From a virus: 43,989 nucleotides of DNA. How positions within the stretch are numbered: the first letter of the stretch is position 1; every line of letters begins with the position of its first letter. Positions 1 through 43,989 of this stretch are shown here, in pieces. The DNA is taken from positions 1 to 43,989 of IMG/VR virus record IMGVR_UViG_3300006874_000028, one strand, 5' to 3'. The notes beneath the pieces were generated by a model. It did not search any database. It saw nothing but the letters and a program-made list of their open reading frames with translations, and had not been told where the DNA came from. The position numbers and the translations under genes are program-made.

Positions 1-717
1 TCCATAATTTCCTCCAATTGCTGAAACTCCACTGCCAACCCCAACATTCCCACTTGCATCAACAAACAACCGCCCCTGACCATTAGTCGAGATGGCTACT
101 TGGTCTGCGCCGGGGGAGTAAATGCCGGTGTTGGTATCGGTGCCGAAGTAGACAGACGGGGCCGTATTGCTACCCAACGGTACACTTACTGTTCCCGAGC
201 TGTTTACACTAAAACTACTCGTACCATTAAGTTGTAGGTCTAGCAATCTTCCGCTGAACCCACTCGCTGCATTAACACCGAGACCAGTACCACTTGTGCT
301 CCAAGCAGTCGAAGTCGTACCAGTTGGTTCAATCAGCAGTTGAGGCTTAGTCGTGGTAGCAGTGCCACCAGTGAACCAAGAGCCAGTGAAGGAGACAGGC
401 GGTGTGGATGCAGCACCTGCCAAGCTGATGTTGATCTCACCAGTACTGCCGATATTGGCAGAAGTGAGGCCAGCTTGAGCACCTGCAGAGTTGTACGTCA
501 GTTGACCAGAGCTGCCAGCAACTAATGCGACGGTGCCGGTGGCATCCGGGAAGCTGATCGTGCGGTTGGCAGTTGGTGTGACCACCTGCACGGTGGTTTC
601 GTAGGTGCCGCCGTCATCAAGGTTGATGTCGCCACTAACGTCTAAACTTTCAAACTCCCCATTGGGACTATCAGTGGCATCAAAATTGCCAGTAAATGGA
701 TTAAATTTATATCCCAT
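1..717 (-). CDS. Tail fibre protein, N-terminal part (runs off the left edge)
   Basis: An open frame starts at an ATG at 717 (MGYKFNPFTGNFD) and stays open for 239 codons to the window edge, so its C-terminus is missing. It is rich in Gly, Ser, Thr and Asn. It contains the block NTGIYSPGADQVAIST followed by RLFVDASGNVGVG, which I recognise from cyanophage tail fibres. It lies 5 bases after the 110-residue gene and closes the surface-protein series in this window. Role inferred: adhesin or fibre on the virion surface. The receptor-binding end is not visible. Confidence 0.8.
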   Translation of the reverse strand, partial: MGYKFNPFTGNFDATDSPNGEFESLDVSGDINLDDGGTYETTVQVVTPTANRTISFPDATGTVALVAGSSGQLTYNSAGAQAGLTSANIGSTGEINISLAGAASTPPVSFTGSWFTGGTATTTKPQLLIEPTGTTSTAWSTSGTGLGVNAASGFSGRLLDLQLNGTSSFSVNSSGTVSVPLGSNTAPSVYFGTDTNTGIYSPGADQVAISTNGQGRLFVDASGNVGVGSGVSAIGGNYG

Positions 718-722
718 GATCC

Positions 723-1055
723 TCAGCTCTTAGTAACTGAAAGAAGCGTAGAGCCACTATAGGCAAGCGCCAATGTGCCCACTGTAGTGCCACTTTCTCC
801 GCCAGTCTTATACGTCACGCCAGTCAATGTAGATCCGCTATAGGCAAGCGCAATATAATCATGCTCAGGAACGCTCAGCCCTTGCACCACTGGCAGCGGA
901 TTGCCACTATCATTTGTCACCTCCACTTCAGCGCCAATTGTGACGCCGCTAATCGTCACGCCACTGGCAAATGCAACAGGCACGGGGCCGCCATTTAGAT
1001 CCCCACGAATCAAGAGAGCTTCATACTGCTCCCCATTGATAACTCTCTGTGCCAT
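723..1055 (-). CDS. Small repeat-containing virion protein (110 aa)
   Basis: Product unrecognised. The sequence is beta-rich and lacks Cys. The motif ALAYSGSTL occurs twice near the C-terminus (about residues 69-77 and 95-103), each followed by a Val-Thr segment, suggesting a short tandem beta repeat. The N-terminus (MAQRVINGEQYEALLIRGD) has no signal peptide. It sits between two surface-protein genes on the same strand, so a minor fibre or baseplate role is inferred from position only. Confidence 0.7.
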   Translation of the reverse strand: MAQRVINGEQYEALLIRGDLNGGPVPVAFASGVTISGVTIGAEVEVTNDSGNPLPVVQGLSVPEHDYIALAYSGSTLTGVTYKTGGESGTTVGTLALAYSGSTLLSVTKS

Positions 1056-1112
1056 AGTAATGAAGCGCTTATCCTTCCATGTTACTACAAAAGGACAAAA
1101 GCTATGCCCTAG

Positions 1113-1697
1113 TCAGCTCTTGACTATCAGCTTCATGAATTCCACCAAGATGGCGTCTGCCTTGGTTTTATTTTGCACAATGAAGAAAATTCTGTCATCA
1201 GTAGTTAATTGCACAAGTGTTTGAATGGTGCCAGTTTTGGGCTGGTTGGATTGCGTACCTGCGTTTACATAGATTTCACTTTCAGAAATGCGATCAGCAT
1301 CAGCGTCCAATGGAGAAGATGCGTCGCGATTAACGCCAATATAAAAACCACAAGTGTCTTGACTGCCAGAGTAAAAACTAAACGTGGCAATGGCATGGAA
1401 AAGCCCATTGGTTCCTTTGTACTTAAGAGAATTAGTTAAGGCATCTTTTTCAAAATTAGTTAATGAGCTGGCAATCATCACCCCAGAAACCACAGCTCTT
1501 CCATTGGTCTGATCAATGGGAGTAGTAACTGTATTGGCTTTCAAATAAATGACACCAGAATCTGCGCTACGTGGCGGCCCCTGTGTGCCTGGCGCAGTTA
1601 GCAGTACGCTTACATCGCTACTGGTTACATTGACACTGGCATTGTTTTCAGTGATGAGAACCGTACTTTGCTGCTCTTGAATTGTTACCGCGGTCAT
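1113..1697 (-). CDS. Putative virion surface protein (194 aa)
   Basis: Unrecognised family. The start was placed at ATG 1697 (MTAVTIQEQQ) because an upstream in-frame start would overlap the preceding gene by 31 bases, whereas 1697 falls just after that gene's TGA. The N-terminal part has Thr/Val-rich strands ending in a short TAPGTQGPP linker. The C-terminal 130 residues look like a compact beta domain (FSFYSGSQDTCGFYIGVNRD; DRIFFIVQNKTKADAILVEF) of the C1q/TNF-like size seen in fibre tips. That comparison is inference only. Confidence 0.65.
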   Translation of the reverse strand: MTAVTIQEQQSTVLITENNASVNVTSSDVSVLLTAPGTQGPPRSADSGVIYLKANTVTTPIDQTNGRAVVSGVMIASSLTNFEKDALTNSLKYKGTNGLFHAIATFSFYSGSQDTCGFYIGVNRDASSPLDADADRISESEIYVNAGTQSNQPKTGTIQTLVQLTTDDRIFFIVQNKTKADAILVEFMKLIVKS

Positions 1698-1699
1698 AG

Positions 1700-2041
1700 T
1701 CAACTTCTCCAAGAAAAACCTTCGCTCCAAAAAACGCTACCTTCAAGTAGATAATATTTATCCCCTTCTGCTGTCGTCACTAGCACGTCATATTGACCCT
1801 GCTCGGTTATGCCGCTCGTCACGGAAGCCTCCAAGCGCATAACAAACATGCCACTAGGCTGAGAAACGTAAGGCGTAGAGAACGTAGCAAGCTTATTTGT
1901 GCCAAGCCTGTTCCATAGACTACCGCTAATCGTGTAGCCACTCATATTAACTGGCGTTCCGTCGCTGTCTTTATATTGCACTGCCATCTCGAATGTGGCA
2001 CCCTGCTGCAGCGTGATATCGTAGCGGCCTGGTTGTATCAT
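1700..2041 (-). CDS. Small baseplate/fibre-associated protein with QGATF motif (113 aa)
   Basis: The N-terminus reads GRYDITLQQGATFEMAVQYK and then DGTPVNMSGYTISGSLW. This pattern (IxxGATFxxxxxxxDxxGxPxxLxGYT) is common in small phage proteins resembling the N-terminal domain of baseplate upper proteins. Length fits a single beta-sandwich. It begins a new unit, lying just downstream of the terminator at 2092-2118. The 225-residue gene at 11,076 starts in a similar way (REGDSFDELYLAFQ), so the two may carry the same adaptor domain. Function inferred. Confidence 0.65.
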   Translation of the reverse strand: MIQPGRYDITLQQGATFEMAVQYKDSDGTPVNMSGYTISGSLWNRLGTNKLATFSTPYVSQPSGMFVMRLEASVTSGITEQGQYDVLVTTAEGDKYYLLEGSVFWSEGFSWRS

Positions 2042-2091
2042 GCCCCAATAAAGCGCCTAGTCTTCTCAATCTAGCAATAGTTTTGACCATT

Positions 2092-2118
2092 AAAAAGGAG
2101 GGCTTAAGGCCCTCCTTT
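2092..2118 (-). terminator. Rho-independent terminator after the 43-aa gene
   Basis: The stem AAAGGAGGGC (2094-2103) pairs with GCCCTCCTTT (2109-2118), 10 bp with a 5-base loop. Read on the minus strand the hairpin runs into TTTTTAATGG. It ends the transcript carrying the genes from 2254 upward. Confidence 0.85.
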
Positions 2119-2122
2119 CAAG

Positions 2123-2254
2123 CTATTTACCTTGTCCGCGAGACTGTTTGCGCCCGTGGTTTTGCTTGCTGTTTTTTCCCTGTCCTTGGCGAGTGCGCTT
2201 GGGCTTGCTCGTGATCAATGTGGAGCCTGTGAGGCTCTTTTTGGGCTTAGCCAT
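2123..2254 (-). CDS. Small, very basic conserved cyanophage protein (43 aa)
   Basis: The ATG at 2254 overlaps the TAA of the upstream gene (TAATG), implying translational coupling. The product starts MAKPKKSLTGSTLITSKPKR and ends RGQGK. It is packed with Lys, Arg, Gln and Gly and has almost no hydrophobic residues. From memory, similar KPKKTRQG...RGQGK peptides occur in cyanophage genomes. Function unknown; nucleic-acid or virion binding is possible from the charge. It lies directly before a strong terminator. Confidence 0.8.
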   Translation of the reverse strand: MAKPKKSLTGSTLITSKPKRTRQGQGKNSKQNHGRKQSRGQGK

Positions 2255-2697
2255 TACACAGGCTCTTCAGGCCATGTGATTTCCCAGGGGAAACCAGCTT
2301 GCAATGTGATGTCGCGTAGTTCTTGACGATACGACGCCCATGCAGCAGTGTCCACAGGGGCATCAGAAAGCTGAGTCCAATCACTTGCAGACAAGAGCTG
2401 GTTACGCTCACTCCTCTCAACTCTCGCTTTATCTGCAGTTCGCGCATTAATTTCGGCTTGACTCGCGTCAACAACCGTCCAAGCCTGTGTCCATACCCCG
2501 CCATCATTCACAGGGTCTGCTTCGATCAGGTTTTTAGTGTGATCGAAAGTCGGTGGGTCTGCTTGATGGACCTTCACATAACCATCTGGCGCTTCAAATG
2601 GAACTGGAAAAGATGTATTGGGATGGAGTGATTTGATGCTTATCTCGCTAAGGGGATACTTGGCGATGCTTCCGTTTTCAATGAGCGCGTAAGTCAT
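2254..2697 (-). CDS. Tail fibre assembly/chaperone-like protein (Phage_tail_APC type)
   Basis: The C-terminal half has the characteristic series ERNQLLSASDWTQLSDAP, WASYRQELRDIT, GFPWEITWP. I recognise this as the phage tail assembly chaperone family (Phage_tail_APC) found beside fibre genes. The N-terminal half (MTYALIENGSIAKYPLSE) resembles the start of many fibre-assembly proteins. Such proteins help fibres fold or attach and are not always part of the virion. Length (147 aa) is normal for the family. Its stop overlaps the start of the small basic protein. Confidence 0.85.
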   Translation of the reverse strand: MTYALIENGSIAKYPLSEISIKSLHPNTSFPVPFEAPDGYVKVHQADPPTFDHTKNLIEADPVNDGGVWTQAWTVVDASQAEINARTADKARVERSERNQLLSASDWTQLSDAPVDTAAWASYRQELRDITLQAGFPWEITWPEEPV

Positions 2698-2784
2698 TTT
2701 GAGTCTTTAGTAGGAATTGGTTGTAAATGGCCATTAAATAGCCGATTAAAACGCGCAATCTTGCGCATTAAAAAACTCGCTAAA

Positions 2785-3363
2785 TCACCATAGGCCGCCA
2801 CCGCCTTGATATACAGTGCCGCTATTCTGAATTGTAATATCGCCAATCTTGTAACCACCTTGGTTTTGAGTAATAAAATACAGTGTTCCTGACGGACAGT
2901 CGAAAGGGCCTGCAACCGTTCCAGTCTGTCCATTTTTGAAATATATTCTTGGGCTGCCAGATTCCAGTCTGACAGCGAGCGTATGCACGTAATCTCCTCT
3001 TAATACTCCTGGTCCTGAACCGCTACCCAAACCGAAAATGCCACCACTCCAATACCAAGTCGTAGTACGAGTATCGCCGTAGCTCATGTTAACTGAATTG
3101 GTGTTTGACACGCCAACAAAATTGATATATTGAGAATAGCCCTCGATTTGACGCCACTGCAAATGCCATCCTGTTGTCGTCACCGTAGGGAAAGCTGTTG
3201 TATAAGCAGAACTGCTACTAGTCGTCGAGGTCTCGCCTGCGACAAAATTTACGCCACTAATTGCCGCAGTGGAAATATAATTTGATGTCCATGATATAGT
3301 GCCAAGTGACACTCGGGCGTCTCCACCTGCGCCCATCATCAAAAGACGAGAATTCGGATCCAT
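2785..3363 (-). CDS. Putative virion surface / receptor-binding protein (192 aa)
   Basis: Not recognised as a named family. Aromatic- and Gly/Ser/Thr-rich, with a jelly-roll-like pattern (WHLQWRQIEGYSQYINFVGVSN; LRGDYVHTLAVRLES; RIYFKNGQTGTVAGPF) and a Gly-rich C-terminus ending GGGGLW. The pattern of a short N-terminal piece followed by a SPRY/lectin-like domain is what one expects of a receptor-binding module; this is inference. It is flanked by fibre genes on the same strand, with an 87-base gap before the next gene at 2697. Confidence 0.65.
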   Translation of the reverse strand: MDPNSRLLMMGAGGDARVSLGTISWTSNYISTAAISGVNFVAGETSTTSSSSAYTTAFPTVTTTGWHLQWRQIEGYSQYINFVGVSNTNSVNMSYGDTRTTTWYWSGGIFGLGSGSGPGVLRGDYVHTLAVRLESGSPRIYFKNGQTGTVAGPFDCPSGTLYFITQNQGGYKIGDITIQNSGTVYQGGGGLW

Positions 3364-3373
3364 TGAAATATCC

Positions 3374-4561
3374 TCAGTTCGTGTAGTTTACAAGGGCCGC
3401 GCCGCGCCAGCGGGCTCCGCTGTCATCGGTGATAAACATGAAGAGATGCGTTTTGCCCGTGATCAGCGTGGGGGCAGTGTCGTCCTCCCACTTCACGGCA
3501 GCAGGCCATGTGACAGTACCCGATGTGTGAGTGAGTTCAAGAATAAAGCTATAGGCACGGCTCGGCGGCACATTGCTAAATGTGAATGTGCTATTTGCAT
3601 TGATTGTCTTGGTGAAATAATTACCCGTGGAGCAATCGATATCAAGGGAGCCAACGCTTTGAACAGTCTGTGCAAATGCACCGTTCAAATCAAAGTCAGT
3701 GTTATTAGCCAGCGAGCTTTGGCCAACTGCCATGCCGCCAGTAGTGGCAATGTTGCCACTGGTGTTAACGGCAGTGGAGCCGCTAATCGTGCCAGCAGTG
3801 ATGGCATTACCGCTCACTTTGCCAGCAGTGCTGATTGTATTCAGCTTGGCATCTTGAATGGCTGCGCCAGTGCTAATGTCTTCATCAACAATGGTGCCAT
3901 TAGTGATATTGGTGCTGGTGATTGTGATACCAGCAGGCAGCGCACCACTTTCAAGCTTGCTCAGGCCAATGGCAGCAGAAGCGCTGATGTCAGCATTGAC
4001 AATCGTCCCATCGACAATGTTGTCGGTGCTAACAGTAATACCAGAAGGTAGGGCGCCAGTATCAAGCTTGGCGAGTGAAATAGCAGCGGAAGCACTAATG
4101 TCAGCGTTGACAATAGTTCCGTTCGTAATATTGTCGCTGGTAATTTGAACGCCAGAAGGCAGAGTGCCAGTGGCAAGCTTGCTCAGGCCAATAGCAGCAG
4201 CGCCGCTAATATCGCCATCAACAATGGTGCCATCCTTGATCAGCGCACTTGTGATAACAGGGGAGCGCCATGCCGTGCCGTCATACACCTTCGTGACATA
4301 ATCGCCACCAGTTGTATCGAGCCATTGCTCGCCAACGGTGTTGCCAGAAGCACCACCAGATGCAGGTGTGGCATTGGGAGCAGTGGTGCCAACGTAAACA
4401 GGCGCCACCTTCACGAGGTCATCACTATGACCACGCAGGTAGATGGCAGGATCCTCTTCGTTGTAGTTCAGTGCAATCTGACCGAATGCAAGGCCAGAAG
4501 CAGCGGGCCGCTTAGATGCGGTCCCGCTGCGAAGGTTGTAAATAGGAACTTGGGCAGCCAT
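3374..4561 (-). CDS. Tail fibre protein with tandem repeats (395 aa)
   Basis: The N-terminus (MAAQVPIYNLRSGTASKRPAASGLAFGQIALNYNEEDPAIYLR, here split as PIYNLRSGTASKRP and LAFGQIALNYN) resembles the attachment domain of cyanophage fibres. Residues about 105-235 hold four units of roughly 33 residues, each with (D/N)GTIV-(D/N)-(G/A/E)-DIS, AAIGLSKL or a variant, and TG(A/T)LPSGI. These probably form a trimeric beta or helical shaft. The C-terminal domain (FILELTHTSGTVTWPAAVKWEDDTAP, shown as TSGTVTWPAAVKWED) is widespread in phage fibre tips. Confidence 0.85.
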   Translation of the reverse strand: MAAQVPIYNLRSGTASKRPAASGLAFGQIALNYNEEDPAIYLRGHSDDLVKVAPVYVGTTAPNATPASGGASGNTVGEQWLDTTGGDYVTKVYDGTAWRSPVITSALIKDGTIVDGDISGAAAIGLSKLATGTLPSGVQITSDNITNGTIVNADISASAAISLAKLDTGALPSGITVSTDNIVDGTIVNADISASAAIGLSKLESGALPAGITITSTNITNGTIVDEDISTGAAIQDAKLNTISTAGKVSGNAITAGTISGSTAVNTSGNIATTGGMAVGQSSLANNTDFDLNGAFAQTVQSVGSLDIDCSTGNYFTKTINANSTFTFSNVPPSRAYSFILELTHTSGTVTWPAAVKWEDDTAPTLITGKTHLFMFITDDSGARWRGAALVNYTN

Positions 4562-4601
4562 TGTTAATTACAAATGAAAGGATGAAACTGACCGTGATTG
4601 C

Positions 4602-6491
4602 TTAGTAAGTGCCGCAATCAATAGCAGAAGTAGCCGTGTTCACGATATCAACCACCTGATTAGCAGTGAGATCCTGAACATCACCAGTACCAGCGCCAGC
4701 AGCGCGGCCCTTAATCAAGCCAGCAGTAATTTGGACCAGTCGGTCATTTGCGACGGAGTTGGGAGCAATGGCGCTAGACGAGAACACCGTCCAGTTGATG
4801 TCATCCACATCGAGGATGGGAGCATCAGCCACCTGCACGTAAGCAATGCCACCTTGCGATGTGCCGTCAACAATAAAGGTGAAGCTACCAGCAGCAAGTT
4901 CGGAGCTTGTGTTGGCGTCGTCAGCACGAGTGAGCACTGCAGGACGGTTCACTGCACCCTCATCAGTGGCCACATAGATGCCGTTTTGAGTGGCATCTGT
5001 TTGGTTCTTAATGAGAACGCGGTCACCTTGAGCGATGGCTACGCCATCAAGACTCAGTGCGCCATTGCCGCTTGCAAGCAGATAGAGCGTGTGGTCAACA
5101 CTGATCGTGCCAGAACCTACGCTTGTAATGTCAATCTGGGTGCCGCCAGCAGCATCAGCAGAATCAGCAGCAAGTTGAATGCTGTTGACGCCAGTGTTAA
5201 TAACAAAGTATTCAACACCAGCGCTCAGTCCGCCAGGAATAGCGCCAGTCGAAGAGATGTAAACACGCTCACCAGTATTGAAACCGTGGTTGTTAATGGT
5301 CAGTGTATCTGCACCAGTATCAACTGCACTGACAGCACCACTGGTATTGAAGTAAGTGCCAGAGAAATTAGCCGTGGAAGCTGCAACGCAAGCTTCCTTC
5401 AGCGTCAGACCCTGAGCGACAGAATCGGCATATTCCTTGGTTGCCGCATCGTTTGCGCTAATCGGCGGCGCAAGGTTGGTAATGCGGAAGTTATTGAGAT
5501 TGACATTCTGCGAGGCAGCGTTCAAGACGTTATTTGCATTAACGTCAACAACAACCTCTTGACCAACAGTGGTAACGCTTGCCTTAGAGGAGCCAGGGCG
5601 AATGCTCTTCAGCTCAACGCGATATTCACCAGCAACGGCAGATTTGCCATTGACAATTAGCGACTGACCAGTGGAGCCGACGTTAACAGCGCTCGATACG
5701 CCCTCAATGTTGAACAGGGCTGTTTGAGCAGTTGTGCCTGCCGTACCGCCTTGGTCGATGGAGAGGGCAGTGGTGAGGCCAGTGATGCTGGTGATGTCGC
5801 TGTTGTCGCCGCGGGCAGCAGCACCAAGGCTTGCACGAGCACCAGCGGCGGTGGTTGCATTCGTACCACCAAGGCTTACGCCAAGGGGCTGCCCCACCTG
5901 CAGGTCGTTGATGTTGATATTGCCAGGAACAACATCCACGGACACACTGTTGCCAGTGGAACCTGTGGTAACAGCCACTTTGTTGCTGGTGGCTTCAATG
6001 GAACGAACGCGAATGTCCTTGGTGCCATCAACAAGCGTATTAACTGCCTGAATGATGGTTGCATGCGAACCGTTAGCGGCAAGGTTCGTCGCTGCAGAGA
6101 CGTTCGTAGTGTTAACCGTCAGGTCAACACGATTAGCGGCAATGTTGTCGACACCGCTAATAGTGACGCCAGCACCAGGAACGATGTTCAGTTGTTGACG
6201 GGTGCCAACAGTGGTGCCACTATTGCTATAAATCGATTTCTGGATGGTTGTATCAGCCAGAACCGTGATGGTGACAGTATTGCCAGCATCGTCATAAGTA
6301 AGATCAACGCCATTCCCTGCCGAGAACAGCACATCAATCATGTCCTGAAGGCTTTCCTTCAGATTGGCATAGCTGATGCGCTTAGTAACGGAAAGCGTGG
6401 GGTCCGATGTATTGTCAACAATGACAAAAATATCATCATTGTTGGGCTGAATCAGCTCAACAAGATCCGTGATGAGTCTGCTTTGAGCCAT
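4602..6491 (-). CDS. Large tail fibre protein (629 aa)
   Basis: The N-terminus (SRLITDLVELIQPNNDDIFVI, then KRISYANLKESL) and LGGTNATTAAGARASLGAA are typical of cyanophage fibres. The segment around residues 340-365 (NLNNFRITNLAPPISANDAATKEYAD; key part ITNLAPPISANDAATKEY) is the classic connector found before fibre tips. A module at about residues 405-460 (NHGFNTGERVYISS ... LSAGVEYFVI ... IQLAADSADAAGG) is shared with the next upstream gene. Length and composition fit a structural fibre attached to the tail tip. Confidence 0.85.
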   Translation of the reverse strand: MAQSRLITDLVELIQPNNDDIFVIVDNTSDPTLSVTKRISYANLKESLQDMIDVLFSAGNGVDLTYDDAGNTVTITVLADTTIQKSIYSNSGTTVGTRQQLNIVPGAGVTISGVDNIAANRVDLTVNTTNVSAATNLAANGSHATIIQAVNTLVDGTKDIRVRSIEATSNKVAVTTGSTGNSVSVDVVPGNININDLQVGQPLGVSLGGTNATTAAGARASLGAAARGDNSDITSITGLTTALSIDQGGTAGTTAQTALFNIEGVSSAVNVGSTGQSLIVNGKSAVAGEYRVELKSIRPGSSKASVTTVGQEVVVDVNANNVLNAASQNVNLNNFRITNLAPPISANDAATKEYADSVAQGLTLKEACVAASTANFSGTYFNTSGAVSAVDTGADTLTINNHGFNTGERVYISSTGAIPGGLSAGVEYFVINTGVNSIQLAADSADAAGGTQIDITSVGSGTISVDHTLYLLASGNGALSLDGVAIAQGDRVLIKNQTDATQNGIYVATDEGAVNRPAVLTRADDANTSSELAAGSFTFIVDGTSQGGIAYVQVADAPILDVDDINWTVFSSSAIAPNSVANDRLVQITAGLIKGRAAGAGTGDVQDLTANQVVDIVNTATSAIDCGTY

Positions 6492-6494
6492 TGA

Positions 6495-7307
6495 TTAGGA
6501 AGCCCCGCTAACTTTGATTTCCTTGAATACAGGTATGGTAGCACTCGCAGACTTTTCCCTGGTCCAGAAGAAGGGCCGCAAAGACTCTAGAGTAGTGCCA
6601 CTATAAGTATAGATGAGATTGTCATTGCGATAAACAGTGACAACGCCGCTCAATCCATTGCGTCGCAGTTCCCAAACATCGTCACTTCGCAGATAAACAG
6701 GACCACCACTCACTGTAATGTCAATGCCACTACCAGCAACGGCAGCAGCGCGAGTTTCAGCAAGCTTGAAGTGATCGGTGCCAGAAGGAATGACGTAGTA
6801 AGTAACACCACTTTGCAACGGGGCGGGAGTGTTACCGCTATAAATAACAACTGCATCGCCTGTTCCGTAACCGTGGCCAGAGCTAACGAAAGTGTCGAAA
6901 GCGATGCTCACATCGTTGCCAATGCGATTTTTTGCCAGGCTTGCAATGGATTCGCCAGCAGCAGTCACGTTGACGAGAGTGCCATTATTGACATTCTCTG
7001 CAAAGCCCAGCGAATACACACCGAACTGACTGCCATCATCTGACACTTCACCAGACGATTGCCAAACGGACAATGTAGAGACATTGGCGCGAGTGGCAAG
7101 GCCCAGCGCCGTTGTCGGCGCTGTATTTCCAGCAACACCCACCTTCAAAAGGTCAGGAGCTACTTTAAATTCCAGCTTGCCGTCACGGGGGTCAAACGAT
7201 GGCGTTTGAAGAAGTTGAGTGCCAATGCAAAATGCATAGGCACGATCAACCAATTGATCTGGCAGCCCCTCGCCTGTCAGATTGATAATGTCACTACCAA
7301 CTGCCAT
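6495..7307 (-). CDS. Fibre-associated virion protein (270 aa)
   Basis: The N-terminal half (QLVDRAYAFCIGTQLLQTP; DGKLEFKVAPDLLKV) is not recognised. The central HGYGTGDAVVIYSG ... SGVTYYVIPSG ... FKLAETRAAAVAGSG module matches one in the 629-residue fibre immediately downstream, so the two genes share a domain. The C-terminal part (DVWELRRNGLSGVVTVYRN; TYSGTTLESLRPFF) resembles concanavalin/LamG-like sandwich strands. Stop and next start are 3 bases apart, indicating one operon. Virion surface role inferred. Confidence 0.7.
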   Translation of the reverse strand: MAVGSDIINLTGEGLPDQLVDRAYAFCIGTQLLQTPSFDPRDGKLEFKVAPDLLKVGVAGNTAPTTALGLATRANVSTLSVWQSSGEVSDDGSQFGVYSLGFAENVNNGTLVNVTAAGESIASLAKNRIGNDVSIAFDTFVSSGHGYGTGDAVVIYSGNTPAPLQSGVTYYVIPSGTDHFKLAETRAAAVAGSGIDITVSGGPVYLRSDDVWELRRNGLSGVVTVYRNDNLIYTYSGTTLESLRPFFWTREKSASATIPVFKEIKVSGAS

Positions 7308-7309
7308 GT

Positions 7310-9490
7310 TTATCGCAAGCCATAGTTAAGGAATGCCCTCACTTCAGGCACAGGGCTCAACACATTATAGGAATTGGTTGTTGAACAGTTCGATACTCTC
7401 ATCCATTGAGCATTCACTTCTCCAAGATTGGTTTGAAGAAGGCCGTCTTCTACTCGGCGAGCTGCAAAGCACACTACGCTTTGCTGAATAGGACGTGCGC
7501 GAGATGCAACAGCGGCGTCAATCACTACATCGTAATAACCACGGGCGTATGAGTTTTCGCCAAATGGTGGCACTATGGCAACGCCATTCTTTGTCAAGGA
7601 AATGGTTAGCGTAAACTCGCCTTCCACTGTCGCTACGTAGAAGGTTTGATTATTAACAACGAAACGGAAGCCCGCTTCCAGGGTGTGTTTCCTGTCAAGA
7701 GTGATAGTGCCATTGCTGGCAATGCTCACCACTTCATAGTCTTCATTGACAACGGGGAAATCAAACTTGCTGTCATATTCCGTTGTAATCGCCTCGCGCA
7801 CCAAGTCGTAAATAGAAGTGAGCTTTACATTGGTGTGCTTGTTCGGCGGAACGTAAAGGCGAGTGAGTTCCTTGCCACTTACAGTCTTCTTGACAACAAA
7901 ATTACCTTCAAGCGTGCCCATGTCAGTGGCCACATATTGATCCTGCAGCGTCAAGGGAAGCTGTTCGGGGGGTTCTGTCAGTAACAGGAAGGGATCTGCA
8001 TAGACAAAGCCATCAGGACTCACCAGAACGCCCTCTGTCACGGCATCATCAATAATCTGGAAGGGCTCGTTGTTCCCATCAGGGAACAACAGCGTAATGA
8101 TCACCAGATCACCGCCAGGAGCAAGCAGCAGCGACTCGGCTAGACCAAAATCACCGCCGTCGTCATCAGGAAGCGTGCCATTGAAATGACCCACTTCATC
8201 GAAGTCTGCAAACTCCGCATCGCGGAACACGGCAAGCTCAGTGCCGTAGTTCGCGAACATTTCCAGAGTCTTAGGCAAGCCCTGGAGAGTATTCAAAATA
8301 TTGCCGTTCGCAAAATCTTTTGCACGAATGGCAAACAATGGAAAGAAATGTGACGGCGCAGTGCCGCCAATAACGGGACCAATGTCGCGGCCATTGGAAA
8401 GATCGGCTCCATAGATGTCGGCCTTTTCACTCTCGCCGCCATCCACCTGCACACTCAATCCATACTTAAAGATGAACTGGGGCTCAACAAGGTAGCCAGT
8501 GTTGCTCACTTCCAAGGTGAACGGCAGCACAGGCGTGCCAAGGCTCGGCGCATCAAGGCTGTCAGGGATGAGCAGCTCGTGCATCAACACCCAACGGCCC
8601 CGAGGCACCTGCTTCACCGTTGCAGGAAGACCGTCTTGCTCGTCTACGACAAATGCATAGAAGCGGGCAGAGCTGGCGCCATACCAGCCCCACTCCACCA
8701 GATACATACAGTTCTTGGTGAAGTCAATGTTGGCACCGCTATAGCCAGTGCCATCCATCGGATCATGATTAAACTCACTCCGAGGAACGACAACTTCCTT
8801 CAGTAGGCCATCACCAGACGAGCGACGGTAGATGATTCGGAAATCATCTCCCTCACCAGCAGCCCTGATTTGGAAGAAGAAGCCATCTTGGCTGTCACCA
8901 ATGCCCCAGAGCTTCTCACATGCGGGAAGATCAGCAAGGCTCATCTGCACGCACACAGACATGCGCATCACGCGCCCTGTCTGATAACGGAAGCGCTTCC
9001 GCGTGCTCAAGCGAGCACGCTGGAAGCCGCCAGAGGCCTTAGCGAGTTCTACATTGATGCCACGACGGCGAATATCGTGACGGAATGAGCCAATGGGAAG
9101 CGGCGTGTAGTCAACTGCTACACGCTCAAGCTGACTCCATTTGGCACTCTCTTCATCATTCTCACCACTCTCATTCAAGCCCTGAATTTCCGTGACATAC
9201 ACGTCATCACGGAATGCATAATCGTCTGTGTAATTAAACAGACTCAGCGCTTCATCAACCCGTGGATTGCCAAGCACATCCACCTTGATTTCAGAAGGCT
9301 TCTCAAGATATTTATTGATAATTAGCGGAGTGCCTTCCAGTGGAACCACCACTGGCATGCTCTCCGCCATAGGCGCTTGCCCAACTGGAAACTCACCAGC
9401 TTCTTGCAAGACGGTGCCTGCATTGGCACCGCTTGCAACAACAATGCGTTTCTGACCTACTTCATGGGGAAGCTGGTAATACGTTGCCAT
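7310..9490 (-). CDS. Large putative adhesin, paralogue of the next gene (726 aa)
   Basis: No named family recognised. The first ~330 residues share ordered blocks with the 516-residue neighbour: LGNPRV (73-78), RYQTGR (168-173), VVPRS (234-238), WGWYG (267-271), then RGRWVLMHEL and LGTPVLPFTLEV. The remaining ~390 residues are unique, acidic and beta-rich, with an extra C-terminal domain. Cyanophage genomes often carry such big structural proteins near the tail tip. Duplication followed by divergence of the distal part suggests host-recognition proteins; this is inferred. Confidence 0.7.
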   Translation of the reverse strand: MATYYQLPHEVGQKRIVVASGANAGTVLQEAGEFPVGQAPMAESMPVVVPLEGTPLIINKYLEKPSEIKVDVLGNPRVDEALSLFNYTDDYAFRDDVYVTEIQGLNESGENDEESAKWSQLERVAVDYTPLPIGSFRHDIRRRGINVELAKASGGFQRARLSTRKRFRYQTGRVMRMSVCVQMSLADLPACEKLWGIGDSQDGFFFQIRAAGEGDDFRIIYRRSSGDGLLKEVVVPRSEFNHDPMDGTGYSGANIDFTKNCMYLVEWGWYGASSARFYAFVVDEQDGLPATVKQVPRGRWVLMHELLIPDSLDAPSLGTPVLPFTLEVSNTGYLVEPQFIFKYGLSVQVDGGESEKADIYGADLSNGRDIGPVIGGTAPSHFFPLFAIRAKDFANGNILNTLQGLPKTLEMFANYGTELAVFRDAEFADFDEVGHFNGTLPDDDGGDFGLAESLLLAPGGDLVIITLLFPDGNNEPFQIIDDAVTEGVLVSPDGFVYADPFLLLTEPPEQLPLTLQDQYVATDMGTLEGNFVVKKTVSGKELTRLYVPPNKHTNVKLTSIYDLVREAITTEYDSKFDFPVVNEDYEVVSIASNGTITLDRKHTLEAGFRFVVNNQTFYVATVEGEFTLTISLTKNGVAIVPPFGENSYARGYYDVVIDAAVASRARPIQQSVVCFAARRVEDGLLQTNLGEVNAQWMRVSNCSTTNSYNVLSPVPEVRAFLNYGLR

Positions 9491-9518
9491 GAGCAGTAAT
9501 TATCAATGTGAAAGGCGA

Positions 9519-11069
9519 TCAGCGCTCGCCCCAAGTGAGAGAGCCTGCAACAGTGTTGCCACTCACCGCAAGGCTTTCAGCAACCAGCGTGAGCACATCA
9601 CCAGACTGGCCCGAATCATTAGAGATTGGGCGGGTGAGGAACTCGCGGTTGAGACGGAAGATTTCCTGAAGCTCCAGGTTTTGACCGTCTTCGTTGCCAG
9701 TGAAGAACGTGGTGACAATCTCGCCACCAGTGATGCCAGATGCTGTGGTGTTGTACTCAACAGCAGAGAGCTGGGCGTTGGAAGTCCAAGCCACACCAGC
9801 TTCCTGCGGATCAAGAGTTGCACCACTCACTACCAAGCCGCTTGCATTCTTCACCAGCGTAAATTTGGTGGGCGATGTAGACGAAAGGTTGAGCATCAAA
9901 GGCACCACGCGAAGAATGTTCTTCGTTACAGCACCTTCCGCATTGACAATGTTCTCCTTGCAACGAATAGAGAGCAGCGGACGCGGCACACCAGGATTAA
10001 TCTGCACGCTCGATGATGCATGCGAGAAGATGTCATACTTTGTGGCATCGCCACCATCAATCTCAGCCTTGGTGCCGTAGATCTTCAGGAACACGGCCTG
10101 GGCGAGACTGCCAGTCTTGACAATGCGGAATGTCAGTGGCAGATTCGGATTGCCGAGGCTCGGGAACGGCAGGCGATCACAAGTGTTGATCTGGTGAATT
10201 GTCACCCACCGAGCATTCTTAGGCTCAGCACCGCCAGGTAGATTCTCGTCGACAGGCACGAATGCCATCAACTTACAAGCCGAACCGCCATACCAGCCCA
10301 TCTGGATGCGGAACATTGTCACGTTGGACAAGCTCAGCGTGTGAACACTGTTGCCCACACCATCGAGCTTGTCGCCAGTGAAGACACTGCGAGGAACAAT
10401 CTCTTCCATCACGGAAGGATCTTCAGGCAGCAGGCGATAACGATGGTTGAAATAAATAGAAGTGGGATCAGTGACTGTATAGTCAGTAGACCCCGCAGGT
10501 GCTCCGTGGTTCTGCGGAGTTTCACCAGAGTTGGTGCGACGAACGAAGAAAAGATCGTCGCCAATAATGCGAACGATATAGCCGTTCTTCTCGTCGAACA
10601 GGCCAGTTTCATGCGTCGCATTTATATTGCGAAGCATGCTGATGCCAAAGCTCACATCAGTGATGCGACCAGTCTGGTACGGGAATACCAGACGGCTCTG
10701 CATCTGCACCTCTGTAGAGTTAGGTGCGTTGGTATTGATGAGGAGCTGAGCGCCGCTCTCCTGAGGCAGGTGAGTGACAGTAGCGTGCAGGGGATTGCCT
10801 TCACGATCCTCAGTCAGCTTCCAAAGCTTGGGATCAATGGCAATAATGTTGGTGGAATCCCACAGAGCCAAGCTGGTCTGCACACGGGGATTGCCCAGCA
10901 GATCATCATGCACCTCAGAAGGCGCACTCAGATTGTCAAGAATGGGGATGGGAGTTTGGTCGCTAGCCAGCGCAACAGGCAGCGACTGCTCCATGGTCGC
11001 CTGACCCGCCTGGATAGGCTCCGATCTGCCAACTGTTACTACCTGTTGACCTTCTTCAATGTCAGGCAT
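9519..11069 (-). CDS. Putative adhesin, shorter paralogue (516 aa)
   Basis: Shares the block order of the 726-residue neighbour: LGNPRV (58-63), YQTGR (131-135), IVPRS (224-228), MGWYG (257-261), ARWVTIHQI, LGNPNLPLTFRI. It lacks the long C-terminal extension and ends GSLTWGER. The N-terminus (QPIQ-like SEPIQAGQATMEQSLPVALASDQTPIP, key part MEQSLPVALASDQTPI) is a motif frequent in phage virion proteins that bind another structural protein. Likely a virion surface protein expressed in the same operon; receptor unknown. Confidence 0.7.
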   Translation of the reverse strand: MPDIEEGQQVVTVGRSEPIQAGQATMEQSLPVALASDQTPIPILDNLSAPSEVHDDLLGNPRVQTSLALWDSTNIIAIDPKLWKLTEDREGNPLHATVTHLPQESGAQLLINTNAPNSTEVQMQSRLVFPYQTGRITDVSFGISMLRNINATHETGLFDEKNGYIVRIIGDDLFFVRRTNSGETPQNHGAPAGSTDYTVTDPTSIYFNHRYRLLPEDPSVMEEIVPRSVFTGDKLDGVGNSVHTLSLSNVTMFRIQMGWYGGSACKLMAFVPVDENLPGGAEPKNARWVTIHQINTCDRLPFPSLGNPNLPLTFRIVKTGSLAQAVFLKIYGTKAEIDGGDATKYDIFSHASSSVQINPGVPRPLLSIRCKENIVNAEGAVTKNILRVVPLMLNLSSTSPTKFTLVKNASGLVVSGATLDPQEAGVAWTSNAQLSAVEYNTTASGITGGEIVTTFFTGNEDGQNLELQEIFRLNREFLTRPISNDSGQSGDVLTLVAESLAVSGNTVAGSLTWGER

Positions 11070-11075
11070 GATTCC

Positions 11076-11753
11076 TTAAATCGATGTGATGCGGGGCTTA
11101 ACCTGCAGTGTGCCTAATACAATCGTATCTTCTTTCAGCACTCGTAGAGTACCTCCAAAAGAATTAGCGCTAAATACAGGCACGTTATTGACGGGCAATA
11201 TTTCAAAAGTTCGCTCGTCAATGATATCTAGCGTGTTTGCGGTGTAAGTAGCATTGTAGCCAGCCACGCTAGTTCCAGCAATGCGAATAATGTCAGAAGG
11301 GCCAAGATTATGGCGATCAACTGTAGTTACACGCACGCGATATGTGAGCAGCAGGGGATCAATTATTGTCCCTTGCACCATTTGAACAATGCCGCCGCCC
11401 TCTTCCACGTAGTACAGCTCTTTCAAGTCCCACAGATAGAGAGCGCCAATGTCGGCAGGGTCAGCGGCCTGCCTTCCCACGTCATAAGTGATGACGCGCT
11501 CGTCATAACCACTTGCAATATTGCGGCGCAAAGCCTCTGTTTGAGCAGAAGACAGTGCAAGCTTCAAATGGCCAGTAGCGGCAAGCTTTGTAATATTGAA
11601 CGTGTCAATTACATCGCCGCCAAACGTCTCTTTAATCTGTGCAATCACTTCGGAATTGGTGAAATCCCGATAGGTGCCAAGAGGCTTCTGGAAAGCAAGG
11701 TACAGCTCATCAAAGCTGTCACCTTCCCTCACGGTTACGTTAATGCTTTCCAT
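11076..11753 (-). CDS. Baseplate/fibre-type protein (225 aa)
   Basis: Begins MESINVTVREGDSFDELYLAF and DFTNSEVIAQIKETFGG, a layout like the BppU-type adaptor domain also suspected in the gene at 1700-2041. Residues about 145-200 (TTVDRHNLGPSDIIRIAGTSVAGYN ... FEILPVN) form a beta module often seen in fibre proteins (H-x-L/F-x-x-x-D-x-V-x-I). Its ATG overlaps the stop of the coiled-coil gene by one base (TGATG). Structural role inferred from domain style and location. Confidence 0.65.
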   Translation of the reverse strand: MESINVTVREGDSFDELYLAFQKPLGTYRDFTNSEVIAQIKETFGGDVIDTFNITKLAATGHLKLALSSAQTEALRRNIASGYDERVITYDVGRQAADPADIGALYLWDLKELYYVEEGGGIVQMVQGTIIDPLLLTYRVRVTTVDRHNLGPSDIIRIAGTSVAGYNATYTANTLDIIDERTFEILPVNNVPVFSANSFGGTLRVLKEDTIVLGTLQVKPRITSI

Positions 11754-12583
11754 CAGCCACTAATAAGACGGTCGAGGTTTGCAATAGCTTCGTTACGCAA
11801 CGACGTTGTGCTGCGCTTGGGACGCTTCAATTCATCGATGCGAGATAGAAGCTGATGCTTCTCCATCGTCAGTCTATCAATTTGCGAATGGAGACTTGCA
11901 TAATGCGTGGTAAGCGAGAATGCGTCCTCTACTTCCTTTTTTAATGCTTCGTTTTCACGCGCCATTAGCTCCAGGCGCTGGCGATAGTCGCTAATTGTTT
12001 CTTGAATGTCAGCAGGAGTGACAGTCCTCTCTACTACCTTCTCAATAACTACTTCCTGTTGAGAAAGGCGAGCGTCAATGGCGTCACGCTTGGCACTTGT
12101 CAACTCCGACACCATCGAAGCACTCTTGGCCTGCGCTGCTGCGGCCTTGCTCTCAGCGTCCGTCACTTCACGCAAGAGCTTGGCATTCTCCTGCTCAAGC
12201 CGCTGCAGACTTGCCGTCAGCTCGTTAATTTCATTCTTGAGCATCTTGGCCTCAAGCAGCTCGCCTTTCTTGCTCGCTGCTTGCGCACGACCAGGGCGCG
12301 ACTTAACAAGACCACGCACTTCTTCAATGCTCACTTCAGGAGCAGCGGGCACGCGCCAACGCTCCACATACTTCAAGCGGCTAATGTCACCCGTATCCTT
12401 CCAGTCGACAAAGTAGGGCATACCAGGAGGGCATGGAGGTAGCTCCACATCGACAATGCCATCCTCCACCTTGAAGGACAAATCCTTAGCAGGGGCGCCA
12501 ATGAAGGCGCCCCCTGCCTTCACGTAGAGTCGTCCGCTAAGAGGCCCGCTGGCCCCTTCTAGAAAGCCAACAATGCGTGTCAT
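11753..12583 (-). CDS. Coiled-coil protein downstream of the tail tip genes (276 aa)
   Basis: The N-terminal ~100 residues form a small beta-rich domain (SGPLSGRLYVKAGGAFIG; PPCPPGMPYFVDW). After it comes a long heptad-rich coiled coil (about residues 105-260, e.g. LKNEINELTASLQRLEQENA) and a basic end with KRPKRSTTSLRNEAI. No membrane segment. Possibly a stalk or trimeric fibre shaft connecting the tip to adhesins. Not recognised as a known family. An 8-bp GGGGCGCC hairpin lies within its coding sequence at 12,492-12,513. Confidence 0.6.
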   Translation of the reverse strand: MTRIVGFLEGASGPLSGRLYVKAGGAFIGAPAKDLSFKVEDGIVDVELPPCPPGMPYFVDWKDTGDISRLKYVERWRVPAAPEVSIEEVRGLVKSRPGRAQAASKKGELLEAKMLKNEINELTASLQRLEQENAKLLREVTDAESKAAAAQAKSASMVSELTSAKRDAIDARLSQQEVVIEKVVERTVTPADIQETISDYRQRLELMARENEALKKEVEDAFSLTTHYASLHSQIDRLTMEKHQLLSRIDELKRPKRSTTSLRNEAIANLDRLISG

Positions 12584-12585
12584 CC

Positions 12586-12993
12586 TTACACCTCGCGATA
12601 GGTGATCAAGGCCTGGTATTCAATGCCACTACTGACGACCGTTTGCAAGCCTTCTCCAGCGGTGGTCTGGAACAGCCCCATCGGACTGCCAAATGACAAC
12701 GGGGTGCCTGATGCGTACACGGGGAACGCAGGTGTCAATGTGGTGCCAGAGGCGCCGCTTCGGAACTGAACAGTGCCTCCGCTTGTTGCCGTGATGGCCA
12801 CGTTTAACACTCGCAGCTCTTTCGTAGCTACGCCAGATACCACCACTTCTCCGCTAGTACTCGCCACCCATGCGCTCTTGATGCCAGACGGCAAAATATC
12901 GTGTTGCAAGATGTAAGGCGTGCTTTCCGCGCCATTACCGACCGCCTGTACATAGGCAGAATTACCAGCGGCATCAAGACCAAACAGTGCCAT
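12586..12993 (-). CDS. Small virion protein (135 aa)
   Basis: Unrecognised. Gly/Ser/Thr/Val-rich, alternating beta pattern (VLNVAITATSGGTVQFRSG), no Cys and no signal peptide. One or two bases separate it from both neighbours, so it is part of the tail-tip operon. Size and composition resemble small lectin or decoration domains of virions. Function not assignable from sequence alone. Confidence 0.65.
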   Translation of the reverse strand: MALFGLDAAGNSAYVQAVGNGAESTPYILQHDILPSGIKSAWVASTSGEVVVSGVATKELRVLNVAITATSGGTVQFRSGASGTTLTPAFPVYASGTPLSFGSPMGLFQTTAGEGLQTVVSSGIEYQALITYREV

Positions 12994-12995
12994 GA

Positions 12996-13391
12996 TTAAA
13001 AAAGCAAAAACAGCAGACGCTGGTTTAATTTAGAAGAGCCATCAGGAAGTCGCACAGTGTCGGGCGACGTGAAATCAAATCTCAATGGCGATGCAACAAA
13101 TCGCTGGCTATAAGACCATGGCGACTGCCGCCTATTTATCCCGATTGTAGCAATCCTTATCTGATAAGACGTTCGTATATCGTAATCCTGCGAATCAATA
13201 CGCACGTAATCAGCAGTGGTGCGGCCAAGGTCCACCCATCGGTCATCCTCTTCGCGATATAGCTCTACAGCAAACTCCTTGATAAGTGGATTGTTTCGCG
13301 GCTCATGCCAGCATATTGCAGGATTAATGGCATTCAAAATGGAATACCCGCTGTATTGCGGCCATTTCCATGTCACTTCAATTTGCGCCAT
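12996..13391 (-). CDS. Fibronectin type III-like tail tip protein (131 aa)
   Basis: The order of strands IEVTWKWPQYSGYSIL, KEFAVELYREEDDRWVDLGRT, SYQIRIATIGINRRQSPWS matches a fibronectin type III repeat (W, Y/F-V-E, tyrosine-corner style Y-x-I-R-I). In lambda-like J proteins such repeats are fused to the C-terminus. Here the unit is a separate gene whose ATG overlaps the J-like gene's stop, so it may be a split-off J domain that binds the tip. Confidence 0.65.
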   Translation of the reverse strand: MAQIEVTWKWPQYSGYSILNAINPAICWHEPRNNPLIKEFAVELYREEDDRWVDLGRTTADYVRIDSQDYDIRTSYQIRIATIGINRRQSPWSYSQRFVASPLRFDFTSPDTVRLPDGSSKLNQRLLFLLF

Positions 13392-15370
13392 TAGGTGACC
13401 TTTAGTACAACACTGCCAGCACTAACCATTGGGGTGATGGCTAGGCCTGCAATTGATGTGGTCTCAGAAGAAAGCTTCGTGAAATCATCAACAATTGCAT
13501 ATTTATCTTCATAGTAAGCAGATGCCAACACTGTTATGACATTATCGTCCTCATTCAGTCCAATCACTCGATATTTGCGTGGTGTTACTCCTGCCTCGCG
13601 AATGATCCATGCTGCTGGCAGCGCAGGCTCCTCGGTGAACGATGGAGAGAAAGTAATGTTGTCGGTGGATCCTGGACTGCTTGTAACAGTCGCCACAAGG
13701 TCAAGACCATCCCCAGTGCGAATGATGATTTCATAAGTTTTATTGACTTCTAGGGACACTTCTCTGTCAAGTACCACTGCACTTGTTCCCACAGCAGCAA
13801 GCATACCCGCGTAAATGCCCACGCTTTTATAGGGGTCTGCAATTTCAATAACTTCACCAGGCATCAAAAAGAAACCTTCTGCTGCCACCTTAAAGGTAAC
13901 AGTTTCCGTTTCATTCAGATTGGTAACTAGCGCCCAACGCCCTACGCGCTGGGCTTGCCCTTGAGACGTACAGCCAAGTGCTCTCACCTCAAGCTCGCGA
14001 TAGCCATACCGATCAATGCCATCTCTATCTTCTACATATTCAATCTTTGCCTTGTAGCGATCATCCTTATCATTCCATGACACCAGTGCAACGGTTTTTC
14101 GTGCCTTAAGGCCAGTACCCTCATAAACAAAAGCTGGCTTTGTCAGTTCCCCACCATCAGACACCTCAACAATGACATTGGCGGGAGAAAACTGCTTCAC
14201 TGCTGAAGCTTGGCGATCCTGAGTGGCAATAATTTGCCCTTGCGCGTAATAAATCATCCCGCGAAATGCCGCCGCCAACGAATTCAGCACCTCATAGGCG
14301 TCACCACGATTGTTGATGTAGCCATTAAAAGTGAAACGCTTTTCCGTTCCGCCTCGACCATCAGAAACTATCTCATCGCAATACTTGGCAATAGGAAGAA
14401 GAGAGTAAATGTCAATATCTTCTTTATCAATAAAATCGCCACAGCCATAGCGAGAGTTCGTCAAGAGGTCATAAAACACCCATACAGGATTGTTATTTGC
14501 CTCTGTCTTAAAGCTTCCATCCCACACTCCCGAATAGGTGTTAGAGGCTCCGTCATAAATTGTTGGCACTTGTATTTTGATGCCAAGCAACTCAGCGGAA
14601 ATTTTTGGCACACTATCAAAAAATTCAGAAGAAACATTAAACCCCATCAGCGCCGAATTGGGATAGCGCAATGTATTTTCAATGATGCCGACAATCGCCT
14701 TGAAATAGAAATCATCATTGATTTTTAAATTGTCAGGATCGCCTGTATCTCTTCTCACCTTTACAGTCCATGGCCCAGTGCCAGAAAGGCTAAATTCATA
14801 TTCCGCGTCATAAGGCCCCCTCGACTTACCCTTGATACTTTCGCCTCTGATTTTAATTGTCGAACCAAGAGCATCAATAATTTGAATAGTAAATTTCACC
14901 TCACTCCCTTTAACATCACCACTCTCTTCTTCTACGCGGAACAGTGATGCCACTCCCACTCGCACAACCAATTTGCTCAATGTGGAACTGGTTGTAGTTG
15001 CAGATACTGGTCCAATGCGATTTTGTACTTTGATGCCCACTGATTGCTCGATGCGCACATCATTAAATCCCGGCAATGACGACTGTGCCTGCGTGCCAGT
15101 AGCAAAAGAAATGCTGGCACCTTCAAAATTTTTACTGCCATCTGGATTAACAAGAGGCGTATCATTCAAGAAGATTCTTTGCCCTCTTTGCTCGGCAGAA
15201 AAATTACTGGGAAAACCCTGCACTTCTCCCTCGCTAAAAAGTGCCAACACCTTTGCTTGAGCCTTGCTTCGCAAAGTGTCTGGATCTTCAACGGGGCCTT
15301 CGCCAGCACCTTTGCCGCCAGCACCGCTAATTGACCATTGCTGAACTTCGCCAGTGAGGTTGTCCTTCAT
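13391..15370 (-). CDS. Central tail tip / host specificity protein, lambda J-like (659 aa)
   Basis: Recognised by position after the I-like gene and by J hallmarks. These include AKVLALFSEGEVQGFP and GQRIFLNDTPLVNPDGS near the N-terminus, IQVPTIYDGASNTYSGVWDG and NPVWVFYDLLTNSRYGCGDF in the middle, then LNSLAAAFRGMIYYAQGQI. J proteins form the tail tip trimer and contact the receptor. It is shorter than lambda J (about 1130 aa) because the C-terminal fibronectin and fibre parts appear as separate genes downstream. It starts 3 bases after the I-like stop. Confidence 0.9.
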   Translation of the reverse strand: MKDNLTGEVQQWSISGAGGKGAGEGPVEDPDTLRSKAQAKVLALFSEGEVQGFPSNFSAEQRGQRIFLNDTPLVNPDGSKNFEGASISFATGTQAQSSLPGFNDVRIEQSVGIKVQNRIGPVSATTTSSTLSKLVVRVGVASLFRVEEESGDVKGSEVKFTIQIIDALGSTIKIRGESIKGKSRGPYDAEYEFSLSGTGPWTVKVRRDTGDPDNLKINDDFYFKAIVGIIENTLRYPNSALMGFNVSSEFFDSVPKISAELLGIKIQVPTIYDGASNTYSGVWDGSFKTEANNNPVWVFYDLLTNSRYGCGDFIDKEDIDIYSLLPIAKYCDEIVSDGRGGTEKRFTFNGYINNRGDAYEVLNSLAAAFRGMIYYAQGQIIATQDRQASAVKQFSPANVIVEVSDGGELTKPAFVYEGTGLKARKTVALVSWNDKDDRYKAKIEYVEDRDGIDRYGYRELEVRALGCTSQGQAQRVGRWALVTNLNETETVTFKVAAEGFFLMPGEVIEIADPYKSVGIYAGMLAAVGTSAVVLDREVSLEVNKTYEIIIRTGDGLDLVATVTSSPGSTDNITFSPSFTEEPALPAAWIIREAGVTPRKYRVIGLNEDDNVITVLASAYYEDKYAIVDDFTKLSSETTSIAGLAITPMVSAGSVVLKVT

Positions 15371-15372
15371 TG

Positions 15373-16014
15373 CTACGCTGAGATGTTTTCAGTGCTGATT
15401 GAAGAGGAAATAACCAATGGCGAAACGGCCAAATATCGCCCATACAGCAGCGGAATGGGGTAGCCCTGGGTGGTAAGCTCCACGGCCCGATCAAACATAA
15501 AGCTGTCTTTCTTCTTTGAATCAGTGCCAGGTGTTTGAATTGGTGGCGTGAGGAGGCCAGCGATCCCAGTTAAAAGCAGGCTTGCGCCAAGCCCAAACAG
15601 TACGGTGCCAACACTGGAGAGGCTTCCGACAGTTGCACCTGCTGCGGCAAGTCCACCCCCTGCGGCAACCGTGCCAATGCCTGGAATGAATGCCAAACCA
15701 ATCAGTGCTGCGCCCAATAAAATCTGGCCGATCGACATCCCCTTCCCCCCAGATCCAGCAATAACAGGAGCAATGATAAGCTGTTTGCAGCTCATCATCA
15801 CGCCGTCATAATTCATTCCTTCTGGATCTTCGTCAACAAGCTTGAAGCCCATTCCATTTTCATGGGCGCCACAAAGATAGTCCTTAAACCCATCGAGCTG
15901 GTTAGACAACGCAGAAATAACATCTCGTGGATTGCGCACCATGAACTTATACGACCTCCCGAAACGGCGTCCCAACTCCCCAAGAAGCTTCACTTCTACC
16001 ATCCGCCGCTTCAT
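15373..16014 (-). CDS. Tail tip assembly protein, lambda I-like (213 aa)
   Basis: The N-terminal ~85 residues (MVEVKLLGELGRRFGRSY; NPRDVISALSNQLDGFKDYL) match the ubiquitin-like domain of the lambda tail assembly protein I family. Residues about 95-165 form two hydrophobic, Gly/Ala-rich stretches (LLGAALIGLAFIPGIG; GLGASLLLTGIAGLL) usual in this family. The C-terminus (ELTTQGYPIPLLYGR) is the conserved end. Start ATG overlaps the K-like stop (ATGA). It is needed for tip assembly together with K, L and J. Confidence 0.9.
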   Translation of the reverse strand: MKRRMVEVKLLGELGRRFGRSYKFMVRNPRDVISALSNQLDGFKDYLCGAHENGMGFKLVDEDPEGMNYDGVMMSCKQLIIAPVIAGSGGKGMSIGQILLGAALIGLAFIPGIGTVAAGGGLAAAGATVGSLSSVGTVLFGLGASLLLTGIAGLLTPPIQTPGTDSKKKDSFMFDRAVELTTQGYPIPLLYGRYLAVSPLVISSSISTENISA

Positions 16015-16718
16015 GCTCTTGCGCCCTCATGCCTCAGCGTCTTAGTTGTTACTTTAGCCCAATAACCTCCATAAACACTTTTCTCTGACAACCTGTCCAT
16101 TAAGTGGTGATAAAAAGAATTGTCTTGCCCTGTCATTACTCCCACATGATTCGGAGATGGGGCGCCAACTTGCATTAACAAAATATCTCCTTTCTGCTCC
16201 GGGCTTTCTATCTCGTAAAACCCTTGCCGAGAATAATTATCAACGAACATAGTCCAACCCTTGTTTTCCCATTCCATTTCATCTCCCCGCTTAAAATCGT
16301 CAAGCTCAATACCAAGCTCCCTCTTGTAAAAATCTCTCACAATGGCATAGCAATCATGAATGCCATAAGTCCATTGGCGCCCCTCATAAGGGGCGCCTCC
16401 AGTGGGGTCAGCGTAGAAAAAATCTCCCGATGGTGCATGGAAAACAATCCACGGCACATTGCTTTGTTTGCATGCCGCTATATCGGGCCGTGAAAAGCCC
16501 CTTGTGCCACCAACGTGCGAATGATACACCGCCTCCACTTCTCCCATCGCAGAAGCTTTTATGTAGTCTTCGGCAGTAATCGTGAAATAATCGGAAGGCG
16601 ATGGGGATGAATTGTGACAAGAAACAATCGCCCCATTGACAATCAATCCGCAACATTCATTAGGAGAAGCCTTGCGGGCTTCTCCTGCAATAGCCTGTTT
16701 AATTGAAAGTGGAATCAT
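16011..16718 (-). CDS. Bifunctional tail tip peptidase, lambda K-like: JAMM + NlpC/P60 (235 aa)
   Basis: The N-terminal domain has a complete JAMM metalloprotease signature: Glu21, then His66-Ser-His68 and Asp79 with the standard ten-residue spacing. The C-terminal domain is NlpC/P60 cell-wall peptidase: Cys123 in YGIHDCYAIVRDF, His in SPNHVGVM near residue 187. This matches lambda K in architecture and place. Probable roles are tip assembly and local peptidoglycan opening. It overlaps L and I genes by 4 bases each. A perfect 9-bp GC palindrome lies inside (16,376-16,397). Confidence 0.92.
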   Translation of the reverse strand: MIPLSIKQAIAGEARKASPNECCGLIVNGAIVSCHNSSPSPSDYFTITAEDYIKASAMGEVEAVYHSHVGGTRGFSRPDIAACKQSNVPWIVFHAPSGDFFYADPTGGAPYEGRQWTYGIHDCYAIVRDFYKRELGIELDDFKRGDEMEWENKGWTMFVDNYSRQGFYEIESPEQKGDILLMQVGAPSPNHVGVMTGQDNSFYHHLMDRLSEKSVYGGYWAKVTTKTLRHEGARA

Positions 16719-18070
16719 CTTACCAAGTTGGCGCCAGGAAATCCACCAAATGGTAAGTTGCCATTAGTGAATCTCAAGCGGCAACTTTGCAACCGTTTTC
16801 CGCAGCGGTCACGCTTCAAAATATCATCCCCAGGAGGCAATGCCGCGTAGGCGGCATTAAGAGCCGCCTGCGCAGCATTGAATTCATCAAGAGCATCGTT
16901 ATACAGGCTTAATGCAGCATCATATTCTGCCGTCTTACTGGCACATTGCGCTGCACCATATTCCACGGAAGCCAGGCTTCTCATGGGAGCGAAGCCTGGA
17001 CTTGCATAGTCGCCAAGACTATAAGAAACAAACCCGCTACTTACTACCACCTGGCCGCTAACAATAAATATTGGCTGCTGATCTTCATCCTTCATTGCGA
17101 AAGTTGAATCGTTAAATGGAAGAGTAATGCCATTACGCTCAACAGCGTAGACCTCCCCTGTTCCATTTTTCTCTTCGCCTGGCCCTCGTCCTGTGTTTTG
17201 CTTGTAACCAGGGCTGTAATTGGGGTTGAATCCCGAAATGCTTACATTGTTGCCATCCCACACAGCAATCGCTGCATCTTCGGTCTGAATGAAAAAAGTT
17301 ATATCAACATCACCGCCCCTCTTGAAGACAAAATTGGCTCCATACGTTTCTGGAGATGACGCATCACATGCAGTTTCTTTTTGAGCAAACAGCTTATTCT
17401 TGATGGCTTCCGCGGTGGCAAGTTTTGCTTTCGCCGCAGTAAATGCATTAAATGCGTCAATATACGCACTGCCTTCTGGAGAGGACGCCCCGCCAGTGAC
17501 TATTGACTGGTCGAATTGGTCAGCAACGGCCACGCCGTTGTAACCGCACTCTGAGCCGCGAAACTTCCACAAACAATAATTTTGCGTAATAATTCTTCGC
17601 GGTAATTGCAGTCCCTCTAGGTCAATTTTGCTGGCAAGTTGCCATGTAATGGTAATGCTACTTTCTGCAATTTTACGCTCCACATAAAATATGTCATCTG
17701 GAAATTCTTGTGATGGATCTGGCGAGGCCCCACCATCTAAGTACTTCAACAAGGTGCGGCGCCTTGTTACTTTTGCGCCCACTAAGTCATCTAACGTATT
17801 GACCACTGAAGCCAACGTCCCCAAGACATTGGCCACCGTCAACTCGGGAGTAGGGATTTGCCCTTTTGTAGTACGCTCAAATCCAGTTGCTGCAATGGGG
17901 AGCGGCTCGTAAGTAATTCCCTTCCACGAAATTTTTGTATTATCAGGCATGAGATTGGCCGTGAAATAATACTTATCTCCTGCGCTTCTAGTGATGGTTG
18001 ACAGATCCAGTTCAAATAGCTCGATGATGGCATCATGCCACGTCTGCGATACATCAGATTGAATGGTCAT
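16715..18070 (-). CDS. Tail tip protein, lambda L-like, with a large insertion (451 aa)
   Basis: The N-terminal ~180 residues follow lambda L (FELDLSTITRSAGDKYYFTAN; RRTLLKYLDGG; PRRIITQNYCLWKFRGSECGYNG). Four cysteines expected to bind a [4Fe-4S] cluster are present as two pairs, Cys166/Cys175 and Cys423/Cys430. Spacings within pairs (9 and 7) equal those I recall for lambda. Between the pairs sits a ~225-residue insertion: two Ala-rich helices (about 201-230 and 372-410) flanking a beta-rich domain. Stop overlaps the K start. Assembles at the tail tip under J. Confidence 0.88.
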   Translation of the reverse strand: MTIQSDVSQTWHDAIIELFELDLSTITRSAGDKYYFTANLMPDNTKISWKGITYEPLPIAATGFERTTKGQIPTPELTVANVLGTLASVVNTLDDLVGAKVTRRRTLLKYLDGGASPDPSQEFPDDIFYVERKIAESSITITWQLASKIDLEGLQLPRRIITQNYCLWKFRGSECGYNGVAVADQFDQSIVTGGASSPEGSAYIDAFNAFTAAKAKLATAEAIKNKLFAQKETACDASSPETYGANFVFKRGGDVDITFFIQTEDAAIAVWDGNNVSISGFNPNYSPGYKQNTGRGPGEEKNGTGEVYAVERNGITLPFNDSTFAMKDEDQQPIFIVSGQVVVSSGFVSYSLGDYASPGFAPMRSLASVEYGAAQCASKTAEYDAALSLYNDALDEFNAAQAALNAAYAALPPGDDILKRDRCGKRLQSCRLRFTNGNLPFGGFPGANLVR

Positions 18071-18072
18071 AA

Positions 18073-18426
18073 TTAATCCCTGGAATCGTACACGCGCTTA
18101 CACGAAAAAGAAATAATGTTCACATCTGGACCTGAACATTCCCAAGACCATTCATTTGGATCAAGGCGATATTTGTACACTGCATCATCTTGCTTGAATT
18201 GTGAATAAAAGAAATCACCTGACAATGCAGACAAATCATCGTCTAACGCCTCTGCTTGCGCATCAGTGATTGGGGTGGTCCTAATGTCATACTTCCTGAT
18301 GTCAGTATTGGCACCATCCGGTACAACTTGCTCGTAGCCATCGCCAAATTGCACGCGCCTAACGCGCGTGCCTCTGCGAACAGTGAGCCCATATTCAACT
18401 TCAAGCGTGAAAGTTGGTTGTGCCAT
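18073..18426 (-). CDS. Tail tip protein, lambda M-like (117 aa)
   Basis: FTLEVEYGLTVRRGTRVRRVQFGDGYEQVVPDG (core RVRRVQFGDGYEQ) and ALSGDFFYSQFKQDDAVYKY are the defining segments of the phage minor tail protein M family. Length (117 aa) is close to lambda M (109). M binds at the distal end of the tape-measure complex and hands over to L. It lies between tape measure and L exactly as in lambda. The minus-strand start is 5 bases after the tape-measure stop. Confidence 0.92.
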   Translation of the reverse strand: MAQPTFTLEVEYGLTVRRGTRVRRVQFGDGYEQVVPDGANTDIRKYDIRTTPITDAQAEALDDDLSALSGDFFYSQFKQDDAVYKYRLDPNEWSWECSGPDVNIISFSCKRVYDSRD

Positions 18427-18431
18427 AGTGA

Positions 18432-21400
18432 TCAGCGTCCGCTATAGATGAGGCCGCCTGGACGGCTTTCTTTCATGATGACATTGCGCACAGCGCCTTC
18501 AATTTCGCGACCGAGCGTTTGACCGCCGCTTCCGCTCATCTGGCTGCTCGCTTGGCCATTGTTCATATTGACAACAATGTTAGTGGAGATATTGTTACCA
18601 GCGCCTCCGCCAAGCTCTACGGGAATCTTCTTGCCGTCGGGCAGTGGTACGACTGCTTCATTGAAGCGGCCCTCGCCAACAAGACCAAGAGTGGGGCCTT
18701 TCACTACTCCGCCGTTAGCAAACGGAGTGAAACCACCTTCCCATACAGCGCCGTTTGCAGCAGTTAAGGCTACAGACCCTGGGAGAGGCGGTTTGGCGCC
18801 ACCACTATTTCCGCCAGGCGAGAACAATCCAATGATCTGCAACGCAGCCCACTTGGCCAGCATTTGAGTAACCATGTCAGCAAACATGCTCGCCACGCTC
18901 TTAAATGCACCGGCAAGGCCTTCTCTCCACGTTTGAGCGCCAGTAAGAATATCAGTGAAAGACTTGGCAAATGCACTGCCAATGCCATTTGCTGCTTCGC
19001 CAAGAAACTTTGTGCTGTCAGTGAGGTCGTCAAGCTCGTCTTTTGTGTTCTTGTAAAGCTCACCAATGCTGCCGGGCTCAGGCGTGGCCGCCTGCCTAGC
19101 CTCAAATGCAGCAACGTCATCAGGCGTGACACCAGGGATCTTCTTGAATTGATCAAGGGCGTCAATCTGCCCCTGAATGAACAACAGGCGATCTCTTTCC
19201 TGGGCTGTGATCTGGCCCGCCGCAAAACGGGCTTCAACCATCAGGCGATTGACTTCACGGCGTCCTTCTTTCTCGCGTTCAATCTGCTCATACATCTCCT
19301 TGCCGATTTTTTCGCCAAGATCCTGCAGCGCCATTTGCTGTTTGTGACGCGCCTCTTCAAGCGCAATCATGCGACCAACGGCATCTTTCTGCTCCTGATT
19401 CGCATTGACCACATCAATCTGATATTGCAGTTGAATTTCATCAATGAGGCGCCCCTCTTCTTTCGCCTTGTTTAATTGACGAGTGAGATCAAGCAATGTG
19501 GCAGGAGTTGTCTTCCCACCCTTTCCACCGCCATCGCCTTCGCCTCCTCCACCAAGTCCAGTGAAATCCATTTGGGCTTGCTGTTTAGCTCGCGCATCAA
19601 CAACAGCAGCGTTCTTTGCTGCTTCTTGCGTCAGCTCGTCCATCCCTTCAGTGAAGGCGGCGAGTGACTTCTTGTTGTTTTCCAGCACTTCGCCAACATC
19701 ACCCGCAATATCCTCCTTAAAGGCCCCTCCCCCTGCGTATGAAATACTCTTTGCAGTAAAACCTCCCTTCGTCTGCATCAGGCCACTAGGCAAGCTGCCG
19801 GTGGCTTTCAGTTGAGCACGTTCCTTCTCTGAAATCGTCTCACCTTGCTGCAGTCGCTCAAGAATGCCAATGCTCTTCTCTCTGCTTGAGATCTCGGCGC
19901 CAACACGAGCTTGCTCGGCCTTCATCCCTTCGGTTCCTGCCATCTCTGCAGCCTTCTTGATCCTGGTGCCAGCTCCCCCTCTCTGACCTTCAATGCTCTC
20001 GGCGGTAGCCTTGAGCTGCATGATCTTTTCAATCAATGCACTGATAGCCACCAAAGCAATACCAATCGCAGAAGCAACCAGCGCAGTGCGAATTGCCGTC
20101 GCAAGCACTCTCACGCCCACCGCAGCTTGACGCATGCCCACGCCAGTTGCGACAGATGCATTCCTCAGTGCAGTAAGGCCGCTAGAGCCAGCGGCAGTTT
20201 GCGTGAGGAAGATTCGGAAAACCCCGTTGTAACGAATGATGTTACGAATGAGAGGAATGATGCCAGTTGCATTTACTGCGGCAGCGGCAACCCTGAATCC
20301 CCCAAGGAGAACAATGGCTCTTGTAAGTACACTGACAAACTGCTGATTGCCAAGGATGAGCTGCGCCAGGGGGCGCAGCACAACCGCCAATGCTTGTGCG
20401 AACTGACCGACTGTTTGCGCTGCAGTGACCAAACCATCCTTGATGTTGATCAACTGCGGGAACAGTTCATCCCGGAAATATGCGGCGAGATCATTGTTCT
20501 CTATTTCATCACCAGACAACGCAAGTTTCACTGCATCACCCACTTCAGTGAGCGCCTGCACCATGGGCGTAACGAATTCACCAAGGAACGCGCCTGCTGC
20601 CGGCGAGAAACTCTCGTAGAAGCCAGTCAACGCATTGTTAAGCTTGTTCATCTGGTTCTGGAACGAACCAGCAGCCTTGTCTGCACTACCTTCAAACTTC
20701 TTAAGTGCAATGCCCACATTGGACAGCACTTGCTTCATCTTCTCGCCCTTGAAGGCACCATCCTCCAAGGCTTGAAGGAATTGCGACATGCCCTGACTCT
20801 TCGCGGCATCGTCCATCGTGTCGTTCATAAAGCCAGTGGCTTCAGCGAACAGACTCACGGCCTGAGGGAACACATCACCTAGCTGTCCCTTCAGTTCTTC
20901 GGTCATAATCTGACCTTTACTGGCCATCTGAGCCAGTGCGTAAGTCATCCGATCAACTTGGTCGGCACTCATGCCGAATGTCGATGCGGTGGCTGACAGG
21001 CCAGTGAACAGATTGTTAATCGTTCCAAGGTCAATGCCAGCAGGCTTCATCGACGCATAAAGCCGAACGAAGCCATCTCGTGCAGACTGCACCGGCACGT
21101 TAAAGCGTGCCACGGTGCTTTCAATCAGCTCCAAGCTGTCGGCCATCACTTGGCCGCCGCCAGTAACTGCCTCTAGCTGGTTGCGGAACGACTGCAGACT
21201 TGCCGTGGCATTCGCAATGTTGCCAGGCAATGAAGTGATGGCAGCAAGTGCCTTGTAAGCCGTGCCAAACAGCAACACTTGCTTAGTTGCATTGCCAAAC
21301 TCGTTAGCAATTTCCCCGGCGATACCACCACCGCGACCAACAAAACCACGGCCGAGGTCGCGACCAAAATTCGGCCCGATACCACCAAAGCCACCACTGC

Positions 21401-22631
21401 GACCACCACCGCCGCCGCCTCCACCAGGGGGCAAGTAGCGACCTCCGCCACCAAGAGGCACCTGTCCCGACGCCACTTCCAGTCCTCGACGCCGAGAAGC
21501 ACGCGCTGCATCCTCTGCAAACACAGCAGCAGAACGTGCCGCAGATCTTGCGCGAGCCTCCAGTTCCTTAAGCGCCAATGCAGCGGCCCTAGTGGCCTCT
21601 GCAGTGCCGCTAGGACCAAGAAGGCCGGCAATGCGTGGCGGTGAAGGAGTGCTGTCGAAGACGCCACGAACGGGCAGTTGAGGCCCTTGAATGGCCTGTC
21701 TGCCAAGGTTGTAAGTGCCAGAGCCGCCACCAGCAAACGTGGCACTGGGCACTGCTCCGTAACGGCCCGCAATACCCTCTCGCGCCTGGCGGAACATGCG
21801 CTGGCCTTGGGTTTCAGGCGTATAAAGTCCGCCCATGCCAGCAGCCATGAGAAGGGCTTCACGCAGCCCTTTCTGCTGGCCACCGCCCATACCGCTGGCC
21901 ATCATCAAGGCCGGGCCGAACTTCGATGCCTCTCCTTTTAGAGCCGCAAGCATCGCCCGCATGCGGTTCATTGCGGAAGCTTCAGCTTCCTTTAGACCCT
22001 GAGTTAGTCCAATCTCAAAGCCTTCAGCGGCAAACTCACCTAAATATTTGAATTCTCTCGATGGAGAAGCAATGCCAAGCACTGCCTTGAAGCTGTTAAT
22101 CAGCGAGCTGCCAAGGCTTCGCGCTGCTGCCTTCAGCTTCGGATCACCTGATTTAAGGCCGTTGAGCAAGCCACTAATTGTGTCCGCACTCAGGCCGCCA
22201 ATCTCCGCGACCATCTCGTCGCGATTTTTCTTAACTCCTCGCTGGAAACCCTCTACGCCAGCAATTGCAAGAGCTTCGTAAAGCTTTGCAATTTGAGCCT
22301 TGTTAACCCCGCCCTTCGACGCAGTTTTGCTTAAACCCTGCACGCCAATTGGCGCAACAGGCGCAGCTCCACGAGATGCTGTCTGAAGCCGCTTAAGGGC
22401 TTGCTCTAATTTCTGAGTGCTATCTAACGCGCTCTTGATCGCCGTATCATTCAGATTGATACGGAATTCCCTGCGGCCAGTAAGCTTATTTAGCTCCTTG
22501 CGTAATTGACGCGCATCAAACTTTACCTGCAGAGGTAGGCGATACCCTGCAGCGGCTTGGCTGAGTTTTGGAAGTTGCTGCCTGAAATATGCGAGGTCAA
22601 GAGCAACATTAAGCCTTAGCTCAGCGGCCAT
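18432..22631 (-). CDS. Tape measure protein (1399 aa)
   Basis: The largest gene here. The N-terminal ~300 residues are helical; a Gly/Arg-rich low-complexity linker lies at about 390-440. The canonical tape-measure domain follows at about 455-600 (ASLQSFRNQLEAVTGGG; ARFNVPVQSARDGFVRLYAS; MASKGQIMTEELKGQLGDVF). Hydrophobic segments at about 730-900 and a charged coiled region follow, then a C-terminal Gly-rich end. It sets tail length and is ejected into the cell. Using the usual ~0.15 nm per residue, a tail around 200 nm is expected (rule of thumb). Confidence 0.95.
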   Translation of the reverse strand: MAAELRLNVALDLAYFRQQLPKLSQAAAGYRLPLQVKFDARQLRKELNKLTGRREFRINLNDTAIKSALDSTQKLEQALKRLQTASRGAAPVAPIGVQGLSKTASKGGVNKAQIAKLYEALAIAGVEGFQRGVKKNRDEMVAEIGGLSADTISGLLNGLKSGDPKLKAAARSLGSSLINSFKAVLGIASPSREFKYLGEFAAEGFEIGLTQGLKEAEASAMNRMRAMLAALKGEASKFGPALMMASGMGGGQQKGLREALLMAAGMGGLYTPETQGQRMFRQAREGIAGRYGAVPSATFAGGGSGTYNLGRQAIQGPQLPVRGVFDSTPSPPRIAGLLGPSGTAEATRAAALALKELEARARSAARSAAVFAEDAARASRRRGLEVASGQVPLGGGGRYLPPGGGGGGGGRSGGFGGIGPNFGRDLGRGFVGRGGGIAGEIANEFGNATKQVLLFGTAYKALAAITSLPGNIANATASLQSFRNQLEAVTGGGQVMADSLELIESTVARFNVPVQSARDGFVRLYASMKPAGIDLGTINNLFTGLSATASTFGMSADQVDRMTYALAQMASKGQIMTEELKGQLGDVFPQAVSLFAEATGFMNDTMDDAAKSQGMSQFLQALEDGAFKGEKMKQVLSNVGIALKKFEGSADKAAGSFQNQMNKLNNALTGFYESFSPAAGAFLGEFVTPMVQALTEVGDAVKLALSGDEIENNDLAAYFRDELFPQLINIKDGLVTAAQTVGQFAQALAVVLRPLAQLILGNQQFVSVLTRAIVLLGGFRVAAAAVNATGIIPLIRNIIRYNGVFRIFLTQTAAGSSGLTALRNASVATGVGMRQAAVGVRVLATAIRTALVASAIGIALVAISALIEKIMQLKATAESIEGQRGGAGTRIKKAAEMAGTEGMKAEQARVGAEISSREKSIGILERLQQGETISEKERAQLKATGSLPSGLMQTKGGFTAKSISYAGGGAFKEDIAGDVGEVLENNKKSLAAFTEGMDELTQEAAKNAAVVDARAKQQAQMDFTGLGGGGEGDGGGKGGKTTPATLLDLTRQLNKAKEEGRLIDEIQLQYQIDVVNANQEQKDAVGRMIALEEARHKQQMALQDLGEKIGKEMYEQIEREKEGRREVNRLMVEARFAAGQITAQERDRLLFIQGQIDALDQFKKIPGVTPDDVAAFEARQAATPEPGSIGELYKNTKDELDDLTDSTKFLGEAANGIGSAFAKSFTDILTGAQTWREGLAGAFKSVASMFADMVTQMLAKWAALQIIGLFSPGGNSGGAKPPLPGSVALTAANGAVWEGGFTPFANGGVVKGPTLGLVGEGRFNEAVVPLPDGKKIPVELGGGAGNNISTNIVVNMNNGQASSQMSGSGGQTLGREIEGAVRNVIMKESRPGGLIYSGR

Positions 22632-22680
22632 TCCTACACAACGCCCTTTATTTTAATAGTGTAGCCATGTGTGGCCCATG

Positions 22681-23648
22681 CTATTCGTCTTCTCTCATTG
22701 ATGCGCTCTTGATTTCATTGGCAAGTGTTGCGACCAGACGTGGATCAAGACGATGTGTACTCATCAAGCCCTTCAATACCTTCAGGCTCGCATCAGTCAC
22801 ACCAGTGTCCTTCTTAAGCTTCCTAGTGTCAAACGGCAGGAAGTCATCCACCCCCACGTCATTACGCTTGCCGCCCAGTGCTCCAACAACAACAGTGCCA
22901 AGCTTTGCTGTTGACAAACTGTTCACGTTGTATCTATAAATATCCTGCTTCTCTAGAAACTTCAACGCAGCCTCAACATCATCCACCTTTTGCATTGCAA
23001 AATTCTCACAATGCCACCGTGGATCTTTTAAGTCTGATGAACTAAGTCGAAAGTATATTTCGTTCCAATTTGCCAACGAAGACAGGCGCCGTCGAGCGGC
23101 TTTTTCAAGCCGCTCAACTTCGCTTAACCCGCCTTCTTCTGGGATTTTTTTGCTTCTTGCTCCTCAGTCTCCTTGCCTTGCTCTTCAACAATAAACTCCA
23201 TTACCTTGTCAATGATGGACCGCCCCATTTCCTTTGTGTCATCAAGAGACCAGTCCGGCAGCGGTTGCCATTCACCATCAATCAAGCCCTCGCCGCGAGT
23301 GCGGATGAATGTGGTGACTAGCTTGGCATTGTTGGTTTCAGCAGAAGATCCCGATGTGAGCATCCCAAGGGTTTCTTCTGTGTAGTCAGACAGCAGCTCC
23401 ATTTCATTGAACGAAGTGCCGTTCTGCAGCAGTCCAAACGCCTCCTCCAAGGGGATGTCCTTGGCTTCAGAGATGCGCTTTGCAAGCTGCACAGCACGAA
23501 TGGTTGCCTGACTCTGAGCGCGAGCAATCTGCTCCTGCTCAATTGACTCCGCCACTAACCAGCCATTGTGCTTCTTCAGACGAATGTTGGGCAGAAGCTC
23601 AAAATACTCCGCCTCTTCAGATTGGAGGAGAAAGCTGTATTTGCTCAT
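22681..23648 (-). CDS. Tail assembly chaperone GT fusion made by -1 frameshift (322 aa)
   Basis: The upstream frame (from 23,648) meets an in-phase slippery heptamer A-AAA-AAA at 23,151-23,145. A -1 slip there continues without a stop, through 23,124, into the downstream frame ending at 22,681. The result is 168 + 154 residues. The downstream part (LANWNEIYFRLSSSDLKDP; MSTHRLDPRLVATLANEIKS) has no ATG start; its first candidate is TTG at 23,076. Order and position before the tape measure match lambda G/GT, chaperones that coat the tape measure. Confidence 0.9.
23094..23165 (-). promoter_or_regulatory. Programmed -1 ribosomal frameshift signal
   Basis: Three parts, read on the minus strand. 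A Shine-Dalgarno-like GAGGAG lies at 23,165-23,160, eight bases before the heptamer. The slippery A-AAA-AAA at 23,151-23,145 is in phase with the upstream gene. A perfect 9-bp stem (GAGCGGCTT with AAGCCGCTC, GAAA loop) lies at 23,115-23,094, 29 bases downstream. The first two resemble the dnaX signal. The stem is further away than usual, so its stimulatory role is less certain. Confidence 0.87.
23124..23648 (-). CDS. Tail assembly chaperone G (unshifted product, 174 aa)
   Basis: Begins MSKYSFLLQSEEAEYFELLP and ends in a Lys-rich tail (KSQKKAG) just after the slippery site. Helical and acidic, as expected for a tail assembly chaperone: HNGWLVAESIEQEQIARAQ, RISEAKDIPLEEAFGLL. The normal stop at 23,124 gives the abundant G-type form. 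The start overlaps the preceding 85-residue gene by 32 bases. It is a transient assembly factor, absent from mature virions in known systems. Confidence 0.88.
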   Translation of the reverse strand: MSKYSFLLQSEEAEYFELLPNIRLKKHNGWLVAESIEQEQIARAQSQATIRAVQLAKRISEAKDIPLEEAFGLLQNGTSFNEMELLSDYTEETLGMLTSGSSAETNNAKLVTTFIRTRGEGLIDGEWQPLPDWSLDDTKEMGRSIIDKVMEFIVEEQGKETEEQEAKKSQKKAG

Positions 23649-23874
23649 GGCTCAGGATAGATAGGTCAACATTGAAAGCTTTCACCCTGTCGCCACTAGA
23701 AAGAAGTGTGTCAGGAAGCTCTACGACGAAAGCATTGTTGTCGTCAGAAATTCTACAGGTGGTTTCCGTAGAAGCAATCACGCAAACTATGCCCGCCTCA
23801 AGCGTGGCATAGTTTTTTCTGGCATTGATCACATGGACCTTGCCATCATCGCTCTTCAAATAGTCGTATCGCAT
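23617..23874 (-). CDS. Small tail-region protein (85 aa)
   Basis: Unrecognised. MRYDYLKSDDGKVHVINARK followed by beta-strand-like segments and FVVELPDTLLSSGDRVKAFNVDL. Its ATG abuts the stop of the upstream gene at 23,874 and its end overlaps the chaperone gene by 32 bases, so it is tightly coupled. A minor tail or chaperone-related role is possible from position only. Confidence 0.6.
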   Translation of the reverse strand: MRYDYLKSDDGKVHVINARKNYATLEAGIVCVIASTETTCRISDDNNAFVVELPDTLLSSGDRVKAFNVDLSILSHEQIQLSPPI

Positions 23875-24347
23875 CAGGCATTAAAGGCTCGCGTCACTCT
23901 AATCTCCAGGTCGCGCTTCACATCACTTGTTTCAAAGAGGTAGCCATAGGAAATCTCGTCTGTCCATGGACGCGGAGCCCGTGAATGCGGCCCTTGACCT
24001 TCATGGACGAACCATGCATATTCTTCCCCGCTGGAATTAGTGGCATTCCAATGCCACTTTCCTTCAATTGAAGATGAGTTTTGACTAATTGAAAAGCTTT
24101 CCTGTCCACTGCGAAACAACTCTCCAGTGTCGAAGATGTCACGAGGATTGCCCGCAATAGTTCCGTTCTTTCTTTCTGTTGACGGCGGCGGATAGGCCCA
24201 TTTGCTTGTCTGGAACTGTTCGCTCATATATTCGTCGTTCACGTCTTCCTCTAGCCACTGCTTAAAGGCAGTGGCTAATTGCTGCTCAAGATCCTTGGCA
24301 TTTACAATCTTGGCGCTTACTATTGCAGCATTTACGCTTACGTTCAT
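23874..24347 (-). CDS. Tail completion protein, HK97 gp10-like (157 aa)
   Basis: The centre has AWFVHEGQGPHSRAPRPWTDE, which fits the HK97 gp10-type pattern (V-x-x-G ... PARPF). The N-terminus is helical (LEQQLATAFKQWLEEDVN). The family forms part of the head-tail or tail completion ring. Position between terminator-like protein and chaperones is standard. Its ATG overlaps the upstream stop (24,344-24,347). Confidence is moderate because the motif match is by eye. Confidence 0.7.
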   Translation of the reverse strand: MNVSVNAAIVSAKIVNAKDLEQQLATAFKQWLEEDVNDEYMSEQFQTSKWAYPPPSTERKNGTIAGNPRDIFDTGELFRSGQESFSISQNSSSIEGKWHWNATNSSGEEYAWFVHEGQGPHSRAPRPWTDEISYGYLFETSDVKRDLEIRVTRAFNA

Positions 24348-24754
24348 TCGTTAGCAACAGGGCGGTATTGCGTGGCAATTTCAATGTCAGGAATGATGAT
24401 CCTGGCATACTGATATTCTCTATCACTAGAAGGAAATCCTCTTACTGCACAGTCTGGGAAGTGCCGCATAATTCGATCAACGGCCTCGTCCATGTCCTCT
24501 GCGGCAGGGTCGTATTGCGACAACACAACCTCCCAAGACTTTCGCATTTCTACCATTCCCATCAAAGGGCGTGAAGCGCGTGTTGGATATTGCCTAATCG
24601 ATGCTTCTAATCCCTGCACTTGCCATCCTTTCGGCACACCACTGCGCCCATCCACCCACAATGCAGGCACTGCAGAGCCATTGGGAAGCGTATAACTCCC
24701 GAGCAAGTCGGACAACAATTGCTCGACAGTGCTGCGGATTTCCAGGATGTTCAT
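24344..24754 (-). CDS. Putative tail terminator protein (136 aa)
   Basis: The pattern MNILEIRSTVEQLLSDLLG, ALWVDGRSGVPKGWQVQGLEA, WEVVLSQYD and AVDRIMRHFPDC is that of small alpha/beta tail terminators (lambda U-like), which cap the tail tube. No enzyme motif. It is the first gene after the terminator hairpin at 24,760-24,783 and is coupled by ATGA to the next gene. Assignment rests on size, fold pattern and gene order. Confidence 0.6.
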   Translation of the reverse strand: MNILEIRSTVEQLLSDLLGSYTLPNGSAVPALWVDGRSGVPKGWQVQGLEASIRQYPTRASRPLMGMVEMRKSWEVVLSQYDPAAEDMDEAVDRIMRHFPDCAVRGFPSSDREYQYARIIIPDIEIATQYRPVANE

Positions 24755-24759
24755 ATCAA

Positions 24760-24783
24760 TAAAATAGCCCCCTTTCGGGGGCT
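24760..24783 (-). terminator. Rho-independent terminator after the major tail gene
   Basis: AGCCCCC (24,766-24,772) pairs with GGGGGCT (24,777-24,783), loop GAAA on the minus strand, followed by ATTTTATTG. It would limit read-through from the abundant tail tube transcript into the terminator, chaperone and tape-measure genes. Confidence 0.85.
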
Positions 24784-24808
24784 TGTGAGAACGCCTCTAG
24801 CTTGATGA

Positions 24809-25387
24809 TCAAGCGTTGGGAGTGCTAGGCAGGATTGCGCCAGAGATGGTGCAACGACCAGTGCCGTAAGTGCCACGGCTCATCAGGTCGAAAGTGGTCT
24901 CAACGAGGTTGTCAGCAGGGTAACTCTCGTTGTAGTTCATCACGGTAGCTGCAAAGCAGGTGAGGTCATAAGTTTGACCACCGAGGAACTTGAAGATTTC
25001 AACATAGAGTTCAAAATCTTTCTCAGTACGGCCGCGCAGGATCAGATCCATGGCTTCGTCAAATTGAGTTTCGTCAATCTGACTGCCGTCCAGATCCTTC
25101 TGGAAATACGAAGTGATGGAAGCTTGGCAACGCTGGGTGACTTTCACGCTATCAGCGAAGCCACCGTTGCCGAGCAGATAGTATTCTTGCTCACCATCGT
25201 TAAATGAAACGGAGGCATTGGTCACGCCGCCAAGGAAATACATGGCGGAAGGAACGCCCGAAGTGGGACGGCTAAGAGCGCCAGCAGACGCGGGAGTGAT
25301 GGCAGGACGAGTGGCGCCGGAAAGAGCGCCCACATACACAATGGTGTCCTGGCTCTTGATGATCTGTGTGGGATGTTGAATGGCCAT
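24809..25387 (-). CDS. Putative major tail (tube) protein (192 aa)
   Basis: Position between connector genes and tail terminator, size, and a beta-barrel pattern point to the tube protein. Examples are SAMYFLGGVTNASVSFNDGEQEYYLLG, with core YFLGGVTNASVSFNDG, and YDLTCFAATVMNYNESYPAD plus VETTFDLMSRG. Tube proteins polymerise around the tape measure. It is flanked on the downstream side by a strong terminator, consistent with high, separate expression. No named family is certain. Confidence 0.75.
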   Translation of the reverse strand: MAIQHPTQIIKSQDTIVYVGALSGATRPAITPASAGALSRPTSGVPSAMYFLGGVTNASVSFNDGEQEYYLLGNGGFADSVKVTQRCQASITSYFQKDLDGSQIDETQFDEAMDLILRGRTEKDFELYVEIFKFLGGQTYDLTCFAATVMNYNESYPADNLVETTFDLMSRGTYGTGRCTISGAILPSTPNA

Positions 25388-25410
25388 TGAAACAATGCGA
25401 AGGAGCGTGA

Positions 25411-25800
25411 TTAACGATTAAGGACACTACCTGCTCCCACAACTCTAAAGTAGCCGTGGATTGGAGTGCCCAGAAACTGACGGTAGTGGTCAGTCATCTC
25501 GGTCGTAGGGAGTAATTCAAAACGCCCCTCCTGATTTTCAATGGTGGCCGCAGCCACACTTCCAGGGGGCACTCCCGAAAACGCCAGTGGGCTAACAAGC
25601 CTGCCCTTCATATAGATGGCAGTTTCATCAGCCCCGAGTCGTTGATCGTATCGAGGATCCTTGCTCTGCTTCAAAGTGGCATAGTACGTTTCATCTCCAG
25701 TGATTTCAACGTAATTACCAGTGGCCGAGTCTGTCGCATATCCGCTCGCCACTGCAAACACCAGTGTGGCATTAGCTAGTGGCGGAGCAGGATTGGTCAT
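25411..25800 (-). CDS. Head-tail connector/stopper-like protein (129 aa)
   Basis: Unrecognised by name. SKDPRYDQRLGADETAIYMKGRL and PPGSVAAATIENQEGRFELLP look like a small beta-barrel connector. Its start abuts the DUF4054-like adaptor stop at 25,800, and the tail tube gene follows, so a head-completion or stopper role is inferred. No catalytic motif or membrane segment. Confidence 0.6.
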   Translation of the reverse strand: MTNPAPPLANATLVFAVASGYATDSATGNYVEITGDETYYATLKQSKDPRYDQRLGADETAIYMKGRLVSPLAFSGVPPGSVAAATIENQEGRFELLPTTEMTDHYRQFLGTPIHGYFRVVGAGSVLNR

Positions 25801-26111
25801 TAGACAACGAAACCAAGCAGAGAGGATGATGCCGCATCAGTGAGACGTTTGAACTCTTGCCCATACAACGTGGCGTCGAGACCTTTGCCATAAACCTTGC
25901 CGTCTGTTGCGCCAATCATGACGCCCATTTGTGCAAGCTGAATAGCAATGATGTGAGCGGCTAGAAAACGCACTGCTCGGTCAGTCTGATCACCAAAGAT
26001 GTCTGACGAAACGTCTGCAGAGGCGCTCTCAATAGCGCCGTTCACAATTCCCGATGGATGAGGGCTGAACTCGGGGAAACGCTCTAGAAAACCAGCGTAA
26101 GTGACACTCAT
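25800..26111 (-). CDS. Head-tail adaptor, DUF4054-like (103 aa)
   Basis: YAGFLERFPEFSPHPSGIVNGAIESASADV followed by IFGDQTDRAVRFLAAHIIAIQLA (core FGDQTDRAVRFLAAH) is the helical pattern of the DUF4054 head-tail adaptor family. The C-terminal half (GKGLDATLYGQEFKRL) also fits. Such adaptors form the ring below the portal. Its ATG overlaps the upstream stop by 4 bases. Confidence 0.8.
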   Translation of the reverse strand: MSVTYAGFLERFPEFSPHPSGIVNGAIESASADVSSDIFGDQTDRAVRFLAAHIIAIQLAQMGVMIGATDGKVYGKGLDATLYGQEFKRLTDAASSSLLGFVV

Positions 26112-26509
26112 GCTTTTCCTGTGCGAATGGCTTCAAGACGACGGTTAATCGCATTGCGGACCCTCACGCGACCTTCAATCTTCTTCCAATCTCCGAGTTT
26201 GTCCTCGTCGTGGAGAAGTTCAATGGCCTGGATAGCCTGACTAAGCGGAAGCTGAGAAAGGTTTTCGGCGGACTTGGGAATAGTTTCCACTTCCACTCGC
26301 TCCTTCATCTCCTCAATAGCCCCAATGCGAAGAAGTCCCTGCACCGTAGGGTTCAGTTTTGCTTCTTCCCATTGCTCATCAGGAATTTCCTGATTAAGAC
26401 CGGGCGCAAGGCTAATCATGCCTCGCTTAGTAATCACTCCGAAACTGGCCTCTCGCGGCGGGTTTTCAAGTTCAGGGCGGTAAGCAATCAACATTTGTTG
26501 AATTAACAA
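26108..26509 (-). CDS. Conserved hypothetical, capsid-adjacent (133 aa)
   Basis: GMISLAPGLNQEIPDEQWEEAKLNPTVQGLL is recognisable from small proteins next to capsid genes in phages with DUF2184-type capsids, where function is unknown. The rest is helical with charged residues (LSQAIQAIELLHDEDKLGDWKK). It is the first gene downstream of the capsid after a 49-base gap containing a TTTGTT/AACAAA repeat. Confidence 0.65.
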   Translation of the reverse strand: MLIQQMLIAYRPELENPPREASFGVITKRGMISLAPGLNQEIPDEQWEEAKLNPTVQGLLRIGAIEEMKERVEVETIPKSAENLSQLPLSQAIQAIELLHDEDKLGDWKKIEGRVRVRNAINRRLEAIRTGKA

Positions 26510-26558
26510 ACTTGATAAGCTTAACCGCCCATTCTTGACAAACTACCTAAGGGCTTTC

Positions 26559-27473
26559 TCAGGGAGCCTGAACGTAGATGACGCTCTTGGGATAGTACAG
26601 AGCGACGCCACCCACGCGAGCATGAGCCGGAACAATGAATTCCAGACCGCGCTGCTGAGGGGGGAACAGTTCAAGAGGCTGAGGAATGTGCAGTTGCACT
26701 TTGCCGGGATCACGCTTGTAGATGACCATCCGGTTCTTGCTGAGGCTGCTCTTGTCAGCATCGAGCTGGTTGATGGGCTCGACGTTGCGGATGAAGGGGT
26801 TGGTGCGCAGGAAGTACTCCAGCACAGTCACATCCGAAGAGTCAGAGTTACGAGTGGTCGAAACCACGTTGTAATCTTCCCAAGCCATCAGAATGGTGTC
26901 GGGCTGCTCCTTCATGTTGGAGCCATTGATGATGGCGGTAACGCCCTGGTTCATCAGTTCCAGCATGTCCTGAGCAGTGGTGCCAGTGGCGGTAGCGCCA
27001 GTGAACCACTTGTCAGCAGACACAACGTCCACAGTGGAGTTGTTAAAGAAGCCAGCCAGGCCAACAGAGGCCTCACCGAACAGAGCAACGCTCTCCACTT
27101 TCTCTTCGTAAGCGCGACGCACAGCGGCGGCACGGCGCTGCTCCAGGGCCAGATTGGCCATTTGAGCTGCACGCAGTTCCTGCACGGTGTAGCCGAAGGA
27201 GCCACCGAAGGAGCGGATGTTGATGCTCTTCTCGACCTGGCTCACATCAGCACGCGGCAGATCATCTGCAGCGTCAGAGATGAGCTTGAAGTCACCAGTC
27301 GCATCCATGATGCGATAGGTGAAGGTCTGGGCGCCAGGACCAGCTTCGCTGGTTACAGGCAGAATTGTGGGGTATTTGATGTCGGCATACTCGACTTCAA
27401 ACACTTGCGGGCGGATGTACTCAAGCTGACGCTCAAGGAACAGGCCCGCTTCATCCATACGAAATTCGCTCAT
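26559..27473 (-). CDS. Major capsid protein, DUF2184-like (304 aa)
   Basis: FLERQLEYIRPQVFEVEYADIKYPTILPV (core EYADIKYPTILPV) and FRMDEAG at the N-terminus are typical of the DUF2184 capsid family, an HK97-fold group that pairs with DUF2213 proteases. Further support is IMDATGDFKLISDAADDLP, FGGSFGYTVQELRAAQ and QQRGLEFIVPAHARVGG. A good Shine-Dalgarno (AGGAG) lies 8 bases before the ATG. High expression is also suggested by strong codon bias, which leaves the opposite strand free of stops over the whole gene. Confidence 0.9.
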   Translation of the reverse strand: MSEFRMDEAGLFLERQLEYIRPQVFEVEYADIKYPTILPVTSEAGPGAQTFTYRIMDATGDFKLISDAADDLPRADVSQVEKSINIRSFGGSFGYTVQELRAAQMANLALEQRRAAAVRRAYEEKVESVALFGEASVGLAGFFNNSTVDVVSADKWFTGATATGTTAQDMLELMNQGVTAIINGSNMKEQPDTILMAWEDYNVVSTTRNSDSSDVTVLEYFLRTNPFIRNVEPINQLDADKSSLSKNRMVIYKRDPGKVQLHIPQPLELFPPQQRGLEFIVPAHARVGGVALYYPKSVIYVQAP

Positions 27474-27485
27474 TGTGTACTCCTA

Positions 27486-28055
27486 TCAGGAATCGGCGGC
27501 AAGGGTGAAATCGGGGCCGTTCAGCTCCAGCAGAGCAACACCAGCGCCAGTGGTCTTGGACACCCAGCGGGCGCCAGTCAGGCGACGGGTCTTGCCGCTC
27601 ACGTAAGCGTGAGAGAAGCGACCGGGGTGAGCACCAGCAGTGGTGCCAGTGTGAGTGGCGTAGTACACGCGCACGGGGGAGGTGAGATCAACAGCGCCGG
27701 TCACGTAGACGGCAACCACGCCCTTGTTGATTGCATTGACAGCTTGCTCATCAGCAACACCAGGACGGGAGTTGGCGTCAAGCACCTTCTCGTCCACGTA
27801 GGTGAGAGCGTTCACGCCCACGACAGTGTCGCCAGTGGCGGCCACAGTCTTGGCGGAGTTGCCCACGGTGCCAGCAGTGTTAACCACCAGAAGGTTTCCG
27901 TAAGCGATGGCGGCGCCAGTTTCGTTCACGAAAGTGGCGACGTTGTTGTCGGCAATGTCAGCGAATTGGCCTTCCAGAGCAGCAGTCAGCTCCAGCTCAT
28001 AGCTGGATTGAACGCCACCGGCAGCACCTGCGCTGGTCGAAAAAGTTACGGCCAT
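27486..28055 (-). CDS. Capsid decoration / cement-like protein (189 aa)
   Basis: Small Ala/Val/Thr-rich protein between capsid and protease. FVNETGAAIAYGNLLVVNTAGTVGNSAKTV, here by its core AIAYGNLLVVN, and VVGVNALTYVDEKV plus NAINKGVVAVYVTGAVD match the beta-barrel of structural cement proteins (DUF2190/Gp24-like) that coat phage heads. It shares the biased codon use of the capsid gene. Role inferred: stabilising mature capsids. Confidence 0.8.
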   Translation of the reverse strand: MAVTFSTSAGAAGGVQSSYELELTAALEGQFADIADNNVATFVNETGAAIAYGNLLVVNTAGTVGNSAKTVAATGDTVVGVNALTYVDEKVLDANSRPGVADEQAVNAINKGVVAVYVTGAVDLTSPVRVYYATHTGTTAGAHPGRFSHAYVSGKTRRLTGARWVSKTTGAGVALLELNGPDFTLAADS

Positions 28056-28058
28056 GGA

Positions 28059-28679
28059 TTACTTAGCCTCCTTGGAGACAGACAGGGGAGATTTCCAGGC
28101 ATTCTGCAGCTTCTCGATATACGAGGAGGGAGCAGACGCAGGAGTGGCGATGGAAGCCACCGCCTTACGCAGATCCTCGGTGGAATCAGCGCGATTGGCA
28201 GCATCTTCAGAGATGGTGTCGAACATTGCCAGGACGTAATCGTCGGAACGCTCGTCCAGAGCAACAGAGTCGCCGCGAACTGCCTTGATGGCGTCAACCA
28301 TCACTTCACGGTCGCTCTTGCCGCTAAATTCATAAGCGGCATCCAGTACGGGCTTAGCCTTGGAAACAAGGGCCAGGCGCTCTTCAACAATGGAATCCAC
28401 GTTGATTTGCTTGGCTTCTTCCAGCTCAGCCTTCAGAGAATCGACTTGCTCGGCCAGGGCATCGGCGCGACCTTCGGCCCCGTCCATTTTGCCCTTCATT
28501 TCTTCTTCCATGGCGTCCATTTCGGCCTTCATGGAATCAGCAGCAGCCTGCAGCTCGTCGTACTTCTTTTTCATGTCCTCGTAGGACATCTTGGCGTCAT
28601 CGCGTTCTTTGGTGATCGCCAGAGCAACGCTCTCGCTCACCTCAAACTCGGCGCCGTCGAAAACGACTTTGGCGGACAT
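28059..28679 (-). CDS. Nested scaffold protein from an internal start (206 aa)
   Basis: In frame inside the protease gene, Met193 (MSAKVVFDGAEFEVSES) is preceded by GAGGAAA about 10 bases upstream, a better ribosome site than that of the full-length gene. Translation from here gives the coiled-coil scaffold without the protease. This is the lambda C/Nu3 arrangement. The internal start is inferred from the Shine-Dalgarno and the domain boundary at exactly this point. Confidence 0.7.
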   Translation of the reverse strand: MSAKVVFDGAEFEVSESVALAITKERDDAKMSYEDMKKKYDELQAAADSMKAEMDAMEEEMKGKMDGAEGRADALAEQVDSLKAELEEAKQINVDSIVEERLALVSKAKPVLDAAYEFSGKSDREVMVDAIKAVRGDSVALDERSDDYVLAMFDTISEDAANRADSTEDLRKAVASIATPASAPSSYIEKLQNAWKSPLSVSKEAK

Positions 28680-29255
28680 AGTTTGATTTTCCTCAGTGGA
28701 AAGTAGGGAGGGATCGGCAGCATCTTGGCGATCCAAATGCAACCTCACCTGCGGGCCGGCTCGGCCCCGACGAACGATAGCAACGTGATTACCACTGATC
28801 TCCTTTTGGATACCGTCGTAATGCTCGCCACTATCGGTAACGCCAGGCGTCGGATCATAATTGACCCTATAGCCGGCGCTCACTTCACGAACATCGCCGC
28901 GCATTACCTTGTCAATAGTTTCGCGATCAGTCACTGTCATGACGGCTTTTACAAAGCCATTGTCATAAACAATTTCCGAGCCGGTAAAACCGATTTGGTA
29001 ATCCTTGGTGTTCTCACTGTCCAGAAGGACAGGAGGATGTTCCATAGTGATGGCCTTCCCCGCAAATGAGGCAAGGCTTTCAGGAGACGCCACTTCGGTT
29101 TCAGGACGGAATTCCTTCCTGATAGAACCGTCAGCATCGGTGTAATGCTGAATACCAGTACGAGCAATAGAAGCCCACACACGAAGGTAACCCTCCGGTG
29201 TTACTTCGTATTTCTCAATAGGAGAAACGTCGTACCGGCAAGATGTGGTGCTCAT
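28059..29255 (-). CDS. Capsid maturation protease with scaffold domain, DUF2213-like (398 aa)
   Basis: The N-terminal ~180 residues follow the DUF2213 prohead protease family. They read YEVTPEGYLRVWASIARTG, FAGKAITMEHPPVLLDS, VREVSAGYRVNYD and GNHVAIVRRGRAGPQVRL, with conserved His72 and His157. The C-terminal ~205 residues are an acidic coiled-coil scaffold (about 215-290, DDAKMSYEDMKKKYDELQ) with a small terminal domain. It cleaves scaffold and capsid during maturation. It is the first gene of its operon, divergent from the XRE regulator. Confidence 0.85.
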   Translation of the reverse strand: MSTTSCRYDVSPIEKYEVTPEGYLRVWASIARTGIQHYTDADGSIRKEFRPETEVASPESLASFAGKAITMEHPPVLLDSENTKDYQIGFTGSEIVYDNGFVKAVMTVTDRETIDKVMRGDVREVSAGYRVNYDPTPGVTDSGEHYDGIQKEISGNHVAIVRRGRAGPQVRLHLDRQDAADPSLLSTEENQTMSAKVVFDGAEFEVSESVALAITKERDDAKMSYEDMKKKYDELQAAADSMKAEMDAMEEEMKGKMDGAEGRADALAEQVDSLKAELEEAKQINVDSIVEERLALVSKAKPVLDAAYEFSGKSDREVMVDAIKAVRGDSVALDERSDDYVLAMFDTISEDAANRADSTEDLRKAVASIATPASAPSSYIEKLQNAWKSPLSVSKEAK

Positions 29256-29281
29256 ACATACACTGTAGAAGCTTTATTTGC

Positions 29282-29317
29282 CTATTCTACTATACATTAT
29301 GCTATTCTGCATAGAAT
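29282..29317. promoter_or_regulatory. Operator-like repeats at the divergent regulator/protease promoters
   Basis: The 60-base gap between divergent genes holds two direct copies of CTATTCT (29,282-29,288 and 29,302-29,308, 20 bases apart). It also holds an inverted copy forming ATTCT-GCAT-AGAAT (29,304-29,317), which overlaps the regulator's start codon. TATACA and TATGCT are possible -10 boxes on the plus strand. The layout suggests autorepression by the adjacent XRE protein. Confidence 0.6.
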
Positions 29318-29606
29318 GACGCAGAAAGATCTGGTCGGGCGTAAAGTTAAAAGCCCTCGCTCCTCGTACAGCGAAGCAAAGGCTCTCATAGGCTCGCGAG
29401 TTAAAGACGCCCGCCAAAGTTGCGGTCTTTCACAGCGAGCCCTGGCAGAGCTTCTATTCTGCGATCAGGCCACCATCTCCCGCATTGAAAGCGGCATCCT
29501 TGCCCCTGATGTTGCGCAAATTAAAGTAATGAGCGGAGTTTTTCAGCTCAGTGTGCTCTGGTTGATGGGCTATCCGTCCTTCGTCGTTCATGCGACGAAG
29601 GACTAA
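29316..29606 (+). CDS. XRE-family helix-turn-helix regulator (96 aa)
   Basis: The start is the ATG at 29,316 (MTQKDLVGRKVKSP), because an upstream in-frame extension would run through the divergent gene. Residues about 24-80 form the HTH_3 domain: IGSRVKDARQSCGLSQRALAELL, FCDQATISRIESGILAP, VMSGVFQLSVLWLMGYP. It lacks a cleavable or ligand domain, so it is Cro-like in size. It is the only plus-strand gene inside the head cluster, with operator-like repeats at its own start. It probably controls the protease-capsid operon. Confidence 0.88.
   Translation: MTQKDLVGRKVKSPRSSYSEAKALIGSRVKDARQSCGLSQRALAELLFCDQATISRIESGILAPDVAQIKVMSGVFQLSVLWLMGYPSFVVHATKD
29576..29603. repeat. Perfect 11-bp inverted repeat at the regulator's 3' end
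   Basis: GTCCTTCGTCG (29,576-29,586) is complementary to CGACGAAGGAC (29,593-29,603) with a 6-base spacer. It covers the last codons of the regulator, three bases before the convergent gene's stop. No T-run follows on either strand, so a simple terminator is doubtful. It could act as mRNA end protection or a bidirectional block. Confidence 0.8.
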
Positions 29607-29924
29607 TCAATCATCATCGTCATCTTCGTGTTCATCACGAATAGAAGCAAGCTGCTCCTCAATACCATCCATGATGTAAGCCTTGGCCATCGCCACTGCT
29701 TCAAACACTAAAAACTTGGCAGGTTCAAACTCCGAATCGGGAACGTCGTAAACGCTCACCACATATTCATGCGTTTCCTCTAGACGCCCATTCTTGAAAA
29801 CTTGCTTCTCGACAAGTTCCCATCGAGAGGTACTGCGGTGGGCATTGCGAGACAAAATCTGCAAGGCCTGCATCACACTGATGCCGTCTTCTTCCTCACG
29901 CACCATTCTGAGGCCTTCCATCAT
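29607..29924 (-). CDS. Hypothetical protein with acidic tail (105 aa)
   Basis: Unrecognised. Helical N-terminus (EEEDGISVMQALQILSRNAH), then KQVFKNGRLEETHEYVVSVYD and an alpha segment FLVFEAVAMAKAYIMDGIEEQLASI. It ends in a run of aspartates (EHEDDDDD). Stop is adjacent to the convergent regulator's stop. Coupled by ATGA to the upstream gene, so it belongs to the portal operon's end. Confidence 0.65.
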   Translation of the reverse strand: MMEGLRMVREEEDGISVMQALQILSRNAHRSTSRWELVEKQVFKNGRLEETHEYVVSVYDVPDSEFEPAKFLVFEAVAMAKAYIMDGIEEQLASIRDEHEDDDDD

Positions 29925-30313
29925 TTTTGTTGACGCTTTTCCAGCATCTTAAGTGTTCGATTTGCCCAAGACTTACCAGCGTCGCCACCCCATAGAAGCC
30001 AAGCAATGTAGCCGGCGTCATCTTCTCCGCCACTTTTATTTTTCTCGTGTCGTGAGAAAAATGCAACCATGCGACGAATTGTCTCCGCACTAACCTTGTC
30101 CCCGTTAGCTAGCGACGTGGCTCGTGCCACGCCGCTTCCAATGCCTTGCTTTCCAGCTTCTTTAGTAGTCAACCCTCCTTTGCCGTGCTTTCGGCGCAGC
30201 TCAAGGCCGCGCCGCGCAGCACTTCTCACGCTTGCAGGAGGGGCGAAGCCTTCAGCGTCGCCCCTTAGCCCTTTTTTCTGCGCTTGCGCAGGCTTGACAG
30301 ATAGCCCTTGCAA
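29921..30313 (-). CDS. Head-associated small protein with GLELRRKHG/WLLWGGD domain (130 aa)
   Basis: VRSAARRGLELRRKHGKGG, GVARATSLANGDKVSAETIRRMVAFFSRHE and IAWLLWGGDAGKSWANR make up a small domain seen in many phages, often fused to portal, protease or MuF-like proteins. Here it stands alone. Function is not established. The start overlaps the preceding gene by about 49 bases; a later start is possible but would cut into the conserved basic N-terminus. Confidence 0.75.
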   Translation of the reverse strand: MQGLSVKPAQAQKKGLRGDAEGFAPPASVRSAARRGLELRRKHGKGGLTTKEAGKQGIGSGVARATSLANGDKVSAETIRRMVAFFSRHEKNKSGGEDDAGYIAWLLWGGDAGKSWANRTLKMLEKRQQK

Positions 30314-30570
30314 CGAGCCTCAGCAGGATTGCCATCCATCTCTTCCTCATCCTCCATTCCTTCCTTGCTCATTGAGCCGCACATCGTGTCGATGTAGGCA
30401 TCCCAATAAGCGTCGCTCTTATCTTTCTTCTCCATGCCAGCTTCGCTCATTGCAATGGCAATGGCTTGCTGGCGGCTCTTCACGGGCTTGCCGTCACCGC
30501 CCTTCAAGGTGCCCGCTTTGAATTCGCGCATCACCTTGCGCACCTTCGATTGCTTCTGCTTCGATGTCAT
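30265..30570 (-). CDS. Small basic protein, DUF6496-like (101 aa)
   Basis: KVRKVMREFKAGTLKGGDGKPVKSRQQAIAIAMSEAG (core MREFKAGTLKGGDGKPVKSR) is a motif I associate with DUF6496-type short proteins of phages and bacteria. The C-terminus adds YWDAYIDTMCGSM, an acidic stretch (EDEEEMD) and a very basic end (LSSLRKRRKKG). Function unknown. Four-base overlap with the methyltransferase gene. Confidence 0.75.
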   Translation of the reverse strand: MTSKQKQSKVRKVMREFKAGTLKGGDGKPVKSRQQAIAIAMSEAGMEKKDKSDAYWDAYIDTMCGSMSKEGMEDEEEMDGNPAEARCKGYLSSLRKRRKKG

Positions 30571-31109
30571 TTACTTACAAGCCCCCAGAAGTACAAATCG
30601 TGACTACTTGTATTCACCTTAAAACAATGTTCCGAAAACATGCAGGCAATGGGAAAAGCGTCGTAGAAATCTTCCTCAATCAAATTCTTGTAATAGTCCC
30701 AGCCCTTACCAACTGTTAGCGGACTGCTGCCCCTGTCGCTTCTTGTTGTGCCATGCTCTGGGCGCCCAACGGTGGCGCAGGTCATCACCAATAAGCCCTC
30801 ATCTCTCACCAAACGGTGCATGTTTGCGAATGTGGCTTCCCAATGGGGATTGTGTTCAAAGCACTCAGCAGAGATGGCCACATCAAAGCTGCCAGTGGCG
30901 CCGTCATAATTCTGGCCCTCACACACCACATCAACGCCTCGCCCAGGCCCCACGTCAACACCCACGTACTCCTTCGGCTCTTCAAAGAAACGCCTCACAC
31001 TTCCATTGATATCAAGGCTCCCCATCTCAATGATTCGCCCTCCATGGAAAAACGACGGAAATTCGTTTTTCACACTCTGTACGAACTCTTGCTGTTCAAA
31101 ATGCGCCAT
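30567..31109 (-). CDS. SAM-dependent methyltransferase (180 aa)
   Basis: Rossmann-type class I methyltransferase. Motif I region is RIIEMGSLDINGSVRRFF, followed by an acidic strand end YVGVDVGPGRGVDVV, motif IV-like FDVAISAECFEHNPHW, and post-motif strand GLLVMTCATVGRPEHG. Short for the family but contains the full SAM-binding half. Directly downstream of two glycosyltransferases in the same operon (3-base gap), so it may methylate a glycan made by them. DNA methylation is less likely because no DPPY or PC motif is seen. Confidence 0.82.
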   Translation of the reverse strand: MAHFEQQEFVQSVKNEFPSFFHGGRIIEMGSLDINGSVRRFFEEPKEYVGVDVGPGRGVDVVCEGQNYDGATGSFDVAISAECFEHNPHWEATFANMHRLVRDEGLLVMTCATVGRPEHGTTRSDRGSSPLTVGKGWDYYKNLIEEDFYDAFPIACMFSEHCFKVNTSSHDLYFWGLVSK

Positions 31110-31111
31110 TG

Positions 31112-31804
31112 CTATTTACCGAATGGAGAAGTGAATTGTTCCTTGCCAGGGAGGCCTCCCCATTTCGTTTGGTAGTAGGCCTTATTGCGTTCAAAACAGC
31201 ACCAATGCATTCGCTTGTAACGATCATCACCGCTATGCAATGTGCTGCTGTTGTCATGCTTCCATGAAGGAAGATTCACTTTGATCGCGGGATTATCTTC
31301 CACCAGCAGACGCCAACGACAATCATTGTCTTCAAAGTAAGCAGGTGCAAATAGCTCATCAAAGCCTCCCATTCCCAGCCAGCGCTCAGGGCGATTCACG
31401 TAGAACGTGGAAAACCCACCAACGGGATGATTAGTCTCCAGCAAAATGCTGCCAGGATTGGCATCAGCGGCCTCTAAAAAGGCCGCGATGTCATTCAATC
31501 CGAACACCACATCATCATTCGCAATAATGCATTGATTGAGCTGATTGATGAGATAATTCCACGACTTTGCCACACCAAGGTTATACGGTGGCACTGCAAT
31601 CTTCCATTTGGAAAGATCGCATTTTTCCGCAAGCGCATCAACAGCACCGCTCTCCTTCATTCGCCCACCATTGTCAAGAATCAACACCTCTGCCTCTATA
31701 CAAGGGTGCTCATCATTGAGAAGATGATTACACAGACGGATGAGCTTGTCATAACAAGAAAGCGTGGGAATCCCCACGCTCACGCGACGCTTAGTCATTG
31801 CCAA
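31112..31804 (-). CDS. Glycosyltransferase family 2-like (230 aa)
   Basis: GT-A fold signals: RVSVGIPTLSCYDKLIRL at the N-terminus, AEVLILDNGG, YNLGVAKSWNYLINQ, the metal-binding pair in IIANDDVVF, and the acceptor-side FDELFAPAYFEDNDCRWRL. Transfers a sugar from a nucleotide donor; acceptor unknown. Its start overlaps the GT4 gene end by 14 bases. Membership in the portal-MuF operon suggests that virion proteins, or less likely host surface sugars, are the target. Confidence 0.88.
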   Translation of the reverse strand: MAMTKRRVSVGIPTLSCYDKLIRLCNHLLNDEHPCIEAEVLILDNGGRMKESGAVDALAEKCDLSKWKIAVPPYNLGVAKSWNYLINQLNQCIIANDDVVFGLNDIAAFLEAADANPGSILLETNHPVGGFSTFYVNRPERWLGMGGFDELFAPAYFEDNDCRWRLLVEDNPAIKVNLPSWKHDNSSTLHSGDDRYKRMHWCCFERNKAYYQTKWGGLPGKEQFTSPFGK

Positions 31805-32987
31805 AGCCCTTGCCAGATGTGGGCTTCTTCAGGACATTGTTAACAATTTTGACCACGCTCGCACCAATCGTGCTCCACGAATACTTCTCATCCTGAAGTT
31901 CGTCGTAGCACCATTGCGCCACCTTGTCAAGATTGTCGCGATTCTCGTAGTAATTATTAAGGATGGCCACGAGATCATTCACAGAAGGAATGCCACGGTC
32001 CAAGCCATAGTTACAGTCCACTTCCCAGCTTTCGATGGGAATGCGCGGGATGCCGCCGAAGATCTCCTTCAACGATGTGTGGTCGGGAACAATCTGAGCA
32101 GTGCGCGTGGCGGCATGCTCAAAATTCACCAGGCCCCAGCCCTCGCCAATGCAAGTGTTAACGCCAACATCGCAAGCGTTATACACAAGATTGAGCTTGT
32201 CAACTGGCAGGCAATTCATCACATCAAAGTCCTTGCTTGTGAGAATCAACTTGCCCGCAGGGTCGTAACCATAGTCACGAGAAATACGCTTAAACAGAGG
32301 AATCAAATCCCATCCCTGATCCTTCGACCCCATATTGAGCCATAAGCGAGCATCAGGTTTGTCCAGCGCAAATGCAATGAACGCTTTGATAGTCAAATCA
32401 ATGCGCTTGCGTGGCTGATTGCGATTGCCATTAAAGACGATAAATAGATCCTCGGGCACGCTCATCGCTTTGCGTGCTTCATTCTTTTTAACGGGGAAGA
32501 ATGTAGAGCGATCAATACCATGCGGAATAACATCGCACGGCATTTCACAGCCCGCCTTGCGCACTTCTTCCAATCCGAACTGCGTGTAGGTGGCCATGCC
32601 ATCCCACTCCTTGCAATCCTCAAACACTTCCGGGAAGAAGCCGTAGCTGTCAGTGGGGAAGTAGCCATACCACTTGAAGCCAATCGCCTCTTTAAGGGGC
32701 TTAGCCACCTTCCACAGCTTATTCAAAATCCAAATATCATTCACCGCAAACACCAGATCGGGCTTCTCCTTAATCAGAAGCTCCTGCATCCGATGGGAGC
32801 CGAACGGATCGGCTCCTCCTGCATTAGCTGGATACATCCGATAGGGCAATTCATGCGGGTCGCCCCACCAGTTGACGGCGAGCACCACCACTTCATGCTC
32901 TTTCGCAAGCTCAGGCAGCAAATTCTCTGCCACCCGTCCGAATCCAGTTTGAACTGCAGCGTCTCCGCAGTAAAGAATCTTGGCCAT
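31791..32987 (-). CDS. Glycosyltransferase family 4-like (398 aa)
   Basis: GT-B architecture: N-terminal AAVQTGFGRVAENLLPELA and DLVFAVNDIWILNKL, linker GCEMPCDVIPHGIDRSTFFP. The C-terminal donor domain has FNGNRNQPRKRIDLTIKAF, LNLVYNACDVGVNTCIGEGWGL and the E-x7-E pair in GEGWGLVNFEHAA. Full length for the family. Expressed with GT2 and methyltransferase between MuF and small head genes. Likely builds a short glycan on a virion component; substrate cannot be read from sequence. Confidence 0.9.
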   Translation of the reverse strand: MAKILYCGDAAVQTGFGRVAENLLPELAKEHEVVVLAVNWWGDPHELPYRMYPANAGGADPFGSHRMQELLIKEKPDLVFAVNDIWILNKLWKVAKPLKEAIGFKWYGYFPTDSYGFFPEVFEDCKEWDGMATYTQFGLEEVRKAGCEMPCDVIPHGIDRSTFFPVKKNEARKAMSVPEDLFIVFNGNRNQPRKRIDLTIKAFIAFALDKPDARLWLNMGSKDQGWDLIPLFKRISRDYGYDPAGKLILTSKDFDVMNCLPVDKLNLVYNACDVGVNTCIGEGWGLVNFEHAATRTAQIVPDHTSLKEIFGGIPRIPIESWEVDCNYGLDRGIPSVNDLVAILNNYYENRDNLDKVAQWCYDELQDEKYSWSTIGASVVKIVNNVLKKPTSGKGFGND

Positions 32988-33025
32988 ACAAAGCGCAATG
33001 TCTTGCGCAATGTTAGGCCTAGTTT

Positions 33026-33688
33026 TTAGACAGGGACTGTCGGTACAGCGTTGCGCTTGTATTCAACACTGCATCTACATCTGGATCGGCATTCGCAGCG
33101 TTGTCCAGGCATAGGCAGGCTTCCCATCGACACCAATCCAGCCCTTGCATAGCGAAGGCAGTCATCGCAATGCTGCGCTTGCGGATCGAGGATGCGACGC
33201 ATCAGGGAGTAGCCCTGTCGTTCTTGACGAATACTGGAACCTTCCCAGTAAGAACCTCGCACGCTCTCAGCATATAGCTGCACACGAGCAAGAGCCATGG
33301 CAGTAGAAACGCGCCCAGCCAGAATATCCCCAGCAAACTTCTGAAGATAACCGTATTCCGCACGAAGCCTTTGACCGATGCGGCCATACTCTGCGCTGCC
33401 CATGCCGTCCTTGCCACCATGCCCAAGCACTGTTGCTTGAATATGAGCAGCCTTAATTGCTTCGCGGACACTGCCTTGCCACTGATCAATCGTGATGTTG
33501 CCATCGGCCAACATTTGAGTGAAACGGCGTAACTGCTGACCAAGTTTGTCGATGCGACCATCAACGAGAGCCATTACGGCCTTCTCGCTCATGAATTGAC
33601 CAGAGGGGCGCCTGTAGCGCCCCAAGTTAGTGTCATATGACCATTCGGCATCAAACCGAGGCCATGAATCACTCAGTGGGCTGAGCAT
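33026..33688 (-). CDS. MuF-like minor head protein (220 aa)
   Basis: The C-terminal DPQAQHCDDCLRYARAGLVSMGSLPMPGQRCECRSRCRCSV (key part HCDDC ... MPGQRCECRSRCRC) is the Cys-rich end typical of the phage Mu F/SPP1 gp7-like family. It probably binds zinc. The N-terminal part is helical. These proteins sit on the portal inside the head and are often injected. Start overlaps the portal gene end by 20 bases. A GGGGCGC/GCGCCCC hairpin lies at 33,605-33,623 in its 5' end. Confidence 0.85.
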   Translation of the reverse strand: MLSPLSDSWPRFDAEWSYDTNLGRYRRPSGQFMSEKAVMALVDGRIDKLGQQLRRFTQMLADGNITIDQWQGSVREAIKAAHIQATVLGHGGKDGMGSAEYGRIGQRLRAEYGYLQKFAGDILAGRVSTAMALARVQLYAESVRGSYWEGSSIRQERQGYSLMRRILDPQAQHCDDCLRYARAGLVSMGSLPMPGQRCECRSRCRCSVEYKRNAVPTVPV

Positions 33689-35549
33689 CAGAAGCCTCCA
33701 AGATGTCCTTAAAGCGCTCCGGCGCCTCCGCTTTCCACTGGTTCAATGCAGCATCAATATCAGCCTGAGAAATCAGGGAGGCCTCGTCGATGTCGCCAAG
33801 AATGAGCCCTTCGGCCTTCATTGGCTCGATGGCATCCTCCTTGAAATATTCGGCAGTTTCCTTCTTGCCCTTGAAGGCGCCTTCCATGCTGCCGTGCTTG
33901 CGCTTATACAGCTCTTTGTACTTTCGCGTGACATAGGCCCCGGCCACTGCGCTTGGCCAAGTCTTGAACTTGGCCTTCGCTGCAGCAATTGCCTTCTTGT
34001 GGAGTTCCTTGTCCTTGAATTCCACATCTCCACGCTGATGCTCTAGATCCCGCGAGAGATAGAGACCTGCCTCGTCCATTGTTTCGTCATCAGGAGAGGC
34101 TCCACGAGTGCCGTCCATTGGCAGAGTGCCATTGGCCTGATCGAGAGGATCACGACCACCAGGAGACACTGCCAGTTTTCCATCGCCACTACCAGCCTTG
34201 TCAGGCATTTCCCGCACGATGGACGGATCGATAGTGGTCTCAATGCTGTATTCGCTCTTGCCGAAGCGGCTATCAGCCACCTCCTGCGGTGTGAGCACAC
34301 CCACCTGGATGTAGCGAGCATCGACGGCAGCAACACGCGCCCGCACGTCCGCCAGCTCCCGCTCATTCATTTCAAATAGCGGCTTGAAGCTCACGCGCCA
34401 GTTATCAGGCACCTTCCCATTGGTCGGCCCCGCCTTGCTGAGCATGATGTATTCCATCAGCTTCATTAGAGGCTTGCGAAAGTGTGTCTCCTGGTAGTGA
34501 TGGCAGATCTTCGCGAAATCACGCTCCTCCGAGCGGCCAGTAGCGCCAAGACCTGACGGCGACTGACCAAACAACAATGTATGGGGAATGCCAGATGCAG
34601 CAATAATGTCAAGCCGCAGCTTCTCCAAGATTTCAGAGACGCCACCGAAGTGGCGGCTCACAAATGCCAGCTCTTCCTTTTCAGCATCAATCGCGTAGCC
34701 GCGATAGATGCTCTTGCTCATGTCGTTCAGTTGCAGGCGGTCTTTCACTTGACTTTCTTTGCCTGCAGCAAGCATCGAAGCCAGGCCCCGCACCTTGTGA
34801 ACGAAAATGTCGAATTCAGTAAGAAGAGTGGCAATGGAGGAAGTGCCGCTGTAGTAGTGATTGAAGCTCTCAAACACGCTCTGCAGCACGCTCATGCCCC
34901 AGCCATAGTTCTTCTGACGGGTGCGGTAGGGCAGCCAAATGCCGTCAAAGCGCAAAATCCTGTCTTTATGGATGGCGCGAAGATTGGGTTGCTGAATAAG
35001 ATCACCAGAAATAATCTGGTAGTAAGTTGCTTTTGAATAGTCGTAAAGACTGTCTTCGCTGATAACCGGCGCAATCTGATGCCGATCCAGGCATTCCATG
35101 CCCTCCACGGCACGAATGTTGCTCCGATCAACGGGCATATCAGACGGACGGCCATCATCGATGTAAAGCAACAGTGCGCTGCCGCCATACAGTCGTGAAG
35201 TCTTAGCTGCCTCGTTAAAGCCCGACAGGATTTCGAGGTCTTCAATAGCTTGCTCAACGCCGGAAAGGGTTTCGGCGTTCACGCCTTCCCCGCCAAACAA
35301 AATTTCAAAACCCTCGCGGGTGCTCTCATCCGCCACGAGGTCAACAATGCGGCGCATGAGCCAATGTGCATAAAGACCTTCAAGGTCTTCATGGCCCATG
35401 AAGCTGACGGGCTTAACAGTAGTACGTGTGGTCTTATCACGTGTCGTACCCATGCCGGTGAACACGTTTTGCAGGCCATCAGCGCGAATACCACCCTCGG
35501 AACTGTGCCCGAGCTGCACCATATCCACACCTTGTGTAACGTCAGCCAT
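33669..35549 (-). CDS. Portal protein, DUF1073-like (626 aa)
   Basis: GLYAHWLMRRIVDLVADESTREGFEI, FNEAAKTSRLYGGSALLLYID, GIPHTLLFGQSPSGLGATGRSEERDFA and LMKLMEYIMLSKAG match the DUF1073 portal family. Start set at ATG 35,549 (MADVTQGVDMVQLG), because the longer frame to 35,594 would place its start upstream of the likely transcription start. The C-terminal ~110 residues (KAKFKTWPSAVAGAYVTRKYKELYKRK) are an extra basic domain beyond the usual portal end. Forms the DNA channel and packaging dock. Confidence 0.9.
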   Translation of the reverse strand: MADVTQGVDMVQLGHSSEGGIRADGLQNVFTGMGTTRDKTTRTTVKPVSFMGHEDLEGLYAHWLMRRIVDLVADESTREGFEILFGGEGVNAETLSGVEQAIEDLEILSGFNEAAKTSRLYGGSALLLYIDDGRPSDMPVDRSNIRAVEGMECLDRHQIAPVISEDSLYDYSKATYYQIISGDLIQQPNLRAIHKDRILRFDGIWLPYRTRQKNYGWGMSVLQSVFESFNHYYSGTSSIATLLTEFDIFVHKVRGLASMLAAGKESQVKDRLQLNDMSKSIYRGYAIDAEKEELAFVSRHFGGVSEILEKLRLDIIAASGIPHTLLFGQSPSGLGATGRSEERDFAKICHHYQETHFRKPLMKLMEYIMLSKAGPTNGKVPDNWRVSFKPLFEMNERELADVRARVAAVDARYIQVGVLTPQEVADSRFGKSEYSIETTIDPSIVREMPDKAGSGDGKLAVSPGGRDPLDQANGTLPMDGTRGASPDDETMDEAGLYLSRDLEHQRGDVEFKDKELHKKAIAAAKAKFKTWPSAVAGAYVTRKYKELYKRKHGSMEGAFKGKKETAEYFKEDAIEPMKAEGLILGDIDEASLISQADIDAALNQWKAEAPERFKDILEASDAQPTE

Positions 35550-35575
35550 GCATAAGAAATCCTGATGTTGCAACC

Positions 35576-35605
35576 ATTCTAAAACTGGATACATTGAAAC
35601 GTCAG
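35576..35605 (-). promoter_or_regulatory. Promoter of the portal operon
   Basis: On the minus strand, CTGACG (35,605-35,600) and TAGAAT (35,581-35,576) are separated by 18 bases, a sigma70-like arrangement. It lies in the short gap between the divergent portal and plus-strand genes and would start transcription near 35,570, upstream of the chosen portal start. Confidence 0.55.
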
Positions 35606-35622
35606 GATTCGCCTAGCACACC

Positions 35623-36144
35623 ATGGGCTACATAACGTGGGAGCTGTCACACTCCGAGAAGGCGCTCGCCATTGCAGAAGGTGAGCGTCGGCAGAGCGTC
35701 AACATGATTCAGGGCAAAATTGGCCGTGATCGAGGCCCCACTCACGGGCAAGATGCCCTCCGTGTTCACATCCTTGGGGCCGGTGGTGAGATGGCCGTTG
35801 CTTCATATCTTGGCCTTAAAGATGAAGTGTTTAAGGAGAGTGAAGCCCGACGCGGAAGTTATGATTTACCCCCGGACATCGATGTAAAAACACGAGCACG
35901 ACATTACTATGATCTGGCGTGCATGCTCGACGAAACCTCCTCTAAGACCCTGGTATTGGTCACCATCGAACATCGGGAGATACGCATCCACGGGTGGATC
36001 AAGGCCTACGATGCAATGCAGGACAAGTGGAAAAAGAGTCACGTACCAGGGCGCGTCTCTTATTTCGTTCCTAAAGAGAATCTTCGCCCGATTGAGGAAC
36101 TAAAAGCATGCTTAGCTGCTCAGACTTTGCCAAGCACGCCCTAA
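35623..36144 (+). CDS. PD-(D/E)XK nuclease-like protein next to terminase (173 aa)
   Basis: GAGGEMAVASYLGL (Glu56) followed by YDLPPDIDVKTR (Asp81, Asp87, Lys89) has the layout of a restriction-endonuclease-like core: helix Glu, then D...(D/E)xK on a hairpin. A strand follows (LVLVTIEHREIRIHGWI). It overlaps the large terminase by 37 bases and occupies the place where small terminases are often found, but has no helix-turn-helix. Role may be DNA processing or packaging. Fold assignment is by eye. Confidence 0.7.
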   Translation: MGYITWELSHSEKALAIAEGERRQSVNMIQGKIGRDRGPTHGQDALRVHILGAGGEMAVASYLGLKDEVFKESEARRGSYDLPPDIDVKTRARHYYDLACMLDETSSKTLVLVTIEHREIRIHGWIKAYDAMQDKWKKSHVPGRVSYFVPKENLRPIEELKACLAAQTLPSTP

Positions 36145-37472
36145 AGCTTGAACTCTATCCGAAGCAAGCTGAAATTCTTGACAGCTTCTTCACTGGCGGC
36201 TATTCACAGGCAACTTGGGCTCTCGGTCGCCGTAGTGGTAAAACGCTTATGGCTGCCGTTGCCTGCGTCTACATCTGTTTTGTACTGGAAGAGAAATACA
36301 AAAGCAAGGTACGGAAAGGGGAGAAGTGGTACGTCTTGACAGTGGCCAACAGTCAAGATCAGAGCCGCATTGCCCTCAATAACATCCGCCAGCTCATCCT
36401 CGATAGCCCGTTCGCCCAAGAAATCCAGCGCGAAACGGCAGATCAGCTTGAGATGAGCAATGGTTGCGTGTTCAAAGCTATTCCCACCTCCGGTAGGGCT
36501 GCTCGTGGTCTTGCATGTTGCGCTTGTGTGTTTGACGAGCTTGCCTTCGCAGTAGACGGCGATGCCAACTCTGGCGCCAACGGCATCTATCAAGCGCTTT
36601 CTCCTGCAGTGGCACAGTTTGGCCGGGAAGGCAAAATCCTTGAACTCTCTTCGCCTTGGCTCACAGACGGCCTCTTCTATCAACATTTCAAGGAAGCCGC
36701 CTCAGGGCGGTTTTCCCATTTGCAAGCTGTAAACCTCCCAACATGGGAGATGAATCCCACCATCTCTCGTGAATTCCTGGAGCTGGAGCGCCAGCGTGAC
36801 CCAGATAAGTTCAATGTGGAATATGGGGCGCAGTTCTCTGCCAATCTCTCTGCTCTCATCTCTCCTGATGTAGTAGAGGCCTGCATTGACGACAAACGCA
36901 AGGCATTGCCTCCTGAAGAGGCCTTTATGGGAACATATGTACTAGCGCTTGACCCTGCTCGCGGCGGCCTTGGTCGAGATAACTACACCGCCTGTATTGT
37001 TCATTTCAATAATGGCACTCTAGTTGTTGACAAGTTCCACACGTTTGTTGCCGACTTTGAAATTAATGGAAGGAAGGAAGTAAATATCAATGCAGTGGAA
37101 GACTGGATAAGGGAACAGCACAAGCTCTATTTGTTTGACAAGATCGTCATGGACCAATACAACAGCGCAGGCACAATCCAGGCCCTCACTGGTGATTTTC
37201 CCATTGAAGAACTCACTTGGACCATCAATTCCAAAGTAAAAGCATTCTCAAAGATGCGGGAATTATTTAATGCTGGACAGGTGAACATTTACAACCATGA
37301 AAAGGCAATTAGTGAAATCAAAGGTCTAACTGTGGTGTATAGAGCAGGCGGACAATGGACGGTAACTGGTGGCAAGCAAACTGGCATTGACGACCATGCA
37401 TTTGCATTGGCCGCAGCAATTCACGCCGCAAATCAAGACGACGAGGCTAATTGGCTAGACGGATTCATTTGA
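36108..37472 (+). CDS. Terminase large subunit (454 aa)
   Basis: ATPase: Walker A GRRSGKT (40-46), Walker B CVFDE (140-144), coupling segment ILELSSPW. Nuclease: ALDPARGG (Asp282), IVMDQY (Asp349), GIDDHAFALAAAIHA (Asp428/429), the three acidic positions of the RNase H-like domain. Complete length. It powers DNA packaging through the portal and cuts the concatemer. Plus-strand gene, transcribed away from the portal. Confidence 0.96.
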   Translation: MLSCSDFAKHALKLELYPKQAEILDSFFTGGYSQATWALGRRSGKTLMAAVACVYICFVLEEKYKSKVRKGEKWYVLTVANSQDQSRIALNNIRQLILDSPFAQEIQRETADQLEMSNGCVFKAIPTSGRAARGLACCACVFDELAFAVDGDANSGANGIYQALSPAVAQFGREGKILELSSPWLTDGLFYQHFKEAASGRFSHLQAVNLPTWEMNPTISREFLELERQRDPDKFNVEYGAQFSANLSALISPDVVEACIDDKRKALPPEEAFMGTYVLALDPARGGLGRDNYTACIVHFNNGTLVVDKFHTFVADFEINGRKEVNINAVEDWIREQHKLYLFDKIVMDQYNSAGTIQALTGDFPIEELTWTINSKVKAFSKMRELFNAGQVNIYNHEKAISEIKGLTVVYRAGGQWTVTGGKQTGIDDHAFALAAAIHAANQDDEANWLDGFI

Positions 37473-37512
37473 ACCTTTAGTATGTTCAAGAATTTATTTT
37501 CACAATGCCGAA

Positions 37513-37695
37513 GTGGAAACGCTTGAAATTAGTCCCAAAGAAGTGCAGTTCTTGGTAGCACTATTAGAGGGTGATCGCCAAACTGCGCTGCAGCTTCTTG
37601 CGGCAGAGCATTTTTATCAACCGTCCCTGCTGCCACGCCTCCGCAAAATTCAGCAAACGCTCAAAAAACAGCAGCGCCAAGAGCAATCCACTTGA
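37513..37695 (+). CDS. Hypothetical small protein (60 aa), GTG start
   Basis: Begins at GTG 37,513 (METLEISPKEVQFLVALLEG) since no in-frame ATG lies upstream. Two amphipathic helices and a Lys/Gln-rich end (TLKKQQRQEQ). No family recognised. It follows terminase by 40 bases on the same strand and precedes CP12, so it is probably co-transcribed. Confidence 0.6.
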   Translation: METLEISPKEVQFLVALLEGDRQTALQLLAAEHFYQPSLLPRLRKIQQTLKKQQRQEQST

Positions 37696-37721
37696 AAACA
37701 CTTAGCCTAAAAGTGTTCAAG
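37691..37721 (+). repeat. Inverted repeat before CP12
   Basis: CTTGAA plus CACTT (37,691-37,703, with a 2-base bulge) pair with AAGTG plus TTCAAG (37,711-37,721), 11 bp with a 7-base loop. It overlaps the previous stop codon and ends 9 bases before the CP12 ATG. No T-run follows, so it may affect translation or mRNA stability rather than terminate. Confidence 0.6.
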
Positions 37722-37729
37722 ATGATGCA

Positions 37730-37972
37730 ATGGAAAGGGAAGCTCTTCACCAAGCCTTTGCAAAAGTAGTGGATGCCTCCTTTGCGTTCACCACGGCCTT
37801 TAACGAGCACGGGGCAGACAGCGAGCAAGCCTGCGAGGCAAATAATGCCTATGTCGAAGCCATGGCCGCGTATAAAAAGGAGGTAGACCTTCCCTTTTCC
37901 ACGTCAACGCGCTGGGAGGTTTTGTGCCGGCAAAACCCGGAAGCTCCCGAGTGTCGTCTGTACGACGTATGA
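37730..37972 (+). CDS. cp12: CP12-like Calvin cycle inhibitor (80 aa)
   Basis: The C-terminal end WEVLCRQNPEAPECRLYDV carries the CP12 signature: Cys66 and Cys75 with eight residues between, N-P-E, E-C-R-x-Y-D. The middle helix (ACEANNAYVEAMAAYKKEV) corresponds to the CP12 helical part, though the AWD-VEEL core is relaxed and only one N-terminal Cys (35) is present. CP12 bridges GAPDH and phosphoribulokinase and blocks the Calvin cycle. Phage copies are thought to favour NADPH and ribose production for dNTPs. Pairs logically with the RNR genes. Confidence 0.88.
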   Translation: MEREALHQAFAKVVDASFAFTTAFNEHGADSEQACEANNAYVEAMAAYKKEVDLPFSTSTRWEVLCRQNPEAPECRLYDV

Positions 37973-38109
37973 ATGGCAATACAGTTTGCATGCAATACAT
38001 ATTGAATGGCCGCAAACACCAAGTTTGCGTGCCGCTTCATGAAGCACGTCACCACCATCGCTGGATTTCAGAGCAAGGTGGAACCATCTATTGGTCTTGG
38101 CGGCAATAG
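37969..38109 (+). CDS. Small hypothetical protein coupled to CP12 (46 aa)
   Basis: ATG at 37,969 overlaps the CP12 stop (ATGA), a sign of translational coupling. Product starts MNGNTVCMQYILNGRKHQVC and ends GTIYWSWRQ; it is rich in His and aromatic residues (LHEARHHHRWIS). A longer frame with a GTG start at 37,924 overlaps CP12 and is less likely. No family recognised. The His cluster could bind metal, but this is speculative. Confidence 0.6.
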   Translation: MNGNTVCMQYILNGRKHQVCVPLHEARHHHRWISEQGGTIYWSWRQ

Positions 38110-38161
38110 CTCCATCGTTTTATTTTTGCTTTATAGTTTCTGAGCAATCGCGATGCAGCCA

Positions 38162-38327
38162 CGAGGGGACGCCTGAGTGGTTTTATAGGGGGTGGTTCAG
38201 GCACCCCCGAATTGCAAGGGGAGGGTGGAAGCTCCCTTTGCTGTTGCCTTACCAGGACAACGATGAAGCTGCGGGAGGGCCGCCGCACGGCCATTATTGG
38301 ACTATTGCGTCCTACTCCCGCCCCTCG
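38162..38327 (+). ncRNA. Candidate compact multi-junction structured RNA next to tRNA-Thr
   Basis: A 166-base stretch with no reading frame folds by eye into a closed multi-arm structure. P1 CGAGGGG/CCCCTCG (162-168/321-327 of 38 kb) closes it. P2 GGGGGTG/CACCCCC is at 188-194/202-208. P3 is 10 bp with one G-U at 214-223/232-241. P4 is 7 bp with a bulge at 243-261. P5 GCGGGAG/CTCCCGC at 271-277/315-321 encloses two hairpins. The P2 loop TCAGG can pair with upstream CCTGA (172-176), a pseudoknot. P5 and P1 share one base. The 3' end coincides with the tRNA 5' end. Strand inferred from the tRNA. Confidence 0.6.
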
Positions 38328-38398
38328 CCCTTGTAGCTCAGTGGTAGAGCAATGCTTTTGTAAAGCATTAGCCGCGGGTTCAATTCCTGCCAGGGGCT
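38327..38398 (+). tRNA. tRNA-Thr (anticodon UGU)
   Basis: Complete cloverleaf. Acceptor GCCCTTG pairs with CAGGGGC (one G-U). The D-arm is GCTC/GAGC, the anticodon stem ATGCT/AGCAT has loop TTTGTAA, and the T-arm GCGGG/CCTGC has loop TTCAATT. Discriminator T; CCA is not encoded. It likely supplements decoding of ACA/ACG codons in Thr-rich virion proteins. It lies 16 bases upstream of the riboswitch, so processing would free that leader. Confidence 0.96.
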
Positions 38399-38414
38399 TG
38401 ATAAACTAAAAGTA

Positions 38415-38466
38415 CGTTCACCCCGGCGACGGGGCGCATGACTCGCTGTCACGGAACGGGGACAGC
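38415..38466 (+). promoter_or_regulatory. Glutamine riboswitch (downstream-peptide type)
   Basis: P1 CGTTC (38,415-38,419) pairs with GAACG (38,454-38,458). P2 CCCCG/CGGGG has a GCGA loop (38,421-38,434). GCTGTC (38,445-38,450) pairs with GACAGC (38,461-38,466), forming a pseudoknot because P1's 3' strand lies in its loop. The joining bases CGCATGACT and ACGGAACGG fit the downstream-peptide/glnA consensus as I remember it. These RNAs bind glutamine in cyanobacteria and cyanophages. It sits 16 bases before a 39-codon ORF, as the motif's name predicts. Confidence 0.9.
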
Positions 38467-38482
38467 ATCATCGGGAACCACC

Positions 38483-38602
38483 ATGAACCCTCTTGCACTG
38501 ATCAAGCAGCAGCTTGAGAAAGCCGCACGTCTGCGTGAAGCACAAATGGCCTCTCTGGTTTACAGGGGCGTTGCCTATGTGCCCAAGCCGCACTGGTTCT
38601 GA
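38483..38602 (+). CDS. Riboswitch-controlled short peptide, DUF4278-like (39 aa)
   Basis: MNPLALIKQQLEKAARLREA forms an amphipathic helix, followed by SLVYRGVAYVP and a short end KPHWF. The YRGVAY motif is that of DUF4278, small proteins frequent in cyanobacteria and their phages. As the gene downstream of the glutamine riboswitch it should respond to nitrogen status. Its biochemical role is not known; host glutamine synthetase inactivating factors are also small and under such riboswitches, but similarity to them is not evident. Confidence 0.88.
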   Translation: MNPLALIKQQLEKAARLREAQMASLVYRGVAYVPKPHWF

Positions 38603-38628
38603 AACTGCCCTCGTGGTAGTATTCCGTT

Positions 38629-38686
38629 GCTGACACGCTTATCATTTCAGCACAGCGTTCGCTCGCTGTTCAGTATGTCTAAGCGT
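38629..38686 (+). other. Structured 3' segment before the terminator
   Basis: ACGCTTA (38,635-38,641) pairs with TAAGCGT (38,680-38,686), enclosing ACAGCG/CGCTGT (38,652-38,669). GCTGA (38,629-38,633) can instead pair with TCAGC (38,647-38,651). It is part of the 3' UTR of the riboswitch peptide transcript. Function unknown; might be an mRNA-stabilising element. Confidence 0.45.
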
Positions 38687-38925
38687 TAAAGCAAGAAGGG
38701 GAGCATTAGCTCCCCTTCTTTTTGTTTTATGCGCAACTGATCGCTCGCTGGTAGTGTGTATTCAACGTCGTTCCAGTGGCGAATAACTCCTGCGATGATG
38801 AAAATATTGGTGGTCATGTACAAAAACAGTACAACAGTTCTAATAAGAGCGACAACATCTGCTTCTTTTTTATTCTTTCCAGCCTTCTCGCCAAGTGCTT
38901 TCGCCCAAAGCCGCCACATAATCAT
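38686..38925 (-). CDS. Small membrane protein (79 aa)
   Basis: Start at ATG 38,925, overlapping the phosphoesterase stop (ATGA). A longer frame begins 11 residues earlier and is less likely. MIMWRLWAKALGEKAGKNKKEADVVALIRT (core WAKALGEKAGKNKKEADVVAL) is followed by one transmembrane helix (VVLFLYMTTNIFIIAGVIRHW). From memory, proteins with ALGEKA...DVVALIRT...IAGVIRHW occur across cyanophages; function unknown. The coding end overlaps the terminator hairpin of the opposite strand. Confidence 0.8.
   Translation of the reverse strand: MIMWRLWAKALGEKAGKNKKEADVVALIRTVVLFLYMTTNIFIIAGVIRHWNDVEYTLPASDQLRIKQKEGELMLPFLL
38693..38728 (+). terminator. Strong rho-independent terminator (plus strand)
   Basis: AAGAAGGGGAGC (38,693-38,704) pairs perfectly with GCTCCCCTTCTT (38,709-38,720), ATTA loop, followed by TTTGTTTT. 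It ends the plus-strand tRNA/riboswitch/peptide transcript. The same bases encode the last residues of the convergent minus-strand gene. Confidence 0.92.
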
Positions 38926-39446
38926 TCGCCGTCGAAATAAGCCATAGCCTCGTCCCAATGGAAAGGGGCAAAATTATTCTGCTCTACGCAAGTGTTGAAA
39001 TAGCGCCGATCTAGGCTCCCACCAGGGAGCCTCACGTTGTGACAATGTAGATGACCGTGAATGTTACCCCTGAAACGCTGCTCAAACAGCTCCGGGTGCA
39101 ATGGAATGTGACTCAGCATGAATTCATGGTGATAAAAACATCCCCTCACGTCATCAAAATATTGCGCATAATCTGACAGCTTGTAGATGTCATGATTGCC
39201 ACGCACCAATACCTTTCGCCCGTTCAGGCGCTCCAATACTTTCAGGCCCCTACGCGGAATGGCTACGTCGCCTAAGTGGTAAATCCTGTCTTTGGGCTTC
39301 ACAACGGCGTTCCACTTTTCCACCATTGCTTCGTCTGCTTTTTCTGCATTGTCAAACGGACGTAGCTTCTCACCATCAGGCCGCAGAAACGTACAGGCCT
39401 TCTCATGGCCAAAGTGCGTATCTGAGATGAGCCAGCAATTGACCAT
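38922..39446 (-). CDS. Calcineurin-like metallophosphoesterase (174 aa)
   Basis: Start at ATG 39,446 (MVNCWLISDTHFGHEKA). All core motifs of the family are present: D-T-H near the N-terminus, HLGDVA, VRGNHD, LSHIPLH, and GNIHGHLH. Small, single domain, close to other phage and bacterial phosphoesterases that hydrolyse phosphomonoesters or diesters, including nucleic acid ends. Substrate cannot be inferred. Preceded by a terminator, so it has its own promoter region. Confidence 0.92.
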   Translation of the reverse strand: MVNCWLISDTHFGHEKACTFLRPDGEKLRPFDNAEKADEAMVEKWNAVVKPKDRIYHLGDVAIPRRGLKVLERLNGRKVLVRGNHDIYKLSDYAQYFDDVRGCFYHHEFMLSHIPLHPELFEQRFRGNIHGHLHCHNVRLPGGSLDRRYFNTCVEQNNFAPFHWDEAMAYFDGE

Positions 39447-39458
39447 AAACAAGACAAA

Positions 39459-39479
39459 GGGCGCCCTTGCGGGGCGCCC
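39459..39479 (-). terminator. Terminator after the endonuclease gene
   Basis: GGGCGCCC at 39,459-39,466 pairs with GGGCGCCC at 39,472-39,479, 5-base loop. On the minus strand it runs into TTTGTCTTG. It separates the endonuclease unit from the phosphoesterase unit. Confidence 0.8.
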
Positions 39480-39502
39480 CTTCTCCTCACACCTTGAAAA
39501 TA

Positions 39503-40003
39503 TTAGCGGTCCAACGCCGCCCGTAGGGCTTGCTTGCGCTTTTCTATGGACTCTGGAGTGGAATTTGCAACTAAGTACATGGCAGCTTCAAACAATGTGT
39601 CGTGACTGTCGTCTGCCTGGCCCAACATTATGTTGCATTTGCCACACAAGATGCCGCGCACTTGGCCGAATTCGTGGCAATGGTCAACAACAAATTGGCC
39701 GCTCCCGTGATTTGGACTAGTCGACTTGCAGATGGCACAGCAACTGCCCTGCGCTTTGAACATTGCCTCCCATTGCTCAAGCGTGATTCCATAGGTGTTG
39801 CGCAACTTCTTGTCCTTTTCTCTTCGCTTGTCGTACTGAGCCTTTCGCTGCGCCAATACTTCTGTCTTTCTGGTTCTATAACTGTTTCCCGCCTTTTCCT
39901 TGGTGCATTGCTTGCATCTGGCGGTGAGACCGTCTGCCACTCTCTTCTCCTTGTAAAACTGCGAAGAGTCCTTCTCAATGCCGCAGCAAACACACAGTTT
40001 CAT
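39503..40003 (-). CDS. Recombination endonuclease VII-like nuclease (166 aa)
   Basis: An N-terminal zinc ribbon (Cys4, Cys7, Cys30, Cys33: CVCCG ... ARCKQC) precedes a basic helix (RKAQYDKRREKDKKLRNTYG). A His-Me finger domain of the endonuclease VII family follows: CCAICKSTSP, FVVDHCHEFGQVRGILCGKCN. These enzymes resolve branched DNA before packaging or act as homing-type nucleases. Separate unit with its own terminator, which is common for mobile nucleases; the family name is more certain than the role. Confidence 0.9.
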   Translation of the reverse strand: MKLCVCCGIEKDSSQFYKEKRVADGLTARCKQCTKEKAGNSYRTRKTEVLAQRKAQYDKRREKDKKLRNTYGITLEQWEAMFKAQGSCCAICKSTSPNHGSGQFVVDHCHEFGQVRGILCGKCNIMLGQADDSHDTLFEAAMYLVANSTPESIEKRKQALRAALDR

Positions 40004-40004
40004 T

Positions 40005-40036
40005 CAAAGAAAAAGCGCCAGCAATCATGCTAGCGC
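40005..40036 (-). terminator. Terminator after RNR beta
   Basis: GCGCCAGCA (40,015-40,023) pairs with TGCTAGCGC (40,028-40,036), 9 bp with one G-U, 4-base loop. On the minus strand TTTTTCTTTG follows. It ends the RNR transcript before the endonuclease gene. Confidence 0.88.
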
Positions 40037-40069
40037 CTTGGTTGGGCAAACGCCTTGCTAGAACTGAAA

Positions 40070-40810
40070 CTATTCCCGACCGTAGCTGGGCAGGTCCACG
40101 TTTGAGCTTTCAAAGAAGGCGATTTGACGTGCGCGACGTGTGTCGACCATCTCTGGAGCTTTGCCTGTAAAGAACAGACTTTCGGATTGCCTCATCCAGA
40201 AATCCTTGTCAAGCCACCGATTATCACTTGGACCAAGATCCTCAAAGAGCCAAGCCGCTGTAGCGGCACGAAGCCGATTCAGACTTTGAGAATCCTCTTC
40301 GCCAAGCTCTTTTGCAACCATGCCGTGAATGGCAGTGTGAACACGCTCATCGCGGCTAATGTCAGCAGAAACAGTGCGCATGCCCACGTCGCCGTTTTGA
40401 CGGAAGAACGGCAACGCCACGAAAAACACGGAGCGCTCAAGAATGGCCGCCTTGTGGACGGGATGAGCTGGATGCTCATTCCATACTTTCAGGATGTTCA
40501 TCACATCACTCTCAGCCTTTTCATTTACGCCATGGACGGCGGCAATGTAATTAAGAGCCTGATCGTGGCGCTCTTCGTCCTCCATGTTGGACTGAAGAGC
40601 CTCTACGACGCCTGGGGTGGAAGGCAAATCCTTCTCCAGCCCTTGCGCCAAGAAATCCTTTACAGGCAGCTCTAGATGGCGCAAAGCCAGCGCCTTGAAC
40701 AAAGTAGCCTCGCTGCCCTCAGCAACGGCATTCCTGCTTACAGGAACGGCCTGCCAAGGCCGCTTCTTTGCAATTGTCTCTAGATAGGGGCTTTTCTCGG
40801 CAGTGGCCAT
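40070..40810 (-). CDS. nrdB: Ribonucleotide reductase beta-like di-metal protein (246 aa)
   Basis: Ferritin-like ligand set complete by eye: Glu47, Glu79/His82 (MEDEERHDQAL), Glu125 (AILERSVFFVAL), Glu155/His158 (SRDERVHTAIH). The position four after His82, where class Ia has the radical tyrosine, is Leu86; Tyr88 is nearby. This suggests a tyrosine-independent metal cofactor, as I recall proposed for class Id-like cyanophage enzymes. Much shorter than E. coli NrdB (376). Lies downstream of the alpha gene across a 59-base gap with a hairpin. Confidence 0.78.
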   Translation of the reverse strand: MATAEKSPYLETIAKKRPWQAVPVSRNAVAEGSEATLFKALALRHLELPVKDFLAQGLEKDLPSTPGVVEALQSNMEDEERHDQALNYIAAVHGVNEKAESDVMNILKVWNEHPAHPVHKAAILERSVFFVALPFFRQNGDVGMRTVSADISRDERVHTAIHGMVAKELGEEDSQSLNRLRAATAAWLFEDLGPSDNRWLDKDFWMRQSESLFFTGKAPEMVDTRRARQIAFFESSNVDLPSYGRE

Positions 40811-40837
40811 TTCAAACGATGGAATAGTGTGGATACG

Positions 40838-40863
40838 AAAGGGGGCCGCCGGCCCCCTTTTTT
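40838..40863 (-). terminator. GC-rich hairpin between RNR alpha and beta
   Basis: GGGGGCC (40,841-40,847) pairs with GGCCCCC (40,851-40,857), extended by AAA/TTT. The T-run is best on the plus strand (TTTTTTAATT), but on the minus strand TTTCG follows. It may attenuate alpha-to-beta read-through or end a plus-strand antisense transcript; direction is uncertain. Confidence 0.6.
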
Positions 40864-40869
40864 AATTAG

Positions 40870-42285
40870 TCACTCTGCGCAAGCTGCACAGAATCCGGCC
40901 TCTAAATCACAAGACGCAGAACTCTGATTGGCCGCCGACTCATCGTCGAGACCAAACATGCTCTTAAAGTCGTCATCTAATGCCGCGTAGGCATCATCTT
41001 TACGCTGCGTGTCTGGAAGAACTTGCAGCGAATAGTAGAGGCTCGTCTGAGGTGATGCTAGCCAATCCTTGAGGAAGGCTTCGTCATAAACGACAACATC
41101 GCTCCAAGAATTGAAGCTATATCCATGGAAAAGATTGCCGCTATTTTGGTACATGCGTACCAGCTCATCAGCCACACGTTTGTAATCTTCCCAGCCCACA
41201 TCTGCTGCCGTCTCAACATCGCCATAGTCAAAGCTTTCCACACCAAATGTGCCGCTATCGCGGTCCACGTGACGAGCAATAGGAGGAGCAATCTCAGGCG
41301 TTGTAGTAAATCCACGCAAATCCTGGTAGCGATAGGAGCACGATGCTGTGGGAGCAATGCAAAATGCCCTGTCCATGTTGTATTCACGGGCAATGGCCGC
41401 GGCCTCCATGATTGCCTGCTTCAAAACGATGGCAGCAGTGCGAGCATTGGTAATAGGCCCAGGCTTTCCATCGTTCACATCTTTCAGCGCCAGGCCGAAG
41501 TCCTTATAGGAAATACCCTCCTGCGCCAGGAAGTTAGCCAGGCCCAGCATGCCAAGCCCCACTTGACGATCTACAACGGCAGGCAGATACTCTCCAGTGT
41601 CGCCAACGCCCGTCACGGCATGCAGCTCACAAAGCTGCAGCATGCCCTCCTTGAAAGCCCCTACGAGGTCTTCGATGGCGCAGGCGCCCATGTTGACGTG
41701 CTGCAACAGACAAGTGCCACGATGCGGAAGATAAACCTCCAGACAGACGTTCGCACGAATGCGCTCACCACGCTGGTCATAACGAATTTTGTTCAGCCAG
41801 ATGTCGCCTGAAGCAATTCCCTTCAGCAATGCATCAATCAATTCAGGAGAACTCTTCTCCATAAAATCTTTATCAACATTCACGCAACGCTTCACCCAAG
41901 GCAGCTCACTTCGCGATGCTTTGATGAAATCAAGCGCATCAGGGTGCGAATAATCAATATGCAGAACAATTGCACCGTTCTTGTATCGCCCGCCCCGTCG
42001 CAGAATTTCATTCAATGTGGAATAGATTTTGCCGAAGCTCACCGGACCACTGGCCACCAGGCCCTTGCCATTTTCAGCGCCCTTAGGCCGCAAATCAGAT
42101 AAATGGACGGCAACGCCAGCGCCATTGCGCAGACCATGACTCACAAAGCGCCAGGAAGCCTCAATGCCATCCTCGCCTTCCATTGAATCAAGCACGTTGA
42201 ACACTGTGCAGCTCACGGGGAGGCGCCCGTCAGCATCATCCATCCAACTTTGCACCCGTCCAGTGCGGGCAATCTTCTCCGCCAT
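40870..42285 (-). CDS. nrdA: Ribonucleotide reductase alpha, compact class I type (471 aa)
   Basis: Start set at ATG 42,285 (MAEKIARTGRV), 5 bases after AAGGA; longer forms would start in a terminator. Active-site residues: Cys26 (LPVSCTVFNV), Asn179-Cys181-Glu183 (ANVCLEV), Cys192 (GTCLLQHVNMGA). The radical-transfer Tyr pair is in SLYYSLQV, and C-terminal redox cysteines are in GFCAAC. The ATP-cone is absent. The Tyr pair points to class I with a partner beta rather than class II. Makes dNDPs for phage DNA synthesis. Confidence 0.88.
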   Translation of the reverse strand: MAEKIARTGRVQSWMDDADGRLPVSCTVFNVLDSMEGEDGIEASWRFVSHGLRNGAGVAVHLSDLRPKGAENGKGLVASGPVSFGKIYSTLNEILRRGGRYKNGAIVLHIDYSHPDALDFIKASRSELPWVKRCVNVDKDFMEKSSPELIDALLKGIASGDIWLNKIRYDQRGERIRANVCLEVYLPHRGTCLLQHVNMGACAIEDLVGAFKEGMLQLCELHAVTGVGDTGEYLPAVVDRQVGLGMLGLANFLAQEGISYKDFGLALKDVNDGKPGPITNARTAAIVLKQAIMEAAAIAREYNMDRAFCIAPTASCSYRYQDLRGFTTTPEIAPPIARHVDRDSGTFGVESFDYGDVETAADVGWEDYKRVADELVRMYQNSGNLFHGYSFNSWSDVVVYDEAFLKDWLASPQTSLYYSLQVLPDTQRKDDAYAALDDDFKSMFGLDDESAANQSSASCDLEAGFCAACAE

Positions 42286-42306
42286 TGTCATCCTTGATTG
42301 AGACGA

Positions 42307-42332
42307 AAGAGCCGCCCTCAAAGGCGGCTCTT
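42307..42332 (-). terminator. Terminator between the 62-aa gene and RNR alpha
   Basis: AAGAGCCGCC (42,307-42,316) pairs with GGCGGCTCTT (42,323-42,332). The loop on the minus strand is TTTGAG, followed by TCG and TCTC. It ends the short unit carrying the 62-residue gene; the U-tract is short. Confidence 0.78.
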
Positions 42333-42382
42333 GAACGGAACCAGCTTAGCTACGTCTGCTGGCTCCTTAATCAAATCTTTCG

Positions 42383-42571
42383 CTAGTCACACAGCATTTC
42401 AGGATCTTCGATGGACTGCCGGTCCTTTGCGAAGAGCATTGCCTCATTCTTGCTGCGAAAGTAATGAGGCTTACCTTCGTGAGCAATGAACCACGTATAG
42501 CCAGGGCGGCTATGGGCGGGCCATAGCTTGATTGAGCCGACCATGAAGGGCTCTGGCAGATCGTCCCACAT
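42383..42571 (-). CDS. Small hypothetical protein (62 aa)
   Basis: Unrecognised. ATG at 42,571; MWDDLPEPFMVGSIKLWPAH, then YTWFIAHEGKPHYFRSKNEAMLFAKD. Trp/Phe/Tyr-rich beta strands followed by a helix, like small phage proteins with a PH-like or SH3-like strand order. Its own terminator lies downstream, so it is probably a separate unit. Confidence 0.65.
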   Translation of the reverse strand: MWDDLPEPFMVGSIKLWPAHSRPGYTWFIAHEGKPHYFRSKNEAMLFAKDRQSIEDPEMLCD

Positions 42572-42719
42572 GGTGATCTCTGCGATATTTCTTCACGCTA
42601 AAGAGAGAACAATGGAAGGGCATGTGTTTCTTGTCACTTTTCACGATTATTTCAGCATCTCAGCATAAACAATGGAGAAAAGCTGAAGATTTTCATGAGA
42701 AATGGCATCAAAAGCCCTG

Positions 42720-42742
42720 TTTGGTATCAGCGCTATACCAAA
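42720..42742. promoter_or_regulatory. Palindromic operator-like site upstream of the second RNA
   Basis: TTTGGTAT (42,720-42,727) pairs perfectly with ATACCAAA (42,735-42,742) across a 7-base spacer containing AGCGCT. No T-run follows on the plus strand. Twenty bases later comes TATGCT (42,762-42,767), a possible -10 box. The arrangement fits a protein-bound site controlling plus-strand transcription. The rest of 42,572-42,719 shows only short ORFs under 20 codons. Confidence 0.5.
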
Positions 42743-42774
42743 ATTAGGTCACAGCTCACGTTATGCTAAGCATT

Positions 42775-43092
42775 GTGCAACTGCTGTTCAGGATACGGTT
42801 CGCCGACGAAGCGACGCCTGACCATCGCATCCAGCACTAAGCGAGGGGCCGCCCCAAAGCGGCCACTGAGCGCTCCAGAAGAGCCCAAAGCTCTCGACGC
42901 CAAGCCCCTCGCAAGCCTTCTAGGACTGGCAAATGTCCTTCCAGCCCTGAGACGCCGCCTCAAAGCGGCGTCGCTCCAGGACGCCTGGTGAATGCAAGGG
43001 GAAAATGCGTGCAACTGCGCGGGTGACGCAAAAACACACGCAAACAATGGTCTTCGCACTAAAAAGGGCGGTCTTTGAGGACCGCCCTTTGT
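42775..43092 (+). ncRNA. Candidate large hairpin-rich noncoding RNA
   Basis: No plausible gene, but dense complementarity. TCAGG/CCTGA (42,788-42,821) encloses TTCG/CGAA. The 9-bp GCGAGGGGC/GCCCCTCGC (42,841-42,849 with 42,904-42,912) encloses CCGC/GCGG and AGAGC/GCTCT. AGGAC/GTCCT is at 42,922-42,939, GACGCCGC/GCGGCGTC at 42,951-42,972, CCAGG/CCTGG at 42,976-42,988, and TGCGT/ACGCA near 43,006-43,030. An 11-bp terminator ends it. Strand inferred from the upstream TATGCT and the terminator; the minus strand is not excluded. Confidence 0.5.
43063..43090. terminator. Bidirectional-looking terminator hairpin
   Basis: AAAGGGCGGTC (43,063-43,073) pairs with GACCGCCCTTT (43,080-43,090), loop TTTGAG. 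Plus strand continues TTTGTTCT; minus strand continues TTTTTAGTG. It can end the candidate RNA on the plus strand and stop leftward transcripts as well. Confidence 0.85.
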
Positions 43093-43245
43093 TCTGGAAA
43101 TAACAATGGAATGGAATGTCTGGTGAATGTTCTGAACGGAGCTTCGCCATATGGCTCACCTGCGGCCTTTGGGGCCTTGGTTCGCCATAGCAAGACTACG
43201 TTTTCACGAGCCATGGCTATGCTTTGCCCAGTTAATTTGCCTTCC

Positions 43246-43767
43246 ATGGAAGGAACAAAGGCCTGCTCTAAATGTGGTCGCGTAAAGCCGCTCTCACTAT
43301 TTACTCGTCGAAGCAGAGCTAAAGATGGTCGCAGATCCGCATGTAAAGCATGTGAAAGCAGTTACAACAGAAACTACAACGCGCGGGCATTTGCTCGCAA
43401 TGCAAATCCCGTGGCATCAAGAATCGCAAAAATGCTCTCAGCGGCTAAACATAGAGCAAAAACTAAAGGCTGGGAATTTGACCTTGATTCCAAATTCCTA
43501 TATTCCCTCGTAACCGATAATTGTCCTATTACCGGGGCTCCTTTTCGCTGGAAAACTAACTATGGAGCAGGAGAACAAGGTAACGCTCATCCCTGCGCTC
43601 CATCGCTAGATCGTATTGATAGCTCAAGAGGATACACAAAAGACAATGTTTGGATTATTTCTTGGAAAGCAAATTGCTTGAAAAATGACGCAAACGAAAC
43701 AGAACTAATCGAACTTGGCCTCGCACTTGCAAAAGCAAAAATGAACCTAGTCTGCTCTCAGTTGTGA
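43246..43767 (+). CDS. HNH endonuclease with N-terminal zinc ribbon (173 aa)
   Basis: Start at ATG 43,246 (MEGTKACSKCGRVKPLSLF). The upstream in-frame extension runs through the terminator and lacks conserved features. Zinc ribbon: Cys7, Cys10, Cys33, Cys36. A basic linker follows, then the nuclease core CPITGAPFRW, APSLDRIDSSRGYTKDNVWIIS and WKANCLKND, the pattern of phage HNH proteins. Likely a free-standing homing-type nuclease. It lies right after the candidate RNA; no group I intron core was found around it. Confidence 0.9.
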   Translation: MEGTKACSKCGRVKPLSLFTRRSRAKDGRRSACKACESSYNRNYNARAFARNANPVASRIAKMLSAAKHRAKTKGWEFDLDSKFLYSLVTDNCPITGAPFRWKTNYGAGEQGNAHPCAPSLDRIDSSRGYTKDNVWIISWKANCLKNDANETELIELGLALAKAKMNLVCSQL

Positions 43768-43947
43768 TATGCGCGTATGCATAAAGGAAAATAGTTGATC
43801 AAAAATTGCGGCACTTTGTTTTGGGGTAGCCCGACAAGCTTGGCACAAAACCCCCACGTTACCGCGCTATGTCAACCATTGCTTCGCTATTCTTGCATGG
43901 CACCGGCCGGTGCGTCAAGCGTTGAAACAAAGCGTTACAGTGAAGAG

Positions 43948-43969
43948 TTTTCCACAGACCTGTGGAAAA
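43948..43969. promoter_or_regulatory. Head-to-head pair of DnaA-type boxes (possible origin element)
   Basis: TTTTCCACAG (43,948-43,957) and its reverse complement CTGTGGAAAA (43,960-43,969) are separated by 2 bases. TTTTCCACA fits the cyanobacterial DnaA box as I remember it. The 180 bases before it (43,768-43,947) contain no gene. Only one pair is visible before the window ends, so an origin is only suggested. Confidence 0.55.
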
Positions 43970-43989
43970 ACCCCGTTCCAGTGATGGGT

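Follow-up and report, generated by a model that had tools for sequence, protein, structure and literature searches.

A predicted stalk and beta head in the Fe-S loop of a lambda L-type tail-tip protein, a candidate lateral adhesin of an S-CBS4-like siphophage

In the lambda tail-tip protein gpL, an Fe-S cluster is held by Cys173, Cys182, Cys205 and Cys212, at spacings of 9, 23 and 7 residues, in a domain on the outer surface of the tip, and the role of the cluster is still described as uncharacterised (PMC10721106). In the window, which is the whole stretch of DNA analysed (a virus record of 43,989 bases), a 451-aa ORF on the minus strand (16715-18070) encodes cysteines at positions 166, 175, 235, 376, 423 and 430. 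The locus raises the question of what lies between the two cysteine pairs that correspond to those of lambda, and what it would do at the tail tip.

An L-type hub protein with an insert between its cysteine pairs

The ORF matches Pfam PF05100 (E 2.5e-53, 180.9 bits against a cut-off of 25), PHROG 18 (E 2.4e-98) and NCBIfam TIGR01600 (214.8 bits, curated cut-off 70.75). By Pfam and PHROGs, its neighbours are a tape measure gene upstream and an M-like gene, then K-, I- and J-like genes on the other side, which is the lambda order tape measure-M-L-K-I-J. Together, these scores and neighbours place the assignment beyond chance, and the product is, on this evidence, a tail-tip (hub) protein of the lambda L type, in the family phage minor tail protein L, as an earlier note made from the DNA alone had proposed. 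The J is short, and fibre-like genes lie downstream. Coordinates are collected in Table 1.

Table 1. Tail-tip genes of the window and features of the L-type protein, in positions of the window.
Feature	Position	Strand	Basis
Tape measure protein	18432..22631	-	PF20155, E 1.2e-18
Lambda M-type distal tail protein	18073..18426	-	PF05939, E 1.2e-13
Lambda L-type tail-tip hub protein with insert, 451 aa	16715..18070	-	PF05100, PHROG 18, TIGR01600
N-terminal hub domain (HDI-like), residues 1-152	17615..18070	-	VIA-align to 8iyk_L and other hub chains over 2-152; pLDDT 75-95 over most
First putative metal-binding Cys pair, C166 + C175	17546..17575	-	Alignment to lambda C173/C182 and insert-less homologues; invariant in A7
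Predicted stalk helix 1, residues 198-234	17369..17479	-	AF2 helix; Ala heptad stripe
Proximal clamp cysteine, C235	17366..17368	-	57-62 residues after C2 in all clamp members
Predicted head beta unit 1, about residues 236-316, 5 strands	17123..17365	-	AF2; hhalign to unit 2 (91%) and short heads (84%)
Predicted head beta unit 2, about residues 317-375, 5 strands	16946..17122	-	AF2; hhalign to unit 1, E 1.1e-6
Distal clamp cysteine, C376	16943..16945	-	Exactly 47 residues before C423 in 38/38 clamp members
Predicted stalk helix 2, residues 373-409	16844..16954	-	AF2; Ala and Tyr/Leu heptad stripes
Second putative metal-binding Cys pair, C423 + C430	16781..16804	-	Alignment to lambda C205/C212; invariant in A7
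Lambda K-like JAB + NlpC/P60 protein	16011..16718	-	Pfam
Lambda I-like tail assembly protein	15373..16014	-	phrog_32, E 8.7e-45
Short lambda J-like hub protein, 659 aa	13391..15370	-	phrog_31, PF24801, PF13550

C166/C175 and C423/C430 align with lambda C173/C182 and C205/C212 and keep the pair spacings of 9 and 7, whereas the gap between the pairs is 248 residues against 23 in lambda, giving an extra length of 225 residues. The earlier note had these spacings and the gap exactly right, as counted here and set against the published lambda values (PMC10721106). Aligned with ordinary L proteins, the protein has its insert in the short loop between the cysteine pairs, and both flanks resume in register; with the predicted structure, this bears out the claim that a domain of about 225 residues sits inside the cysteine set. 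The note had also named beforehand, as an outcome that would count against its reading, insert-less homologues lacking the cysteines. The opposite was found: insert-less relatives keep all four with a gap of 23, and in five of them (L162, L164, L240, L242 and L243) the core is 62-68% identical to that of the window. All four metal-site cysteines are invariant in alignment A7, while the loop between the pairs changes freely. A 4Fe-4S cluster can be inferred to form in the window's L protein.

The insert is conserved in S-CBS4-like relatives and its head is under purifying selection (dN/dS 0.04-0.23 in close pairs), and it is thus, to judge from these comparisons, real coding sequence. Among isolates, Synechococcus phage S-CBS4 comes closest: its gp036 matches at 64% identity along the full length and carries the same six cysteines, with a head 13 residues longer; it is annotated merely as 'phage tail protein'. 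At the DNA level, identity to S-CBS4 is 85% over part of the tail region. A tail protein of Synechococcus phage S-CAM8 (BFVD G8EY09) aligns with the L core over 179 columns at 38% identity.

Several other features of the window were recorded. Two adjacent ORFs (7310-9490 and 9519-11069, minus strand) both match the virion-protein family phrog_1645 and are paralogue-like, and the fibre region includes a coiled-coil protein of 276 aa with no clear family (11753-12583, minus strand). A glycosyltransferase (phrog_2170; 31791-32987, minus strand) lies within the structural gene block, and a tRNA-Thr (tgt) is found at 38327-38398 on the plus strand. A 483-aa ORF (40870-42321, minus strand) matches the ribonucleotide reductase large subunit mainly at residues 30-157, with poor or no score over the rest, and may therefore be divergent or interrupted.

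A predicted stalk, a cysteine clamp and a two-unit head

The AF2 model, built from a 60-row alignment, has a pLDDT of 86.4 but a pTM of only 0.51, and consists of the L core, two 37-residue helices (198-234 and 373-409) and an all-beta head whose strands, between 241 and 370, are at pLDDT about 87-97. Its weak parts are residues 152-165 (below pLDDT 50) and the C-terminus. A shallower run on 13 close relatives reached a pLDDT of 50.6 and was set aside. The best solved match to the model by VIA-align is lambda L (8iyk_L; Z 18.7, rmsd 8.8, 207 residues), which the hub domain fold resembles. Model residues 1-440 align to residues 6-219 of the 8iyk_L chain, on both sides of the insert, so that in the model the segment after the insert would fall at the second cysteine pair of lambda. 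The stalk also matched seryl-tRNA synthetase and flagellins (Z 5-9, VIA-align), which was treated as a common helical arrangement.

Cys235 and Cys376, which the earlier note had overlooked, are likewise invariant. In the AF2 model they lie at the end of helix 1 and the start of helix 2, respectively, which is the far end of the stalk, and a disulfide between them probably closes that end. In 38/38 proteins the distal clamp cysteine stands exactly 47 residues ahead of the third metal-site cysteine (C3), and the proximal one follows the second (C2) by 57-62, though the heads span 62-186 residues. Counting from the distal clamp cysteine in 28 non-redundant members, helix 2 has alanine at offsets 10, 17, 24 and 31 (0.89-1.0) and large hydrophobic residues at offsets 7, 14, 21, 28 and 35 (0.86-1.0); helix 1 has a matching but weaker alanine stripe in the same 28 members. 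In one protein, L168, the stalk register is unchanged and both clamp cysteines are absent, a single case that fits the joint loss of a bonded pair. The earlier suggestion of an antiparallel Ala-rich helical stalk carrying a beta head is thus supported by AF2, VIA-align and the heptad pattern, the helices and head being predicted.

The two halves of the head match each other by hhalign (91%, E 1.1e-6). For unit 1 there is also a match to the short heads (84%), while control comparisons stay below 2%. From these profiles, long heads are therefore best read as having arisen by duplication of a unit some 65 residues long. The heads of the window's group and of three other long-head groups match at 87-97% by profile comparison, with the short heads forming a second group. 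The head diverges faster than the core (mean identities of 56% and 86% in the S-CBS4 group). A search with the head alone against phage records matched only S-CBS4. The insert has no Pfam family, and a PDB sequence search with it gave chance matches only; no fold was identified for the head in the VIA-align list with the whole model as query. The head unit was found in no gene other than L among the loci examined, nor elsewhere on the contigs of two insert-less relatives, which may be fragments.

A recurrent insertion site in L proteins

The survey drew on phage records and on viral and genome contigs, and yielded 191 complete and distinct L proteins. The gap between the cysteine pairs is 22-24 residues in 121/191 and 103-323 in 48, one of these 48 being cut at a contig end. 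The scan of genome contigs gave 14 L loci, from proteobacteria where named, with no insert of the window's type (0/14). In the core tree, made by a quick method, explaining which proteins have an insert takes a minimum of nine changes, and well-supported branches force five of these; the insert-less L162 and L240 nest within the stalk-bearing clade. The site also holds inserts of other kinds: GNA-type mannose-lectin-like repeats occur in the same cysteine loop of L213 (2930-4558), L226 (3956-5596) and L228, from another phage lineage, the L213 insert matching a GNA-type lectin (4oit, E 1.2e-12). The insert of L201 has repeats weakly like E1_FCCH, below the cut-off. A third, shorter type at the same site (L219, L223 and L227) has no Pfam match; its pattern (GD....., YY, N..PP....YW) may resemble CBM5/12. 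As the loop is only 9 residues long in L220 and L231, it can also be almost removed. By this distribution among the surveyed sequences, the Fe-S loop of L is an insertion hot spot. Since close insert-less relatives exist, tails can be built without the insert, which may be of benefit only under some conditions.

Lambda gpL (8iyk) and T1 gp36 share with the window's protein the hub domain fold, the cysteine-rich C-terminal metal domain and a lambda-like tip, but have no stalk or head. In the evolved Dit proteins of siphophages, too, a structural protein of the tail tip has taken in a carbohydrate-binding module, although the carrier there is Dit rather than L and there is no Fe-S loop. The RcGTA hub g13 has an oligosaccharide-binding domain (168-249) between the two halves of its ion-binding domain (PMC7296036), and the roseophage R4C hub has the same arrangement (PMC10276861); both bind Fe-S despite their inserts (PMC7296036, PMC10276861). 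As in the window, a domain separates the halves of the Fe-S domain, and oligosaccharide binding is proposed there. However, that insert is of about 82 residues and described as a single domain, a long helical stalk or clamp is unmentioned, and the sequences are distant; by VIA-align these hubs match the whole model only over residues 1-154. The upper baseplate protein gp50 of JBD30 also has a four-cysteine site, modelled as a putative metal only (Cys147/156/238/245, spacings 9/82/7; PMC11445458), with a shorter insert than the window's. All three hubs keep a four-cysteine metal site around smaller inserts in the same loop; insertion there is thus, by this comparison, not new in principle, and the C-terminal region of gpL was called hypervariable in a 2026 paper (PMC13243795). 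Neither a clamped, fixed-length stalk nor such wider use of the Fe-S loop site was found described in the open-access papers searched, and the clamped stalk of constant length thus appears undescribed so far.

A candidate lateral adhesin and its alternatives

The preferred reading, to which a probability of about 0.7 is given, is that the protein is a gpL-type hub of an S-CBS4-like siphophage whose Fe-S-loop stalk bears the two-unit head as a lateral adhesin. By homology to lambda, three copies of L would sit in the tip with their four-cysteine Fe-S domains facing outward. The loop between the cysteine pairs would have opened into an antiparallel alanine-coil stalk of about 5 nm (37 residues x 1.5 A), probably shut at its far end by the C235-C376 disulfide and bearing there two tandem five-stranded beta units. 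The three heads would point out to the side and bind some structure on the host surface, for which a glycan is the most likely candidate; a tip with a short J would thereby gain a lateral adhesin. The head is thought to contact the cell surface in this way by analogy, because sugar-binding or lectin-like domains occupy the same loop elsewhere and J is short here; as the head has no Pfam or solved-structure match by sequence, glycan binding in particular rests on analogy. A long J compensating for a missing insert was considered, and no such trade-off was seen (J ORFs of 660-740 aa in close insert-less relatives, 650-852 aa with the insert).

The main rival is that the insert is a structural strut or fibre-attachment arm, packing on tip proteins or side fibres and binding no host receptor. 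A stalk of constant length would suit a measured contact inside the particle, and the short J with fibre-like genes downstream also agrees with it, but head length and sequence are what vary most, and there are insert-less relatives in which K, I and the short J are the same; this rival is considered unlikely. It is more improbable still that the four cysteines have ceased to hold a cluster, with disulfides or another metal holding the domain and the spacing a relic. The extra cysteines and the merely putative metal of JBD30 speak for such a loss, while the invariance of the four cysteines around a freely changing loop, and the Fe-S bound by the insert-bearing RcGTA and R4C hubs, speak against it. 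Fused genes or a mis-assembled contig, which the unusual length for an L protein might suggest, have a negligible chance of being the explanation: the same architecture recurs in S-CBS4, which is an isolate, and in numerous metagenome contigs independent of one another, copies by which an artefact is already refuted, and the head is under purifying selection.

Beyond the adhesin reading, a more tentative extension, to which somewhat less than an even chance is given, is that the Fe-S loop serves gpL as a general socket for display. The disulfide-clamped stalk would permit heads to be swapped, duplicated or lost while the hub stayed undisturbed; the metal site would be a rigid hinge anchoring three lateral adhesins and possibly relaying to the hub the signal that binding has occurred. 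Some close relatives have the stalked insert and others lack it, and heads vary on a constant stalk; this natural set makes a role of the Fe-S cluster as an adhesin anchor testable. If the adhesin role is true, the insert would be an element by which cyanophage tails contact receptors, hitherto annotated only as a minor tail protein.
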